From NCBI RefSeq assembly GCF_030717995.2, contig NZ_CP157743.1, positions 682,001 to 746,000 on the forward strand: DNA of 64,000 nt. Direction: 5' to 3'. This DNA comes from Methylomarinum sp. Ch1-1. Lineage in GTDB: Bacteria > Pseudomonadota > Gammaproteobacteria > Methylococcales > Methylomonadaceae. The position numbers were made by a program, and so were the translations under genes. The notes beneath the pieces are model-generated. The model saw nothing but the letters and a program-made list of their open reading frames with translations. It had not been told where the DNA came from and made no database searches. Shown piece after piece: positions 1 through 64,000 of this stretch. The number at the start of each line of letters is the position of its first letter. The first letter of the stretch is position 1.

Positions 1-19
1 GGAAAAATGTCTATTCACT

Positions 20-149
20 CAGCAATTCCGAATTTGAGCGTTTTAGCGGTGTTTAGGGCCAGGGTGTGTCTGTCGAGAAACCCAGCACCTAAATTCCATG
101 GCTATAGGACTATATTTTACATTCCAGGATAATTTAGGTGCTGGGTGAA
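20..149. repeat. Left half of repeat O joined to hairpin H
   Basis: Bases 20-80 match the left half of the O element (CAGCAATTCC end, then the block around GGTGTGTCTGTCGAG). Bases 81-149 are a complete H hairpin whose arms are CCCAGCACCTAAAT and ATTTAGGTGCTGGG. The right half of O is missing, so this is a truncated composite just downstream of mpl. The H arms may also end the mpl transcript, but there is no clear U-run. Confidence 0.8.
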
Positions 150-181
150 CCCCATCGATGACCTTGTCGCATTTGCGTTAT

Positions 182-1531
182 TCAAAGCTCATCGCGCAAA
201 CGCTGATAGATCCCGCCGAAACTGCCGTTACTCATCAACACCGCATGCGCGCCGGTCGCTTTTTCTTTTTTCAGTCTGGCGATAATATCATCCAACTTGC
301 TATGAATCTCTATATTGTCGGCGTATTGCTGTAACGCGCTTAAATCCCAATTTAAATTTTCCGGCTGATAGATGATCGCGATATCTGCCTCCGCCAGCGA
401 TTGCGCCAACGATTGCGTGTGTATCCCCATGCGCATCGTGTTCGATCGCGGCTCGACGATCGCGATGATTTTTTCGTCGCCGACCTGCTTACGCAAGCCG
501 TCCAGCGTCATCTTTATCGCGGTCGGATGATGGGCGAAGTCGTCATATAAAGTCATGCCGTCGACTCTGGCAATCACCTCCATGCGCCGCTTGACGTTTT
601 TAAACCGCGCCAGCGCCTTGATCGCATCGCCGGGCAGTATGCCGATATGTCTGGCCGCCGCAATCGCCGCCAAGGCGTTATATACATTATGCCGGCCGGT
701 CAGCGGCCAATGCAGTACGCCTTGCGGAATCTGGTCAAACAATACCTCGAATTCACTGCCGTCCTGTTTGATCAACTCGGCCCGCCATAAGGCATCGTCA
801 TCGATCGCTGTTTTTTGCACCGGCGTCCAGCATCCCATTTCTAACACATCGGCAATATTATCTTCATGTTGCGGCGCGATAATTAAGCCCTCGCCTGGCA
901 CCGTTCGGACCAAATGATGAAACTGTTTCTTGATCGCGTCCAGATCATCGAAAATATCTGCATGATCGAATTCCAGGTTATTCAAGATCGCCGTTCTGGG
1001 GCGGTAATGAACGAATTTCGAACGCTTGTCGAAAAAAGCGGAATCATATTCATCGGCTTCGATGACGAAAAAATCCGATTCCCCCAGCCTGGCCGAAATA
1101 CCGAAATTAAGCGGTATGCCGCCAATCAAAAAACCCGGTTTGAAGCCCTGATATTCCAGTATCCAACTGAGCATACTGGTGGTGGTGGTTTTACCATGTG
1201 TGCCGGCGACGCCCAGCACCCACTTATGCTGCAATACATGTTCGGACAACCATTGCGGACCGGAAACATAGGCCATACCGCGGTTTAGCACCGCCTCCAC
1301 TTCGGGATTGCCTCTCGACATGGCGTTGCCGATGATCACCAGGTCCGGCTTGCAATCCAGATTTTCGGCCTTATAGTCGGACATCAATTCGATGCCTTGC
1401 TCCGCCAATTGAGTGCTCATCGGCGGATAAACGTTCTGATCCGAACCGCTAACCCGATGGCCCATTTGTCTGGCAATCAAGGCCAGTCCGCCCATGAAGG
1501 TGCCGCAGATTCCGAGTATATGTATATGCAT
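182..1531 (-). CDS. mpl: UDP-N-acetylmuramate:L-alanyl-gamma-D-glutamyl-meso-diaminopimelate ligase
   Basis: Cytoplasmic Mur-family ligase of peptidoglycan recycling that joins the salvaged tripeptide to UDP-MurNAc. It shows the N-terminal Mpl signature HILGICGTFMGG, the ATP-binding loop GVAGTHGKTTTT (about residue 110), the central EADEYDSAFFDKRSKF block and a C-terminal YDDFAHHPTA motif. These are typical of Mpl rather than MurC. I start at the ATG that aligns with the usual MxIHILGICG beginning, giving about 449 residues against roughly 457 in E. coli; in-frame ATGs exist up to 21 bases upstream (1552). No strong ribosome binding site is visible at either. The first ~25 coding bases occur again upstream in the tandem repeat at 1506-2060, so the promoter and leader are probably rearranged. 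Confidence 0.93.
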   Translation of the reverse strand: MHIHILGICGTFMGGLALIARQMGHRVSGSDQNVYPPMSTQLAEQGIELMSDYKAENLDCKPDLVIIGNAMSRGNPEVEAVLNRGMAYVSGPQWLSEHVLQHKWVLGVAGTHGKTTTTSMLSWILEYQGFKPGFLIGGIPLNFGISARLGESDFFVIEADEYDSAFFDKRSKFVHYRPRTAILNNLEFDHADIFDDLDAIKKQFHHLVRTVPGEGLIIAPQHEDNIADVLEMGCWTPVQKTAIDDDALWRAELIKQDGSEFEVLFDQIPQGVLHWPLTGRHNVYNALAAIAAARHIGILPGDAIKALARFKNVKRRMEVIARVDGMTLYDDFAHHPTAIKMTLDGLRKQVGDEKIIAIVEPRSNTMRMGIHTQSLAQSLAEADIAIIYQPENLNWDLSALQQYADNIEIHSKLDDIIARLKKEKATGAHAVLMSNGSFGGIYQRLRDEL

Positions 1532-2060
1532 CGATTGTTTTTTTGGCATCATTGTTTTGGTGCTTGCTGTTGATCTTCGGCGTCGGCCTGTGCTTCGTCC
1601 TGGCTGCCCGCCTCGTTTTCTTCTATTTCTGCGCGAGGCGGGTTATTCAACCCGCCCCGAACGTTTTGGTTTTTAGTTTGGCTTAGGATTGAAAGATTCA
1701 GGCCGGGGTTACAACCCCCGGCCTGCTCAGATTCCGAGTATATGTATATGCATCGATTGTTTATTGGGGGTCATTGTTTGGTGCTTGCTGTTGATCTTCG
1801 GCGTCGGCCTGTGCTTCGTCCTGGCTGCCCGCCTCGTTTTCTTCTATTTCTGCGCGGGGCGGGTTATTCAACCCGCCCCGAACGTTTTGGTTTTTAGTTT
1901 GGCTTAGGGTTGAAAGATTCAGGCCGGGGTTACAACCCGCCTGCTCAAGAATATGCCTATGCATCGATTGTTTATTGGGGGTCATTGTTTGGTGCTTGCT
2001 GTCGATCTTCGGCATCGGCCTGTGCTTCGTCCTGGCCGCCCGCCTCGTTTTCTTCTATCG
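1506..2060. repeat. Tandem triplication spanning mpl 5' end and ankyrin-gene 3' end
   Basis: Three imperfect copies begin at about 1506, 1728 and 1946, a period of about 220 bases. Each unit reads on the minus strand from the 3' coding end of the ankyrin gene into the first codons of mpl. The two copies nearest mpl also carry a hairpin with arms GGCGGGTT and AACCCGCC and a decayed hairpin further on. Only the copy at 1946-2060 is attached to the full ankyrin gene and only the copy at 1506 continues into mpl. The middle copy is a fossil of both ends. Confidence 0.85.
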
Positions 2061-2517
2061 TGACGATTTCGACTTCTTCCTTCGCGCCGGCTTGTTCCAA
2101 CATCTTGACCAAGTGTTGGTGCGGTGTTTTTTTCGCCTTCGCCAACACGCTGATATTCTGTTTATCGACGGCATTGACATCGGCGCCGGTGGCAATTAAC
2201 AGCGATACGATTTGTTGATCGCCAAACACCAGCGCATCCATTAACGCCGTCGAGCCTAGATCATCGGCGATATTGACATCGGCGCCATAATTCAGCAAAA
2301 TCTTCACCGCCCTGACATTCCCGTTAAAGCTGGCGCCCATCAGCGCTGTCCTACCACTGGTGGTTTTGGCGTTTACCTCGATGCCTTGCGCCAACAAGGA
2401 GTGCAATCGTTCGTTTTTGCCCGCGATCGCGGCGGCGAACAAGTCATTAGCGTCTTCCGCGGCAGCGGACTGAGCCAAACTCAATAATAACGATAATAAA
2501 AATAGCGTTTTTAACAT
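1972..2517 (-). CDS. Secreted ankyrin-repeat protein
   Basis: 181 residues. A hydrophobic N-terminus with an AAA-type cleavage site (after about residue 20) suggests export to the periplasm. Residues ~25-145 hold three to four ankyrin repeats with the usual TALMGASFNG and GADVNIADD type segments. The last ~30 residues are acidic and Gln/Asn-rich (ENEAGGQDEAQADAED) and probably disordered. Periplasmic ankyrin proteins of this kind (AnkB-like) usually mediate protein contacts and are sometimes linked to oxidative stress, but no partner is evident. The 3' coding end is the part copied in the tandem triplication toward mpl. Confidence 0.8.
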   Translation of the reverse strand: MLKTLFLLSLLLSLAQSAAAEDANDLFAAAIAGKNERLHSLLAQGIEVNAKTTSGRTALMGASFNGNVRAVKILLNYGADVNIADDLGSTALMDALVFGDQQIVSLLIATGADVNAVDKQNISVLAKAKKTPHQHLVKMLEQAGAKEEVEIVTIEENEAGGQDEAQADAEDRQQAPNNDPQ

Positions 2518-2575
2518 CTTGAAATAGTTTCTTGCGTTTAACGGTCAGTTAGGATGAAATACCGCATTAATTGTC

Positions 2576-2812
2576 GTAACTACTCAGTATGAAAATGCGC
2601 TTTCTATCAGTTGCTTGCTCCGGAAGGCGCCGTTCACCCAGCACCTAAATAAACGAAGATGCTTTATCGCAGCCATTAGCCTATGGAATTTAGGCGTTGG
2701 GTGAATATATCCCTATAGGCTTGTATGCGACATACTTGTCGCATACACTTCTTCCGCAAGCAACTGATAGAAAGAGGAAATATTTTCTCAATACCGAGCT
2801 TTAATTAGTTAC
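2576..2812. mobile_element. Palindromic MITE, family C, with nested hairpin H
   Basis: Starts GTAACTACTCAGTAT and ends with the near-complement (TTAATTAGTTAC). Long inner arms pair around CTTTCTATCAGTTGCTTGC (near 2600) and GCAAGCAACTGATAGAAAG (near 2755). The flanks TAATTGTC (2568-2575) and TCATTGTC (2813-2820) look like an 8-bp target duplication with two differences. An H hairpin (2633-2705, one arm diverged) occupies the middle. It fills most of the space between the ankyrin gene and apaG. Confidence 0.75.
2633..2705. repeat. Hairpin element H inside family C element
   Basis: Arms TTCACCCAGCACCTAAAT and a diverged ATTTAGGCGTTGGGTGAA. The loop differs from the loop shared by most other H copies, so this copy is older or of another subtype. 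Confidence 0.75.
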
Positions 2813-2935
2813 TCATTGTCAAACTCGTCGCACATCAAAAATTTGGCGTCTTATTTCCCGATGAATAAGGCCGAATCCAGGCGTCCTTAAACCTAATTTG
2901 TGCGGTGTGAACCATATCATATAAACCCTTGCCGC

Positions 2936-3313
2936 ATGAGCGAAAAAAATAAAATACTCGTAGAAGCCATACCCCAGTACATTGAAGCACAATCCTCCCC
3001 TGAAGACGATCGTTATGTATTCTCCTACACGATCACCATTACCAATATCGGCGCCGTTCCCGCTACCTTATTGACCCGTCATTGGTTGATCACCGATGCC
3101 AACGGCAAAATTCAGGAAGTGAGCGGCGAAGGCGTCATCGGCGAACATCCTCATCTGAAACCGGGCGAGTCGTTTCGCTATACCAGCGGTGCGATGATCG
3201 AAACACCGGTGGGGGTGATGCAAGGTAAATATACGATGATTTCCGATGACGGCGAAAACTTCAAGGCGCCGATCGCCAAATTCACATTATCCATTCCCAG
3301 AACCCTGCACTGA
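2936..3313 (+). CDS. apaG: ApaG family protein
   Basis: 125 residues, the usual ApaG length (DUF525), an all-beta immunoglobulin-like fold. The motifs VFSYTITITNIG, ARLLTRHW-type (here ATLLTRHWLITDANG), GEGVIGEHPHLKPGE and YTSGAMIETPVGVMQGKY are diagnostic. The start at 2936 gives the normal family N-terminus (MSEKNKILVE). The stop overlaps the ATG of apaH by one base, so translation is probably coupled. ApaG binds nucleotides in some species, but its exact role is not settled. Confidence 0.94.
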   Translation: MSEKNKILVEAIPQYIEAQSSPEDDRYVFSYTITITNIGAVPATLLTRHWLITDANGKIQEVSGEGVIGEHPHLKPGESFRYTSGAMIETPVGVMQGKYTMISDDGENFKAPIAKFTLSIPRTLH

Positions 3314-4128
3314 TGTCTATTTATGCGATAGGCGATATTCAAGGCTGCTATGACGAGCTGTTAAGATTACTGGATATCGTCGAATTCAACGAGAACCGCG
3401 ACCAACTCTGGTTTGCCGGCGACTTGGTCAACCGAGGTCCAAAATCTTTGCAAACTTTGCGCTTCGTCAAATCCTTAGGCGATGCCGCCGTCACGGTGCT
3501 GGGCAATCATGATTTACATTTAATCGCAATCTCGTTGGCGCAAAGAAAGCTGCGTAAAAAAGATTCACTGCGCCAGGTCTTGGAGGCGCCGGATCATGAA
3601 GAATTAATCCATTGGCTCAGGCATCGGCCATTGTTCCATAGCCAGGATAATTTTTGTCTATTGCACGCCGGCCTGCCGCCGCAATGGGATTTTCACCAGA
3701 CCCAAAAAATGGCGGCGAAGGCGGAAAACATACTGCAAGGTCCGAATTATGCCGGTTTTTTCAAAAGCATGTATGGCGACAAACCCTCACTCTGGTCAAC
3801 TGAGCTGAACAACACCGAACAAGCGCGTTTCATCGTCAACTGTTTCACCCGCATGCGTTATTGCGATACCCAGGGCCGATTGGACTTCAGTCATAAGGGG
3901 GCGCCAGGCACGCAACCTCAGACGCTGTATCCATGGTTTGCCGTGCCGGGCCGCAAAAGCGCCGATATGAAAATCATCTTCGGACATTGGTCCACGCTGG
4001 GCTATTATCATGGCCATAACTGTTATGCGATCGATACCGGCTGTCTGTGGGGCGGGCAGCTGACGGCATTGAGGCTGGATAACCCCCCCGAGCGAATCAG
4101 TATTGATTGTGCGCCGTCAACAGCCTGA
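3313..4128 (+). CDS. apaH: Bis(5'-nucleosyl)-tetraphosphatase, symmetrical
   Basis: 271-residue metallophosphatase that cleaves Ap4A symmetrically to 2 ADP and removes Np4 caps from RNA. The metal-binding motifs are present in order: GDIQGCYDEL (residue 7), GDLVNRGPKS (about 36), LGNHDLHL (about 62), HAGLPPQW (about 118) and FGHWSTLG near the C-terminus. It is overlapped by apaG, the usual gammaproteobacterial pair, though ksgA and pdxA are absent here. Confidence 0.96.
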   Translation: MSIYAIGDIQGCYDELLRLLDIVEFNENRDQLWFAGDLVNRGPKSLQTLRFVKSLGDAAVTVLGNHDLHLIAISLAQRKLRKKDSLRQVLEAPDHEELIHWLRHRPLFHSQDNFCLLHAGLPPQWDFHQTQKMAAKAENILQGPNYAGFFKSMYGDKPSLWSTELNNTEQARFIVNCFTRMRYCDTQGRLDFSHKGAPGTQPQTLYPWFAVPGRKSADMKIIFGHWSTLGYYHGHNCYAIDTGCLWGGQLTALRLDNPPERISIDCAPSTA

Positions 4129-4148
4129 TTCGGCTCAATGAACAAGCA

Positions 4149-6167
4149 TTAACTTGCGGGCGCCGCATGTTGCGCCGCTAATCTTACGATGACGGCTTTC
4201 ATACGTTGCGCGCTTGTTCTCAAGGCATCGCCTTGCCGGTCATGACGCCTTTCCAAATTCGTCAGGATGGTCAGCGCCTGTTGATAGTGCGCGGTGGCCG
4301 CCAGCGCATCCGCCAACATCAATTCATAACGAGCGAATGAAGGGGCTTTTTGTCTGGCTTTGAGTACGGTCTTTAACGCCTGATGATAAAGCCCATAGCC
4401 CATTTCGATATCGAATAAATGATTGGTGAAATAATGGCGTTTAGCCTTACCGAGGCGTGGATTGATGATGGCCGCATTCAACCATTGCCGGACGATATCG
4501 ACATGAGACGCGCAAGATGCATGCTTGGCCTTGATGCAGCGCCCGGCGACATCCAGCGCTCTCAAACCCCATGCGCTGATCGGCCTTTGCCTCAACATTT
4601 CGGTGATATGGTCGGGGTCGATCAGTTCCGAAGCCTGCTGTTTTTTCAACGCCGCCATCGCCTCGGGCGGGGTCACCATCGCCACGCTAATTAGAAAACC
4701 GACCTCATCCGGCTGCAATTGCGCCGCCCTGAAATAGTATGGATAAGCCTGGAAAGGGTCGCGCAATTTTTTGTATAAAACTTCTCCATACAAATACTGA
4801 CTATTCGCCGATAACGGATGATTGGCGGCGATACTGGCGATGAAACTGTTTTCGCTGCGCCAGAATTCGGCTCTGGCATGGCTTGCCGAATAAAGCCCGG
4901 CAATCAATATCCCCGTCAAACCGGCGGTGACGATATTGGTATTGCCAAACTGATTCACAAACTTCGCACCATAGACCACGAACAAAACGATCGGTCCGAT
5001 AACCGGCATATAGTTTCTGTGCTCGTAGATCAGCTTCAATGGTATGAAGCTCGATTCCATGCTGTGGCCGAGTAAATACCAAAACACGGCAAATGCAAAT
5101 ACCGGCGCACTTTTCCGTAAACGCAGCGCCAACAGGACGACAACCAGCCAGGCTATTACCGCAACCAGCGTCGTCCACGGGGATAGCCAGCCTTTACTCA
5201 ACGATAAATCGTCATGAAAAAGTCCCATCACGGTGATATCCGGCGCAGCCAACATCGATAAATAAAACCATAGCACCCTGGCTTCGGTTAACAGGCGTTC
5301 GGAAAGACTGAAAGGCCGCGCTAAATAGCCGGATAAAATATTGCCAGGATAGACAAAACAATAAATCAAGCCAGCGACAACGGGCAGTATTACGGTGATG
5401 GCATAAAAAAGCCACAAGCTGCGTCGATCGCCAAGCCGCCGGTCCTGCCCTCCGTGACTCAACAACGTCGTTTCGATCGCTACGACATACAACGGCAGCA
5501 AGGCTGCATTTTCCTTGCACATCAGACCAAGCAGCGTACCGCCTATCACCCCGGCATACATCCAGGCCATTCCGCCCGATTGACCGCGTTGATAACGCAG
5601 GCGGCCGATGACGAATACGCATAAGCCCAGCAACATGAATGTCGCCGCCATGCTGGTCATGCGCTGTACGACGTAGGTCACCGGCGTTAACTGCAAGGGA
5701 TGCAACGCCCAAACGCTGGCGATCAACGCGGCCATCAACACGCCATGACTGCCCGCGTCTTTAGTGGCAAGCAATTTCGGCGTTAGCAGCCAGGCCAACC
5801 AGAACAGCAGCGCGGTGTTGATTATATGTATGACCAGATTGGTCGTCTTGAATATAAAGGTCTCGGCGAAGCCGCCGGAAAAATAATAGTTAACGCCAAA
5901 TGACAGCGCCGGCAATATCCGTTTCAAGCGTCCGCTTTCATTGGACAGCAACGCCTTTTTCAGCGAATCAATGGACAGATCCTCGATGGCCACGCCGGGA
6001 TTTTCGGTGATGTTGAGCTGGTCATCGAAAACCAACGGACCATTGAGGGACGGCCAATACGCGGAAATAATCAGCAGGCATATCAGGCTGTAGATAATAA
6101 CGGGGCTTAGCGCCAATGCCTTCAGATGACTGTGAAAGGAAATTTTATGTTGCTCGTTGGCCATCAT
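4149..6167 (-). CDS. Multi-spanning GT-C-like membrane protein with C-terminal TPR-type helices
   Basis: About 672 residues from the start chosen here (ATGATG at 6167/6164); longer in-frame starts reach 6230. There are about 11 hydrophobic segments in the first 430 residues. A long first extracytoplasmic loop contains VFDDQLNITENPGV, resembling the acidic first-loop motif of GT-C glycosyltransferases such as TMTC-type O-mannosyltransferases. The C-terminal ~220 residues are alpha-helical with TPR-like spacing (ANSQYLYGEVLYKKL, PSFARYELMLADALA). It follows the minor-pilin operon on the same strand by about 90 bases, which suggests modification of pilins or another envelope protein. Glycosyltransferase activity is an inference. 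Confidence 0.6.
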   Translation of the reverse strand: MMANEQHKISFHSHLKALALSPVIIYSLICLLIISAYWPSLNGPLVFDDQLNITENPGVAIEDLSIDSLKKALLSNESGRLKRILPALSFGVNYYFSGGFAETFIFKTTNLVIHIINTALLFWLAWLLTPKLLATKDAGSHGVLMAALIASVWALHPLQLTPVTYVVQRMTSMAATFMLLGLCVFVIGRLRYQRGQSGGMAWMYAGVIGGTLLGLMCKENAALLPLYVVAIETTLLSHGGQDRRLGDRRSLWLFYAITVILPVVAGLIYCFVYPGNILSGYLARPFSLSERLLTEARVLWFYLSMLAAPDITVMGLFHDDLSLSKGWLSPWTTLVAVIAWLVVVLLALRLRKSAPVFAFAVFWYLLGHSMESSFIPLKLIYEHRNYMPVIGPIVLFVVYGAKFVNQFGNTNIVTAGLTGILIAGLYSASHARAEFWRSENSFIASIAANHPLSANSQYLYGEVLYKKLRDPFQAYPYYFRAAQLQPDEVGFLISVAMVTPPEAMAALKKQQASELIDPDHITEMLRQRPISAWGLRALDVAGRCIKAKHASCASHVDIVRQWLNAAIINPRLGKAKRHYFTNHLFDIEMGYGLYHQALKTVLKARQKAPSFARYELMLADALAATAHYQQALTILTNLERRHDRQGDALRTSAQRMKAVIVRLAAQHAAPAS

Positions 6168-6256
6168 GCTTCGTTGGGCGCTACAACGCCAGCACCGAAA
6201 AGACTGTCTCTTGCCGGCCGATTCCGGCATTCAACCGGAACCGGGGTTGCAAAGGA

Positions 6257-8572
6257 TTAATTACAATCAACTTCCCTTGTATATCCGCCCGCCGACAAGG
6301 TCGCTGACTGATTAATGGTGCCCGAACAGAATTCAAGCGTGCCATTGGCTTTCGTATGCTCGCCATTCACCGTAATGGCGCCGCTCCAGCTACTCGTCGT
6401 GCTTACACAGGAAAGCGTGGTGCTGTTGTCCTGACAGGACCCATTAGGCGTCATTTCGGCGGAAACACTGAAATTGTTATTCCAGCTATTCGGCAAATTG
6501 ACCGTGACGGTAATGATGACCGTGGTCGGTTCGGTGCCGATCTGGTATGAGTATTTCACCTCGGTGATATCATAAGCCCGGTCGTTCGAGGTCGGATACA
6601 GCGTCGTCGTCGTTGATTCGGGCAGATAGTCATTGACGCCGACGATGCCGGTATTGCTCAACAATATCTTGGCGTCGAGGGTAAACACATCGCTGACCGA
6701 CAACACCTGCACCTCGCCGCGATTGATCGACGGCGTCGTTGACGCCTTGCGGATACCGAAGTTGGTCACGCAACCTCCGGCGGTTGTCGTCTTATCGATG
6801 ACTTTTTTGCCGGTATTGGTGCTGGCGGTTTCGCCCGAACTATCGACGCATTCCGGCTGCCAATCGGTCAGACGGGTCAGGTTGATTTCGTTGAACGGCA
6901 CGTTTTCAAAAAAGGTATTCGGTTGATTAATCCTGACATCATCGAGTTTTGCCAAAGTAAAGGGATCCATATAATCCATGTAGATGCCTCTGGCGATGAA
7001 GCGGGTCGTGATCGGATAGGTCGTGTTGCCGGCCGGCGGCCAGACAAAGGAGGTGGCCGGGTTGGTAATGGTCGTCACCGGCAGATTATTCTTATTCGCC
7101 ACCACCTGACTGACATAGTCCTTGATATAGGTGCGATACTGAGTAATCACGCTGTTGGTCGCTCCCGGCGTGAACGCGTCCTGGGCCGCGGCGGCGAAGG
7201 TGCTGCCATGCAGATGCCAGTCCTGAAAGACCCGGAATTTGCCGTTGATTCGCTTCAAGCGGCAGGCTTCCAGATAAGAAGTGCCGTTGTTCCCCGGCAC
7301 AACTTCAACGCCGCTCGCATCATAATGTTTATGATCGCCGGTCGTCGAATCATAATCGGAAACCGGGCGCCAGGGGTCGGTGCAGTTCGCCCGTTGACCA
7401 TAGGGGTCGGTGCTGCCATCATCATCGGTCGGATCGTCATCGCCGGCTTCGCAGGCATAAGATTTGGCCTCATCGGTGGTATTGTCGGCGATGCCGTCAT
7501 TGTTCTCATCAGCATCCGAAGAGGTAAGAAACGCATAGCTGCCATCGTGATGATCACGGCAACAAGTATTGCAAAAAGGGTGTTGTGAACTGGCGCCGGT
7601 TGCCGACTGACCGATGACCTTGGTGATGATATCGCCGATGAAATCGACGCGCTCCGAACCTTCCTGGGCGATAAACGGATGCACTGCAGGATGGAAAAAA
7701 CTTGCTACATAGTGAGGATGATCGAAAGGCTCATCGACTTTTGGATCATTGTCATGATCCGGATGCCATATCGAACGGGCAACCGGAAAGCCCAAACCGA
7801 TATGATTACCGCCTGGGGCAAATTCGCATTCGCAACGGATATTCAAAAATTCCTCTTCCCGCAGCGCGGTACCGTCGCCGATATACGTCACCGTTTCGAA
7901 CTGACTGTAAAAATAGTCCTCGCTGGCGATTTTCTTGATGGCGGGTTCCGGCAACGTCGTTTCCACCGCTTCTCCGGAAGTGTCGATGGCGATGACCTCG
8001 GGCGCTTGTCCCGGGTTATAGGTTACCTTCGGCCCGGTCGAACCGCTGCCGCCCCCACCTAATAATTTTTCCCCATAGACGTCCAGTTTGGAAATATAGG
8101 TATCCAAATTGACCTGTTCGACATTGCCGTCAATATTGGTCCAACTGACCGTCATCGTGATCTCTTTATAGGAGGAATCGTTGACATTGCTGTCGGCCAA
8201 CGTCTGCGGCGTTCCCGATGCGGTCACCTGGTAATTGACGACATTCCAGAATATGTCATAGGCGGTGTTGCCGACCGTCGTCGATGTCCAGGCGATCGTG
8301 CCGCCGGCATTGTCCTGAATTTGCGTATACGCTAAATCCGCGGCATTGCTGGTCGGATAGATGGTGTTAAAAGTCCTCAAATCATCGATTCTTTGCTGGG
8401 CCAGTTGCAGCGCCACATTTCTCGCTTGCGCCTCCGCCCCGCTCTTGATGAAGCCGCCCTGCAGCTTGGCGATTGCCGCGACGCCCAGCGCCAATAGCAC
8501 CAACGCGATCAGCGCCTCGATTAATATTGAACCCGACTGTCTATTATTTTTCATCATTCGCACCGCCATCAT
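6257..8572 (-). CDS. Very large PilV-like minor pilin with adhesin-like extension
   Basis: 771 residues. The N-terminus is a type IV prepilin leader: SGSILIEALIALVLLALGVAAIAKL, cleaved after the Gly, with Glu at mature position 5. It is related to PilV. PilV proteins are normally 150-200 residues; this one has about 550 extra residues with many His/Cys (HPFCNTCCRDHHDG) and Asp-rich loops (DADENNDGIADN, DDDPTDDDGSTDPYG) that resemble calcium-binding turns. The C-terminal ~150 residues are Thr/Ser-rich and look like an immunoglobulin-like domain. The ATG at 8572 follows an AGG at suitable distance. It is last of four minor-pilin genes and may act as the pilus-tip adhesin, since no pilY1 is present. 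Confidence 0.75.
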   Translation of the reverse strand: MMAVRMMKNNRQSGSILIEALIALVLLALGVAAIAKLQGGFIKSGAEAQARNVALQLAQQRIDDLRTFNTIYPTSNAADLAYTQIQDNAGGTIAWTSTTVGNTAYDIFWNVVNYQVTASGTPQTLADSNVNDSSYKEITMTVSWTNIDGNVEQVNLDTYISKLDVYGEKLLGGGGSGSTGPKVTYNPGQAPEVIAIDTSGEAVETTLPEPAIKKIASEDYFYSQFETVTYIGDGTALREEEFLNIRCECEFAPGGNHIGLGFPVARSIWHPDHDNDPKVDEPFDHPHYVASFFHPAVHPFIAQEGSERVDFIGDIITKVIGQSATGASSQHPFCNTCCRDHHDGSYAFLTSSDADENNDGIADNTTDEAKSYACEAGDDDPTDDDGSTDPYGQRANCTDPWRPVSDYDSTTGDHKHYDASGVEVVPGNNGTSYLEACRLKRINGKFRVFQDWHLHGSTFAAAAQDAFTPGATNSVITQYRTYIKDYVSQVVANKNNLPVTTITNPATSFVWPPAGNTTYPITTRFIARGIYMDYMDPFTLAKLDDVRINQPNTFFENVPFNEINLTRLTDWQPECVDSSGETASTNTGKKVIDKTTTAGGCVTNFGIRKASTTPSINRGEVQVLSVSDVFTLDAKILLSNTGIVGVNDYLPESTTTTLYPTSNDRAYDITEVKYSYQIGTEPTTVIITVTVNLPNSWNNNFSVSAEMTPNGSCQDNSTTLSCVSTTSSWSGAITVNGEHTKANGTLEFCSGTINQSATLSAGGYTREVDCN

Positions 8573-8576
8573 AAAC

Positions 8577-9800
8577 CTATTGATCTATCCATGTTCCCGC
8601 CACACGCGCCAGAATCTGATTCGTTTCATCGCTGGCCAGGTCTTCGAAAATCGACCGTTCATAGACCAGGTCAAAACTGCCACTGATGCAGCTGCTGCTG
8701 GCGCAAACGGAGTGATCGGCGATCAACGCGCCGTATATCGAAGTGGACCCGCCCATGTTAATGGTGCTCACCGCATCGCCGGTTTGATCCGGATTCTCGA
8801 ACATAAAAATCAATCCGTATAACTTGCTGTCCCCACCGGTTTTTTTAAGATTCTCGTCATCGATGACAATCACGACGGTACACAGGCGTTCCGCCGATTT
8901 GCCGCAATTATCGCCGGTCGCTCCGCCGATGTCGTTACCGGGTAAATCGCATTCGCCTTCCACCCAGTAAATGCCATTGGAATTGGCATCGAAGCCGCTG
9001 CAGTCGCCGACCACTTCGGCGATGCCCCTAATGAGGTTATATTTTTCGCTGGGCACCCCGAACACGTAGGCGAATACATCGCTCGGGAAGTCGGGGTCAT
9101 TGGCGACGATATCCGCTCCCACCGTGCCGGATTGCGAAATGATGCCGTCGATCGTGCCGCTGCAGCCGCAGTCATTGGCCGAGCAAACATTGAATTTATC
9201 GTTGTCGGATGCGATCGGCGAACCGTTGGCCTCATATTCACCGCGCTCGCAAGTCGTCGCGCTACCGCTGGCGGAAACGTTATTGCTGGTCCATACCGCG
9301 ACATTGACGCCTTTGCCGGCGCCGTTGGGATTGCCGACGATTTCCATATTACCGGTCGGCGGGACATTGCCGGCGACTATCAACGGCGAATCGGGGCCTT
9401 CGCCGAGCACATTATGAAAGCCGAAATCCTGACGGACCGTCGCGGTGGAATCACTATTATAGGCATCCGCATAGCCCTGGGAACTGACTTCTATGCCGCC
9501 GGCGCTCTTGTAAACCTGGGCCTGATAAAAGGGTTCGGCTACCGAGTTCACATAAGTGACCGTCGTGTTGTACGCTACCCCGCCGCTCATCAGGCGACTG
9601 GCGGCCTCCTCCATCCCCGCCTCGGCATTGGCGAAAGCCTGCTTGGCTCGGCTGTCATTACCGGATATGCGTTGATCCTGCACGCCGATCTTGCCGGCGT
9701 ACAAGACAATCAGGGAAGAAGCAAACAGCAAGATCACCGCGATGAATAAGGCGGCGGCGCCTTGCTGATAAAACCTTGTCGTTAAATTTCTGTTCATCAT
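8577..9800 (-). CDS. pilX: PilX-like minor pilin assembly protein
   Basis: About 407 residues. The N-terminus QQGAAALFIAVILLFASSLIVLYAG is the PilX pattern: a Gly before a hydrophobic helix that lacks the Glu5 of major pilins. It is followed by QDQRISGNDSRAKQAFANAEAGMEEA, the conserved helix after the leader in PilX_N domains. The remainder is longer than the typical ~200 residues, with paired Cys in loops. The start is one of the ATGs near 9800 behind an AGGTGG; the stop of pilW is only a few bases upstream. Confidence 0.82.
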   Translation of the reverse strand: MMNRNLTTRFYQQGAAALFIAVILLFASSLIVLYAGKIGVQDQRISGNDSRAKQAFANAEAGMEEAASRLMSGGVAYNTTVTYVNSVAEPFYQAQVYKSAGGIEVSSQGYADAYNSDSTATVRQDFGFHNVLGEGPDSPLIVAGNVPPTGNMEIVGNPNGAGKGVNVAVWTSNNVSASGSATTCERGEYEANGSPIASDNDKFNVCSANDCGCSGTIDGIISQSGTVGADIVANDPDFPSDVFAYVFGVPSEKYNLIRGIAEVVGDCSGFDANSNGIYWVEGECDLPGNDIGGATGDNCGKSAERLCTVVIVIDDENLKKTGGDSKLYGLIFMFENPDQTGDAVSTINMGGSTSIYGALIADHSVCASSSCISGSFDLVYERSIFEDLASDETNQILARVAGTWIDQ

Positions 9801-9806
9801 AGCCAC

Positions 9807-10502
9807 CTACGGTCTGGTATTGCGAACTCGAACCCGTTCGGTCAGCGTTCGGCTAACATCCGGATCATCGGCCAACTGTCCGGAAATGCTAATGGAAATA
9901 TAACGTATTTCCTCGCTAGTGCTGCCCGGCAGTGAAATCGACTGATCATCGAAGGCGACCGACGTGATGTTAACTTGATCAGGGTCGGTGACATCCTCCC
10001 AGTTGCCTTGCGCGCAGGTATTGCCGGATTGTCGCATTTCAACGGTATTGCTGGCGCTGTCATGGCGATAGCCGAATCTCTCATCGGCATCATTGGTCGG
10101 AGTTCCGCCGCTGCCGATATCCACATTTCCATCGCTATCTGAGTCATAGCTGAAGGTCAGACAGTCATTTGCCGCCGCACCCGCATAATTGGAAGCCGAA
10201 CCGATATAGATATTGTTTCCGGAAACCGTTGTTGGGTAAGGGTTCATGAAGGAATTGACGCTGGTGACACCGGTCGCGGTCCCGGAATAGCCGGCGCGCT
10301 TCAGATCGCGAGTCATCAACGTCATCACCGCATTCAGTTCCTGATTCAAACGGATCATACTCAAATAATCGGAATTCGACCTGACAATACCGTTAAAAGC
10401 GGAAATGGTCGCCGCCATCGCGACCACCCCCACGACTATGCCGATCATCAATTCGATTAAGCTAAATCCCTTTATGCTTTTTTTTCTGTTACCTATCTTC
10501 AT
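9807..10502 (-). CDS. pilW: PilW-like minor pilin
   Basis: 231 residues starting at the ATG preceded by AGGATCC. The prepilin leader KKSIKGFSLIELMIGIVVGVVAM carries the G|FSLIE cleavage site and Glu5. The body matches the PilW pattern with RLNQELNAVMTLMTRDLKRAGYSG right after the helix, and the C-terminus reads SRTLTERVRVRNTRP. It is second in the minor-pilin operon, between fimT and pilX, and overlaps or abuts both neighbours. PilW helps initiate type IV pilus assembly. Confidence 0.85.
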   Translation of the reverse strand: MKIGNRKKSIKGFSLIELMIGIVVGVVAMAATISAFNGIVRSNSDYLSMIRLNQELNAVMTLMTRDLKRAGYSGTATGVTSVNSFMNPYPTTVSGNNIYIGSASNYAGAAANDCLTFSYDSDSDGNVDIGSGGTPTNDADERFGYRHDSASNTVEMRQSGNTCAQGNWEDVTDPDQVNITSVAFDDQSISLPGSTSEEIRYISISISGQLADDPDVSRTLTERVRVRNTRP

Positions 10503-10531
10503 AGTTGGATCCTGTCGTTTATACCCAGCAA

Positions 10532-11080
10532 TCAGGGACAATCTTCATAGGCGATGATTTTTTTGTCGGTATCGGAAGGAGAACAGAGCTTGACTCGCAG
10601 AGTACTGACACGGATATGCGCTTCCTTACCGGAAGGCGACTGAAATTCCACCCTACCCAAGGGGAAAGCCGTCCCTCTGCGCGGATCAAATCTAGTCTCA
10701 TCTCCCGAAAAGGTTATATTGCTCATCGTGGTGTTGCCGAATTCCGACATATTCACGACTTTCGAGACTCCCGAATCCAGCTCGCATAACGGCGACCCTC
10801 CTTGACATTGACATCCCGACGCCAAGGCAATACCGTAACATTGGTCGGTGGAATTAAACGTGACGTAGACATCAGTATTTCTTTTTATCGCTTCCGATTT
10901 AGCGAACTGCAGATCGGCATATAGTTTTTCCGCGGCGCCCTCCACTTTTTTTCTTTCTATCAGCCCCGAAAAAGAAGGCACCGCCAACATTAAAATAATC
11001 CCGAGCACGGCAACGACCATCATTGCTTCTATTAATGTAAACCCTCCCTGATGCCTTATAGAGCGAGAAACCTCTTTCAT
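10532..11080 (-). CDS. fimT: FimT/GspH-type minor pseudopilin
   Basis: 182 residues from the ATG at 11080, preceded by a good ribosome site (AAGGGGAAAG). The leader GGFTLIEAMMVVAVLGIILML is a prepilin site with Glu5. It is followed by the FimT-type stretch LYADLQFAKSEAIKRNTDVYV, and two Cys pairs sit in the C-terminal half. It heads the operon FimT-PilW-PilX-PilV-like and is divergent from the pilE-like gene at 11170, so the 90 bases between them should hold both promoters. Confidence 0.87.
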   Translation of the reverse strand: MKEVSRSIRHQGGFTLIEAMMVVAVLGIILMLAVPSFSGLIERKKVEGAAEKLYADLQFAKSEAIKRNTDVYVTFNSTDQCYGIALASGCQCQGGSPLCELDSGVSKVVNMSEFGNTTMSNITFSGDETRFDPRRGTAFPLGRVEFQSPSGKEAHIRVSTLRVKLCSPSDTDKKIIAYEDCP

Positions 11081-11169
11081 AAACTTTCCCCTTGACTGAT
11101 CCAATTGTTCATCTAGTCTAATTTGTAAATTCCATACATTTTGATTAATTCTAGTACAGGTATCGCATA

Positions 11170-11568
11170 ATGCATAAAAACAACGGTTTTACCCTTATCG
11201 AGCTGATGATTACTGTCACCATATTGGCGATACTAGCGGCGATTGCTTACCCCGCTTATAACGACTATATCGTCAAGAGCCGCCGCTCGGACGCTAAATC
11301 CGCGATCTTGAAAATGCAACTTGCCGAAGAGAAATGGCGCGCGAACAACCCCAGCTACACCGCCACATTATCCGACTTGAACTATCCAAATAGTTATTCC
11401 CCGGACGGTTATTATGAATTGGCAATCAGCAATAATACTGCTAACACCTACACAATTACGGCAACTCCTGTATCCGGGGGCTTGCAAGCCGGAGATAGCG
11501 ACTGCGCGTCTATGTCGATGGACCAAAACGGAACCAAAGCTTCTTCCCCAAGCAGTGCTTGTTGGTAA
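11170..11568 (+). CDS. pilE: PilE-like type IV pilin
   Basis: 132 residues. A short leader MHKNNG is followed by FTLIELMITVTILAILAAIAYPAYNDYIVKSRRSDA, the classic PilE N-terminus with cleavage after Gly6 and Glu5. The C-terminal disulfide region is CASMSMDQNG to the final Cys-Trp (D-region). The size fits a minor pilin of the PilE/ComP group rather than a major pilin. It is transcribed away from the minor-pilin operon. Confidence 0.9.
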   Translation: MHKNNGFTLIELMITVTILAILAAIAYPAYNDYIVKSRRSDAKSAILKMQLAEEKWRANNPSYTATLSDLNYPNSYSPDGYYELAISNNTANTYTITATPVSGGLQAGDSDCASMSMDQNGTKASSPSSACW

Positions 11569-12680
11569 GGCTGCGCGAAAGCTTTTGCACCAATGCGATG
11601 AATCCTATCCCCGCTCATGGCGTTGAATTGGAACCAAAGCGATCGGCGAAAGCTTAAGCGGATGGTGACTATTCAGCTTGGTACTGAGAAAATATTTCGT
11701 AACTACTCACCCCATTCGTAGGGTGGATAAGCGGAGCGCATCCACCGGGTCGGCATCTTTGGTGGATGCGCTCTTCAGGCTTATCCACACGCTGACCGCC
11801 ATGGATGGCGGAAATGCCGGTTTTGCCATCGTCCATGATGGTCAGCATCGTAGGGCGGCTTCGCGAAGCAAGCCGCCAAAACCCGCGCTGGGGACAAAAT
11901 TGGCACTGTGCGTATCAAAGGCGGATTGCCTATCGGCGAATCCGCCCTACGATTGCGATGCCCATGTAAAGCCGATCGTCTTGAAACACATCGAAACATG
12001 GTGCGCTTCCTATCGTCAGCTCACCCTACCGCATCGGGTGGATAAGCGGAGCACATCCACCGGGTCGGCATCTTTGGTGGATGCGCTCTTCAGACTTATC
12101 CACATGCTGACCGCCATGGATGGCGGAAATGCCGGTTTTGCCATCGTCCATGATGGTCAGCATCGTAGGGCGGCTTCGCGAAGCAAGCCGCCAAAACCCG
12201 CGCTGGGGACAAAATTGGCATTGTGCGTATCAAAGCAGCATATCATCACTTTGGCGTTCAAAAAGGGCATGGGGTGTGTTTGGCGAGGATGTCGGCAGCA
12301 AGGATGCTGCCGTCAAGCCCCCAGGGATGGGTTTACCCAGCACCTAAATACCATAGACTATTGGCTATGATTTATTATCGTCGTTTATTTAGGTGCTGGG
12401 TGAACGGCGCTCCTCGATAGACACACCCCATGCCCTAAACCCCGCAAAAATACTCAAACTGAATTGCTGGTATCAAAGGCGGATTGCCTATCGGCGAATC
12501 CGCCCTACGGTTGCGATGCCCATGTAAAGCCGATCGTCTTGAAGCACATCGAAACATGGTGCGCTTCCTATCGTCAGCTCACCCTACCGCATCGGGTGGA
12601 TAAGCGGAGCACATCCACCGGGTCGGCATCTTTGGTGGATGCGCTCTTCAGGCTTATCCACCCTATACGCCGGCCTCTTT
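11569..12680. repeat. Gene-free block of stacked palindromes with a tandem duplication
   Basis: No convincing gene. From 11718 to 12664 the sequence is built from palindromic units: a 73-bp unit with arms GGGTGGATAAGC and GCTTATCCACCC (11718, 12035, 12594), a unit with arms GCTGACCGCC and GGTCAGC, and hairpins around GGCGGCTTCGCGAAGCAAGCC. About 310 bases are tandemly duplicated (11735 onward and 12052 onward). The second copy is interrupted by a complete O element at 12236-12469. Open frames across this block arise from the palindromes. The left edge (11684-11700) carries a solo end of family C. Confidence 0.85.
12236..12469. mobile_element. Complete O element with nested hairpin H, 9-bp target duplication
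   Basis: 234 bases bounded by CAGCA and GAATTGCTG ends. It is flanked by the exact direct repeat GTATCAAAG at 12227-12235 and 12470-12478. The unfilled target GTATCAAAG followed by the same downstream sequence exists once at 11912-11920 in the adjacent duplicated block. An H hairpin (12336-12404) sits in the middle. No coding capacity, so it must be mobilised in trans. Confidence 0.9.
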
Positions 12681-13205
12681 TCAGCAACCGACATCTTTAA
12701 ACGCATAGTCCTCGCCGGCATCGATTTTCTTCAGTTTTATAAAGCTATAACAGAAATCCACCGATTCATCGTCATCGATATCCTGCCGTTCGACTTCCTG
12801 CCACTGCTGTCTGTCGAATTCGGGAAATCGGGTATCCCCGGCAAAGTCTTGCTGGATTTCGGTCAAATATAAAAAGTCGGCGCGCGGCAGCATCGTTTTG
12901 TATAATTTCGCGCCGCCGATGATGAAAATCTCGTCATTGTTCCGGCAACTGTCTAGGGCTGCCTGCAGATCATTGAAAACATCACATCCCGGTTGTTGAT
13001 AACTGGGATTGCGACTGATGATGATATTGCGCCGTCCCGGCAAAGGCCTGCCTATCGATTCAAATGTTTTTCTGCCCATTAAAATCGGCGAACCCATGGT
13101 TAATTGCTTAAATTTTTTCAAATCCGCCGATAAATGCCATGGCATTCGGTTATCCACGCCGATGACACGATTACTGGCCATCGCCACGATGAGTGATATT
13201 TTCAT
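12681..13205 (-). CDS. folA: Dihydrofolate reductase
   Basis: 174 residues. It reduces dihydrofolate to tetrahydrofolate with NADPH. Diagnostic segments: SLIVAMASNRVIGVDNRMPWHLSADLKKFK, GRKTFESIGRPLPGRRNIIISR and IFIIGGAKLYKTMLP. The substrate-binding acid is Asp27-equivalent in MPWHLSADL. It works in the same cycle as thymidylate synthase (17293-18126), which regenerates dihydrofolate. It is divergent from the asparaginase gene with 88 bases between. The C-terminus runs about 12 residues beyond the E. coli length. Confidence 0.97.
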   Translation of the reverse strand: MKISLIVAMASNRVIGVDNRMPWHLSADLKKFKQLTMGSPILMGRKTFESIGRPLPGRRNIIISRNPSYQQPGCDVFNDLQAALDSCRNNDEIFIIGGAKLYKTMLPRADFLYLTEIQQDFAGDTRFPEFDRQQWQEVERQDIDDDESVDFCYSFIKLKKIDAGEDYAFKDVGC

Positions 13206-13293
13206 GTTTTCTGTTTATGATGCGTTCATTTAGGTTCGCTGACTATCAACATTCCGTTGATAGCGATATTCGGTTTTAACTGCACATCATACT

Positions 13294-14307
13294 ATGAAAA
13301 ATATCCTCCTTGTATTTACCGGCGGCACTATCGGCTCTAACTGCCATAACGGCACCATCGATACCTCCAGTCAGGCGCGCTATCAATTGCTTGAGTTATT
13401 CAAACAGTATTATCCGACTAGCGACGAGATCCATTTTAAAATTCTGCAGCCATTTCAGCTACTAAGTGAAAATCTGCAGCCCTCAATCTGGGAGCAACTG
13501 ATCGACGCCATCGAAGCGGAACATCCGGCTGAATTTGACGGCATCATCGTCACCCACGGCACCGATACGCTGGCTTTTAGCGCCGCCGCCTTGGCTCTTT
13601 ATTTCAATTACCTGAATATTCCGTTGTTGCTAGTTTCTAGTAACTATCCTATGTGGCATAAATCAGCCAATGGCCTGGACAACTTCATCTGTGCGGTCGA
13701 ATACATCGCTCAGGCCAAACCGGCCGGCGTCTTCGTGCCTTATAAAAATCCCGGTCAGATTCAACATCTGCATATCGCCTCACGACTCGCTTCATGTTTA
13801 CAACTCAGCGGTGACTTCATCAGCGTGCAATCACGCCCCTACATGCTGTTTGAAAACGGAAATTTCACCGAATATTATGTTATCGATCGCGCTAGTTGTA
13901 TTCATAGGCCACTTAACCCCGACTTCTCCAGCAACATCCTGCTGCTCAAACCCTACCCCGGCCTCGATTATTCCCATATCAACCTAACCGGTGTCGACGC
14001 CGTATTGCATGATCTCTATCATTCCGGAACCGCCTGTAGTAGTGATCAATACGGCTCCCAACACGCTCTGCCTGCTTTTATCAACAACTGCCGGCAACTA
14101 GGGATCAAGGTATATCTGGCGCCAGCGTTGCAACATCCCGATGCCTACAAAAGCACACGGGAATTAATCGGGCTAGGTGCGGAAATGATCTGGAATATGT
14201 CTCTGGAAGCCGCCTATGTCAAACTGTTGCTCGGCTATGGGAATTTCAAACAACCGCAAGATATCAGCGAATTTCTGCAACAGGATATTGCATTGGAACA
14301 TGTCTAA
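13294..14307 (+). CDS. L-asparaginase family protein
   Basis: 337 residues, cytoplasmic (no signal peptide). The two catalytic Thr signatures of type I/II asparaginases are present: LVFTGGTIGS (residues 5-14) and IIVTHGTDTLAFSA (about residues 84-97). The C-terminal domain contains GVDAVLHDLYHSGTACS. Expected reaction is asparagine to aspartate plus ammonia, but the family also includes Glu-tRNA amidotransferase GatD subunits; with no gatE nearby, asparaginase is the better reading. It appears monocistronic. Confidence 0.85.
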   Translation: MKNILLVFTGGTIGSNCHNGTIDTSSQARYQLLELFKQYYPTSDEIHFKILQPFQLLSENLQPSIWEQLIDAIEAEHPAEFDGIIVTHGTDTLAFSAAALALYFNYLNIPLLLVSSNYPMWHKSANGLDNFICAVEYIAQAKPAGVFVPYKNPGQIQHLHIASRLASCLQLSGDFISVQSRPYMLFENGNFTEYYVIDRASCIHRPLNPDFSSNILLLKPYPGLDYSHINLTGVDAVLHDLYHSGTACSSDQYGSQHALPAFINNCRQLGIKVYLAPALQHPDAYKSTRELIGLGAEMIWNMSLEAAYVKLLLGYGNFKQPQDISEFLQQDIALEHV

Positions 14308-14356
14308 TCGCAGCGAGAACGGTTTTTGCGCCACAGGGTCAGACCATTTGCTGCGA

Positions 14357-14947
14357 TTATCGCTTGGCCCGGGATAGTTCGCGTTTCAAATGACAAAGCG
14401 AGCGGACATTGGAGCGCCGCTCCCGCAACATATAGGTAATAGCGATTTCTTCGCTGGCCGCCAGCACACAAATGATCGCGGCCAGGCGAAAAGCCCAAGC
14501 TATATCAAACATCACCAATAAAAAAAACGAACATCCCATGCAGGCGACCGCTAGCTTAACCAGCCAGGTGTGATAACTGGTAATGGCATGGAATTTTATC
14601 AAACCGGCCGCGGCCGGCAATACATAACTCAGTATCACCATTACCATATAGATCAGCTCCCGCTGCATCAGTTGCGGCCATAACCACCAGGTGCTCAGTG
14701 CGATCGTCGTGTATATCGTCAAATCTCCCCAGCTGTCCAGTAATGCCCCTAACTCGCTGGTTTGTCCAAGCATACGCGCCGCCATGCCATCCAACACATC
14801 GGTCAGAAATGTAAAGGCCAGCAAAGCCAAGAAAGCCCCGGCTGCGCCATGCCACGCCAATATCAACAATAGGGGCGCACTGACGAAACGGAAACAGGAC
14901 AGTAAATTCGGCAGTGCCAGTAAATCCTGAAACCGATAAGTTTTCAT
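14357..14947 (-). CDS. CDP-alcohol phosphatidyltransferase family protein
   Basis: 196 residues. Contains the full CDP-alcohol phosphotransferase motif D-x2-DG-x2-AR-x8-G-x3-D-x3-D as DVLDGMAARMLGQTSELG followed by ALLDSWGD, where the Asp residues bind the metal and CDP-lipid. About six membrane helices. The ATG at 14947 overlaps the stop of the upstream EEP gene (ATGA). Sequence alone does not separate phosphatidylglycerophosphate, phosphatidylserine or phosphatidylinositol-type synthases. It closes a three-gene lipid-type cluster with a CDP-archaeol-synthase-like protein and an EEP hydrolase. Confidence 0.85.
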   Translation of the reverse strand: MKTYRFQDLLALPNLLSCFRFVSAPLLLILAWHGAAGAFLALLAFTFLTDVLDGMAARMLGQTSELGALLDSWGDLTIYTTIALSTWWLWPQLMQRELIYMVMVILSYVLPAAAGLIKFHAITSYHTWLVKLAVACMGCSFFLLVMFDIAWAFRLAAIICVLAASEEIAITYMLRERRSNVRSLCHLKRELSRAKR

Positions 14948-15696
14948 AGCGAAAACTCGGCCAGCAAAGGAGCGTGATCGGACAGACGATTCCAAGGCGC
15001 TCCCGTCAGACGTTCGCAAGACCGCGGTTGCATGCCTCTGAAATATATCCTATCCATCTGCAAAAACGGCAGCCAGACCGGAAAGGTTCTGGCGTAACGG
15101 TTATGCAATGTCCGATAGGCTTCTTTCAACTCCAAATGCTGATAAAAGCGTTTCTCCGCCTGGCCGGTCCAGTCGTTAAAATCGCCGGCGACTATCAACG
15201 GCGCATCATGCGGCACATGTTCATCGATGCGCTCGCACAACAAGCCAAATTGACGCCGTCGCTCCATGCCGATCAAGCCTAGATGTATGCAGATGATGTG
15301 CAGCTCCCGTTGCCAGGACGGCAATTGAATTACCCCATGCAACAGACTTCGGCTGGCCCAGGCAAATGGAGAAACATTGATATTTTCCCAGCTGTGCAGG
15401 GGATATTTACTGAGTATCGCGTTCCCGTGATGACCGACGCTATAGACGGCATTTTTACCGTAAGCGTAATGCGGCCAGACTTCATGGGCGAGAAATTCAT
15501 AATGCGTGCATTCCGGCCAATTATGATGTTTTTGCTCGTGCTCTTTATGCTCGCCCTGCATTTCCTGAAAAAAAAGAATATCCGCCTTGACATCAACCAA
15601 GGCGTCGCGAATCTGATGCAGAATGAAATGGCGATTACTGGGACTGAAACCTTTATGAATATTATAGGTGAGTACACGCAGCCGGCTTTCCTGCAT
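14944..15696 (-). CDS. Endonuclease/exonuclease/phosphatase family protein (YbhP-like)
   Basis: 250 residues with the EEP fold. Key motifs are LTYNIHKGFSPSN (residue 8 on), ADILFFQEMQG with the metal-binding Glu, VAGDFNDWTGQAEKRFY and the terminal LSDHAPLLAEF with the catalytic His. The closest pattern is E. coli YbhP, encoded beside a cardiolipin synthase, so a phospholipid or phosphodiester substrate is more likely than DNA. It is translationally coupled to the CDP-alcohol phosphatidyltransferase and lies 68 bases from the CDP-archaeol-synthase-like gene upstream. Confidence 0.85.
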   Translation of the reverse strand: MQESRLRVLTYNIHKGFSPSNRHFILHQIRDALVDVKADILFFQEMQGEHKEHEQKHHNWPECTHYEFLAHEVWPHYAYGKNAVYSVGHHGNAILSKYPLHSWENINVSPFAWASRSLLHGVIQLPSWQRELHIICIHLGLIGMERRRQFGLLCERIDEHVPHDAPLIVAGDFNDWTGQAEKRFYQHLELKEAYRTLHNRYARTFPVWLPFLQMDRIYFRGMQPRSCERLTGAPWNRLSDHAPLLAEFSL

Positions 15697-15764
15697 AAAT
15701 TTGTTACCTCGAGTCAGGACTTTAACCTACTCAATGTAGCAAATTAACCCCTGATTTAACAGCT

Positions 15765-16265
15765 TTAGTACGGGCGTTTACGAATATGCAAACGATATAA
15801 CATTGGCGATAAAAAAATTTCCAAACCAAAAAACAATAAGACACAAAGCATAACATCCAGCATCGACAATTCGAGGGGCTGATGCAACACCAGCAACGGC
15901 AACAATGCTTCGGGAATGGTATCGAGCATTCTGCAGCGACTGCTTTCTCGGTATCCGAGACGGCGTTTGCAAAAACTGGCGAGCAGATCGCCCAACATCG
16001 CCATGACGCTCAACGAGGCGCCATAAAACATCTCAATGTTGACTAGTGGAGCTAACAGCATCGTCATCAACACCGAGGCAAACAATCCACGCCAGGTTTT
16101 ACTATGACCGAACAACGGCCGCTTATCGAAAAAAGCGATACCGAAATCTACTGGCCAACCAAAGCTCGAACCGAACAACTTACGGGCAAGCACCGGCGCG
16201 CCATTGGCGATAGCCAATAACAAAAAGGTCTTAACGATGCATTGCCAACATAACGTCATTTCCAT
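15765..16265 (-). CDS. CDP-archaeol synthase-like (CarS/DUF46) membrane protein
   Basis: 166 residues, four or five membrane helices. The segment ANGAPVLARKLFGSSFGWPVDFG, then DKRPLFGHSKTWRGLFASV and LGDLLASFCKRRLG, matches the CarS/CdsA-type cytidylyltransferase core, with the conserved FGxxKTWRG and GDLxxSxxKRR motifs. In archaea this enzyme makes CDP-archaeol; bacterial members are uncharacterised but should activate a lipid phosphate with CTP. Being first in a cluster with a CDP-alcohol phosphotransferase, it may supply that enzyme's substrate. Confidence 0.75.
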   Translation of the reverse strand: MEMTLCWQCIVKTFLLLAIANGAPVLARKLFGSSFGWPVDFGIAFFDKRPLFGHSKTWRGLFASVLMTMLLAPLVNIEMFYGASLSVMAMLGDLLASFCKRRLGYRESSRCRMLDTIPEALLPLLVLHQPLELSMLDVMLCVLLFFGLEIFLSPMLYRLHIRKRPY

Positions 16266-17292
16266 CCTCGCCGATTTCGCCCTATCGATAGAACCCTAAT
16301 ACATAATCAATAGCATTCTGTCGCCAACCGAGCATCCGACATATATAGCACGACTGAGTACTAGTTTAATAATTAAATCCCTCATGACCAGGGCTACCTC
16401 ATTAAATGAATGAGTGGCAAAACAGAAGTTAACAACAAATACGCCAGGCAGGATGAAGATATGGACTTCTCTTTTTTCCAAGGTGTCATATACAGCGGTC
16501 ATTTTTAAACGGAATAAAACAGGAGTCCGACATGAATCATAACGTAGTGGATCTTGAGCGGTCCGGAGATTGTAAGCCATACTCATCAAGCTAAGCGCAG
16601 ATCCCCGTTATCAGATGTGAGTAGGGTGAGCTGACGACAGGAAGCGCACCGGTTTTTGATGAGCTTCACGCAGTTCGGCACATCCGAAAGCAAGACTACA
16701 TTGGCATCGCAACCGTAGGGCGGATTCGCCGCCAGGCAATCCGCCTGGATACGCACAATGCCAATTTGGCCCCCGGTGCGGGTTGTGGCGGCTTGCTTCG
16801 CGAAGCCGCCCTACATTGGCGGATCCGCTGCGCTTGATCCGCCCTACGATGCGGTAGGGTGAGCTGACGATAGGAAGCGCACCTTGTTTCGATGTGTTTC
16901 AAGACGATCGGCTTTACATTGGCATCGCAACCGTAGGGTGGATTCGCCGCCAGGCAATCCGCCTGGATACGCACAGCGGCCAATTTTGCCCTGGTGGCGG
17001 TTTTTGGCGGTTTTTTGGCGGCTTGCTTCGCGAAGCCGCCCTACGGTGCGGGTAGGGTGAGCTGACGACAGGAAGCGCACCGGTTTTTGATGCGCTTCAC
17101 GCTGTTCAACATCCGAAGGCAAGACGGTGCTTTGCGTAGGAGCGCCGCCCTCGGCGCGAAATGTCGCTATGCGAAATGCAGGTCAACGAGGTCCTGAACG
17201 ACTCAACCGAGACTAGAGTAAGTTAAACGTTTGGGGCGGGTTATATAACCCGCCCCGCCCTCATGACCGGTTGTCGGCGAAGCCAAATATAT
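16266..17292. repeat. Gene-free block rich in REP-like palindromes
   Basis: No supported gene. From 16618 to 17125 three REP-like units with the core GCTGACGAYAGGAAGC occur (16630, 16863, 17061). They are interleaved with hairpins around GGATTCGCCGCCAGGCAATCC and GGCGGCTTGCTTCGCGAAGCC. At about 17229-17262 there is a hairpin with arms GGGCGGGTT and AACCCGCCC downstream of thyA. The 16296-16589 part has an open frame of 97 codons on the minus strand without a recognisable start signal or homology. Confidence 0.75.
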
Positions 17293-18126
17293 TCAAACCG
17301 AAATCGGCGCCCTGATAGGGTCATGAGCCTGATAATTAACAATCTCGAAATCATCGTAGCGATAGCCGAAGATCGACTCCGGCCGCCGTTTTAGCTTGAG
17401 TTCCGGCAATGGATAAGGCCGACGACTCAATTGCAGCTTAGCCTGCTCCAGATGATTCAGATACAAATGCACATCCCCTCCGGTCCAGATAAATTCGCCG
17501 ACCTGCAAATCGGTCTGCTGCGCGACCATATGCGTCAACAAGGCGTAACTGGCGATATTGAACGGCAAACCTAAAAAAGTATCGCAGCTGCGCTGATAAA
17601 GCTGACAAGACAGCTTGCCGGCGGCGACATAGAACTGAAATAAGGTGTGACAGGCGGCCAAGGCCATCTTCCCCGCCGCTACATTCTGCTGCGGATTGAC
17701 CGATTCGTCCGGTAAATCGGCGACATTCCAGGCCGATACAATCATGCGCCGGCTGTTCGGCGTTTCCTGCAATTGCTTGATGATCGTGGCGATCTGATCG
17801 ATATGGCCACCGTCCGGGGTCGGCCACGAGCGCCATTGATATCCGTAAATCGGCCCTAAATCGCCCTGCTCGTCAGCCCATTCATCCCAAATAGTCACTC
17901 CATTTTCATTCAGATAAGCGATATTGGTATGCCCTTTCAGGAACCATAATAATTCATGAATAATCGACTTCAAATGTACTTTCTTGGTCGTCACCAACGG
18001 GAAACCGTCTTGCAGATTGAAACGCATTTGATGACCGAAGATCGACAAGGCGCCGCTGCCGGTCCTGTCGCCCTTTTGTTGACCTTCGTTTAAAATTTTA
18101 TTCAGTAGATCGAGATACGGTTGCAT
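17293..18126 (-). CDS. thyA: Thymidylate synthase
   Basis: 277 residues. It methylates dUMP to dTMP using methylene-tetrahydrofolate. Recognisable segments: [51 protein letters not shown], the catalytic [12 protein letters not shown] (nucleophile Cys), [21 protein letters not shown] and [13 protein letters not shown] short insertion before the catalytic Cys ([17 protein letters not shown]) is common outside enterobacteria. It lies just downstream of gyrB on the same strand. Confidence 0.97.
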
Positions 18127-18143
18127 ATTTTTTGAACATAAAC

Positions 18144-18169
18144 GGCAGGGAGTGAGTCACGCCCCTGCC
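18144..18169 (-). terminator. Possible terminator between gyrB and thyA
   Basis: Arms GGCAGGG (18144-18150) and CCCTGCC (18163-18169) form a GC-rich stem with a 12-base loop, followed on the minus strand by a short T-rich run (GTTTAT). It would end transcription of the dnaA-gyrB block before thyA. The T-run is weak, so attenuation is also possible. Confidence 0.35.
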
Positions 18170-18188
18170 CCTTCAGTCTTTTACCTTC

Positions 18189-20648
<2,460 letters not shown>

Positions 20649-20673
20649 TCACAATCATCAGGGTTGTTTTTTG

Positions 20674-20730
20674 CAATTATTCAGTGTCTTTCAAGACTTA
20701 GGCAGCAGATCATTGAGTTCTCGGGCTGAA
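20674..20730. repeat. Decayed solo end of family B element
   Basis: The sequence from AATTATTCAGTGTCTTTC to TTGAGTTCTCGGG matches the long terminal repeat of family B (compare 28194-28250) with several changes. No opposite end is visible nearby, so it is a relic in the gyrB-recF gap. Confidence 0.6.
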
Positions 20731-20745
20731 CAATTATGTTTTTAA

Positions 20746-20761
20746 TGTTCCACGTGGAACA
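20746..20761. promoter_or_regulatory. parS-like site 1 (ParB binding)
   Basis: Perfect 16-bp palindrome TGTTCCACGTGGAACA, immediately downstream of the recF stop. It matches the gammaproteobacterial chromosomal parS type (Pseudomonas-like), which differs from the Bacillus/Vibrio form by the inner C/G pairs. Location about 4 kb from dnaA fits the usual origin-proximal clustering. ParA/ParB genes are not in this window. Confidence 0.85.
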
Positions 20762-21835
20762 TCATGGCGATGCAATCGCGCCATGTTCCACGTGGAACAC
20801 CTTGTAGTTTTCAATGTCATTAATTTCGCCGAAATCGGCAAGCTCGGTCGAAGACATGAATACCTGGCAATTCAGATCGGCCAGATATTTTACCAATTTT
20901 GTCCTGTTAACAGTATCCAATTCGGCGGATAAATCGTCGATCAAAATGTAAACCGGACGACCGCTGTGTAGATGCAATAGCTCGACCTGGGCGAGTTTCA
21001 AACCCAGAACCAATAACTTCAATTGCCCTCTGGAAACATAGTCTCGAGCATTGCGGCCATGAAAAAGCAATTTAAAATCGGCTCGGTGAGGACCGCTGTG
21101 GGTGTAACCATAGCGCATGTCCTTGTCATGATCGCGATCTAAAACTTGCAGCAAATCTTGTTCGCGATCCCAACCACAAAAATAATTCAGCTCGAGATCC
21201 ACGTCGGCTAAAAAATAGCGGCAAACATCTAGAAAGACCGGTTGCAGTCGTCGTATATAGTTTTCGCGATATTCATTGACCAAAACGCCATATTTGACCA
21301 GTTCTAGATTCCAGACATGCACTTCCTTCGCTAAACCACGCTTCAATAGCGAATTGCGCTGCTGCAGTACTTTTTTGAAGTTACGCCAAGCCGGAAGAAA
21401 ATTAGGCTGATCATTAAAACTCCCCCAATCGATAAATTCTCGACGTACTTGCGGGCCGGCATCAAGCAATCTGTAACTCTTCGGGTGTATCAGTTGTAGC
21501 GGCAAAAAATAAGCCAGATCGGACTTGCTTTTCGTTTCACGATTGATGTGTATATCGTATTTTTGTTGATTAATCTGTATCCCTAATTGCGACAACTGTT
21601 CATTTTGTTGCCGAACTTGTGCGGAAACTATCAGGTCGGTTTGATCAAATTCGATCGCCTGTCGGATCTGAGCAGCGCGGAACGAACGGGCGCGACCCAA
21701 GATAAAAATAGCCTCCAGCAAAGAACTTTTACCGCTGGCGTTCGGACCGATAATAAAATTGACGGAAGGAGAAGGCAAAAGTGTTGCCCGGTGGATATTT
21801 CGCACCGACAAAATATCCAGCTTCAGCAAGGTCAT
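20762..21835 (-). CDS. recF: DNA replication and repair protein RecF
   Basis: 357-residue SMC-like ATPase that loads RecA at single-strand gaps with RecOR. Walker A is FIIGPNASGKSSLLEAIF, the signature is YVSRGQLKLLVLGLKLAQ and Walker B is VYILIDDLSAELD. It sits between dnaN and gyrB as in most gammaproteobacteria. The last codons (…YKVFHVEHGA…) coincide with a parS palindrome, so the C-terminal residues FHVEH are imposed by a DNA-binding site. Confidence 0.97.
   Translation of the reverse strand: MTLLKLDILSVRNIHRATLLPSPSVNFIIGPNASGKSSLLEAIFILGRARSFRAAQIRQAIEFDQTDLIVSAQVRQQNEQLSQLGIQINQQKYDIHINRETKSKSDLAYFLPLQLIHPKSYRLLDAGPQVRREFIDWGSFNDQPNFLPAWRNFKKVLQQRNSLLKRGLAKEVHVWNLELVKYGVLVNEYRENYIRRLQPVFLDVCRYFLADVDLELNYFCGWDREQDLLQVLDRDHDKDMRYGYTHSGPHRADFKLLFHGRNARDYVSRGQLKLLVLGLKLAQVELLHLHSGRPVYILIDDLSAELDTVNRTKLVKYLADLNCQVFMSSTELADFGEINDIENYKVFHVEHGAIASP
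20784..20799. promoter_or_regulatory. parS-like site 2 inside recF coding region
   Basis: A second perfect TGTTCCACGTGGAACA, 38 bases from site 1, lying in codons for the RecF C-terminus. The two sites together form a larger imperfect palindrome. ParB would nucleate here and spread over recF and gyrB. Confidence 0.85.
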
Positions 21836-21940
21836 GAATTCAATTGCTTAAAAAAATACAGCCGATTAACTTTCGGCATTAAAAAACAGAGTTCACCGCT
21901 GACTAAAAAAGGCATGGTCTAAATCCCTCGGCAACAATCC

Positions 21941-22107
21941 CAGCAATTCCCAATTTGGCGTTCAAAAAGGGCATGGGGTGTGTTTGGCGAGGATGTCGGC
22001 AGCAAGGATGCGGCCGTCAAGCCCCCAGGGATGAGTTTACGGCGCTCCTCGACAGACACACCCCATGCCCTAAACACAGCAAAAATACTCAAATATGGGA
22101 ATTGCTG
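21941..22107. mobile_element. O element without hairpin H, 9-bp target duplication
   Basis: 167 bases with terminal inverted repeats CAGCAATTCCCA and TGGGAATTGCTG. Flanked by exact direct repeats CAACAATCC at 21932-21940 and 22108-22116. This is the simple form of O: its centre reads straight through (TTTACGGCGC) where other copies carry H. It lies between dnaN and recF, so it interrupts the replication gene block without breaking a gene. Confidence 0.92.
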
Positions 22108-22173
22108 CAACAATCCGTGTTGACAGCCAACAGTAAAAAGAAACTTTATGTTGCCGAAAGCCGCAATCATTGA

Positions 22174-23274
22174 TTATAAGCGCATTGGCATTACGATGAA
22201 CTTGAATAACGGCTGCTCAGGTTCCTCGATAAAACAACTGCTGGCATTGCTGGCGATGCTCAGCACCGCCATTTCCGAATCGAGATTGGAAACCGCATCC
22301 AATAGATATTGCGAATTAAAGGAAATGGTCAAACTCTCTCCCTGATATTGCATCACCAACTCCTCTTCCGCTTCATCATGCTCCGGATTGTGAGTACTGA
22401 TTTTTAGCAGGTTTTCCGAAATATCCAACGTGACGCCTTTGAATTTTTCATTGGACAACACTGCAACCCGGGTCAATGCGTCTTTAAGAATTTGTTTCTG
22501 AATTAAAATCGGATTGTGAAAAGGTTGATCAAACACACGTCCAAAATCAGGATATTTAGCATCGACCAGTTTCGCCGAAAAAACCAAGTCCTGATAAAAG
22601 ATCCTGATGTTATTGTTGGAGAATTGAATATTTAGTTCCGCATCGGAATCGGACAACAAGCGACTTAACTCCTGCACCCCTTTTCTAGGCACGATGATGC
22701 GTTCTTCATAACCGGTGGAGACACCGATATCATCTTGATATATCGATAAACGATGACCGTCGGAGGCCACCAATTTTATCTGACTGTTGCTCACGTGTAA
22801 TAACAAGCCGTTCAGATAGTAACGTACATCCTGATTGGCCATGCAGAAAATTGTCTTATCTAACGCTTTTTTTAACTTGCCGGCATTGATCGTAAAATGA
22901 TTTTCAAATTCCGACTCATTAAATTCAGGATAATTTTCAGCCGGCAACGTCGTCAACAAAAAACGGCCGCGTCCGGAAGTGACTTTTACCTTGTCGTCCT
23001 TGTATTCAATCTTGATTTCCGCATCATTCGGCAATAAACGACAAATATCGAGAAATTTTCTCGCCGGCACGGTAATCGTACCCGGTTGTTCCACGTTTAA
23101 ATTGATTTTTACGATAATCTGGATTTCAAGATCAGTACCAGTTAACACCAATTGATTCTCAGTGACATCAAGCAGCACATTGGAAAGTATCGGCATGGTT
23201 TGTCTTTTTTCTATGACACTGACAATTTGCTGTAGCGGTGTTAAAAGCTGATCTCTATTAATAATAAATTTCAT
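22174..23274 (-). CDS. dnaN: DNA polymerase III sliding clamp (beta subunit)
   Basis: 366 residues from the ATG that gives the standard N-terminus MKFIINRDQLLTPLQQI. Three repeated clamp domains are recognisable, with MPILSNVLLDV, FMCMANQDVRYYLNGLLLH-type (here IFCMANQDVRYYLNG) and the C-terminal PLFKFIVMPMRL. It forms the ring-shaped processivity clamp. It is second in the dnaA operon; the dnaA-dnaN gap (23275-23465) has its own DnaA-box-like sites. An O element follows it before recF. Confidence 0.97.
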   Translation of the reverse strand: MKFIINRDQLLTPLQQIVSVIEKRQTMPILSNVLLDVTENQLVLTGTDLEIQIIVKINLNVEQPGTITVPARKFLDICRLLPNDAEIKIEYKDDKVKVTSGRGRFLLTTLPAENYPEFNESEFENHFTINAGKLKKALDKTIFCMANQDVRYYLNGLLLHVSNSQIKLVASDGHRLSIYQDDIGVSTGYEERIIVPRKGVQELSRLLSDSDAELNIQFSNNNIRIFYQDLVFSAKLVDAKYPDFGRVFDQPFHNPILIQKQILKDALTRVAVLSNEKFKGVTLDISENLLKISTHNPEHDEAEEELVMQYQGESLTISFNSQYLLDAVSNLDSEMAVLSIASNASSCFIEEPEQPLFKFIVMPMRL

Positions 23275-23465
23275 AAAATATATTTTTTTATTTATTACTA
23301 CTATTAATCCACTCAAAGCCTGTGGAAAAGTTAAAATTTTGTTTATAAATCATAGCGTTGTTGTGTTTATAAACATGTTGCTGGCTAGCCCTGTTAATTG
23401 TTGGCAAAACTGTGGAAAACTCGGTTAAGCATTTTCCACACATCTTTTCCACAACTTATAAGCCT
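23275..23465. promoter_or_regulatory. dnaA-dnaN intergenic region with DnaA-box-like repeats
   Basis: AT-rich block TTATTACTACTATTAA followed by TGTGGAAAA (two copies) and TTTTCCACA (two copies), each one mismatch from the DnaA box TTATCCACA. The order AT-rich tract then box, same orientation, resembles the two modules upstream of dnaA. Likely binds DnaA for dnaN regulation or as an auxiliary origin part. Confidence 0.6.
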
Positions 23466-24785
23466 TTAATGTGACAAGGTTCTCAACAGGTTCTGGTAAT
23501 CCTCGGAAACCTTAACATCACTATCCTTTAAAGCGGCGATTCTTTTACAGGCGTTGATGACTGTCGTGTGATCCCTGCCTCCAAACGCATCGCCGATTTC
23601 CGGGTAACTGTGTGAAGTCAGTTCTCTGGCCAGCGCCATCGCTATCTGTCGAGGCCGCGTAATCGATTGTTTACGGTTTTTCGAGGACAAATCGGCGACT
23701 CTGATTTTGAAATATTCAGCCACGGTCTTTTGGATGTTATCGATGTTGACCAGCTTATCCTGCAATGAAATCAAATCGTGTAACGCTTCCTTGGTAAATT
23801 CGACGGTGATTTCCCGGCCGGTGAATTGTGAATTGGCCAGCACTCGTCGCAAGGCCCCTTCCAGATCACGCACATTGGATGGAATACGCTTGGCGATAAA
23901 AAAAGCGACTTCCTGGTCCAGTTCGACATTCGCGGACTTAGCCTTTTTCATCAGAATGGCGGCACGTGTTTCAAGATCGGGGGGTTCGATCGCAACCGGT
24001 AATCCCCAGCCAAAACGTGATTTGAGCCTATCTTCCAGACCTTCGATTTCTTTCGGGTACTTATCACACGTTAAAACCACCTGATGTTTCTTATCAAGCA
24101 GGTTGTTGAAGGTGTGAAAAAATTCCTCCTGAGAACGTTCCTTGCCGGCCAAAAACTGGATGTCGTCAATCAATAGAATATCAATACTGCGGTAATAATC
24201 CTTGAAATTATTAATCGTGTTCTGCTGCAAGGCCCTGACCATATCCTGGACGAACTTCTCCGAATGCAGATAGACAATATTGGCGGAGGGATTCTGTTCC
24301 AATACCGCATTGCCGATCGCATGCATCAAGTGAGTTTTCCCCAAGCCTGAACTGCCATAAATAAACAGGGGATTATAAGCCTTACCGATATTTTCAGAAA
24401 CCTGTACCGAAGCCGCTCTGGCCAGCTGATTGGATTTACCTTCGACAAAACTGTCGAAGGTAAATGCTCTGTTCAGAAAATTGGGTTGTTTCTTTTTTTG
24501 CGCAGGCGCCTTATTGATGCTGGGCGGCACCTTGACGACCGGTGATTTTTTACTGCCGATTTCAAATTGCAGTCCCATTGTGCCATTGGAGAATTCATAG
24601 ATGGCATCTTCAATTTTAGCTAAGAAATGCTGTTTCACATGTTCGACGATAAATCGGTTTGGTGCTAACAGCTTCAATTTTTCGTCAGTTTCTACGGCCT
24701 GCAAGGGTCTGATCCAGGTGCTGAAGTCACCTGAAGGGATTTCATGCTCAAGTTTGTCTAGGCAATTGTTCCAGATAGCGCTCAT
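23466..24785 (-). CDS. dnaA: Chromosomal replication initiator DnaA
   Basis: 439 residues. Domain I (about 1-90) for helicase loading, a short linker, then AAA+ domain III with Walker [16 protein letters not shown] (about residue 145), Walker [23 protein letters not shown] and sensor [12 protein letters not shown]. Domain IV carries the DnaA-box-binding signature [16 protein letters not shown] near the C-terminus. The start matches the normal [13 protein letters not shown]. It is first of the dnaA-dnaN-recF-gyrB block, with oriC-like sequence upstream. Confidence 0.98.
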
Positions 24786-24845
24786 TTAATAGGGTCAATA
24801 ATCGGATAAAACTACGGGGAGTCATTTTATGACTAACGAAGCATA

Positions 24846-25050
24846 GTTAATATTAACTAAATAGATATTTTATCTTTATTATTACTATTAAGTCACTCAA
24901 AACCTGTGGATAACTTAAATTTTAATAAAAAAATCAATGTTCTGTTTTGTATAAAAAGATGTTGATCAGGGCTAGACAAAGCTGTTTGCAAATCGTGGAC
25001 AACACAGGGGGGCTAATTTCGGCACAGTTTATCCCCAAGTTTTGCGCGGC
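24846..25050. other. Probable oriC module 1
   Basis: Upstream of dnaA. AT-rich tract (TATTTTATCTTTATTATTACTATTAAG) followed by a perfect DnaA box TGTGGATAA at 24905-24913, then CGTGGACAA and TTATCCCCA (25029-25037) variants. The same order and much of the sequence recur 510 bases away (module 2). AT-rich unwinding element next to boxes upstream of dnaA is the usual bacterial oriC plan. Confidence 0.7.
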
Positions 25051-25355
25051 AAAGCTAACACTTTTTCAACAGCGAGGGTTGTCCGCTGAAAATTGAGGTC
25101 AAAACAGATCAGTGCGCGAAACTTGCCGGCGCATGACGTAAATTTTGGCTGGATGTACAGCATGGTTAAATTGTTAGCGACAGTGCATGAAATTTTTGCT
25201 GCCGCTAGGATCCGGTTTGCGGCAACAAGAATCATTCCTTCTGGAGTGACCGGCTAAGCGATTTTTTGCAAAGTCAGTTGTGGATCAGGCCTTAGACCAC
25301 TCCCTGTCGTTAGGCATCGATGGCATTCGGCGATGGATGCGATTCTGACTACGTC
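25051..25355. other. Spacer between the two oriC-like modules
   Basis: No supported gene. The first ~60 bases still resemble the sequence after module 2 (TTTTTCAACAG versus TTTATCAACAG). A DnaA-box-like TGTGGATCA lies at 25279-25287. Open frames here lack start signals and look incidental. Confidence 0.5.
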
Positions 25356-25640
25356 GGTTAATAATAACTAAATAAATATCTTTATCTTATTATTACTATT
25401 AAGCAGCATAAAATCTGTGGATAAAGCTATATTTCACTATAAATTCAGGGTGTTGCCATGTTTAAAAAAATGTTGACAGGAGGCTGTTAAAGCTGTTGCT
25501 AAGTCGGGATAAAAAACCAAGATACATTGCCGACACAACATATCCCCATGTTTTGTCCCCTCTAAATCACAATTTATCAACAGAAGGCTATAAATCTATG
25601 GCGGTTCGACTAATGAAACGAAGCTTTCAGGGCAATTTGG
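25356..25640. other. Probable oriC module 2 (duplicate)
   Basis: Begins GTTAATAATAACTAAATA like module 1, contains the same TTATTATTACTATTAAG tract and a perfect DnaA box TGTGGATAA at 25416-25424, and ends with ATATCCCCATGTTTTG matching the end of module 1. Offset from module 1 is 510 bases. Another perfect box TTATCCACA is at 25797-25805, outside the module and in opposite orientation. Confidence 0.65.
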
Positions 25641-25796
25641 TCGCGAGATTGAGGAATGATGTTGAAATCTTGAACAGACGTTTATGGTAAGCGACAGCCG
25701 AAGTATAATGCCGATGATTTAAGTACAGCAGAAGATACAGCCAGTTTCAGTGGAAATGGATCGCAGTGAAAGCGTCATCAATATGCCTGATTCGAT

Positions 25797-25805
25797 TTAT
25801 CCACA
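25797..25805. promoter_or_regulatory. Perfect DnaA box TTATCCACA
   Basis: Exact consensus 9-mer in opposite orientation to the boxes in modules 1 and 2, at the outer edge of the origin region. Confidence 0.6.
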
Positions 25806-25913
25806 GCTTATATGCATGTCGGCATGATTCGGCTAGTGAGATCATGCGCATTGCTGGCGTTATACACCCCAAGCCCTCTTCGTTATCCAAATTAGGAATG
25901 GCTGGAATTGAAC

Positions 25914-26166
25914 CAGCAATTCCCAGTTTGAGTATTTTTGCGGGGTTTAGGGCATGGGGTGTGTCTGTCGAGGAGCGCCGTTCACCCAGCACCTAAATTC
26001 CATGGCTACTGGACTATATTTTACATTCCAGGATAATTTAGGTTAATTTAGGTGCTGGGTAAACCCATCCCTGGGGGCTTGACGGCAGCATCCTTGCTGC
26101 CGACATCCTCGCCAAACACACCCCATGCCCTTTTTGAACGCCAAAGTGATGATATGGGAATGGCTG
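25914..26166. mobile_element. O element with nested hairpin H, 9-bp target duplication
   Basis: 253 bases, ends CAGCAATTCCCAG and GGGAATGGCTG, flanked by exact repeats GAATTGAAC at 25905-25913 and 26167-26175. The H hairpin occupies 25981-26060 and has a short internal duplication in its right arm. Bases 25865-25904 immediately to the left are the right end of another, variant O element (with CCAAATT.. and CACCCCAAGCCC), so two O copies once met here. Confidence 0.9.
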
Positions 26167-26275
26167 GAATTGAACTTAGAATTGGTCAAATGGCGTCGAT
26201 AGGAGTAAAGTAGTAAAATTGCGTAGCGAATCAATTTGGCTAGACGGACTGCGTATCACTGACAAATGAGGTTTT

Positions 26276-26926
26276 ATGTCTCCGTTACGCATTCGTTATC
26301 AAACTATCGAGTTTGATAACGTGGATATACATCTACGTACTTTACGGGATCGGCAGCAGTATCTTGACGTTGACGGTGTCGCGGCAAAACTGGGAATATC
26401 GTCGGCTACGTGGCCTTTGTTCGGGATCGTCTGGGATTCGAGCGAAGTTCTCGCCCATCTGATGTACGATTACAAGGTCGCCGGCAAGCGAATTTTGGAA
26501 GTCGGTTGCGGCATCGCCCTGTCCAGTCTAGTGCTTAATCATCGTCATGCCGATATTACCGCCACCGATTACCATCCCGAAGCAGAACACTTTCTGTTGG
26601 AAAACGTTCGGTTGAATAAAGGCAACGCCATTCCATTCGTTCGCACCGGTTGGGGGGATCAGGATAGCGACCTGGGCGAATTTGATCTGCTGATAGGCAG
26701 TGATCTGTTGTATGAGAGCGAACATGTCGAACTTTTGGCCGGTTTTATCGATCATCACGCCAAACCGCACTGCGATGTGATACTGGTTGATCCGGGACGT
26801 GGCCACCATGCCCGTTTCAGCAAAAAAATGATCGGCTTGGGTTACTCGCACAGTCAAAACAAGCCTGACAATGTCGATTATCTGAGCCGACCGTTTCGTG
26901 GACAGGTTCTTCAGTATCAACGTTGA
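26276..26926 (+). CDS. Class I SAM-dependent methyltransferase
   Basis: 216 residues. Motif I is ILEVGCGIALSSLVL (about residue 75), the post-I acidic segment is ADITATDYHP, and motif IV is DLLIGSDLLYE (about residue 140). The spacing and the Trp-rich N-terminal stretch (ATWPLFGIVWDSSEVLAHLM) resemble the METTL21/methyltransferase_16 family, whose eukaryotic members methylate lysines in proteins. The bacterial substrate is unknown. It stands alone, with a TGAGG-type ribosome site before the ATG. Confidence 0.75.
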   Translation: MSPLRIRYQTIEFDNVDIHLRTLRDRQQYLDVDGVAAKLGISSATWPLFGIVWDSSEVLAHLMYDYKVAGKRILEVGCGIALSSLVLNHRHADITATDYHPEAEHFLLENVRLNKGNAIPFVRTGWGDQDSDLGEFDLLIGSDLLYESEHVELLAGFIDHHAKPHCDVILVDPGRGHHARFSKKMIGLGYSHSQNKPDNVDYLSRPFRGQVLQYQR

Positions 26927-26985
26927 ATCACCCTATGTAAGGCTTTATGCGACGGGCAATGAGGACAACTCAGGCGACGGCAGGT

Positions 26986-28191
26986 TTAACGTTTCGCCAA
27001 GGCATTGATCGGATTCAACGCGGCGGCTTTTCTGGCCGGCAGCACACCGAACAGCAAGCCGGTAAAAATCGCGACGGCAACCGCGGCGAGTAACGCCCAG
27101 AGCGGTAAAACCAGGGGAAAATCTTGATATATCCATTGCAGTATCATTAGTGCGACTTTGCCCAGCAGCATGCCTAGCAACGCACCGGCCAACGACAGTA
27201 TGGCCGCTTCGGTTAAAAATAGCCATTGCAACTGATTCCCGGTCGCTCCCAATGCCTTTAACAGACCGATCTCGGCGGTTCTTTGCGTGACGCTGACCAA
27301 CATCACATTCATCACCAAAACACCGGCGACCAATAGACTGATGCTGGCAATGCTAGCGACCGTTAAGGTCAGCGCCGTTAAAATATCATCAAAAGCACTG
27401 ACGACGCTGTCCTGGGTAATGATGGTAATATCGTCTTCTCCTTCATGCCGGTTTTTTATGATTTGACGAATATGTTCCTTGGCTTGGTGCATCGCTTGTT
27501 TCGATTTTGCCTCCGCCAGAATTCTGAACAATGAATGATTATTAAAAAGAATTTGTGCCGAAGCCACAGGTACGACGACGACATCATCTAAATCGACGCC
27601 GATCGATTGACCCTCGGAGGCGAGTACGCCGATAACCTGGAAACGCCGGTCATTGATGCGCAACCATTGCCCTAAGACATCCCGGTTTGCGAACAGCTCG
27701 TTCTTGATGGTCTGACCGATCACGCAGATGGGGGATGCTTTTTCGATATCGGCCGGCGGTAAAAAACGCCCCTGAGCCAGATTCAGATGTCTGATCCGTC
27801 GCAGCGCCGTCGTTGAACCCATAATCGTACCTTCGCGCTCCAGGCCTAGTGCCGAGATCGGCGCTGAACCAACCGAGATCGGCGCCATGGCGGCAACATA
27901 TGGGCTGGAGTTGATGGCTTCGGCATCCTGCAGCGTCAAATCTCGCGGCGTTTCGCCGAACATAGGCGGCTGCCCGCCGGTGGTTTCGTTACGGCCCGGT
28001 AATATGATCAGTAAATGCGTGCCTAGCGCCTGGAATTCATGGACGACGTAACTGCGGGCGCTTTCACCCAGGGCGGTTAGGATCGTCACCGAGCCGATGC
28101 CGATGCTCATCGCCAGCACAATCAGCGAGGCGCGTAACGGTTGGGCAAATATTGCGGTCAAGGCTTGATTGACGGTGTCTTTAAAGCGCAT
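26986..28191 (-). CDS. MacB/FtsX-type ABC transporter permease
   Basis: 401 residues: one N-terminal membrane helix (SLIVLAMSIGIGSVTILTALG), a large periplasmic MacB_PCD domain (about 45-265) and three C-terminal helices with the FtsX motif AEIGLLKALGATGNQL. It forms an exporter with the ATPase at 28783 and the HlyD adaptor at 29439. Its start codon lies within the left copy of an 8-bp target duplication (28186-28193), because a 581-bp repeat B element has inserted directly upstream. Translational coupling to the ATPase has thereby been lost, and no strong ribosome site is visible in the new leader. Confidence 0.9.
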   Translation of the reverse strand: MRFKDTVNQALTAIFAQPLRASLIVLAMSIGIGSVTILTALGESARSYVVHEFQALGTHLLIILPGRNETTGGQPPMFGETPRDLTLQDAEAINSSPYVAAMAPISVGSAPISALGLEREGTIMGSTTALRRIRHLNLAQGRFLPPADIEKASPICVIGQTIKNELFANRDVLGQWLRINDRRFQVIGVLASEGQSIGVDLDDVVVVPVASAQILFNNHSLFRILAEAKSKQAMHQAKEHIRQIIKNRHEGEDDITIITQDSVVSAFDDILTALTLTVASIASISLLVAGVLVMNVMLVSVTQRTAEIGLLKALGATGNQLQWLFLTEAAILSLAGALLGMLLGKVALMILQWIYQDFPLVLPLWALLAAVAVAIFTGLLFGVLPARKAAALNPINALAKR

Positions 28192-28251
28192 GAGTAACTA
28201 TTCAGTATCTTTCAGGGTTTAGGGAGTAGACCATTGATTTCTCGGGACGGG

Positions 28252-28323
28252 TTCACCCAGCACCTAAATACCCTGGGTTATTGGCTATGATTAATAATCT
28301 TCGTTAATTTAGGTGCTGGGTTA
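28252..28323. repeat. Hairpin element H inside B copy 1
   Basis: Arms TTCACCCAGCACCTAAAT and ATTTAGGTGCTGGGTTAA with a loop of the ATTGGCTATGATTAAT type that matches the copy at 12336, not the majority loop. Confidence 0.85.
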
Positions 28324-28353
28324 ATACTTCCATGGCAGCTAACGGCATCCTGC

Positions 28354-28541
28354 CTCACGCGGCACTTGCACGTCCCTGTGCGGCGGCCGCTAGCGATGTC
28401 CTATCTCACGCGGCACTTGCACGTCCCTGTGCGGCGGCCGCTAGCGATGTCCTATCTCACGCGGCACTTGCACGTCCCTGTGCGGCGGCCGCTAGCGATG
28501 TCCTATCTCACGCGGCACTTGCACGTCCCTGTGCGGCGTAA
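28354..28541. repeat. Four tandem copies of a 51-bp GC-rich repeat
   Basis: Copies begin at 28354, 28405, 28456 and 28507 (last one partial) with no spacer and near-perfect identity. The unit contains GCGGCCGCTAGCGATG. As 51 is divisible by three, the array stays open in more than one frame; an ATG at 28332 reads a 69-residue peptide with a 17-residue period. There is no ribosome site, so I treat it as a minisatellite rather than a gene. Confidence 0.9.
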
Positions 28542-28782
28542 GGGGTGACTGCAACGTCTGACCGCCAGGGAGGGTGGGAATGCCACACCGGTCGGGAACC
28601 GGTGAGGTAGACCGTCAGGGACGATGGAAATGCAGATTTTGCAGGTAGAAAATTGCTCCTGCATTTTCTACATTTCCGCCTTCCTTGGCGGTCAGAGCAA
28701 AAAATCTGCCTGTTGCAGACAGCCCGATAAATCAATAGCCTACTCCCTCTGATAAAAATACGCTGAATAATTACGCGCATGA

Positions 28783-29442
28783 TTACACTATTCTGCCGTC
28801 GACAATGCGAATCTTGCGCTTGGCGCGTAGTCCCAGATCCGGATCGTGGGTGATGACGATCAGCGTGACGCCTTGTTCGTTCAAGCGCTCCATCAGCTCG
28901 ATAATTTCCAGACCGGAATGAGTATCGAGGTTACCGGTCGGTTCGTCGGCCAACAAAATCGAAGGATTCATGATAGTGGCCCTGGCGATGGCGACCCGTT
29001 GACGTTGTCCGCCGGATAATTGATCCGGGCGATGTCCGGCTCTGGCGCTCAAATCCACCGAGGCCAGCACTTCATCGACCCGCTGTTTGCGTTCTTGTTC
29101 CGGGATGCCGGCCAGTATCATCGGCATTTCTATATTTTCTGCGGCGCTGAGCCGCGGAATCAGATGAAAAAACTGAAAAATAAAGCCGATATTTTCGCGG
29201 CGCACTTGCGCCAGACGATTATCATCGAAGGCGGTAACGTCCTGACGATTTAACCGATAAATACCGGATGAGGGCTGGTCGAGTAAAGAAATGATGTTCA
29301 GCAAGGTCGATTTTCCGGAGCCTGAAGGCCCCATTACCGAAACATATTCGCCGTCGTTAATGGTGAGGTTGATGTTTTCCAGTGCGTGCACGGTCTGGTC
29401 GCCCACTTGAAAAAATCGGTTGATATTTTCCAGTTCGATCAT
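28783..29442 (-). CDS. MacB-type ABC transporter ATP-binding protein
   Basis: 219 residues. Walker A MGPSGSGKSTLLNIISLLD, Q-loop FIFQFFHLIPRLSAAENIE, signature LSGGQRQRVAIARA, Walker B ILLADEPTGNLDTHSG and the H-loop VIVITHDPDLG are all intact. This is the LolD/MacB class that pairs with FtsX-type permeases. The ATG overlaps the stop of the HlyD adaptor gene (ATGA), and its stop was originally 2 bases from the permease start. Confidence 0.93.
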   Translation of the reverse strand: MIELENINRFFQVGDQTVHALENINLTINDGEYVSVMGPSGSGKSTLLNIISLLDQPSSGIYRLNRQDVTAFDDNRLAQVRRENIGFIFQFFHLIPRLSAAENIEMPMILAGIPEQERKQRVDEVLASVDLSARAGHRPDQLSGGQRQRVAIARATIMNPSILLADEPTGNLDTHSGLEIIELMERLNEQGVTLIVITHDPDLGLRAKRKIRIVDGRIV

Positions 29443-30581
29443 TGCTGTTCAACCACATAGGCGCCGGGCTCAATTCCTTCCTGACCGATCGATAACACGA
29501 TTTTTTCCCCCGCCTCCAAACCGGATAGCACTTCGGTATAATTCCAGTTGCTCAAACCGGGCTGAAAACTGCGCTCCACCAGCCGACCTTCAGCGTTCAT
29601 CATCAATACCCGGCTGTTTTCCAACACCGCTGCGGTGGGAATTCTTAAGACATGCTCTTTTTCGGCCAGCAACACCTCGATGTCGGCGCTGTAACCGGGC
29701 AACAAGGAAACGAGGTCTTCGGGATCGGTGAGTTTGACTTCAACTTCGACGGTGCGGGCTTGTTTTTCTTTTTCTAATACATAGGGAGCGATGCGAGTGA
29801 CGGCGCCGGAGCAACGTTTCTCGTCAAAAGCATCCAATGAGACACATGCGCGCATCCCGGTTTTGATTTTCGGTGCATCGACTTCGTCGATCGGGGCGGA
29901 AACATATAGACAGCTGATATCCAATAGGTCTATCGGCGGCAGGGTCGGTATGCCCGGTGGCGACGGCGTGACGAATTCGCCCAGTTCGGCATTGATTTCG
30001 GCGATGACGCCGTCAAACGGCGCTAAAACGAGGGTGCGCCGCACCGCCGCTTCCGCGATATCGAGCCTGGCTTGGCTGACGGTGATCGATTGTCTGGAGG
30101 CTTGGCAAAAAGCCTGTTTGGCCTCGGCTTCGGTGACGGCGAGATCGACTTGTTCTTCGGAAACCAGTTGCTTGCTGAGTTGTAATCTAGCCAGCCTGAC
30201 AGCCTCTCTTTTGGCGCCGGCCGCTAGCAGGCAGGCTTGTTTAGCTGTGGCCTGGTCGACTTTAATCTGGGCGCGCTGCAAGTCGACCTGGGCTTTTAAA
30301 TCCTGATTCCAGACTTCCAGCAGGAGTTGATCCTGTTTGACCGCATCACCTTCATCGACATGCAGTTTTGCCACTTGGCCGCCGGTTGCTGGCGCCAAGT
30401 AGGTGCGGCGGCACGCCTTGACGGTGCCGACGCGCGTGTTGGCGACAATCTCCTTAACCTCGCCCTTGGCCAGTCGATAGATTTTAGCCGCTACGGGTTT
30501 GGGCCGTTGCAAATACAAATAGGTCAGCACGATGACGATAACGACGACAGTTATTTGCCAAATACGTTTAGCGGACATCAT
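29439..30581 (-). CDS. HlyD-family periplasmic adaptor (MacA-like)
   Basis: About 380 residues. An N-terminal membrane anchor (ITVVVIVIVLTYLYL) precedes a lipoyl half-motif (LAPATGGQVAKLHVDEGDAVKQDQ), a coiled-coil hairpin (about 85-185), the second half-motif (VLAPFDGVIAEINAELGEFV) and beta-barrel/membrane-proximal domains. It links an inner-membrane ABC exporter to an outer-membrane channel. It is first in the operon with the ATPase and permease genes. No outer-membrane TolC homologue is in this window. The ATG at 30581 follows a GGA. Confidence 0.9.
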   Translation of the reverse strand: MMSAKRIWQITVVVIVIVLTYLYLQRPKPVAAKIYRLAKGEVKEIVANTRVGTVKACRRTYLAPATGGQVAKLHVDEGDAVKQDQLLLEVWNQDLKAQVDLQRAQIKVDQATAKQACLLAAGAKREAVRLARLQLSKQLVSEEQVDLAVTEAEAKQAFCQASRQSITVSQARLDIAEAAVRRTLVLAPFDGVIAEINAELGEFVTPSPPGIPTLPPIDLLDISCLYVSAPIDEVDAPKIKTGMRACVSLDAFDEKRCSGAVTRIAPYVLEKEKQARTVEVEVKLTDPEDLVSLLPGYSADIEVLLAEKEHVLRIPTAAVLENSRVLMMNAEGRLVERSFQPGLSNWNYTEVLSGLEAGEKIVLSIGQEGIEPGAYVVEQQ

Positions 30582-30642
30582 TAAATCCAAATATGATTAG
30601 CGAAAAGACCTCAAAGATGGGCATCGGATACAGTATTAACCT

Positions 30643-30775
30643 GTAACTACTCACCCCCATTCGTAGGGTGGATAAGCGGAGCGCATCCACCGGGTCGGCA
30701 TCTTTGGTGGATGCGCCCTTCAGACTTATCCACCCTACATGCCCTGCCGCGTTCGATAAGTGGGTGAACAGTTAC
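30643..30775. mobile_element. Family D palindromic MITE, copy 1
   Basis: 133 bases starting GTAACTACTCACCC and ending GGGTGAACAGTTAC. The inside is the 73-bp palindrome GGGTGGATAAGC…GCTTATCCACCC. Flanks ATTAACCT (30635-30642) and TTTAACCT (30776-30783) are an 8-bp target duplication with one change. Ends and duplication length match families B, C and the IS66-like element. Confidence 0.85.
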
Positions 30776-30816
30776 TTTAACCTTATAATAGGCAGCTTTT
30801 ATTCTGGCATTATTTA

Positions 30817-30942
30817 CCCAGCACCTAAATTCCATGGCTACTGGACTATATTTTACATTCCAGGATAATTTAGGTGCTGGGTTTCTCGACAGACATACCC
30901 CATGCCCTAAACACCGCAAAATGCTCAAACTGAGAATTGCTG
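30817..30942. repeat. Hairpin H plus right half of repeat O
   Basis: H at 30817-30881 with the majority loop, followed directly by the right half of O ending GAGAATTGCTG. The left half of O is absent. Located between the HlyD gene and hemW, which are divergent, so it lies within their shared upstream region. Confidence 0.8.
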
Positions 30943-30994
30943 TTATTTACCTATATCAGACAAACTAAACGATGACAATGATACACTTACGGCG

Positions 30995-32149
30995 ATGAAC
31001 GGAACATTAACCCCATCCATACCGCCGCTCAGCCTCTACATACACATTCCCTGGTGCATACAAAAGTGTCCTTACTGTGACTTCAACTCTCATGCGGTCA
31101 AAGAGCCATTGCAGGAATCGCGTTATATAGACGCCTTGTTAAATGATCTTCGCGGCGAGTTAGCATTGTTGGAAACGCCGCGGCCGATAGACTCGATCTT
31201 CATCGGCGGCGGCACGCCGAGCCTGTTTTCAGCCTCTTCATTAGAGTATTTGCTGAACGGCGTGCAGAAATACGCGACCTTGTCCGATCATGCCGAAATC
31301 ACGTTAGAGGCCAACCCCGGCACCTTTGAGAGTAGTAAGTTCGCCGATTTTCATAATATAGGTATTAATCGCCTGTCTATCGGTATTCAAAGTTTCAATG
31401 ACCGGCATTTGCAGGCCTTGGGTCGGGTGCATAATGCCGCCGAGGCTTTGCGCGCCGTCGAAATCGCGTTTCGTTCGGGATTTGACAACATCAATTTGGA
31501 TTTGATGTTCGGACTGCCGGAGCAACGACAGCAAGAGGTTGTCGAAGATGTCGAAACGGCGATCGGTTTGGCGCCAACGCATATTTCTTTTTATCAGTTA
31601 ACGTTGGAGCCCAATACCTACTTTCACAAGTTTCCGCCTCCCCTGCCGGCGGACGACGATATCTTTCGCGCCCAGAAAGTCTGTCAGCAATTATTGGCCG
31701 AACACGGTTATCATCAGTATGAAGTTTCCGCTTACGCCAAGCAAGGGAAAAAATGTCGACACAACCGCAACTATTGGCGATTCGGCGATTACCTGGGCAT
31801 CGGCGCCGGCGCCCACGGTAAAATCAGCCGGTCACTGCCGGATAATATTATTCGCACCCAAAAAAGCAAAAGGCCAGAACACTATCTAAAACAGATCGAC
31901 ATTAGCACTCGCAGCATCATCACAGCCGAGCAGTTGCCGTTGGAATTTGTCATGAACCACTTGCGTCTGAGCAGCGGTTTCCATCTGGACCATTACCGGG
32001 CGGTTACCGGCTTGTCCGCCGAGACGCTGGAGCCTGGGCTGTCGTCCAGCGTAGCCGCAGGCTTGTTGCTGAACGAAGACGGTCATTATCGCTGTAGTGA
32101 TAAGGGGTGGGATTTTCTAGATAGTATTCTGGAAAAATTCATCGACTGA
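30995..32149 (+). CDS. hemW: HemW-like radical SAM protein (heme chaperone)
   Basis: 384 residues. The radical SAM cluster motif is [13 protein letters not shown] (Cx3CxxC), following LYIHIPWC. Also [51 protein letters not shown] and DLMFGLPEQ, all typical of HemW (formerly called HemN-like), with the C-terminal HemN domain. HemW binds heme and delivers it to respiratory proteins and lacks the extra Cys of true coproporphyrinogen dehydrogenase. pyrE follows on the same strand after about 58 bases. Confidence 0.94.
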
Positions 32150-32207
32150 GTATAATAAGCAAGTTTTTTTCAAATCCATCCCAGTCCTTTTTAATCAATA
32201 CATCATC

Positions 32208-32846
32208 ATGCTCGATTATCAGAAAGAATTTATTCAATACGCGCTGGATTGCGGCGTTCTCAAATTTGGCAGCTTTCAATTAAAGTCCGGTCGCACCAGC
32301 CCCTACTTTTTCAACACCGGTTTGTTTAATACCGGTAGACAGCTGGACAAGCTAGGCCAGTTTTATGCACAGGCCTTGATCGAATCCGGCTTGCAGGTCG
32401 ATATTTTATACGGCCCCGCTTACAAAGGCATCCCGCTGGTCAGCACCACCTCCATAGCCTATGCGCGTATGAAACAGGATATTCCTTTTGCCTTTAACCG
32501 TAAGGAGGCGAAGGATCATGGCGAAGGCGGCGCATTGGTCGGTTCGCCGTTGCAGGGCAAGACATTGATTTTGGACGATGTCATCACCGCCGGCACCTCG
32601 GTGCGGGAATCGGTGAAAATCATCACCCATGCCGGCGCCGAACCCGCGGGAGTGTTGATTGCATTGGATAGACAGGAAAAGGGCCAACATGAAAAATCGG
32701 CCATTCAGGAAGTCCGTGACACCTATAATATACCGGTACTGTCGATTATTTCACTGGCCGATATCATCGAATTTCTTGAGTTGGACGGCAATTCAGCGGA
32801 GCAACTGAGGATAATCCGTGAATACCGTCAGCAATATGGCATATAA
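32208..32846 (+). CDS. pyrE: Orotate phosphoribosyltransferase
   Basis: 212 residues. It converts orotate and PRPP to orotidine 5'-phosphate in pyrimidine synthesis. Recognisable are [53 protein letters not shown] (catalytic loop) and the PRPP-binding motif [17 protein letters not shown]. The C-terminus [11 protein letters not shown] is normal. Confidence 0.97.
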
Positions 32847-32961
32847 AAATAACAGTTCTGAATATTTCGTCTACACTTAGTGAAAACAAAAGCGGCGGTT
32901 TCGTTTTGCTGCAGAGAATTACGTAACACTATAGAGTACAGTCATCAACTAAAGGCTTGCC

Positions 32962-34926
32962 ATGAGGAATCTGGAATTTAAAGATCAATTGCATGAATAT
33001 TCGCAATGGCGCGAACAACTGGTTCAAGCCATTGAAATGTATAGAGAATGGCGCAGTCGCTATAAGCTCAGTGATCCTCACAGTACCGATACCCTGCTCA
33101 ATATCATTAGCGGACTGCAATCAGACCGCATTACTTTGGCCTTCGCCGCCGAATTTTCGCGCGGTAAAACCGAATTGATTAATGCGCTTTTTTTCGCCGA
33201 AACCGGGGTCAGGTTATTGCCTTCATCGCCAGGCCGCACGACGATGTCGCCTACCGAATTGTTCTGGGATGAGGAAGGCGGCAGTTATATCCGTCTGCTT
33301 AATATCGAAAGCCGGCTGGAAGACATTTCCTTATTGGAATACAAACGCAATCCCGAGCGTTGGACTCAGATCGATCTCGATTGCGATTCTCCTACTCAGA
33401 TGCAGGAGGCTTTCAAAGAGTTGGTTGCGACTAAGGAAGTGCCAAGGGAGATCGCGGACAAACTGGGCTTGTGGAATGAACGGGAAGCGGCCGAACAAGG
33501 CATCATCAATCCTGAAAAGGTCGAGATCCCCTGTTGGCGACACGCATTGATCAGTTTTCCTCATCATTTGTTGAAACAAGGCTTGTGCATTCTGGATACG
33601 CCGGGCTTGAATGCTTTGGGAACCGAGCCTGAATTGACCCTAAGTATGTTGCCCAGCGCCCAAGCGATCGTTTTCGTATTGGCGGCCGATACCGGCGTGA
33701 CCAAAAGCGATATGGAGATGTGGAAAAACCATGTCTGCGGATCCAGAGGTCACAGCAAGCAAGGTCTGGCAGTCGTGATGAATAAGATCGACTCGATGTG
33801 GGACGATTTGTCCGGGGAGCAAGGATATGAAGAATCGATCCTGAAACAAATCGATACCTCGGCGTCCATTTTAGGATTGAATAAAGAGGTGGTCTTTCCG
33901 GTCTCGGCAAAACAGGCTTTGCTGGCCAAGGTCAAATCCGATGACGCTTTATTACAGAAAAGCCGACTGGATAAATTGGAAGAATACCTATCCAACGATA
34001 TCTTGCAACAGCGCCGTCAGATTCTGATGGATACGATAATCAAAGACATCGGTTTTCTGGTCAGCGAATCCTCCAACCTGATCAACACCAAGCTGACCAA
34101 TGCCAGTAAACAGTTGCAGGAATTCAAGCAAATGGATTTCGAAAATCAGGAAATGACCGGCAAGCTGATGGCGGAAACCCGCGACCGGCAACATGCCTAT
34201 ATGGCCAATGTGGAAAACTTTCAGGCCAGCCGTAAGGTCTTTACGGTTCAGGCTAAGATGCTGATCGATTCTTTTGCCAAGGAAAGAATTGACGAGATCA
34301 TCAAAACGACCAAGCAGGATATGAGCAAAAGCCTGACGACTTACGGCATGAAGCAGAATATCCGCAAACTTTTTGATGAGCTGCGCGATTTATTGCAGGA
34401 TTCCGTCGATATCACCAACGAAACTCGTCGCCTAGTCAAAGCGATCCACAAAAAATTTCAGGATGAATACGGTTTCAAGGAAATAGAACCGCAATTGTTT
34501 TCGATTAAACAATATCAGTTCGAACTAGAGCAGATTTTCGAAGAAGGCGAGGTTTTTCGCAGTAGCGCCAAAACGACGATGACCGAACAGAGCATCGTCG
34601 TCAACAAGTTGTATAGCACGCTGATTGCCAAAGCCCGAAACATATTGCATCAGGCTCACAAAGATGCGATGACCTGGAGCAATAGTGTGTTGACGCCGCT
34701 GATGCATCAGATTAAGGATCATAAAAAACAGATTGAAAGTCGACTACAGATGTTGCGTAAAATCAGCGATTCGAAAGAAAGCGTCGCCGATAACATCACC
34801 CATCTGGAAGAAGAGTTGCAACAGCTGAAAAATCAACGTAAGGAATTGATGACGATAATCAAGGCCATGCATTTCGATGCTTACAGCCAACAAAGTAAGG
34901 AAGAACCCTTAGAAGCAGTTTATTAA
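32962..34926 (+). CDS. Dynamin-like GTPase
   Basis: 654 residues, no predicted membrane helix. The G domain (about 50-330) has P-loop FAAEFSRGKTELINALFF, G2 Thr in PGRTTMSPTE, G3 LDTPGLNALG and G4 VVMNKIDSMWDD. The first P-loop position is Ala where most dynamins have Gly (xGEFSxGKS). After it come long helical segments (about 370-640) with coiled-coil pattern (KKQIESRLQMLRKISDSKE, LEEELQQLKNQRKELM). Bacterial dynamin-like proteins remodel or protect membranes, often as tandem pairs; this one is single. It starts at the ATG at 32962, with a weak AAGG upstream. Confidence 0.82.
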   Translation: MRNLEFKDQLHEYSQWREQLVQAIEMYREWRSRYKLSDPHSTDTLLNIISGLQSDRITLAFAAEFSRGKTELINALFFAETGVRLLPSSPGRTTMSPTELFWDEEGGSYIRLLNIESRLEDISLLEYKRNPERWTQIDLDCDSPTQMQEAFKELVATKEVPREIADKLGLWNEREAAEQGIINPEKVEIPCWRHALISFPHHLLKQGLCILDTPGLNALGTEPELTLSMLPSAQAIVFVLAADTGVTKSDMEMWKNHVCGSRGHSKQGLAVVMNKIDSMWDDLSGEQGYEESILKQIDTSASILGLNKEVVFPVSAKQALLAKVKSDDALLQKSRLDKLEEYLSNDILQQRRQILMDTIIKDIGFLVSESSNLINTKLTNASKQLQEFKQMDFENQEMTGKLMAETRDRQHAYMANVENFQASRKVFTVQAKMLIDSFAKERIDEIIKTTKQDMSKSLTTYGMKQNIRKLFDELRDLLQDSVDITNETRRLVKAIHKKFQDEYGFKEIEPQLFSIKQYQFELEQIFEEGEVFRSSAKTTMTEQSIVVNKLYSTLIAKARNILHQAHKDAMTWSNSVLTPLMHQIKDHKKQIESRLQMLRKISDSKESVADNITHLEEELQQLKNQRKELMTIIKAMHFDAYSQQSKEEPLEAVY

Positions 34927-35450
34927 TGGGTAATAACTTTCAAGTTCTCCGTTAATAAGCAGTTGTTATTGCGTTTCACCAGATTCAAAATGCTAATGAT
35001 GCGCCTACTTCCAGCAATTCCCAATTTGGATAACAAAGAGGGCTTGGGGTGTTTGGCAAGGATGCCGCCGTCAAGTCCCCAGCACCTAAATTCCATGGCT
35101 ACTTGGGCGGGGCACTCGCCCCGAATGGCTCTTTTCGCGCCGAGGGCGGCGCTCCTAGGCAAAGCGCCGTCTTGCCTTCGGATGTTGAACAGCGTGAAGC
35201 GCATCAAAAGCCGGTGCGCTTCCTATCGTCAGCACACCCACATTCGTGAGATGGATCACGCGCAGCGGATCGGCTAAAAGCATTCAATGCACGCGGGGCG
35301 GGTTATTCAACCCGCCCCGAACGTTTAATTTACTTTAGGCGTAATTATTCAACGTACTTTTAATGAGGTAGCCCTGGCAAGTCGCCATATCCTATATCTA
35401 TTACAGTCTGCTATCATATTGCCTACCACCATCTGATTTGGGAGTGGGCC
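34927..35450. repeat. Gene-free stretch with partial O/H and REP-like repeats
   Basis: Holds the left half of a variant O element fused to the left arm of H (35012-35102), a reverse REP-like unit with the core GCTTCCTATCGTCAGC at 35218-35233, and a hairpin with arms GGGCGGGTT and AACCCGCCC at about 35295-35325. No gene seen. Confidence 0.75.
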
Positions 35451-35579
35451 ATGAAACGATCAATTCTGATGCTATTCGTGCTGCTGTCTGTTTGGGGCTG
35501 TGAGAACAACAAGGGGCAATACCGTCATGATCCCAACCATCACGACAAAATCATCAAGTTCATCGACATCGGCTCATGA
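35451..35579 (+). CDS. Small lipoprotein-like peptide
   Basis: 42 residues: MKRSILMLFVLLSVWGCENN, then a short polar tail rich in His and Asp ending FIDIGS. A Lys/Arg N-terminus, hydrophobic core and a Cys after Gly give a lipoprotein signal, though Trp at -2 is unusual for a lipobox. A GGAG ribosome site lies about 6 bases before the ATG. It ends directly against the yaiI stop (tail to tail, 35579/35580). Function unknown. Confidence 0.55.
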   Translation: MKRSILMLFVLLSVWGCENNKGQYRHDPNHHDKIIKFIDIGS

Positions 35580-36041
35580 TCAACACACGTTGTTGATGCC
35601 CTGCTGCGCCAGAAACTTGTCCAATTGATTGGCGAAGGCCTGAATATCGCGCGGCCCCAATGCCGAAGGTCCGCCCGTTTCGACGCCGCTGGCGCGTAAT
35701 GTCTCCATCAAATCACGCATGTTCAAACACTCGTTGATATTTTCCCGGGTGTAACGTTCGCCGCGCGGATTGATCGCATGCCCGCCTTTGCCGATGACGT
35801 CCGCCGCCAGCGGTATGTCACCGGTGACGACCAAATCGCTCGTTTCCAGCCTTTTGACGATCTCGTTATCGGCGACATCGAAGCCGGAACTGACCTGCAG
35901 AAACTTGATATGGCGAGAAGGCGGCGTCGCTAAATAATGGTTGGCGACGAGAGTGGTGGTCACATGAGTGCGCTCCGCCGCTCGAAACAATATATCCTTG
36001 ATGGCTTTCGGACAGGCATCCGCATCGACCCAAATTTGCAT
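35580..36041 (-). CDS. yaiI: YaiI/YqxD family protein (DUF188, NYN-like)
   Basis: 153 residues starting [24 protein letters not shown], the invariant DUF188 beginning. Also [28 protein letters not shown] and the C-terminal [21 protein letters not shown]. The acidic residues are those of a PIN/NYN nuclease-like fold, but activity is undemonstrated. The start at 36041 is preceded by GGAGA. A group II intron inserted 58 bases upstream separates it from its original promoter region. Confidence 0.93.
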
Positions 36042-36099
36042 GTTTTCTCCTTGATGAATTTTTAGATTTATAAGCTTGTAGCCTGGATGCAGCGTAGCG

Positions 36100-38140
36100 G
36101 TGTGACTGGCATGGTAGTCAGCTAGCTGGTGAAAGTCCAGCCTTTGCCCTGTGAGAAGGGAAGAAGTAGGCGAAAGCAAGGGTGTCCAAAGAAACTCCCG
36201 GTAGCTACCCAACAGGGAAGCACGGTTACCGAGAGCCAATGCGGAATCTGAAAGAAGCTCTAGCCGAATCGGTCACCTAAACGAGAGTGAACCTTCGTAA
36301 GGCGGCAGCAAGAGGATGAGGTGCCCGCGTCCACCGAAGTCCGATATTCTCACCGTAACTTGCTGTTGTATTGAAGGTAGGTGGACCGAGATAAAGTTGA
36401 CTATCTTACCCAGTGAAGGGCCGTCGGCTTCGGGTCGGTGTAACTGCGACACCTTAAGCCCTAAGCGCAGCAGTAATGCTGACGTGATGAACCGAGGGTC
36501 TGCAGATGAAGCCGTAGTAATCGTAAAGTTCGATGCCGATGAGGTTATGGTGACATAGCTGAGGGAAAAACATCGAACCAGTGACAGGAAGTTGGAGGTG
36601 AAGGGTGGAACACGTAAGCGGCCATGGCCGTTGATTATAAACTGAGGGTCTGAGATCAGCCTGACAGGAGCAATCGACTATTCGCGTCGTAAACAGTGAA
36701 CGAATCGATTGCGCGAGATTGAAGAAAGGCCATTGCAAGAGAGAGAAAAAAAAGTGAAATGAACGAACATGACCGATTGATTGAGGAACCAAGACTCTTT
36801 GACCAACTGTGCTCAACGTTGTATTTGAGTGCGGGATTTGAACAGGTGAAGAAGAACAAAGGCAAACCCGGCATTGACGGGGTCACGATAGCCGACTTTG
36901 AAGCCCGTTTAGACGAAGAGCTAAGTCGTCTGCAACAGGAATTGCAGGATTGGACTTACCAACCCTCGCCGGTTCGCCGAGTGGAAATACCTAAGCCTGG
37001 CGGCAAGGGCGTACGTCTGCTCGGCATACCGACGGTGCGGGATCGTGTGGTACAGACGACCCTGAAATTGTTGCTGGAACCGATCTTTGATCCGCATTTT
37101 CAGGGCACAGCTATGGCTTTCGTCCGGGACGGAGTCAACACCAAGCGGTGCAAGCGGCGCAACGGATCGTGGAAAGCGGTAAACCCTATGTGGTGGACAT
37201 CGACTTATCGAAGTTCTTCGATCGTATTCACCACGACCGGCTGATTGGCCGGATGGGGCAACGGATCGCCGACAAACGCATCTTGCGCTTGATCGGCATG
37301 ATGCTGCGCAGTGGCGTGATGATCAACGGCGTCGTCAACCCCAACAAGGAAGGTGCGATGCAGGGCGGACCGTTAAGCCCCTTGCTGAGCAACATTGTTC
37401 TGGACGAACTGGATCAGGAATTGGAAAAGCGCGGACTGGAATTTTGTCGGTTTGCCGATGACTGCAACATTTTCGTTGGGTCGCAAAAGGCGGCGGAGCG
37501 AGTGATGGAGAAAGTCAGCCAATTCATCGAAAACAAGCTGAAACTGAAGGTGAACCGGGAGAAAAGCCAAGTGGCTAAATCCGATGCGGTAAAGTTCTTA
37601 GGCTTTACCGTGGTCGACGGGACGGTGGCGATTGCGCACAAAGCCCTGCAAACGGCCATGAGTAAAGTCAAAGCCTTAACGCCGCGAGGCACCCATCAGA
37701 CGCTGAATCACACCCTGGCCGACCTTAATCAGTGGTACGTGGGCTGGGCCAACTACTACAGCTTGACCCAATACCCGTCCCAGCTGAGGAAAATCGAAGC
37801 CCATATCCGGCGACGATTACGAGCGAGGCTGGTGAGTCAGCAGAAGCGGAAACAGCATCTGTATCGAAACCTGGTCAAACGGGGCGTACCGCGAAAGCAA
37901 GCCGCCCAGACGGTCTTTTCCAACAAGAAACGGTGGGCGCTTTCCGCAACCCGAGCGGTGACGAGAGCCTATCCGAACAGTTGGTTTATCAACCTGATGG
38001 GACAGGAAATACGATCCGACCGACAGTTAGCGCATTGGTTTGAGGTATCTCAATGGATTCGTCTTACGTGAGGAGCCGTGTACGGACCCGTACGCACGGT
38101 TCTGTGGGCAGACGGGAGCTGCGGCTCCCTCTGACCCGAT
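36100..38140 (+). mobile_element. Group II intron with frameshifted maturase ORF
   Basis: 5' end GTGTGACTGG at 36100 fits the GUGYG consensus. The 5' 650 bases are structured RNA domains, the maturase ORF follows, then a domain V-like hairpin (GAGCCGTGTACGG…CGTACGCACGGTTC, 38073-38106) and a domain VI-like hairpin ending CCCGAT at 38140. Joining the flanks (GCGTAGCG | GAATCCAGG) restores one arm of a palindromic repeat whose other arm follows at about 38170-38205. So the intron sits in the stem of a REP-like hairpin just upstream of yaiI. Confidence 0.85.
36759..38071 (+). pseudogene. ltrA: Group II intron reverse transcriptase/maturase, frameshifted
   Basis: N-terminal part in one frame (36759 to about 37104): KNKGKPGIDGVTIADFE, PVRRVEIPKPGGKGVRLLGIPTVRDRVVQ. 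The rest in the next frame: HSYGFRPGRS, VVDIDLSKFFDRIHHDRL, GGPLSPLLSN, FCRFADDCNIFV (the RT active site, FADD) and the maturase X domain, with no endonuclease domain after it. The switch falls at 37104-37106 (GGGCACAGC), consistent with loss of one base. Translation from the first start would give only a 161-residue N-terminal fragment ending at 37244. The intron may still be mobilised in trans. Confidence 0.88.
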
Positions 38141-38220
38141 GAATCCAGGAAAGCCCTCGCCACAATGCCCAGGATTCCGCACGCTCCATCCGGGCTACGA
38201 TCGAAACATTGCCAAAGCTA

Positions 38221-38790
38221 TTAATCGGCAGACAAATGCGCATCGATCACTTGCTCGGCCAGCGCGATCATATCGACAGGACAAACGCCCTTGTTGACCT
38301 GAGCGATGGCCGACATGCCTTCCAATAATACGAACAACTTATACGCCAATTGCCCGGCCTGATCCGCGCCCATTGCGGTGCACAGTTCCGTCAATACGCC
38401 GACTTCCCATTGCTTGAATTGCCGGCAGGCGTTCTCGATAGCCTCATCCTTGTCGGCAAACTCGCCCATCGCGTTGACAGCCAGGCATCCGTGAAAATTA
38501 ACGTCGCCGAACCAACCTGCTGCATCGTTGAAGATCGCTCGGATTTTATCCCTGGCGTCCTCCTGTGCATTTTCCAACAATTCATCGATATGTTGTTGAT
38601 AGGACGCGCGGTAATGTTCCAACACTGCCAGGATCAACGCATTTTTGGTTGGATAGTATTTGTACAAGGTTCGTTTCGATACGGCGGCCTCGCGCATGAT
38701 CAAATCGACGCCGGTGGCGTAAAAGCCGTTTTCCTTGAACAGCCGATAGGCGGTTTCGACTATCGCGTCTTTTTTGATGGTAGTTCGCAT
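38221..38790 (-). CDS. TetR-family transcriptional regulator
   Basis: About 189 residues from the ATG at 38790. The N-terminal helix-turn-helix is KKDAIVETAYRLFKENGFYATGVDLIMREAAVSKRTLYKYYPTKNALILAVLEHY, with the usual TetR recognition helix (SKRTLYKYYPTK). The C-terminal domain (about 60-189) has Cys in NFHGCLAVNAM and is typical of TetR_C for small-molecule ligands. It is divergent from the cytochrome P460 gene and the gap contains three operator-like palindromes, so it most likely represses P460 and itself. Confidence 0.9.
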   Translation of the reverse strand: MRTTIKKDAIVETAYRLFKENGFYATGVDLIMREAAVSKRTLYKYYPTKNALILAVLEHYRASYQQHIDELLENAQEDARDKIRAIFNDAAGWFGDVNFHGCLAVNAMGEFADKDEAIENACRQFKQWEVGVLTELCTAMGADQAGQLAYKLFVLLEGMSAIAQVNKGVCPVDMIALAEQVIDAHLSAD

Positions 38791-38853
38791 GAGGGTCTGG
38801 CAAGCGCTTTCTGTTAGTTTCAACACCTACAGCTTACCAGCAGACGGCAAAAA

Positions 38854-38934
38854 GTAAACCGATTTGTATACAACGCCTTGACAAAAGTACACCGATAGGT
38901 TTACCTTTGCAACCAAGTAAACAGATTGGTTTAC
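38854..38934. promoter_or_regulatory. Three operator-like palindromes between tetR and P460 genes
   Basis: GTAAACCGATTTGTATAC (38854-38871), GTACACCGATAGGTTTAC (38887-38904) and GTAAACAGATTGGTTTAC (38917-38934) share the form GTAMAC-N6-GTWTAC. Their starts are 33 and 30 bases apart, about three helical turns, so the repressor dimers would lie on one face. A TTGACA at 38878-38883 is a good -35 for the P460 gene, which places the middle operator between -35 and -10. Strong sign of repression by the adjacent TetR protein. Confidence 0.8.
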
Positions 38935-38959
38935 TTATTCCATCTTTCAGGAGGTTATC

Positions 38960-39580
38960 ATGTTTCAGTTTACTTTCAACCGCAGAACACTCGCATTCGC
39001 CCTAAGCTTTCTGCTGTCCGCTTTAACCGTTACATCAACAGCCACAGCCGGCGACAGTCCCTCGGAAAAAACTTACGCCCATTTCAACGAAGCCGGACAA
39101 CTGCTCAGACCCAGCGGCTACCGGGAATGGATTTTCATCGGCGCGCCATTGACGCCGAACGACATGAATAACGGCAAGGCCGCGTTTCCGGAATTTCATA
39201 ACGTCTACATCGACCCGGTCAGTTGGGCGCACTGGAAAACCACCGGCGAATTCCGCGACGGTACAATCATCGTCAAGGAGCTGGTCAGCGTCGGCGGCAA
39301 ACAGGCCGCCAGCGGCAACGGCTATTTTCAGGGCGACTATATCGGCCTGGAAGCGATGGTCAGAAGCAAACAGCATCTCCCCGATGCCGACGGCCATTGG
39401 GGCTTTTTCCGCTACACGATAGAACACAGCGATCGGTTACATAAATCCGCAGCTGCCCAACCCGAAGAAAACTGCATGGCCTGCCATCAAAGTAAGGCAG
39501 CAAAGGATCAGGTATTTATCCAATATTATCCGGTGTTGCGCGCCGCAGCCGGGAAAGGCGATAGGGGAACGGGAAGATAA
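38960..39580 (+). CDS. Cytochrome P460-family c-type cytochrome
   Basis: 206 residues. A Sec signal peptide (RRTLAFALSFLLSALTVTSTATAG) sends it to the periplasm. The P460 body has YREWIFIGAPLTPNDMNNGKAAFPEFHNVYIDP. One heme site, CMACH, lies near residue 171, followed by the usual short tail. P460 enzymes oxidise hydroxylamine and/or handle NO; in methanotrophs they remove hydroxylamine formed by methane monooxygenase acting on ammonia. A CAGGAGG ribosome site precedes the ATG. Controlled by the divergent TetR gene. The Lys that cross-links the P460 heme cannot be assigned with certainty here. Confidence 0.85.
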   Translation: MFQFTFNRRTLAFALSFLLSALTVTSTATAGDSPSEKTYAHFNEAGQLLRPSGYREWIFIGAPLTPNDMNNGKAAFPEFHNVYIDPVSWAHWKTTGEFRDGTIIVKELVSVGGKQAASGNGYFQGDYIGLEAMVRSKQHLPDADGHWGFFRYTIEHSDRLHKSAAAQPEENCMACHQSKAAKDQVFIQYYPVLRAAAGKGDRGTGR

Positions 39581-39603
39581 GTTCTTCGAAGACATATAAG
39601 AAT

Positions 39604-39682
39604 GTAGCCTGGATGGAGCTTGCGGAATCCGGGATAAACATGGCTAAGGTTGTCCCTGGACACACTGCGTTTTATCCAGCCT
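39604..39682. repeat. REP-like palindrome of the TAGCCTGGATG type
   Basis: Begins GTAGCCTGGATGGAGCTTGC and closes with TATCCAGCCTAC, downstream of the P460 gene. Same family as the palindrome interrupted by the group II intron (36075-38205) and one near 51975-52031. May act as a terminator. Confidence 0.7.
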
Positions 39683-39790
39683 ACTGTATTTTGTATAATG
39701 GGCCGAACCATGAGGCGCATAGGTTGAAACAACAATGAATATTGATTTTGGCTATCGACGACTAAATTCGAAAGCATAGATGGAGCAAGA

Positions 39791-40150
39791 ATGAAAATCG
39801 CGGTAGCCAGCCAGAATAAGCGCGAGATCACCGGTCATACCGGTCACTGCCGAAAATTTTGGATCTATACGATAGAAAACGCCGAAGTCACGGAAAAGTC
39901 GCTGCTGGAATTGGACAAGGCGCATTGCTTTCACGATCTGTCGCCGAATGATGCGTCGCCTTTGGATGGCGTCGATCTGCTGATTGCCGGGGGTATGGGC
40001 GAAGGGCTGGCGCGCAGGATCGAAGCACGCAACATCAAGCCTTTCACGACCTCGGAAAAATCCCCGGACAAGGCCGTCGCCTTGTACCTAAAGGGCTTGT
40101 TGAAACAAGAACCGCTGCAAACGCAAAGGCACAAAGCCAAGTCATCGTAA
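39791..40150 (+). CDS. NifX/NifB-like dinitrogenase cofactor-type protein
   Basis: 119 residues with the NifX-type fold: MKIAVASQNKREITGHTGHCRKFWIY, VDLLIAGGMGEGLARRIEARNI and KPFTTSEKSPDKAV. This small domain family (Nitro_FeMo-Co) binds FeMo or Fe-S clusters in nitrogenase maturation but also occurs in proteins unrelated to nitrogen fixation. No nif gene is near, so its role here is open. It probably has its own promoter after the REP-like palindrome. Confidence 0.8.
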   Translation: MKIAVASQNKREITGHTGHCRKFWIYTIENAEVTEKSLLELDKAHCFHDLSPNDASPLDGVDLLIAGGMGEGLARRIEARNIKPFTTSEKSPDKAVALYLKGLLKQEPLQTQRHKAKSS

Positions 40151-40158
40151 TCTTTTAG

Positions 40159-40665
40159 TCACACCCGTTCGGCTATCGTGACGGCCCACCAAGGCCCCTC
40201 GTCGTTATTCAAGAGCGCCGACCAGAACCAGGACGAAACGTCGTACCAACCGTTTCCGCTATCGTCGCGGATATGTTCGCAGACGCGGTAGCTTTCGCCT
40301 CCGCGTTCGGCCAGGACACAGCCCCATAACCGGTCTTCAGCATCACGCCAAATGGGTTGGTTCGACATGGCAAAACCGGCGCCGCGCAGGCAATCGGCCG
40401 AGGGATGCAGATTTCGTGTCGGCCGTTCGACATAACGGATGATCACGTCCCGCCCGCCATCATTGAAGCGGCCGATTTTACCGGGAAAGCCCCGGCTGAA
40501 GCCTTGTTCCTGAGCTGTCAGCGGCAAAGGCGTCAGCTCCCGGCCATGCAATTCGTTCGGCCAGCCCGGAAACGGCCGCTCCTGTTGGACTGAACTATTG
40601 TGCCAAACGGCCAGCGGCGTCAACGCCGCGCATAAATGAATCGCGATAATGATTAAACTGCGCAT
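40159..40665 (-). CDS. EpsI-like exosortase-associated protein
   Basis: 168 residues from the ATG preceded by GGGAGG. An N-terminal hydrophobic anchor (LIIIAIHLCAALTPLAVW) precedes a periplasmic domain with HPSADCLRGAGF, like the conserved H-x-P-x-x-C-L-x-G motif of EpsI domains, and RVCEHIRDDSGNGWYDVSSWFWSALL. EpsI domains are usually fused to or encoded beside exosortases. The start codon lies within the 3' end of the exosortase gene. Probable helper of sorting or of polymer assembly. Confidence 0.7.
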   Translation of the reverse strand: MRSLIIIAIHLCAALTPLAVWHNSSVQQERPFPGWPNELHGRELTPLPLTAQEQGFSRGFPGKIGRFNDGGRDVIIRYVERPTRNLHPSADCLRGAGFAMSNQPIWRDAEDRLWGCVLAERGGESYRVCEHIRDDSGNGWYDVSSWFWSALLNNDEGPWWAVTIAERV

Positions 40666-41441
40666 GGCGTCGCCCTCCCGTTGCATTGATGAAACCCCAA
40701 AACCGCCGAGGCGACCAGGGCGAACACGATGATCCCGATTAACGAATGGGCTATATCGGGAGCATTAATGATGCCGCTTTCGGTGAAAAACAGCAGGGTC
40801 GAGCGCAACACATTGCCGATGAACACGCTAAACATCGTCACACTGGTGCTCAGCCAGGTTGCCAATAACCCCAGATCACGCCAGGCTGCCAGCGTGAAAT
40901 TCAGATACAGCGCGGTCCACAGCATTTTGATGCCGGCGCAGGGAGCGTCGACCGCGATCACTTCGCCTTGCCAAAACAATAAGGTGCCCTGCGGTTGTAC
41001 GTCGTAGTCGATTAACTGGAGAAGCCCCGACGAAAAAAACGCCGTAATCGCCCGGATCGGAAAGCCGCCGTAGAACTGCAGCGAAGCGATCAACGGCAGC
41101 GACAACAGCAGCAATCCGGCGACCCCGGCCTGTAGCGTTCGGCCGTAGCCGATGCCGGACAAGGTCACGGCTATGGCCAGCACCGCGACGATAGCCCGCA
41201 GCAACGGCGGCAACAGCGCAAAAGTGACGGCATAAATTAGCGTTAACGTGGTGGCGATTATCAGCGCCCGCCGTGACACAATATGACCGGTGCGTTTTTG
41301 CGCCACGATGAACAACACGGTAGCGAGCGCCAGAATGCCCCACGGTTCGTCCGACCGATCCAGCATGCGTTGCCCATACCAGAGCCAGACCGGCCAAAAA
41401 GCGATGATTTGCATACAAACGAAGCGATGCGAAGCCGTCAT
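40653..41441 (-). CDS. Exosortase (PEP-CTERM-type transpeptidase)
   Basis: 262 residues with about eight membrane helices. The catalytic triad is visible: Cys168 in DAPCAGIKMLW, Arg213 in GNVLRSTLLFF and His232 in DIAHSLIGI. It removes C-terminal sorting signals on the outer face of the inner membrane. The VIT/vWA gene directly upstream (12 bases) carries a PEP-CTERM-like tail and is the likely dedicated substrate. The ATG follows AGGAG. It may correspond to the subfamily paired with VIT-domain proteins, which I cannot confirm without profiles. Confidence 0.88.
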   Translation of the reverse strand: MTASHRFVCMQIIAFWPVWLWYGQRMLDRSDEPWGILALATVLFIVAQKRTGHIVSRRALIIATTLTLIYAVTFALLPPLLRAIVAVLAIAVTLSGIGYGRTLQAGVAGLLLLSLPLIASLQFYGGFPIRAITAFFSSGLLQLIDYDVQPQGTLLFWQGEVIAVDAPCAGIKMLWTALYLNFTLAAWRDLGLLATWLSTSVTMFSVFIGNVLRSTLLFFTESGIINAPDIAHSLIGIIVFALVASAVLGFHQCNGRATPCAV

Positions 41442-41453
41442 GATGAACTCCTG

Positions 41454-43469
41454 TTATACGGCAAGGCTCTTGCGGCGCCGTTTCAACCAAGCGATTGAGG
41501 CAATCACCATCAACACAGCCAGCAGACTGATGATTTCGGGTTCCGGCGTGGTCGGTACGATGCCGCCGCCCACGGCCAGATTGCTGACGCCCTTCGGCAA
41601 CGGCAACGGTTGTTTGACCGTCCGGTTTTCGCCACTCGAATTAACGACGACTTCGTCGATGGCGATGAACGACGTGTAGGCGGTCAGCAGGTTATAGGTC
41701 AGGCCCAGTGTCGTGATTTCCGCCTTGCGCTCGGAATCGGACCGCAGCTTTTGGTAATCGCCCAATTCGGCGATCCGTTGCCGCGCCCATAAATAACGCA
41801 GCGCGCCGTTATGCGCCCCCGCCTCAGCGTCGGCGACGTTCACGCTACGAAAATAATCCCCGTCACCGCGGCGGCCGGCGATGTTAATGTTGCCTTCCGC
41901 CTTGCCCCGCCATTTGCCGAACACCACCAACGGCCGTTCCGCGAATAGATCGTTCATTTGCTGCGGTTCCACATCGTAAACGTCGAAGCCGTCGAAATCG
42001 ATTGCGATGTCGGTCAACACCGGGGTCTGGATATAACTCCTGAAACGCTGTGCAATCGGCAAAGCTTCTTCCAGCTTGGTAATGACGAAAGGCTCGCCCC
42101 GCCCGCTTCTGGCCAGCCCCTCGATCAAAAAGCGGTTGACGCTGGAACCGATGCCGAAAGCGAAAAAGTTGGCGTTATTCAGGTTGTCTCTGACGTAATC
42201 GAAGACGTCGGTTTCGACCGAAATATAGCCATCCGTCACCACCACGAAGCTGCGTGACACGCCGCTTTTGGCCGGTTGCGCCATGGCCCGCTGCAATGCC
42301 GGCAGCAGGCGGGTGCCGCCGCCACCGCGCTGGCTTTCCATCATCGAGACAGCTTTTTCTATGTTGCTTTCGGTGGCGGGCAGCGGGCTTTCGGCCAGCA
42401 GCGAGGAACCGCCGGAAAAAAACAAGATATTGAAGCGGTCGCTGGGGCGCAGTCGCGTCAACAACTCGACCATCAGCTTCTTGCTGATGTTCAACGGAAA
42501 ACCATGCATAGAACCCGAGACATCGACGACGAAAATGTATTCGCGCGGCGGTATCGCGGCATTGGCGACCCGTTCGGGCGGTTGCGACAGCAGCAGAAAA
42601 AAGTTTTCATCTTCGCCTTCATGCAGCAATAGCCCGGTTGCTATCTCTTTGCCGCGCAATTGGTAGCGCAACACATAATCGCGGTTGCCGTTGTCGGCGC
42701 CGGCCTTTTTCAAACGGATTGCAGCAGAGCCTTGCTGACCGTAAGCGACATCGACGTCATGCGAAGGCGACATGACCGCCTGGATTGGCAAACCGGCCGC
42801 CAACGACACCTTGATGTCGAAGGCATAAGGCGGCTTTTCTTCCTGCTGCAGATAAGGGTTGGCAATCCAAAAATCGTGATCGTCGGCCCCGGCCGACGGC
42901 AATTCGGAATAGCGTGGGCCAACCACCGCCGGGTAGACGAATTCATACACGCCCTGTTCCGGCACGATCATTTCGGTATAAGCGAGTTCGACGACGATGC
43001 GATCGCCCGGCATGATGTTGGCGACATTCATTTGGAAGACATTGGGGCGTTGTTGTTCCAGCAGCGAAGCGCGTTTACCGGCTTGTTTCGCCTGCCGGTA
43101 TTCGACTTTGGCCGCTTGCCGTTCCTTGATTTTGGCGACGATTTTACGTTCGCCCACGGTCATCGTCATCGCATACACCGCGGCCCGGGTCGATCCGGGA
43201 AAGACATAGATCGCCTCGATGGGGCTGTTGCCGCGATTTTGATAAACCTGGCGGATTTTCACGTCGGCGATGACGCCGGCGATATCGACCTGCGCCGAAG
43301 TTTCTTGCAACGGCAGGGTTTCGCCGCCCTCCTCACCGTCGCCGACGATTTGAAAATAAGGCGACAGGGTTTTATCGTTTTCGAGTTCGTTGGCTGCCGC
43401 CACGCCGGCTAATAGCAATAATGTGAACAGCGCCAGCAGGCGCCAGGGGTTTGCGTCTATTCGGATCAT
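41454..43469 (-). CDS. VIT and vWA domain protein with PEP-CTERM-like sorting signal
   Basis: 671 residues. Signal peptide (about 1-26). VIT domain at about 50-180 (VDIAGVIADVKIRQVYQNRG, PGSTRAAVYAMTMTVGERKI). A von Willebrand A domain from about 310 has the MIDAS motif DVSGSMHG (316-323) and later FVVVTDGY. The C-terminus is VPTTPEPE, then a hydrophobic helix and KRRRK: the tripartite exosortase signal. It resembles the marine proteobacterial sortase target (inter-alpha-trypsin-inhibitor-like) proteins. Expected to be exported, cleaved near PEP and released or attached to the envelope. GAGGAAACG precedes the ATG. Confidence 0.88.
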   Translation of the reverse strand: MIRIDANPWRLLALFTLLLLAGVAAANELENDKTLSPYFQIVGDGEEGGETLPLQETSAQVDIAGVIADVKIRQVYQNRGNSPIEAIYVFPGSTRAAVYAMTMTVGERKIVAKIKERQAAKVEYRQAKQAGKRASLLEQQRPNVFQMNVANIMPGDRIVVELAYTEMIVPEQGVYEFVYPAVVGPRYSELPSAGADDHDFWIANPYLQQEEKPPYAFDIKVSLAAGLPIQAVMSPSHDVDVAYGQQGSAAIRLKKAGADNGNRDYVLRYQLRGKEIATGLLLHEGEDENFFLLLSQPPERVANAAIPPREYIFVVDVSGSMHGFPLNISKKLMVELLTRLRPSDRFNILFFSGGSSLLAESPLPATESNIEKAVSMMESQRGGGGTRLLPALQRAMAQPAKSGVSRSFVVVTDGYISVETDVFDYVRDNLNNANFFAFGIGSSVNRFLIEGLARSGRGEPFVITKLEEALPIAQRFRSYIQTPVLTDIAIDFDGFDVYDVEPQQMNDLFAERPLVVFGKWRGKAEGNINIAGRRGDGDYFRSVNVADAEAGAHNGALRYLWARQRIAELGDYQKLRSDSERKAEITTLGLTYNLLTAYTSFIAIDEVVVNSSGENRTVKQPLPLPKGVSNLAVGGGIVPTTPEPEIISLLAVLMVIASIAWLKRRRKSLAV

Positions 43470-43781
43470 GATCGTTTCCTCTTACAATGGACGGTAGGAT
43501 TGCCGTGATTTCAGTGTAAGAAACGGAAAAGAAATGACGTTGAAGGGCTTGTGAAGTCGTTGTGAAATCTATGTGAAGTGGGCTTTTAGTAACGCCCACA
43601 TTTCCTGTAATTCCAAGCTCCAGCTTGGATTACAGTCCTCGGAAGCTCCAGCTTCCCGGTTTGGCCTTCCAAGCTCCAGATTGGAAGGCAGCTAATAACT
43701 TGTATGAGTGCCTTCAGGCAACATTTGTAGGCCGTCCGTACAAAGCGCCAGCGTGTACGAGCTGTCATTGTTGGACACGCT
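43470..43781. other. Intergenic region with nested short palindromes
   Basis: No gene. Two short palindromes around AAGCTCCAGCTT and GGAAGCTCCAGCTTCC (43610-43660) and a third around CCAAGCTCCAGATTGG follow each other. They may end the CreC transcript and are unlike the main repeat families. Confidence 0.5.
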
Positions 43782-45209
43782 CTACATTGAAGGGAAAAAC
43801 AAGCGGGCCTCGGCGCCGCCGTCGGGACGATTCGTCAGCGTGATATTCCCCTGATGCAAGACCGCTATTTCCTTGACCAAACTGAGACCGAGGCCGGAAC
43901 TCTTGCGGCCGTCTGACGGCCGTTTCAATGAATAAAATCGTTCGAAAACCCGCTCACGCGCATAGTCTGGGATACCCGGTCCTTGGTCGAGCACCGCAAA
44001 GCAAACACCATTCGTCTGCCGTAAGACTCGAACAACGATCGCGCCACCGGCCGGGCTAAAATCGATCGCATTTTGCACGATGTTCAGCAAGGCCTGCCGG
44101 ATCAGGTTCGGTTCGCCTCGAATCGTCAAATCGCGCTCGCCCCGTATGTCCAACTCGATATTTTTGACCGCCAACAATGGCGCAAGTGTTTTTTCCAGTT
44201 CGGCAAGCAGGTTGCTCACGCCGATGCGCTCTTTCGAATTGATGTATTTTCGAGTCTCCAATGAGGACAGCAATAGCAGATTATCGACGATGCGACCTAT
44301 GCGCCCGCTCTCTTGCCGGATATTGCGTAGAAACGTCTGCCGCTGCGCCGGTGTTAGGTCTTCTTCCAGCAATTCGACCGCGCCGCTGATCGCCGACAAC
44401 GGACTTTTAATCTCGTGGGTCAGCGTTTGCACGTAATTTTCGACATAGCGTTTTCCGGCCAGCGCATCGCGCATTTGTTCGAAAGCGACGCCCAGTTCTT
44501 CCATTTCACTCGAACCCAGCCGTGGCCGTCGCAGCCGTTTGCCGTCACGGACCGCGCGAGCGTAATCGGTCAGGCGAATAATCGGCCGGGTCACCCAGAC
44601 GCTAAGCAACAGGCCGATAACGATCAAGGCCAAGCACACGAAGGTTCCGCCAATGATGAATTTATTCTGTGCAGCTTCGGTAAATTGATCAGCGCTGTAG
44701 GTCGGCTTGCCCACCGACAACACGCCGATTAAGTCGCCTTGGTGCAAAATCGGCGCGGCAATATACATCATCCTTCTGTCTGCGTTATTTTCCATCGGCG
44801 ACGTGCGCGCGCCATAGTCTCCGCGCAACGTGCGATGAACATCGCGCCATTGCGAGTAATCCTTGCCTTCGTCGCGGCCGTCATTGGAATCGAAGATAAC
44901 GACGCCGGTGCGGTCGGTGATGTAGACATGCCAATCCACCTGGCTTTTCAACAGGCCGAATACCTGTGCGGAAAACACCTGCGAGCGGACCTGATCAAAA
45001 CCGGCCCGAAACAGCGGCAGATTGATGTTGCCGTTGATGTCGGAGGATGCGGCCAGCGCCGCCAAGACACGCGAGGCATCGACCAAAGGCTCCTCGGTCG
45101 ATTCACGGTAACGCAGCTCGATATCGTCGACAACTAAGGAAATCGGAAAATAAAAGCCGCCGCCAATCAGCAGAACGATACCCAGGATGATGCGTCGGCG
45201 GATGCTCAT
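43782..45209 (-). CDS. creC: CreC-like sensor histidine kinase
   Basis: 475 residues from the ATG overlapping the regulator's stop (ATGA). Inner-membrane kinase: first helix IILGIVLLIGGGFYFPISLVV, periplasmic sensor about 35-185, second helix FVCLALIVIGLLLSVWV, HAMP region, H-box TLTHEIKSPLSAISGAVELL, N-box NIVQNAIDFSPAGG, G-boxes DQGPGIP and GLGLSLVKEIA. The N-terminus FPISLVVDDIELRYRESTEEPLVD is characteristic of CreC. It lies upstream of the VIT-exosortase genes on the same strand, so it may control them. Confidence 0.87.
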   Translation of the reverse strand: MSIRRRIILGIVLLIGGGFYFPISLVVDDIELRYRESTEEPLVDASRVLAALAASSDINGNINLPLFRAGFDQVRSQVFSAQVFGLLKSQVDWHVYITDRTGVVIFDSNDGRDEGKDYSQWRDVHRTLRGDYGARTSPMENNADRRMMYIAAPILHQGDLIGVLSVGKPTYSADQFTEAAQNKFIIGGTFVCLALIVIGLLLSVWVTRPIIRLTDYARAVRDGKRLRRPRLGSSEMEELGVAFEQMRDALAGKRYVENYVQTLTHEIKSPLSAISGAVELLEEDLTPAQRQTFLRNIRQESGRIGRIVDNLLLLSSLETRKYINSKERIGVSNLLAELEKTLAPLLAVKNIELDIRGERDLTIRGEPNLIRQALLNIVQNAIDFSPAGGAIVVRVLRQTNGVCFAVLDQGPGIPDYARERVFERFYSLKRPSDGRKSSGLGLSLVKEIAVLHQGNITLTNRPDGGAEARLFFPSM

Positions 45210-45898
45210 CGCTCGTCCCGTAGCGAGTAGCCGATGCCGCGATGAGTCACGATGGGGTCGTCGTCGGGACACACGGCTTTGAGTTTCTGGCGGATGGTCT
45301 TGATATGGGTATCGACCGTGCGCTCCAGGCTGATGCCGCCATGTTCCCAGGCGTTATCCATCAATTGTTCGCGGCTATAGACGCGGCCCGGCGATTGTAT
45401 CAACAGCTGCAATAGCCGGTATTCGGTGCGCGACAGCTCCAGCGGGGTATTGCGATAGCTGATGCGGAACCGTTCCTTGTCGATAGCGAACCAGGCGGAA
45501 TTCGATAGTAACGATTGGGTATCGGCGGGTTCTTTCAACGCTGTTCGCCTTAACACCGCCTTGACCCGTGCGCTGAGTTCGCGCGGACTAAATGGCTTGG
45601 TGACATAATCATCCCCGCCCAGTTCCAGACCTACGACCCGGTCGATTTCGTCGCTGCGCGCGGTCAAAAAAATCAACGGTATCGTCGAAGACGCGCGGAT
45701 TTGACGCGCTAGATCGAAACCGTTCATGTCGGGCAAACCGATGTCGAGAATCAGCAAATCGAAGTTTTCGCCCGCCATTTCCTGCAGCGCCTCGCTGCCG
45801 GTGGAAGCCGCCTTTACCTTAAACCCTTCGGTTTCCAATGCGAAGGTTGTGTTATCGACAATCGACGGCTCGTCGTCGACGATGAGTATGGTCGCCAT
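45206..45898 (-). CDS. creB: CreB-like response regulator (OmpR family)
   Basis: 230 residues. Receiver domain with acidic pocket (ILIVDDEPSIV), phospho-acceptor Asp in LLILDIGLPDMNGFDLARQIR (about residue 52), Thr in IFLTARSDEID and Lys in YVTKPFSPRELSARVKAVLRR. C-terminal winged helix with GRVYSREQLMDNAWEHGG and RTVDTHIKTIRQKL. Translationally coupled to the kinase gene. CreB regulates carbon-source and beta-lactam responses in enterobacteria; here the adjacent exosortase cassette is a possible target. Confidence 0.88.
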   Translation of the reverse strand: MATILIVDDEPSIVDNTTFALETEGFKVKAASTGSEALQEMAGENFDLLILDIGLPDMNGFDLARQIRASSTIPLIFLTARSDEIDRVVGLELGGDDYVTKPFSPRELSARVKAVLRRTALKEPADTQSLLSNSAWFAIDKERFRISYRNTPLELSRTEYRLLQLLIQSPGRVYSREQLMDNAWEHGGISLERTVDTHIKTIRQKLKAVCPDDDPIVTHRGIGYSLRDER

Positions 45899-46079
45899 GA
45901 TTTTCGCTACTTTTTCTGGGTGGATAATCTAATGCCCGCTGTCTTCGTTTTCTCCCCGACAACGGCCAGTTATCTACAATGTAGCGTAAAAGTTATCTTA
46001 ATTCCTATTCAACGTCGCCAAGATGATCGTGTGGTACACGATCAAAATCAGCTATTCGGGGGACCAAGTAGAAAGCCTC

Positions 46080-46105
46080 GTTGGGCTGACACCAGAAAGC
46101 CCAAC
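46080..46105. repeat. REP-like hairpin flanking a dead RAYT (left)
   Basis: Arms GTTGGGCT (46080-46087) and AGCCCAAC (46098-46105). It pairs with the inverse copy at 46626-46651 on the other side of the RAYT remnant. Confidence 0.75.
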
Positions 46106-46170
46106 AAAACCCCCACCACTCAAGATATTAATTCCCAATATGAACCCTGCCCATCGCAATTCATATCAGC

Positions 46171-46590
46171 TCACCAATTAACATTTAAAACACCCTCTTG
46201 TATGAATCGATGAATGCTTGAATGTCTCCAATCGACACGAATCAAATGCTCCCAATATCGCCGTTGCCACTTGTACCCTTTGGGTAAACACCTCGTTCTC
46301 TCTTATTCAAACGGCTACTATTGATTCGTTCATTCTCAGGCAACACTCTGGAAAAATTAGATTTAATTAAATCCAGCGCGTTGCATAATCATCGTCACCC
46401 GTTGGCAATGTCCAAATGGCATGTAAATGATCAGGCAAGATAACAATAGCTTCAACAAAATAGGGATGTTTTTGTTGCACCTTTTTCATGCAAGCTCTTA
46501 ATTCATTCACATGGTCAATCAAAAGGCTTCGATTCCGTTCTGCAAAATTAACGGTAAAAAAATAACACCCACCTTTATGCTTAGCTCTTC
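46171..46590 (-). pseudogene. Decayed REP-associated tyrosine transposase (RAYT)
   Basis: Reading the minus strand gives KHKGGCYFFTVNFAERNRS, LIDHVNELRACMKKVQQKHP, VEAIVILPDHLHAIWTLP (the H-x-H metal motif of Y1 transposases) and, after a frameshift near 46270, KWQRRYWEHLIR. The start is missing and there is at least one frameshift, so it is dead. RAYTs copy REP hairpins; REP-like hairpins with the same stem lie on both sides in inverted order, and related hairpins are scattered through the window. Confidence 0.85.
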
Positions 46591-46625
46591 AATATTGCAT
46601 TTTTCTGCTTGTGAGAGTGATATTT

Positions 46626-46651
46626 GTTGGGCTTCCTATCGTCAGCCCAAC
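46626..46651. repeat. REP-like hairpin flanking a dead RAYT (right)
   Basis: Arms GTTGGGCT and AGCCCAAC around the core GCTTCCTATCGTCAGC. The same core, or its complement, appears at 12005, 12563, 16630, 16863, 17061, 35218 and 52317, joining those repeats to the RAYT system. Confidence 0.75.
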
Positions 46652-46664
46652 CTACAATGCTAAA

Positions 46665-47096
46665 TCATTTGCATGGAGTTTCGCTTCTGAAGAGGAGACC
46701 GTTGTTATCGAGGCAAGCATAAGCATTACCTTTTCCGCCCAGTTTCGGAACTGACAAGCGCCCCTCTACAATAATTGAATCAACGTCAGAGGCTAATACT
46801 AAGGCGCTGGTAGTACCAGGGCTTGTTGAAATGATTTTTCCATCAATAGTGATTCTGCCCGTAACCAAGCTTTCAGAAGCCAGTGGCCCATCAACGATGA
46901 CAGGTCCAGCATCGGACATTAAACGTAATGCGCTAGTACTTCCTTTTCTAGTGGAGAGCGTTTTAGCAACTTCACAGACATCATCCGCATCGCAGGAATT
47001 CGCTGCAATTTCTGCATTGGGATCGGTTGGTTCATAAGCAGGTTCACATCCTAATAAACCGATAAATAAAAAGTAAACGGGATTAAGCTTGTTCAT
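46665..47096 (-). CDS. Hypothetical lipoprotein
   Basis: 143 residues from the ATG at 47096, preceded by GGAGA. Signal MNKLNPVYFLFIGLLGCEPAYE has a lipobox (LLGC). The mature part has two pairs of Cys (CDADDVCEV near residue 38 and CLDNNGLLFRSETPC at the C-terminus). Two similar segments (TSALRLMSDAGPVIVDG and TSALVLASDVDSIIVEG) indicate an internal duplication forming a small beta structure. Not recognised as a known family. Confidence 0.65.
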   Translation of the reverse strand: MNKLNPVYFLFIGLLGCEPAYEPTDPNAEIAANSCDADDVCEVAKTLSTRKGSTSALRLMSDAGPVIVDGPLASESLVTGRITIDGKIISTSPGTTSALVLASDVDSIIVEGRLSVPKLGGKGNAYACLDNNGLLFRSETPCK

Positions 47097-47236
47097 AAAC
47101 TTCTCCAACTAGAATGTGGCAAATTAACCAGAAATTCATTCTAACGTACAAAGTTATGATTAACTAGTAATACCCGGTTAACGACCAGGCGCGGTTATCA
47201 TCGACGCGTGCACATGAGTAGGGTCACACATGAGTA

Positions 47237-47339
47237 GGGTCAGGTCTAGATTTATAGCTATTTTGTCAAAAAAATAAAGAGGCTAAACTCATTATCGCTT
47301 ACAAATCGAAGTGTTACGCTATTTTTCTAGACCTGACCC
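47237..47339. repeat. Palindrome-ended repeat A, copy 1
   Basis: 103 bases with ends GGGTCAGGTCTAGA and TCTAGACCTGACCC. The inside (TATAGCTATTTTGTC, GAGGCTAAACTCATTAT) recurs in copy 2 at about 47567 and 49510, where it has been opened by element B. Confidence 0.75.
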
Positions 47340-47375
47340 CGACGTTCGAGACCGACCCCATTGGTTTGCATTGGT

Positions 47376-47552
47376 TTGCAAATTTGCATGTTTTCTCCTT
47401 GATGATTTTTTATGAGATTTATAAGCCAGTAGCCTGGATGTAGCGTAGCGGTGTGACTGGCATGGTAGTCAGCTAGTTGGTGAAAGTCCAGACTTTGCCC
47501 TTTGAGAAGGGAAGAATTAGGCGAAAGCAACGGTGTCCAAAGAAACACCCGG
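47376..47552. repeat. Truncated copy of the group II intron 5' end with its upstream flank
   Basis: 47451-47552 repeats the first ~100 bases of the intron (GTGTGACTGGCATGG onward) and 47376-47450 repeats the sequence upstream of the intron at 36032-36099, including the ATG region of yaiI. So a segment of the yaiI-intron junction was copied here after the intron had inserted. It is diverged by small changes and ends abruptly. Confidence 0.88.
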
Positions 47553-47658
47553 GAGGAAGCAGGTCAAGATTTTATAGTTATTTTATCAAAAAAAGAGGCT
47601 AATCTCATTATAGCTTACAAATCAAAGTTGTAACTATTCAGTATCTTTCGGGTTTTAG

Positions 47659-49364
47659 GTAACTTCTCAAAAAGTCGAGGCAACTTCTCGCAAAATAAGC
47701 AACATTATGCGAAGCTAGCGCCCTATGAGTAAACGTCTAAGCCTCCCAGAGATTCCGGATTCCGAACGCACCCCATTAGTGGATGCGTTGCTGGGCATCA
47801 TCGAATCTTTGTCAGAAACAGTCCAGCGCCAGGACGAAGAAATCGGCTGCTTGAAAGACGAAATAGCCATCTTGAAGGGCGAAAAAGCGCGTCCAAAATT
47901 CAAGCCGAGTGGCATGACGCAAGAAACCGATGGCAAACCGACGTCGGAAACCGGCAAGGACAAGAAAAAACGGGCGTTTCTCGAAGAAACGGAGTAAGCC
48001 GCAACAGCTGGTCATCCATGAAGAACAAGTGATTCGCCCGCCCGATCTGGCCTCCGGCTCGCGTTTTAAGGGCTATCGGGACACTGTCGTCCAAGATTTG
48101 CTGCTCGAATCCCGTAATACCCGTTACCGACTCGAATGCTGGCAAACGCCGGAGGGCCAATTCGTGAGCGGTCAATTACCGCCCGAGGTAGACGGGCATT
48201 TTGGCCCGCATTTACAGGCGACCGTCAAATACCTGCATCACCACAGTCGCATTCCGCAGCCGCTGTTAAGGGAGATGCTGCTGGAATGGGGCATCGACAT
48301 TTCGGTCGGTCAAATCGATGCGCTGTTGACAGGACAGCAGGCGCGTTTCCAGTTGGAGAAAGAGGAATTGCTCAGGGCTGGGCTTGAAGTCTCGCCGGCC
48401 ATCACGGTGGATGACACAGGGCACTGCCATCAAGGCCAAAACGGCTACACCACCCACATAGGCAACGACGATTTTGCCTGGTTTGCCAGTACCGCCCATA
48501 AAAACCGTCTGAATTTTCTGACCCTGCTGCGAGCCGGCGAAACCCAGCGCACAATCACCCTGGAAGGCCTGGCCTACATGCAACAGCAAGGCTTACCGCA
48601 GGAACTGATCGAGCGTTTAGCAACGCATGAAGTCCAAGACTTTGCCGATGAAACAGCTTGGCAAGCGCATCTGGCTGCATTAGGCATCGACAAAGAACGC
48701 CACCAACGGATCGCCAGCGAAGGCATACAGTGCGGTTGCCTGTTACAAAACGACCTGTGGCGGCGACTGGTGATCGTCAGCGATGATGCCGGCCAATTCC
48801 ATGTGCCGGGACTCCTGCATGCCTTATGCTGGGTCCATAGCGAGCGCTTGATCCACAAATTGATTCCGCTCAACGAGCCGCACCGCCAAGCCCAAGCCTT
48901 AGTGCGTGGCCAACTGTGGGAACTTTACCGTGACCTCAAACAGTATGCCATGGCGCCGGATGCCACTCAAAAAAGCGCATTGGGCACCCGGTTTGACGCT
49001 ATTTTTACCCAGAAAACCGACTTTGCCACATTAAATAACCTACTCAAGCGGCTCTACCGCAATAAAGCCGAGTTGCTGCAAGTGCTCGATTATCCGCAGA
49101 CACCGCTCCACACCAATGGTAGCGAACGGGATATTCGCGAACAAGTCATTCGGAAGAAAATCAGTGGCGGTACCCGCAGTGATCTGGGGCGACAGTGTCG
49201 AGACACGTTCTTGAGCCTCAAAAAGACCTGCCGAAAACTGGGTATCTCGTTTTGGCAATATCTATTGGACCGGACCAAGGGAACGAATACGATTCCGCCA
49301 CTACCCGAACTGATACGTCAACGCGCGGCCGCTCGGCTCGTGCCATGAGTTATTGAGAAGTTAC
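47659..49364 (+). mobile_element. IS66-like insertion sequence (ISBst12-type, transposase only)
   Basis: 1706 bases. Terminal inverted repeats GTAACTTCTCAA and the complement TTGAGAAGTTAC. Exact 8-bp target duplication GGTTTTAG at 47651-47658 and 49365-49372; 8 bp is normal for IS66. It carries one transposase gene, no tnpA or tnpB. It landed in the left terminal repeat of B copy 2. Confidence 0.93.
47725..49348 (+). pseudogene. IS66-family transposase, in two frames
   Basis: First frame (47725-47997): leucine-zipper-like N-terminus ESLSETVQRQDEEIGCLKDEIAIL. Second frame (readable from before 47960 to 49348): PQLPPEVDGHFGPHLQATVKYL-type domain, catalytic Asp in ITVDDTGHCHQG, second Asp in LLHALCWVHSERL and Glu in NGSERDIREQVIRKKISGGTRSDLG. 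The frames join at AAGAAAAAACGG (about 47962-47972); removing one A from the A6 run gives one continuous protein. This is either a recent inactivating insertion or slippage-dependent expression. Confidence 0.88.
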
Positions 49365-49677
49365 GGTTTTAGGCAGTAGGTCATTGATTTCTCGGGACGC
49401 GTGAATACATCCATGTAAGCTCTGACTGCAACGTCCTGTTGCAGACAGCCCGATAAATCAATAACCTACTCCCTCTTAGTAAAACTACGCTGAATAATTA
49501 CTCAAAGTTTTAGATAGAGCTATTTTTCTAGACCCGACCCTTCGTTACACACTGGCTAATGGATGCCCCGATTGGTTGCAGGCTACTTACAAAATACTGT
49601 GTGGCGTGTTCATTAAAAGTAGCTGATGACCGAAAAATACTTATCTGACAAAATAGCACATCCTTCTGGAGACTGCT

Positions 49678-51957
49678 ATGAAACCCTTATTAGACATACT
49701 GGAACAAATTAACAAACCCGGCTCATTTTGCGCTATTGACGAAATGCAGCCATGTTTTCCCGGCCTGGAAATTGAACATGTCGGAACCATTGGATTACCG
49801 TTGATCGATGAACAGGCCCGGCAGATCATCGCGCAAGCCAGTCAGGCGCCTTATGGTTTGGGCGACAAAACCCTGGTTGATACGGATATCAGGCGCGTAT
49901 GGGAATTGCAACCCGAACAGTTCCGGCTAACTAATCCCGACTGGGATCTGCGCTTGAGCGAAACGATCGAATCGATAAGAAAAACGCTGGGCGTGGGTAA
50001 GGGCGAGATTATCTGCGATCCTTATAAGTTGCTGCTTTATGAGGCCGGTAGCTTCTTTGTGCCTCACCGGGATACTGAAAAGATCGAGAATATGTTTGCA
50101 ACGCTAATCGTGACCCTGCCTTCCCGGCATCAAGGCGGCGAGTTAATTGTTTCTCATGCAGGAGAAGAAAAGTGTTTTGCTTCCGGTGGCGATGGAAGCG
50201 AGTATTACATCCGCTACGCGGCTTTTTACGCCGATTGTCAACATGAGGTTAAGCCATTAACGGACGGTTACCGTTTATGTCTGGTTTACAACTTGGCATT
50301 GGCCAATGTTAAAGAACAACCTGTCGCCGCCGAATATTCCGCGGTAACTCGACAACTTAAAGAATACCTTAAATCCTGGAAGCAACGCGAAGACAGCGAA
50401 AAGCTGGCGATTCTGCTGGAACATCAATACACTCAAGCCGGCATAAGCATGAGTAACCTGAAAAATCTGGATAGAACACAGGCGCAGGTTTTGATTCAGG
50501 CGGCCGAACAAGCGGGTTGTAAAGCCTATCTTGCCTTGCTGACATTGTGGGAATCAGGCGATGCGGAGGAAATCTACTACGGTGACTATCACCGATACGG
50601 TTACAATTATGATGACGAAGATGAGGAATTCGAAATAGGAGAAATTTTCGACAGCTCCCTGACTGTTGATCATTGGCAGGATAGTACAGGCATCATTCAC
50701 GATTTCGGAGAAATGTCTATCGCCGAAGAGCAGATTGTATCGCGGCGACCATTGAGGGAAGGCCGTCCTGATCAGCAGGAAGTCGAGGGACCGACCGGTA
50801 ATGCCGGCGCGACAATCGACCGCTGGTATCGCCGCGCCGCGATTGTGCTGTGGCCCGAGCAACGGCATTTAAGAATCTTAACGCAGTTTGGCGAACGCTC
50901 ATCGGTTTATCGGTTACAAGACATGCTTCAGAACGGCGCCGATCCATCGCTTTGCCGCGAGTTCGCTGCAGAAATTATCTTGCATTGGAAAGACTCGAGT
51001 CCTTATCATTGGTCTCGAAGCGATAGTGACTCGGAACTTCACAACAGTTTTCTTGCCGCACTCTTGCAATTGCAAGATCAAACTCTGTTGCAAAACTTTT
51101 TAGATCGGATTCTTTGCCAAAATTTCGCCGGCGGCGAAGGGCGATTGTTGGCGGAAAATTTACGCTACTATGGTTGGCAATGCGCCGAACGCGCCCTGGA
51201 AACAATGTCGCACCAACAACAAAACGCCAACATTGTCGCCTGCATAAAAATTCTGGATGTTTTGGCGGATAACGCTGTCTTTCCGTCTGACAATGAAGAA
51301 CGGCAACGCCTTTGCCGCACCGCGGCACAAAATTGCCTGAGCAACTGGCGAAAATTGATTGAATCGGACGAACTCCGCCGCAACGATTGGCGTGGACAAA
51401 ACGAGGCGTTACAACGAGCCGCGATAACCGGTTTATTTCGCGTCTGTCACCGCCTGCAAATGGATGAAGCACTGCAAACGCTGGCCGACTGGCTTACCCA
51501 GCAAACTCAAGTGCTATCGTTGCGCGGCGTTTTATTACCTTGTCTTCATGATTTGAACGATTGGTTCAGCGAACAAAACAGAGCAAACCCGGCTTTCGCC
51601 ACCCTGTTGGCTACATGTCTGCAGCAAATCAAGGCATTGGCGGACGTAATTATTGAAGAACCCAAGGATTGGCGACAATCGCATTTGCTATCATGCCAAT
51701 GCAAGGACTGCCAAACGATCAATCAATTCGTTCGGGACCCGAAAGCGCAAGAGTATCGTATGTGCGCCAATCAAAATATTCGTTCGCATATCGAATCCAA
51801 TATCAGAACCGAACGTCTGGACATAGATTGCGCCACCGATAAAAAAGGCCGGCCCTATACGTTGATATGCACTAAAAACCGCGCCTCTTATCATCGCGCG
51901 TTACGGCAAAAGGCTTGTGATACGGAAGCCTGGCAACGCCTGGCTGCTCTCAGCTAG
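49678..51957 (+). CDS. 2OG-Fe(II) oxygenase with large C-terminal region
   Basis: 759 residues. Residues ~110-210 form a prolyl-4-hydroxylase-like 2-oxoglutarate/iron domain: KLLLYEAGSFFVPHRDTEK (iron ligands His and Asp), LIVTLPSRHQGGELIVSHAG, DCQHEVKPLTDGYRLCLVYNL (second His and the 2OG-binding Arg). The remaining ~540 residues are mostly helical with acidic patches (YDDEDEEFEIGEIFD) and a C-terminal cluster CQCKDCQTINQFV. Whole-length relatives are known as uncharacterised 2OG oxygenases; the substrate is unknown. A GGAGA ribosome site precedes the ATG. It sits alone among IS elements and repeats. Confidence 0.8.
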   Translation: MKPLLDILEQINKPGSFCAIDEMQPCFPGLEIEHVGTIGLPLIDEQARQIIAQASQAPYGLGDKTLVDTDIRRVWELQPEQFRLTNPDWDLRLSETIESIRKTLGVGKGEIICDPYKLLLYEAGSFFVPHRDTEKIENMFATLIVTLPSRHQGGELIVSHAGEEKCFASGGDGSEYYIRYAAFYADCQHEVKPLTDGYRLCLVYNLALANVKEQPVAAEYSAVTRQLKEYLKSWKQREDSEKLAILLEHQYTQAGISMSNLKNLDRTQAQVLIQAAEQAGCKAYLALLTLWESGDAEEIYYGDYHRYGYNYDDEDEEFEIGEIFDSSLTVDHWQDSTGIIHDFGEMSIAEEQIVSRRPLREGRPDQQEVEGPTGNAGATIDRWYRRAAIVLWPEQRHLRILTQFGERSSVYRLQDMLQNGADPSLCREFAAEIILHWKDSSPYHWSRSDSDSELHNSFLAALLQLQDQTLLQNFLDRILCQNFAGGEGRLLAENLRYYGWQCAERALETMSHQQQNANIVACIKILDVLADNAVFPSDNEERQRLCRTAAQNCLSNWRKLIESDELRRNDWRGQNEALQRAAITGLFRVCHRLQMDEALQTLADWLTQQTQVLSLRGVLLPCLHDLNDWFSEQNRANPAFATLLATCLQQIKALADVIIEEPKDWRQSHLLSCQCKDCQTINQFVRDPKAQEYRMCANQNIRSHIESNIRTERLDIDCATDKKGRPYTLICTKNRASYHRALRQKACDTEAWQRLAALS

Positions 51958-52403
51958 TAACCAAAGGAACATAGTGGAATCCGAGATAATATCAGCCACG
52001 TTTATCCTGGATTCCGCAGTCCATCCAGGAAACAAACTGAAACGGCAATAATTCCTAGTACTCAGTCATGTAGACGGCTACTCGGTAGGCGCCAGCAATT
52101 CCCAGTTTGAGTATTTTTGCGGTGTTTAGGGCATGGGGTGTGTCTGTCGAGGAGCGCCGTAAACCCATCCCTGGGGGCTTGATGGCAGCATCCTTGCTGC
52201 CGACATCCTCGCCAAACACACCCCATGCCCTTTTTGAACGCCAAAGTGGGAATTGCTGCCCAATTGGGGAGGAGTCTATATATGGGAAATATTGCGGTAA
52301 GATGTGGGTAGGGTGTGCTGACGATAGGAAGCGCACCGGTTTTTGATGCGCTTCACGCAGTTCGGCACATCCTACAAAGGTAAAGTGGAGTAGGAGCGCC
52401 GCC
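51958..52403. repeat. Gene-free region with REP-like and O repeats
   Basis: 51975-52031 is a REP-like palindrome of the GGATTCCGCAG type. 52093-52258 is a simple O element (166 bases, no H) without a clear target duplication. 52317-52332 is the REP core GCTGACGATAGGAAGC. The left end of the IS4-family IS follows. Confidence 0.8.
52093..52258. mobile_element. O element without hairpin H
   Basis: Ends CAGCAATTCCCAGTTTG and GTGGGAATTGCTG, 166 bases, uninterrupted centre. The 9-mers on either side (GGTAGGCGC and CCCAATTGG) do not match, so the copy has been rearranged or its duplication has decayed. Confidence 0.85.
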
Positions 52404-53838
52404 CATAAGCGCCAACTTAAGCATCTAAGTAATTGATTAAAAAAGGCTAACACCTAAAGCCCGACATTCAGTAATGAGCTCCAAAACTCGATCCGGCAAA
52501 CCCTGAAGCTTTCTCTTGCGCGGGCGTTCGCAAAGGCTTTTTATGCAGTCGTCAATAAAGCGCTCATTTTTTGGAAAACAAGCCTTAAGTCCGTACTTGA
52601 TCTCATCGGCGATCGTGCGCCATAAGCGCCAATGGGTAATTGAACGATCGCCGTCCATTGTGGTGGCCGCTCGGCCGAATCGGCGTTGCGCTATTTTTTG
52701 AGTCACTGCAGCAAACAGTAACTTGCCGTGCAAATACAAATCCGCCAGCTTGCTGTCTTTTCGGGCGCGTAGCCGGTCGATATCGAGCAAGCTCTTTAGC
52801 CGCTTTATGACCAGCTCCACTTGCCAACGAACCCGGTAGAGCTCAGCGATTGATTTCGTGTCGAGCAGCGACTCGGGGAGCGAAGTAAAAATCAACACCC
52901 AGCCGCTCAGCATCAAGGTCTTTTGGCTCGCCGTGCGACCTTTATCACGCGCGCGTTGTTTCGCTTTGCGGCGTGCTTGCGCCGCCTGTTCCGGCGGTAA
53001 CGGCATGGCATGCACCACGCCTTCAATACGTTTGTCTTGATGACACAGATAAACCGGTATCGCACCCGGCTGACCATTCAAATCGCGTATGCGCTGTTCC
53101 CAATCGATTTTGACATTTTTCGGTTCGTTGCGCCTTTCGTAAAGGGTCATGCTGTGTGGATTGTAGCGCAGCACAACGTGGCCGCCGCGATCAATGACCG
53201 GGACTAAAGACTTCGGTTGGTTGTAGCCTCGATCAACCACCGCGACATCACCTGCGGCTAACTGATAGTGATCCAAGCTCTCGCCGACTTTATCGGTCGT
53301 GACGTTGACCTCGCGGAGTGTCAAGCTCAACAGGTCGATGGCCACATGCAAGCGATACGTTGTTTCTTTCGCACCGGGTTCTTGCACGGTCGAACCGTCA
53401 ATCACAATGAAATTCAAGGAGCCATTGTTGATCTGTTTATCCAATCCGAACACACGCTTCAGTAACGACTTGATCCACACCACGCAGGCCACCAGTCGCT
53501 TGGTCACCGCCGTGTCGCTCAAACAGCCTTGAAGCTTGGCAACTTCGCCGGCACAGCTGCGCAACGACAAGTCCAGTCCGCAATACAACAGGACTAGTAG
53601 CTGCAATAATTGCAACGGTGATCGGATTTTCCGTGCCCGTGCAAACGCCTGTAATTCATAGGCCTGCTCCTGGAAATCTGCTGGGAGCTCTTGCAAAAAG
53701 TCATCAAAAAGGGTATCTGTTAGCTGTGGCTGCTTCATAGAGATTTTCACTTTCGTCGGTAAAAATACTCTATGTTGTGGTCACACCTTGATTTTTCAAC
53801 TGTGAATCAAAGTCTTGCGTCTTAAGTTGGCGCTTATG
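52404..53838 (-). mobile_element. IS4-family insertion sequence
   Basis: 1435 bases with perfect 18-bp terminal inverted repeats CATAAGCGCCAACTTAAG. One intact transposase gene. No target duplication is recognised: the left flank is from a GAGCGCCGCC repeat and the right flank from a GAATCCGCCC repeat, so recombination between copies is likely. Confidence 0.9.
52437..53750 (-). CDS. IS4-family transposase
   Basis: 437 residues. DDE triad: Asp in FIVIDGSTVQEPGAK, Asp in VAVVDRGYNQPKSL and Glu in the IS4 Y-(2)-R-(3)-E-(6)-K motif, here YRVRWQVELVIKRLK. The N-terminal region is a helical DNA-binding part. Intact and possibly active. Confidence 0.93.
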   Translation of the reverse strand: MKISMKQPQLTDTLFDDFLQELPADFQEQAYELQAFARARKIRSPLQLLQLLVLLYCGLDLSLRSCAGEVAKLQGCLSDTAVTKRLVACVVWIKSLLKRVFGLDKQINNGSLNFIVIDGSTVQEPGAKETTYRLHVAIDLLSLTLREVNVTTDKVGESLDHYQLAAGDVAVVDRGYNQPKSLVPVIDRGGHVVLRYNPHSMTLYERRNEPKNVKIDWEQRIRDLNGQPGAIPVYLCHQDKRIEGVVHAMPLPPEQAAQARRKAKQRARDKGRTASQKTLMLSGWVLIFTSLPESLLDTKSIAELYRVRWQVELVIKRLKSLLDIDRLRARKDSKLADLYLHGKLLFAAVTQKIAQRRFGRAATTMDGDRSITHWRLWRTIADEIKYGLKACFPKNERFIDDCIKSLCERPRKRKLQGLPDRVLELITECRALGVSLF

Positions 53839-54025
53839 CGAATCCGCCCTACGGTCGCTGCCAATGTAGCCTTGTCTTCGTAGATGTGCTGAACTGCGTG
53901 AAGCGCATCTAAAACCGGTGCGCTTCCTCTTGTCATCTCACCCTACCCGCACCGTAGGGCGGCTTCGCGAAGCAAGCCGCCAAAACCCCGCCACCGGAGG
54001 CAAAATTGGCCGTTGTGCAAAGATA
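53839..54025. repeat. REP-like repeat remnants
   Basis: Contains a degenerate reverse REP-like unit (GCGCTTCCTCTTGTCATC) and the hairpin GGCGGCTTCGCGAAGCAAGCCGCC-type (53956 onward). No gene. Confidence 0.7.
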
Positions 54026-54715
54026 TTAGACTTTTTTGAAAATCAGATCCCAGACGCCATGGCCGAGACGCAGGCCGCGTTTTTCGAACTTGGTCAGAGG
54101 ACGGTAATCCGGGCGGGGACAAAAATCGTTGCTAGCGCTGGTATTGATCAGGCCGGATTCTGCGGAGAGGATCGGCAGCATGTCTTTAGCGTAATGTTCC
54201 CAGTCGGTGGCGGCATGAAAGTATCCGCCGGTATGCAGCTTTTTAATTAACAATTCGACGAAGCTGGGCCTAACGATTCGGCGTTTATGATGTTTTCTCT
54301 TATGCCAGGGATCGGGAAAAAACAAATGCACGCCGGCCAGGCTGTGATCGGGGATTTTTTGTTCCAAAATTTCGATCGCATCGTGATGATAGATTCTGAC
54401 ATTAGTCAGTCCTTTCTGCTCCAGCAGCAGCATTAGATGACCGACGCCGGGGCGGTGTACTTCGATGCCCAGATAATTCAGTTGAGGATTGGCCTCGGCC
54501 ATTTCCGCCAGGCTTTCGCCGTTGCCAAAACCGATTTCGACAATCACTGGCGCGTTGCGGGCAAAGACCTGCTCGTAGTCATAATTTTTTTGCGGATCGA
54601 GACAATATTTATCCCAATAATTGTCTAGCGCCTGTCTTTGTCCGGCCGTGGCGCGGCCCTGACGGCGGATATAACTGCGGATGCGGTTCGGCTCGATACG
54701 TTCTGGGCGGGTCAT
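54026..54715 (-). CDS. trmB: tRNA (guanine-N7-)-methyltransferase
   Basis: 229 residues. It methylates G46 in tRNA variable loops with SAM. Motifs: RIRSYIRRQGRATAGQRQALD, NAPVIVEIGFGNGESLAEMAEANP (SAM motif I), GIEVHRPGVGHLM, VHLFFPDPWHKRKHHKRRIV (conserved PDPWxKxxHxKRR) and ATDWEHYA. An ATG at 54715 and a GTG at 54721 are both possible starts. No coupled neighbour; repeats lie on both sides. Confidence 0.96.
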   Translation of the reverse strand: MTRPERIEPNRIRSYIRRQGRATAGQRQALDNYWDKYCLDPQKNYDYEQVFARNAPVIVEIGFGNGESLAEMAEANPQLNYLGIEVHRPGVGHLMLLLEQKGLTNVRIYHHDAIEILEQKIPDHSLAGVHLFFPDPWHKRKHHKRRIVRPSFVELLIKKLHTGGYFHAATDWEHYAKDMLPILSAESGLINTSASNDFCPRPDYRPLTKFEKRGLRLGHGVWDLIFKKV

Positions 54716-54721
54716 AATCAC

Positions 54722-55224
54722 AAATAAAGTTAGCTATTGATCTTTTTCTGGTTGTTTCCAATTTGGTCTGCAAGACATGGCGTAGACATCGCTAGCAACT
54801 AACAGCTCCTGCTTCTTGCTGAACTGACACATCTCAAATCTGACTTGCGATCGTCAGCCTTGAAATCTAAACCGGAAAAGCTAATTTGGTTTTTATTCTG
54901 AGTTTTGTTTGATAGCTATGTAATAAAAGCTAACCATACGGCATCGAAACCCGCGTTCTGCCGCTAAAAAGCAGATTATTGCTGATTAGTCATAACCATG
55001 AAAGTTTCTATTCAGCAAAACCACGCCGATACTTAATTTAGAATAACGACTCATCCCCAATCGTAGGGTGGATAAGCGGAGCGCATCCACCGGATCGGCA
55101 TCTTTGGTGAATGCGCCCTTCAGGCTTATCCACCCTACATGCCCTGCCGCGTTCGGTAAGTGGGCGAGCAGTTACAATTTAGATTGGGTTAAGCGCAGCG
55201 GCCTGTGCCTATCCAACCGTAGGC
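54722..55224. repeat. Intergenic region with family D MITE
   Basis: 54722-55034 holds no recognisable gene or repeat. 55043-55175 is a family D element. The remainder is the 3' flank of thiG. Confidence 0.7.
55043..55175. mobile_element. Family D palindromic MITE, copy 2
   Basis: Same 133-bp unit as at 30643, starting ATAACGACTCATCC (two changes) and ending GGCGAGCAGTTAC. Exact 8-bp target duplication AATTTAGA at 55035-55042 and 55176-55183. Confidence 0.9.
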
Positions 55225-56202
55225 TTAAAGAAACATTCCGTCTATCGGGGATGAAGCCGAAGCGAAGCGTTTTCTTGGCATGCGGCCGGCCAGAAACGCT
55301 TCCCTGCCCGCTTCGATGCCTTTTTTCATTGCCGACGCCATCAATACCGGATTTTTGGCAGCGGCGATGGCGGTGTTCATCAATACGCCATCACAACCCA
55401 GTTCCATCGCAATCGCCGCGTCGGATGCGGTGCCGACGCCGGCGTCGACCAGAATCGGCACATTGGCGTTTTCAACGATAGTCAGAATATTATGCGGGTT
55501 GCGTATGCCCAGACCGGAACCGATGGGTGCTGCCAATGGCATCACTGCGACACAACCGATGTCTTCCAGTCTTTTCGCGGCAATCGGATCGTCGTTGGTA
55601 TACACCATCACATCGAATCCATCCTTGACCAGCAGTTCGGCGGCGACATAGGTTTCCGCCACATCGGGGAACAAGGTTTTTTGGTCGGCCAATACTTCCA
55701 GTTTGACCAATTTATGTCCGCCCAATAGTTCCCTGGACAGACGGCAGGTTCTGACTGCATCATCGGCGGTAAAACAACCGGCGGTATTCGGCAATATCGT
55801 GTATTTGTCCGGTGAAATGACATCCAGCAAATTCGGCTCGTCGGCATTCTGACCGATATTGGTGCGACGTATCGCGACCGTGACGATTTCCGCTCCGCTG
55901 GCTTCTATCGCTAGACGGGTTTCTTCCAAGTCCTTGTATTTACCGGTGCCGACCAATAATCTGGAATGGTATTGTTTCCCAGCTATTGTAAAGAAGTCAT
56001 CTTGGCCGCCGCCGATCGCTTGAACGATTTCCAGACGGTCGTCCGCCTGCAGCTTTTTGCTGTTGTATTGATCAAAAGGCAGAATTTCTTTGTTCAACTC
56101 GACGGCAATGCGTTTTCCGTTCAAACCCAGGTCGGCTACGACATCGGAGACCGAACTGTTTTCACTGTATTCCCGCATCTCTCCATTTACAGATATTTTC
56201 AT
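55225..56202 (-). CDS. thiG: Fused sulfur carrier ThiS - thiazole synthase ThiG
   Basis: 325 residues in one frame. Residues 1-66 are a full ThiS ([20 protein letters not shown] … [13 protein letters not shown]), including the C-terminal Gly-Gly that in ThiS is thiocarboxylated. Residues ~70-325 are Thi[55 protein letters not shown] (with the Schiff-base Lys) and [32 protein letters not shown]. It makes the thiazole phosphate of thiamine. The fusion means the Gly-Gly is not at a free C-terminus unless the chain is cut. Confidence 0.92.
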
Positions 56203-56215
56203 AATTCAACTCTAA

Positions 56216-57286
56216 CTATTTTTCTATGGTACGGCGTTTATGCACGGCGACGGCAAGATCATTCAGCAGCTTAACGCTGTCGTTCCAGCCCAGGCAGCCA
56301 TCGGTGATACTTTGTCCATAAACCAGTTCCTTGCCTTCAACGACATCTTGGCGGCCGCCTTTCAGGTGACTTTCCACCATCGCGCCGATGATGCGGCTGT
56401 CGCCTCGGGCGATTTGTTGACCGACATCCTCGGCCACGACCAATTGTCGTTGAAATTGTTTCAGGCAGTTGGCGTGACTGAAATCGATCATGATATTCGG
56501 CCTTAATCCAGCGCCTTCCAAGCCTTCCGACACTTTTTCGACATTGACCGCATCATAATTCGGCGAGTCATTGCCGCCCCTTAAGATGATGTGCACGTCT
56601 TCGTTTCCCCGGGTCGAGAAAATCGCCGAACGCCCTTCTTTAGTCACCGATAAGAAATGGTGCGGGCTCATCGCCGCGCCGATCGCGTCTATGGCGATTT
56701 TGATCGAACCGTCGGTGGCATTTTTAAAACCAACCGGGCAAGACAAGCCAGACGATAATTCGCGATGGACCTGGCTTTCGGTGGTTCGGGCGCCGATAGC
56801 GCCCCAGGCAATCAGATCCGAGACATATTGAGGGGTAATCAAATCCAGATATTCGGTCGCCGCCGGCATGCCCAGGTTATTGATGTCCAGCAACAGCTGG
56901 CGGGCAATTCTCAAGCCTTTATTGATATTGAAACTGGAATTTAGTTCCGGATCGTTGATCAAACCTTTCCAACCGACTGTGGTGCGTGGTTTCTCGAAAT
57001 AGACCCGCATCACGATGAGCAAATCGTCAGCCAATTTGTCTTTCATTTCCTTCAGGCGTTGCGCGTATTCGACGGCGGCCTTGGGATCATGGATCGAGCA
57101 GGGCCCGATCACGACCAGCAAACGATCATCTTCACCGGTTAAAATGTTATGGATAGCCTGCCTGGCCTCCAATGTGGTCGAGGCGGCTTCGTCGGTGATC
57201 GGTATTTCATCATGAACCTGAACCGGCGCAACGACTTCCTTGGTCTCACTAATTCTTAAATCATCGGTGGTATATTTACTTAACAT
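56216..57286 (-). CDS. 3-deoxy-7-phosphoheptulonate synthase (DAHP synthase, AroFGH type)
   Basis: 356 residues. First enzyme of the shikimate pathway: PEP plus erythrose-4-phosphate to DAHP. Type I signatures: VVIGPCSIHDPKAAVEYAQRL, VMRVYFEKPRTTVGWKGLINDP, GMPAATEYLDLITPQYVSDLIAWGAIGARTTESQVHRE, FKNATDGSIKIAIDAI and IMIDFSHANCLKQFQRQ. Which feedback class (Phe, Tyr or Trp) cannot be told from sequence reading. Ends 13 bases from the thiSG start, so the two may form an operon. Confidence 0.95.
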   Translation of the reverse strand: MLSKYTTDDLRISETKEVVAPVQVHDEIPITDEAASTTLEARQAIHNILTGEDDRLLVVIGPCSIHDPKAAVEYAQRLKEMKDKLADDLLIVMRVYFEKPRTTVGWKGLINDPELNSSFNINKGLRIARQLLLDINNLGMPAATEYLDLITPQYVSDLIAWGAIGARTTESQVHRELSSGLSCPVGFKNATDGSIKIAIDAIGAAMSPHHFLSVTKEGRSAIFSTRGNEDVHIILRGGNDSPNYDAVNVEKVSEGLEGAGLRPNIMIDFSHANCLKQFQRQLVVAEDVGQQIARGDSRIIGAMVESHLKGGRQDVVEGKELVYGQSITDGCLGWNDSVKLLNDLAVAVHKRRTIEK

Positions 57287-57376
57287 GGTTATCGGTAAAC
57301 AGAATTTTGGCTGGATTTATGTAAACGCCCTATTTTAACTGTTTTTACCGTTGTAATGTTACATAATTGAAGAAGG

Positions 57377-57615
57377 CAGCAATTCCCATATATGGCGTTC
57401 AAAAAGGGCATGGGGTGTGTTTGGCGAGGATGTCGGCAGCAAGGATGCTGCCGTCAAGCCCCCAGGGATGGGTTTACCCAGCACCTAAATTCCATGGCTA
57501 CTGGGCGATATTTTACATTCCAAGATAATTTAGGTGCTGGGTGAACGGCGCTCCTCGACAGACACACCCCATGCCCTAAACACAGCAAAAATGCTCAAAC
57601 TGATGGGAATTGCTA
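57377..57615. mobile_element. O element with nested hairpin H
   Basis: 239 bases. Flanks TGAAGAAGG (57368-57376) and TGAAGAAGA (57616-57624) form a 9-bp duplication with one change. H occupies 57477-57545 with the majority loop. It lies between the divergent aroF-type gene and the TonB operon. Confidence 0.88.
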
Positions 57616-57743
57616 TGAAGAAGAATAACAGTATCAAGCTGAAATCGGTTGTGCTAAAGTTCGCCAAATTTGTTAAAAATAAAGTCCGCGATTAATATTA
57701 AGGGCCTTATTCGGATTTAATAATCGCTTTTTTGGAACCATTT

Positions 57744-58520
57744 ATGACTTTTTCTCATCGAAAGCCGCTGCTGATCACAATCGCGGCAGTCGTCGGCCTT
57801 TTCTCCGCCACCCTACATTCAGATCCTCTCTCTCAAGCGATCCAGGTCGAAACGGCCACCAATAAAGCCGCCATCAAATCGCAACAAAAAATTGACGCGT
57901 TAAGCGAGAAGACCCAAAAGATGCTTGAACAGTACCGGGCTGCAACTCATCAGACCAAGAGCCTGCGCACCTATAACAAGCATTTAAAGGACTTGCTGAA
58001 TTCCCAGCAACAGGAGAAAGAGTCCTTGCAACGGCAATTACAGGAAATCGAAACCACCCAGCATGAAATTGTGCCGTTATTGCTGCGCATGTTGGATAGC
58101 TTGGATAAATTCATTCAACTGGATATGCCGTTTCTGCGCGAAGAGCGCCAACAACGCCTGGCGGAATTAAAGGCGATGGTGGTCAGGGCCGATGTCAGCA
58201 ATGCGGAAAAATACCGTCGCATCATGGAAGCCTATCAAATTGAAAATGAGTACGGCAATACTATCGAGGCCTATCGCGCCGAGCTGGAGTTAAACGGCGT
58301 GACCAGTTCGGTCGATTTTCTGCGCCTGGGACGGCTCGCGCTTTATTACCAACGTCTGGACGGCAGCGAAACCGGCTATTGGAATAAAGAACAAAAAAAA
58401 TGGCAAGTGTTGTCATCAGAATATCGCAATACCATTCGTAATGGTTTGCGTATCGCTAGAAAAGAAGCGGCGCCGGATTTGTTAACGCTGCCGATTCCCG
58501 CAGTGGAGGCAAGTCAATGA
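57744..58520 (+). CDS. DUF3450 family periplasmic protein
   Basis: 258 residues from the ATG at 57744 (a TTG at 57732 is in frame). Signal peptide (PLLITIAAVVGLFSATLHS). Residues ~30-150 form a coiled coil (ALSEKTQKMLEQYRAATHQ, LLNSQQQEKESLQRQLQEIETT). The C-terminal part has YWNKEQKKWQVL and RIARKEAAPDLLTLPIP as in DUF3450. This family is encoded first in the Vibrio-type TonB2 (TtpC) clusters. Its stop overlaps the next start (ATGA). Confidence 0.88.
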   Translation: MTFSHRKPLLITIAAVVGLFSATLHSDPLSQAIQVETATNKAAIKSQQKIDALSEKTQKMLEQYRAATHQTKSLRTYNKHLKDLLNSQQQEKESLQRQLQEIETTQHEIVPLLLRMLDSLDKFIQLDMPFLREERQQRLAELKAMVVRADVSNAEKYRRIMEAYQIENEYGNTIEAYRAELELNGVTSSVDFLRLGRLALYYQRLDGSETGYWNKEQKKWQVLSSEYRNTIRNGLRIARKEAAPDLLTLPIPAVEASQ

Positions 58521-59842
58521 AAAAACTGATTTTGATAACGCTGATGCTGGCCACGCCTGCCGCGATTGCCGAACACCTGGATCTCGATCAATTACTGCGC
58601 GATGTTAAAAGAAGCCAGGGAACGGAAGCTAGGATCAATCGAGTCCGTGAAGCCGAATTTCTGGCGGAAAAAAACAAACAGCAGCAATTGTTGCATGAGG
58701 CTCAGGTCGAGTTGAATCAGCAACAGCAACTCAGCCAACAACTGAAATCTCATCTGGACGCCAACGAACAGGAATTGATGGAGCTGGAGGCGAAACTGAA
58801 AAATCGCAGCGGCGAGTTGGGAGAGTTATTCGGGGTCGCCCGCCAGGCGGCCGGCGACCTGAAAGCCGATTTGACCAATTCGATCATTTCCGCGCAATTT
58901 CCCGGACGGCTCGAACAGCTCGATAAGATCGCCAACAGCAAGGCGTTGCCAACCATCGAGCAACTGGAAAAATTGTGGTTTACCCTGCAACAGGAAATGA
59001 CCGAATCGGCCAAAGTCGTCAGTTTCGACACTAAAATTCAGACGGCCTCCGGCGAACCGCGTCAGGCCAAGGTGGTTCGCATCGGTTCTTTCAATGCGCT
59101 GGCCGACGGTAAATATCTGCGTTATTTGTCGGAAACCGGCAAGCTTTCGGAATTGGCCAGGCAACCGGAAGACAAATATCTGGATTTGGCCGAAAATCTG
59201 CTGACCGCCAAACAGGGACCGGTTCCCGTCGGCATAGATCCGACCCGGGGGGTGATCTTAAGCATGCTGATCCAGACGCCTAACACCACCGAACGTATCG
59301 ACCAAGGCGGCATCATCGGCTATATCATTCTGTTTTTGGGCGCTTTCGGTTTAGTGTATGCGATCGTCAGGTTGGTGATGTTGACCTTGACCTGGCGTAA
59401 AATGCAAAACCAGGTCGGTTCCGATCAGATTAGCGAAGACAATCCGCTGGGTCGGGTCATCGCCGCCGGAGAACAGGCCGGCAGCGAGGATAACGAAACA
59501 CTGGAGCTGTTGCTCGATGAGGCGATTACCCGCGAAGTCCCGGCCTTGGAAAAAGGCCAGTCGATGATCAAGCTGTTGGCCGCGGTCGCGCCGTTGTTAG
59601 GTTTGTTGGGCACGGTGACCGGGATGATTTCGACGTTCCAATCGATCAGCCTGTTCGGCACCGGCGATCCAAAACTGATGGCCAGCGGTATTTCTCAGGC
59701 CTTGGTCACGACGATGCTGGGGTTGTGCGTCGCGATTCCGCTGCTGTTTCTACACAGCCTGGTGGCTTCACGCAGCCGCATGTTGGTGCAAATATTGGAT
59801 GAACAGTCGGCTGGCATCGTCAGTCGCCGCGCCGGAAAATAA
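58517..59842 (+). CDS. MotA/TolQ/ExbB proton channel family protein (TtpC-like)
   Basis: 441 residues. Signal peptide, a periplasmic coiled coil (about 30-115; QQLSQQLKSHLDANEQELMELEAKL), then a C-terminal ExbB-type domain with three helices: IIGYIILFLGAFGLVYAIVRL, IKLLAAVAPLLGLLGTVTGMISTFQ and ISQALVTTMLGLCVAIPLLFLHSL. The size and layout match TtpC, the extra component needed by Vibrio TonB2. Overlaps its neighbours on both sides. Confidence 0.9.
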   Translation: MKKLILITLMLATPAAIAEHLDLDQLLRDVKRSQGTEARINRVREAEFLAEKNKQQQLLHEAQVELNQQQQLSQQLKSHLDANEQELMELEAKLKNRSGELGELFGVARQAAGDLKADLTNSIISAQFPGRLEQLDKIANSKALPTIEQLEKLWFTLQQEMTESAKVVSFDTKIQTASGEPRQAKVVRIGSFNALADGKYLRYLSETGKLSELARQPEDKYLDLAENLLTAKQGPVPVGIDPTRGVILSMLIQTPNTTERIDQGGIIGYIILFLGAFGLVYAIVRLVMLTLTWRKMQNQVGSDQISEDNPLGRVIAAGEQAGSEDNETLELLLDEAITREVPALEKGQSMIKLLAAVAPLLGLLGTVTGMISTFQSISLFGTGDPKLMASGISQALVTTMLGLCVAIPLLFLHSLVASRSRMLVQILDEQSAGIVSRRAGK

Positions 59843-60366
59843 TGGATATCATCACGACACAACTCGATTTGATCCAGCGCTTCCTGCATGCCGGCGGGTC
59901 GGTGTTGTGGTTTATTTTACTGGTTTCGGTCGGCTTGTGGTGTTTGATTATCGAACGGCTGTTGTTTTTTAGATTCAGTTATCCGCAATTGCGGGAGCAT
60001 TGGCTGGGCCTATGGCGACAACGCTCCGATAAACGTTCGCAGCATGCCCGCCACATTCGCACGGGCATCATTTCCGAGGCCCAAATCACGATGAGCAAAA
60101 ACATAGCGGTGATCAAGATGCTGGTGTCCATTTGCCCGTTGATGGGCTTGCTGGGCACCGTCACCGGAATGATCCATGTGTTTGACGTGATGGCGGTGAC
60201 CGGCAGCGGCAATGCCCGGGCGATGGCCGACGGCGTCTCCCAGGCCACGATACCGACTATGGCCGGCATGGTGATCGCCATTGCCGGTTTATATTTCAGC
60301 AAATTGATAGAAGAACGCGTCAGTGATGAAACCCATCATCTGAGCGATTTGTTACAAAATCATTAA
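59842..60366 (+). CDS. exbB: ExbB-like proton channel protein
   Basis: 174 residues, inner membrane. FLHAGGSVLWFILLVSVGLWCLIIERLLFF is the first helix. MLVSICPLMGLLGTVTGMIHVFDVMA and GVSQATIPTMAGMVIAIAGLYFS are the second and third helices of MotA/TolQ/ExbB. It forms the pentameric channel that harvests the proton gradient with ExbD. Start overlaps the upstream stop by one base (TAATG). Confidence 0.92.
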   Translation: MDIITTQLDLIQRFLHAGGSVLWFILLVSVGLWCLIIERLLFFRFSYPQLREHWLGLWRQRSDKRSQHARHIRTGIISEAQITMSKNIAVIKMLVSICPLMGLLGTVTGMIHVFDVMAVTGSGNARAMADGVSQATIPTMAGMVIAIAGLYFSKLIEERVSDETHHLSDLLQNH

Positions 60367-60379
60367 TTGAATATTGCTT

Positions 60380-60793
60380 ATGCGCCGAAGATCCAGTCGC
60401 TCAACCGCCGAACACAGTTCCGACATCGACATGACACCGATGCTGGACATCGTTTTCATCATGTTGATTTTTTTCATCGTGACCACCTCTTTCGTCAAGG
60501 AATCCGGCATCGACGTCAATCGTCCGACCGCCCAGACCGCGACCCGTAAGGAGCAAGGCAATATCATCGTGTCGATTAGAGCCAACGGTGAAATCTGGAT
60601 CGATAAACGCCAAGTCGATGTGCGCGCCGTTCGCGCCAATGTCGCCAGGCTGCATGCCGAACAACCCTTAGGTTCGGTGGTGATCGCCGCCGATCGGGAC
60701 ACCAGGGTGAAAGTGTTGACTCAGGTGATGGATCAGATCCGTCTGGCCGGCATCACCAATGCCTCCATCGCCACCGAGAGCGAATCACGGTGA
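60380..60793 (+). CDS. exbD: ExbD-like protein
   Basis: 137 residues from the ATG at 60380. Single membrane helix DMTPMLDIVFIMLIFFIVTTSF with the essential Asp (MLDIVF) for proton transfer, then a periplasmic domain (IRANGEIWIDKRQVDVRAV, VVIAADRDTRVKVLTQVMDQIRLAG). It pairs with ExbB. The stop overlaps the TonB start. Confidence 0.92.
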   Translation: MRRRSSRSTAEHSSDIDMTPMLDIVFIMLIFFIVTTSFVKESGIDVNRPTAQTATRKEQGNIIVSIRANGEIWIDKRQVDVRAVRANVARLHAEQPLGSVVIAADRDTRVKVLTQVMDQIRLAGITNASIATESESR

Positions 60794-61422
60794 TGCGGCT
60801 GGGGATTTCGTTGCTGAGCGGCCTATTGGTTTCGCTGGTGCTGTTCTGGTTCATGCAATTCATGATCAGCAATAATCAGCAGGCGTTCGAGAAAACAGAC
60901 AGTCTTCAGATGACCGAATTCGTGCGCCTGAAACGGGAAGCCCAGCTGAAAACGAAGGAGCGCAAGATGCCGGAAGAGCCTCCGCCGGAGAAACGCCCGC
61001 CTCCGCCGCCGCAGGTTGAGATGCGGCAAAGCCAAGTCACTCAGACTGAATTACCGGATATGGACATGCCGAACCTGGACATTCCGTTACAAAGCAGTCG
61101 CTTTGCCGGCTCCGTCGTTGGCGGCGTGAAAATGGGCAAAGGTAAAATCAGCAGCAATGTCATCCCGTTGGTGCGTATTCCGCCCCGCTATCCGATGCGT
61201 GCGGCACGGCGCCGTATCGAAGGCTGGGTCAAGGTTGAATTCACCATCACCGAGAGCGGTACGGTCAAGGACGCGGTTGTCGTCGACTCGCAGCCGGGAA
61301 ACATATTCGACCAAGCCGCGCTACGCGCCATTAGCAAATGGAAGTTCAAGGCTAAAATTATCGATGGCGAAGCCTTTGAACAGCGCGCCGTTCAGGTTCT
61401 GCAATTCAAGTTGTCAAAATGA
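60793..61422 (+). CDS. tonB: TonB-family energy transducer
   Basis: About 209 residues. N-terminal anchor (GISLLSGLLVSLVLFWFMQF), a Pro/Glu-rich linker (EEPPPEKRPPPPPQVEM) and a C-terminal TonB domain with PRYPMRAARRRIEGWVKVEFTI and ISKWKFKAKIIDG. It carries energy to outer-membrane receptors. The periplasmic linker is short as in TonB2-type proteins. Coupled to exbD and to the TPR gene (ATGA overlap). Confidence 0.92.
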   Translation: MRLGISLLSGLLVSLVLFWFMQFMISNNQQAFEKTDSLQMTEFVRLKREAQLKTKERKMPEEPPPEKRPPPPPQVEMRQSQVTQTELPDMDMPNLDIPLQSSRFAGSVVGGVKMGKGKISSNVIPLVRIPPRYPMRAARRRIEGWVKVEFTITESGTVKDAVVVDSQPGNIFDQAALRAISKWKFKAKIIDGEAFEQRAVQVLQFKLSK

Positions 61423-62621
61423 TGCGTGTAATATTGTTTTTCCTTTGCTGTGTCATCAGTCTGTCGCTACTGGCGGCCGATCAAGAAAAGAGCGCCACCG
61501 TTTCGCCTTGGTTATATAAGAAACTGACCAAGGCCGAAAAACTGATCGAGCAGAAATCCTATAGCAGTGCACAGCGAGACTTGCAGAAACTGCTCGGCGA
61601 AGTGGATCAGGGTAGCTATGAACAGGCCGCCGTGCTGCGTTCGCTTTCCTCGGTCCATGCCTTACAAGGCCAATATGGCAAAGCGGCTCAGCTGCTGAAG
61701 CAGTGCCTGGCTTTGCAGGTATTGCCGGAACAGCAGGAACAACAGGCCATCCTGAACCTGGGCCAATTATATATGGCCAGCGAACAGTACGCCCTGGCGG
61801 TAAAAACGCTGCAACCCTGGCTGGCTAAGAACCCGAAGCCGGATGCCGAGCTCAGTGCTCTGCTGGCTAATGCCTATGCTCAGCTGAAACAATATCGCCA
61901 GGCTTTGCCGCATATCAAGAGAGCGATTGCGGCAAGCAACAAGCCGAGCGAATCGTGGTATCAACTCAATTTGGCGCTCTATTATGAATTGAACGATTAC
62001 GCGTCGGCCGCCACCTTGTTGAATCGACTGTTAAACAGATATCCGCAAAAAAAAGAATACTGGGAGCAACTTTCTTCCGTTTACCAGCAATTAAAGCAAT
62101 ACCAAAAAGCGGTCAGCATTCAGCACCTAGCCTATGAAAAGGGTTTACTGAATTCGGAAAAAGAGATATTGGCGTTAACCAATTTATTTCTCTATGTCGG
62201 TTCGCCTTACAAAGGCGCGAAGTTGCTGAGCGAAACGATCGCCAATAAACGGGTGCGCAGTAATTCTCGTAATTGGGAAACGCTGGCTAACGCTTGGCTA
62301 CAGGCGAAAGAATTCGACAAGGCGATCTCAGCATTGGAGACGGCGTCAAAACTGAACGAAAAAGGCAGCCTGTATCAGCAATTGGGACAGATCTATGTGG
62401 AACAGGAGCAATGGCAAAAAGCCATTGACGCCTTTAACAAGGCCGTCAACAAAGGCGGACTGAAACATCCAGGAACCGCCTACCTGTTAATGGGCATGAG
62501 CTACTATGAACTAGGAAATGTCAAACAGGCGCGCTCAGCTTTCAATAAGGCCAAAGCCTACAAAAAGCAAAAAAAGTCGGCGTTGCAGTGGCTGGATTAT
62601 ATCAGTAATCAAGACAGTTAA
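61419..62621 (+). CDS. TPR protein of the TonB2-type cluster
   Basis: 400 residues. Signal peptide (VILFFLCCVISLSLLAADQE). About nine tetratricopeptide repeats follow (YGKAAQLLKQCLALQ, QWQKAIDAFNKAVNKG). In Vibrio a periplasmic TPR protein (TtpB-like) is encoded last in TonB2 clusters. It probably scaffolds the complex. No TonB-dependent receptor lies in this window. Confidence 0.85.
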   Translation: MMRVILFFLCCVISLSLLAADQEKSATVSPWLYKKLTKAEKLIEQKSYSSAQRDLQKLLGEVDQGSYEQAAVLRSLSSVHALQGQYGKAAQLLKQCLALQVLPEQQEQQAILNLGQLYMASEQYALAVKTLQPWLAKNPKPDAELSALLANAYAQLKQYRQALPHIKRAIAASNKPSESWYQLNLALYYELNDYASAATLLNRLLNRYPQKKEYWEQLSSVYQQLKQYQKAVSIQHLAYEKGLLNSEKEILALTNLFLYVGSPYKGAKLLSETIANKRVRSNSRNWETLANAWLQAKEFDKAISALETASKLNEKGSLYQQLGQIYVEQEQWQKAIDAFNKAVNKGGLKHPGTAYLLMGMSYYELGNVKQARSAFNKAKAYKKQKKSALQWLDYISNQDS

Positions 62622-62671
62622 AATCACGTACAACTGACACTGACCGGCTTTCATCACTCGCCAGTTTCAAC

Positions 62672-62781
62672 CTAGTACAGCATCCATTTTCATCTGACGA
62701 GTTATCGCCTTTCGCAAGCGCATGAATTCTTAGGTATTTTTAATGTCTTTACCCGCCATTTAGAATATGGTGCTGTACTAG
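62672..62781. repeat. Palindrome-ended repeat overlapping the AP2 gene stop codon
   Basis: 110 bases with ends CTAGTACAGCATC and GGTGCTGTACTAG. The right end supplies the TAG stop (62778-62780) of the minus-strand AP2 gene. Likely MITE or terminator between two convergent genes. Confidence 0.65.
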
Positions 62782-63290
62782 ACAGCGGCGTTCAGATTCG
62801 GCTCTTCATACAGGCGCCGTTTTTTCCAACCGGCAAATTTACTGTCGTCGAAGTAAATATCGTGATCGATCGCGTGTTCATAACAGCTGCGGAACAAGCG
62901 CGCCGTTCTGAAAGCGTGTAATTCGTCATCGGCGCTAACCGTTTCGACATTACCCACTTGGAAGGTCTTGTTGCGTGATTTGCCGTCTTTGACCCAGAAC
63001 ACGGTGTAACACAGATAGCTTTTATCTTTTCTGTGATCGTATTTAATCGTTCTGGAAACACCGGTAACGCCGGTTGTAGTTTTATTTTTAGGCGGTTTTA
63101 GAAAGCGAGTCTTGCTGCCTTTCAGCACCACCAACATCTGGTCGCGCCAAGTGATGGCGGCTTGCAGGGATTTGTTTCTGTTTCCCCAAAGTTTGTGAGA
63201 AAAATAACGACTGCTCTCCTTCCCCCGTCTTACAATGCGTACTTGATATCCGAATGCATCGGGTTCGGTAATATGTTTTACTTTTGCCAT
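62778..63290 (-). CDS. AP2-domain-like protein
   Basis: 170 residues. Basic N-terminus (KHITEPDAFGYQVRIVRRGKESSRYFSHKLWG), and a central domain (about 70-120) TGVTGVSRTIKYDHRKDKSYLCYTVFWVKDGKSRNKTF with the AP2/ERF pattern. Bacterial AP2 domains are found in phage endonucleases and in stand-alone host proteins; function of this one is unknown. A repeat provides its stop codon, so the original C-terminus may have differed. Confidence 0.65.
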   Translation of the reverse strand: MAKVKHITEPDAFGYQVRIVRRGKESSRYFSHKLWGNRNKSLQAAITWRDQMLVVLKGSKTRFLKPPKNKTTTGVTGVSRTIKYDHRKDKSYLCYTVFWVKDGKSRNKTFQVGNVETVSADDELHAFRTARLFRSCYEHAIDHDIYFDDSKFAGWKKRRLYEEPNLNAAV

Positions 63291-63548
63291 AATTTTTAAA
63301 CCTGAAGGGTGTGACTACCGCGGTAGTGGATAGTGTTATTAACATAACAAGGGATATAGCCTTGTTGTTATTTGTGTAGGTTTATGATTACAAATTATCG
63401 CTAAAGTAAAAATTAAATCAAGTAGAATTTTAATAAATAGTGAATAAATTCCGAGTAATTTAGTGTAGAATAGTTGAGATCCACTTGAACGAGTGGCAAT
63501 ATCTTTAACGTAATCTTTTGTTTTAGCAAAATTTTCTGGAGAAAAACG

Positions 63549-64000
63549 ATGAGCGTACTAGTAGGCAAACAAGCACCTGATTTTACAGTTCCTGCGGTAT
63601 TAGGCGACGGTCAAATTGTTGATTCCTTCAATTTTTCTGACGCCACCAGAGGAAAATATGCAGTAGTTGTGTTCTATCCCTTGGATTTCACCTTCGTTTG
63701 TCCTAGCGAGTTAATTGCGCTGGACCATCGTCTCGATGAGTTCAAAAGCCGTGGCGTTGAAGTGATTACCGTATCGGTCGACTCACACTTTACTCACAAT
63801 GCGTGGCGTAATACCCCTGTCAACGAAGGCGGCATCGGTCCGGTTCGTTATACGATGGCCGCCGATATCGGCCATACAATTTGCAAAGATTACGATGTAG
63901 AAGCCGAGGCGCCGTCGGTTGCTTATCGTGGCAGCTTCTTGATCGACCAAAACGGCATGGTGCGTCATCAAGTCGTTAACGATCTGCCATTAGGTCGCAA
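63549..64000 (+). CDS. 2-Cys peroxiredoxin (AhpC/Prx1 type), 3' truncated by window end
   Basis: First 150 residues. Begins MSVLVGKQAPDFTVPAVLGDG; the peroxidatic Cys is in YPLDFTFVCPSELIAL (about residue 51), preceded by Thr and followed by the conserved Arg region. FLIDQNGMVRHQVVNDLPLGR leads toward the second Cys, beyond the window. Reduces hydrogen and organic peroxides. A GGAGAAAAACG ribosome site precedes the ATG. Confidence 0.95.
   Translation, partial: MSVLVGKQAPDFTVPAVLGDGQIVDSFNFSDATRGKYAVVVFYPLDFTFVCPSELIALDHRLDEFKSRGVEVITVSVDSHFTHNAWRNTPVNEGGIGPVRYTMAADIGHTICKDYDVEAEAPSVAYRGSFLIDQNGMVRHQVVNDLPLGR

Follow-up and report, generated by a model that had tools for sequence, protein, structure and literature searches.

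Type II MITEs are those that share sequence with an autonomous IS in the terminal repeats only (PMC10969869). A close parallel to the elements treated here is MITEAba12, with its partner ISAba12, of Acinetobacter, a MITE of 111-114 bp with GGCTTTGTTGCA-type ends found in 90 copies over Acinetobacter genomes and one Moraxella (PMC6382973); for the Nezha / ISNpu3-like elements of cyanobacteria, too, a co-resident IS has been proposed to move the MITE (PMC3049150, PMC3733652). The repeat family that we term O resembles MITEAba12 in being short and non-coding, in carrying the ends of a resident DDE IS and in making 9-bp duplications, and mobilisation in trans is argued for both on the same grounds; the ends and the IS are different, however, and no nested hairpin figures in the description given of MITEAba12 (PMC6382973). 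O fits the type II definition as set out in PMC10969869, its likeness to the IS being confined to the terminal repeats, but differs from the type II MITEs presented there in holding a second palindromic element, which occurs also in another MITE family. With Nezha it has in common the proposal of a co-resident IS, and plasmids of Nostoc and Calothrix carry relatives of the O partner; this comparison is one of descriptions, not of end sequences (PMC3049150, PMC3733652). The relevant passages of PMC6382973, PMC10969869, PMC3733652, PMC3049150 and PMC11448079 do not describe O, and among open-literature papers on the ends of O, H and P or on MITEs in methanotrophs none was found, judging from titles or passages, that does.

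We conclude that O is very probably a type II MITE moved in trans by the transposase of a co-resident 1,410-bp IS, and that a hairpin, H, nested in many of its copies is carried with them whenever they move. The existence of short and long forms of O, the nested H and the partner IS all go beyond the first-pass annotation of this DNA. Together they make a complete pair of helper and MITE from methane-oxidising bacteria that can be put to the test, with numerous fixed ends and empty sites.

The locus from which the family was recognized, O1, lies in the window, by which we mean the whole stretch of 64,000 nucleotides analysed (G000:C2:682001-746000 of a 4.77 Mb genome). The first-pass annotation had placed a 234-bp element there between two exact copies of its target and, in a neighbouring duplicated block, an empty site with the target once. 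All of these coordinates were confirmed (Table 1), and the flanks of O1, when joined, match the block at 109 of 111 positions. The duplicated block, its copies spaced by about 315 bp, occupies positions 11700-12660 together with GGGTGGATAAGCGGAGCGCATCCACC-type repeats; Tandem Repeats Finder reported no array at the block, and the duplication was established by direct comparison. The ends originally proposed, CAGCAATTCC, hold for the family but not for O1 itself, because the left end of O1 has lost AATTCCC and reads CAGC-ATATCATCAC; undamaged left ends, such as that of the copy in L074, read CAGCAATTCCCATATCATCAG, and the right end of O1 is CAGCAATTCA.

Table 1. Positions in the window of O copies, of the hairpin H and of the target sites of O1.
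Feature	Position	Strand	Flanks, duplication or motif	Basis
O1, long form of MITE O with nested hairpin H	12236..12469	+		similarity to other copies
Left target duplication of O1	12227..12235	.	GTATCAAAG	read from sequence
Right target duplication of O1	12470..12478	.	GTATCAAAG	read from sequence
Empty site in neighbouring duplicated block	11912..11920	.	single GTATCAAAG	109/111 match to joined O1 flanks
O2, short form without H	21941..22107	+	CAACAATCC, exact 9 bp	
O3, long form, H loop inverted	25914..26166	-	GAATTGAAC, exact 9 bp	
O4, long form	57377..57615	+	TGAAGAAGG/TGAAGAAGA, 8/9	
O5, short form (166 bp)	52093..52258	-	no duplication (GGTAGGCGC/CCCAATTGG)	
H, 65-bp palindrome inside O1	12336..12400	+	CCCAGCACCTAAAT-N37-ATTTAGGTGCTGGG	
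H inside O4	57477..57541	+		
Half O copy joined to H, other half missing	20..145	-		
H joined to half O copy, other half missing	30817..30942	+		
H in Q-type repeat, not O	2637..2701	.		
H in P-type context	28256..28320	.	flank CCATTGATTTCTCGGGACG	
Truncated O copy, left end and start of an H	35012..35109	+		

Two further copies with exact 9-bp duplications (O2, O3) and one with a near-exact duplication (O4) had likewise been reported, and their coordinates check. Within the window CAGCAATTCC is matched 24 times at no more than one mismatch, against 5.9 expected. The mechanical ORF list has no entry of 100 aa or more that touches O2, O3 or O4, and gives overlapping frames of 230 aa for O1 and 132 aa for O5; judged from this list, the description of O as non-coding holds. 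The two half copies joined to H meet it at the same O junction, and such joins might have come from recombination of one H copy with another, or the joined unit might be a composite in its own right.

Across the genome exact CAGCAATTCCC ends occur 259 times, against 3 for the reversed pattern. We sampled the family from stretches around listed end matches (beyond 740 kb, forward matches only) and some similarity matches; scanning these gave 98 non-overlapping end pairs, of which 73 have the O core; an end score of at least 20/24 is reached by 68 of the 73. The 30 pairs left out comprise 25 without the core, probably mostly chance pairings, and 5 with poorer ends; O1 lies outside the 68 because its end is damaged, and since the 68 were picked for good ends and core they are not a random sample. 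Exact 9-bp duplications flank 46 of them, each of a different sequence, and exact 10-bp duplications two; among the remaining 20, five match at 8 of 9 positions and 15 show neither, some of these looking mis-paired or truncated. Mismatched flank pairs, taken as a control, never agreed exactly at 9 in 4,556 comparisons, and agreed at 8 or more in three. The counts of ends and of duplications both uphold the earlier view that O is a real element. Recent mobility, claimed at the same time, is borne out by two 166-bp copies (1210604 and 1461258) that are 100% identical, at different sites and with different duplications, and by empty counterparts, in the DNA fetched from this genome, for 11 of the 51 copies whose duplications agree at 8 or 9 bases (one of the 11 is inside an H, and one best matches O-like sequence).

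Size classes of 160-180 or 215-260 bp accommodate 58 of the 68 sampled copies. At none of the outer 12 positions does conservation fall below 83% (66 copies, chosen for good ends), the consensus ends being CAGCAATTCCCA, and the interior folds back on itself as a long hairpin, with z -9.8 for the RNA of O5 and z -9.6 for the DNA of O1. A hairpin of this strength would suit a repeat of the REP/REPIN type, spread by tyrosine (RAYT/Y1) transposases, and the genome does contain 15 Y1 (RAYT-type) transposase matches that pass the cut-off of Pfam, fragments among them. REP/REPIN repeats have a tyrosine transposase as partner and are not known to insert with target duplications such as these; O has both 9-bp duplications, which no mismatched pair reproduced, and terminal inverted repeats in common with a DDE IS, and we reject a REP/RAYT identity as scarcely credible. 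The same fold, with the position of O2, O3 and O4 outside the larger ORFs, might also be expected if the copies were old residues, their mobility past, that have been selected as intergenic RNA hairpins or terminators. The identical pair of copies, the frequency of exact duplications and the presence of two intact, near-identical IS frames (see below) speak against this, and we consider it quite improbable.

The first-pass annotation had also suggested looking for a full-length element with O-type ends and a transposase. Such an element is present: an IS of 1,410 bp (G000:C2:522176-523585) with a 433-aa ORF between inward-facing CAGCAATTCCCAATTT ends, which read CAGCAATTCCCAATTTAAAACC at both sides. 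A second intact coding copy, its frame near-identical to the first, lies at 2961879-2963177, and there are several broken frames besides; to the right, this second copy is flanked by the terminal portion of an O copy. In the five copies from this genome that were examined (those near 4240xxx and 4340xxx being left out) the duplications are all of 9 or 10 bp: CAGTCCACCT (10), TGACCATGC (9), TCATAAGAC (9), AAACTTATTG (10) and GGTGCAAGG (9), the last ambiguous as it sits inside a local repeat. When the 68 O copies were compared with the IS by blastn, the best 20 rows were end matches only, covering the outer 16-18 bp, and the CAGCAATTCCCAATTT ends agree at 16 of 16 positions with several O copies. 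It is because the common sequence, in these best 20 rows, is confined to the outer 16-18 bp that we class O as a type II MITE; the possibility that it is an internally deleted form of the IS was rejected, the likeness ending at the termini. In other respects too O has the make-up of a type II MITE, being short, non-coding and multicopy with terminal inverted repeats, and duplicating 9 (sometimes 10) bp where the IS duplicates 9 or 10.

From these similarities we infer transposition in trans. Most likely the DDE transposase of the IS would bind the outer 12-16 bp of O, cut the element out or copy it, and insert it with staggered cuts of 9 bp, sometimes 10, to leave the target duplication; any H inside would be passively amplified each time O moved. 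The mover might instead be one of two transposase relatives of about 58% identity encoded in the same genome (C1:9404 and C2:90020), or a relative since lost. Both have open frames and CAGCAATTCTCA ends, with 9 bp duplicated at each (GCGGAATAA and CTCTAAGGG), and their ends, CAGCAATTCTCAATTT, are similar to the O consensus, but it is the 1,410-bp IS that has the exact CAGCAATTCCCAATTT ends found in several O copies, and we regard the relatives as unlikely movers. The 1,410-bp IS stays our preferred partner.

The transposase of the partner IS matches Pfam DDE_Tnp_1 at 25.2 bits (cut-off 23), and this domain is present in seven of seven aligned transposases. The only IS-family label among its relatives is that of WP_013335080.1, an ISNCY-annotated transposase of Gloeothece verrucosa that is 42.8% identical to it and whose element has CAGCAATTCTCATTTT ends but, unlike the partner IS, no target duplication; membership of ISNCY is weak as a classification because the label is a catch-all for unclassified ISs. 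ISAs1 elements are recognized by a DDE_Tnp_1_assoc domain and an NCBIfam ISAs1 match; this family was rejected for the partner, PF13808 reaching 22.2 bits, below its cut-off of 32.3, and no ISAs1 model appeared among the NCBIfam matches up to E 1. IS4 and IS1380 were set aside on NCBIfam scores of 19.3 against 152 and 17.7 against 180 bits. No solved structure matched the transposase by sequence up to E 1, no phage record matched it, and six exact peptide patterns, whose reach is close relatives only, did not find it in viral_contigs.

A search of 41 genomes, this one included, with O5 gave matches in eight: among the matches listed, those in G000, G001, G010, G015 and G021 reach the O ends, and those in G006, G029 and G040 are interior only. 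The partner transposase has matches in 10 of the 41, and at E 1e-40 or better in 5 of 274 genomes sampled from the class, again with this one included. CAGCAATTCC-ended elements with 9-bp duplications, which the first-pass annotation had proposed to seek in related genomes, were found: exact 9-bp duplications occur at six of ten end pairs in G015 (one of the six an IS) and at two of two in both G010 and G021. In a set of named GTDB loci, chosen for their exact H arms and drawn from Methylomicrobium sp. wino1, M. buryatense 5G and several MAGs, the count is 9 of 21, and three further O copies there (L048, L049 and L056) have exact 10-bp repeats. G001, of the same genus, has O matches and no transposase match, and its four end pairs include no exact 9-bp duplication, one agreeing at 8 of 9 and two at 10 bp; G009 has the transposase and no O match. 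IS copies in G015 (L151, L160 and L174) have the same kind of ends and 9-bp duplications (8 of 9 in L160). Relatives in cyanobacterial plasmids, 51.5% and 49.9% identical, have nearly the same ends (Calothrix GAAATATAC, Nostoc GGTAATCCC), and two of three cyanobacterial plasmid copies combine this kind of ends with a 9-bp duplication. No duplication was seen at the IS copies of G009, of L170 (G015) and of Gloeothece, and a Methylomagnum plasmid stretch showed a single IS end. A blastn search of plasmid and phage records at E 1e-5 did not find O itself.

Short O copies (166 bp) differ from long ones (about 235 bp) by H, which is exactly 65 bp in 67 of the 74 copies first examined and whose loop, as read from alignments, falls into several sub-types and is found in either orientation. 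H forms a separate repeat family: exact copies number 174 in this genome, nine in G015, six in G021 and two in G001, against zero in the control; exact H arms were absent from the other 37 genomes searched. H lies also within P/Q repeats, whose ends are GTAAYTATTCAG. P/Q end pairs with at most two mismatches are flanked by exact 8-bp duplications in 20 of 36 cases in this genome and 7 of 17 in the named loci, with few at other lengths; the ten P pairs listed from the named loci contain no H. IS66-family elements of about 1.67 kb are present in the genome, at G000:C2:1719497-1720285 and other places (L394-L403). IS66 ends begin GTAA and make 8-bp duplications, in agreement with the resident copies: ten were fetched, and the nine with both ends, GTAATTATTCAG and GTAAGTATTCAC, all have an exact 8-bp duplication, the tenth being without such ends. 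The P/Q repeats, with the ends and duplication length of the resident IS66, have the properties of IS66-type MITEs, and these resident elements are their likely movers.

Among 100 distinct H copies in the DNA fetched from this genome, 29 have both O ends within 260 bp, 19 of these with an exact 9-bp duplication, and 16 have both P ends, eight with an exact 8-bp duplication; one copy is counted in both sets, and the 56 that remain show a single end of a kind or no such end at all. One palindrome therefore sits in MITEs with the ends of two different insertion sequences, and with a hairpin common to MITE families of different ISs the origin and exchange of MITE interiors can be tested by counting. 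A further class, the R-type repeats with ends TAGGAATATGCACAAAATAACTTC and AAGGAACGAGCATGAAATAACTTC, some with H, was noticed in L186, L193, L232; L273, L278, L279, L294 and L354. A terminal-repeat scan for this class gave no pair in this genome and five in the named loci, all without duplication.

Among the matches listed, the named loci hold 127 distinct H copies: 97 are bordered by an exact 4-bp direct repeat and 30 by none, no exact direct repeat of another length from 2 to 8 being seen; mismatched flank pairs agree at 4 bp in 25%, since few tetramers occur. For 84 of the 97, again among the matches listed, there is an H-less counterpart with one tetramer, and these repeats and H-less sites suggest that H was itself inserted. 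In the genome of the window, direct flanks occur at one H copy in 87; most flanks there are complementary, TTCA..TGAA in 25, TTTA..TGAA in 21 and TTCA..TAAA in 20. The O core of this genome is TTTA in 14 of 15 H-less copies and TTTA..TGAA in 30 of 32 filled ones. A simple flank rule is disfavoured because TTTA..TGAA is frequent in the O core of the named loci as well (5 of 11 filled copies, with direct flanks in 3 of 11, among the matches listed).

These data would fit a palindromic, non-autonomous 65-bp element that duplicates 4 bp at TTYA, has a preference for palindromic MITEs and their tips, and has been spread as a third-level passenger by no fewer than two unrelated transposases, one ISNCY-like and one of IS66. 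In the species of the window the second tetramer would have been turned into the complement of the first, so that the arms now reach through it (TTCA-H-TGAA vs TTCA-H-TTCA), an apparent footprint of palindrome repair. We hold this account to be plausible, if a little short of probable. Alternatively, H would not be a separate insertion, and the H-less forms would have arisen by its deletion between the 4-bp repeats of an ancestral hairpin: H has an equivalent position in seemingly homologous cores, and a hairpin between direct repeats should favour slippage deletion. H is also found between other flanks, as in L253, and the R-type core of the named loci fits several insertions into variant targets: among the matches listed, its filled forms are mostly matched (TTCA/TTCA 54, TTTA/TTTA 18, TTTA/TTCA 2, other 3) and both tetramers recur without H (TTCA 27, TTTA 5, other 2). 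We hold the deletion account to be less likely than not, though a serious contender. Were H indeed an element of its own, repeats in bacteria would make up a three-level chain of parasites, from IS to MITE to hairpin.

The DNA fetched contained no autonomous partner for H. A stretch of 2,405 bp between H arms elsewhere in this genome (L383, 947-3351) was considered for this role and rejected, as it holds a group II intron and not a recognised transposase. The window has a group II intron of its own, at 36229-38140, with Rfam scores identical to those of the intron in the L383 stretch.
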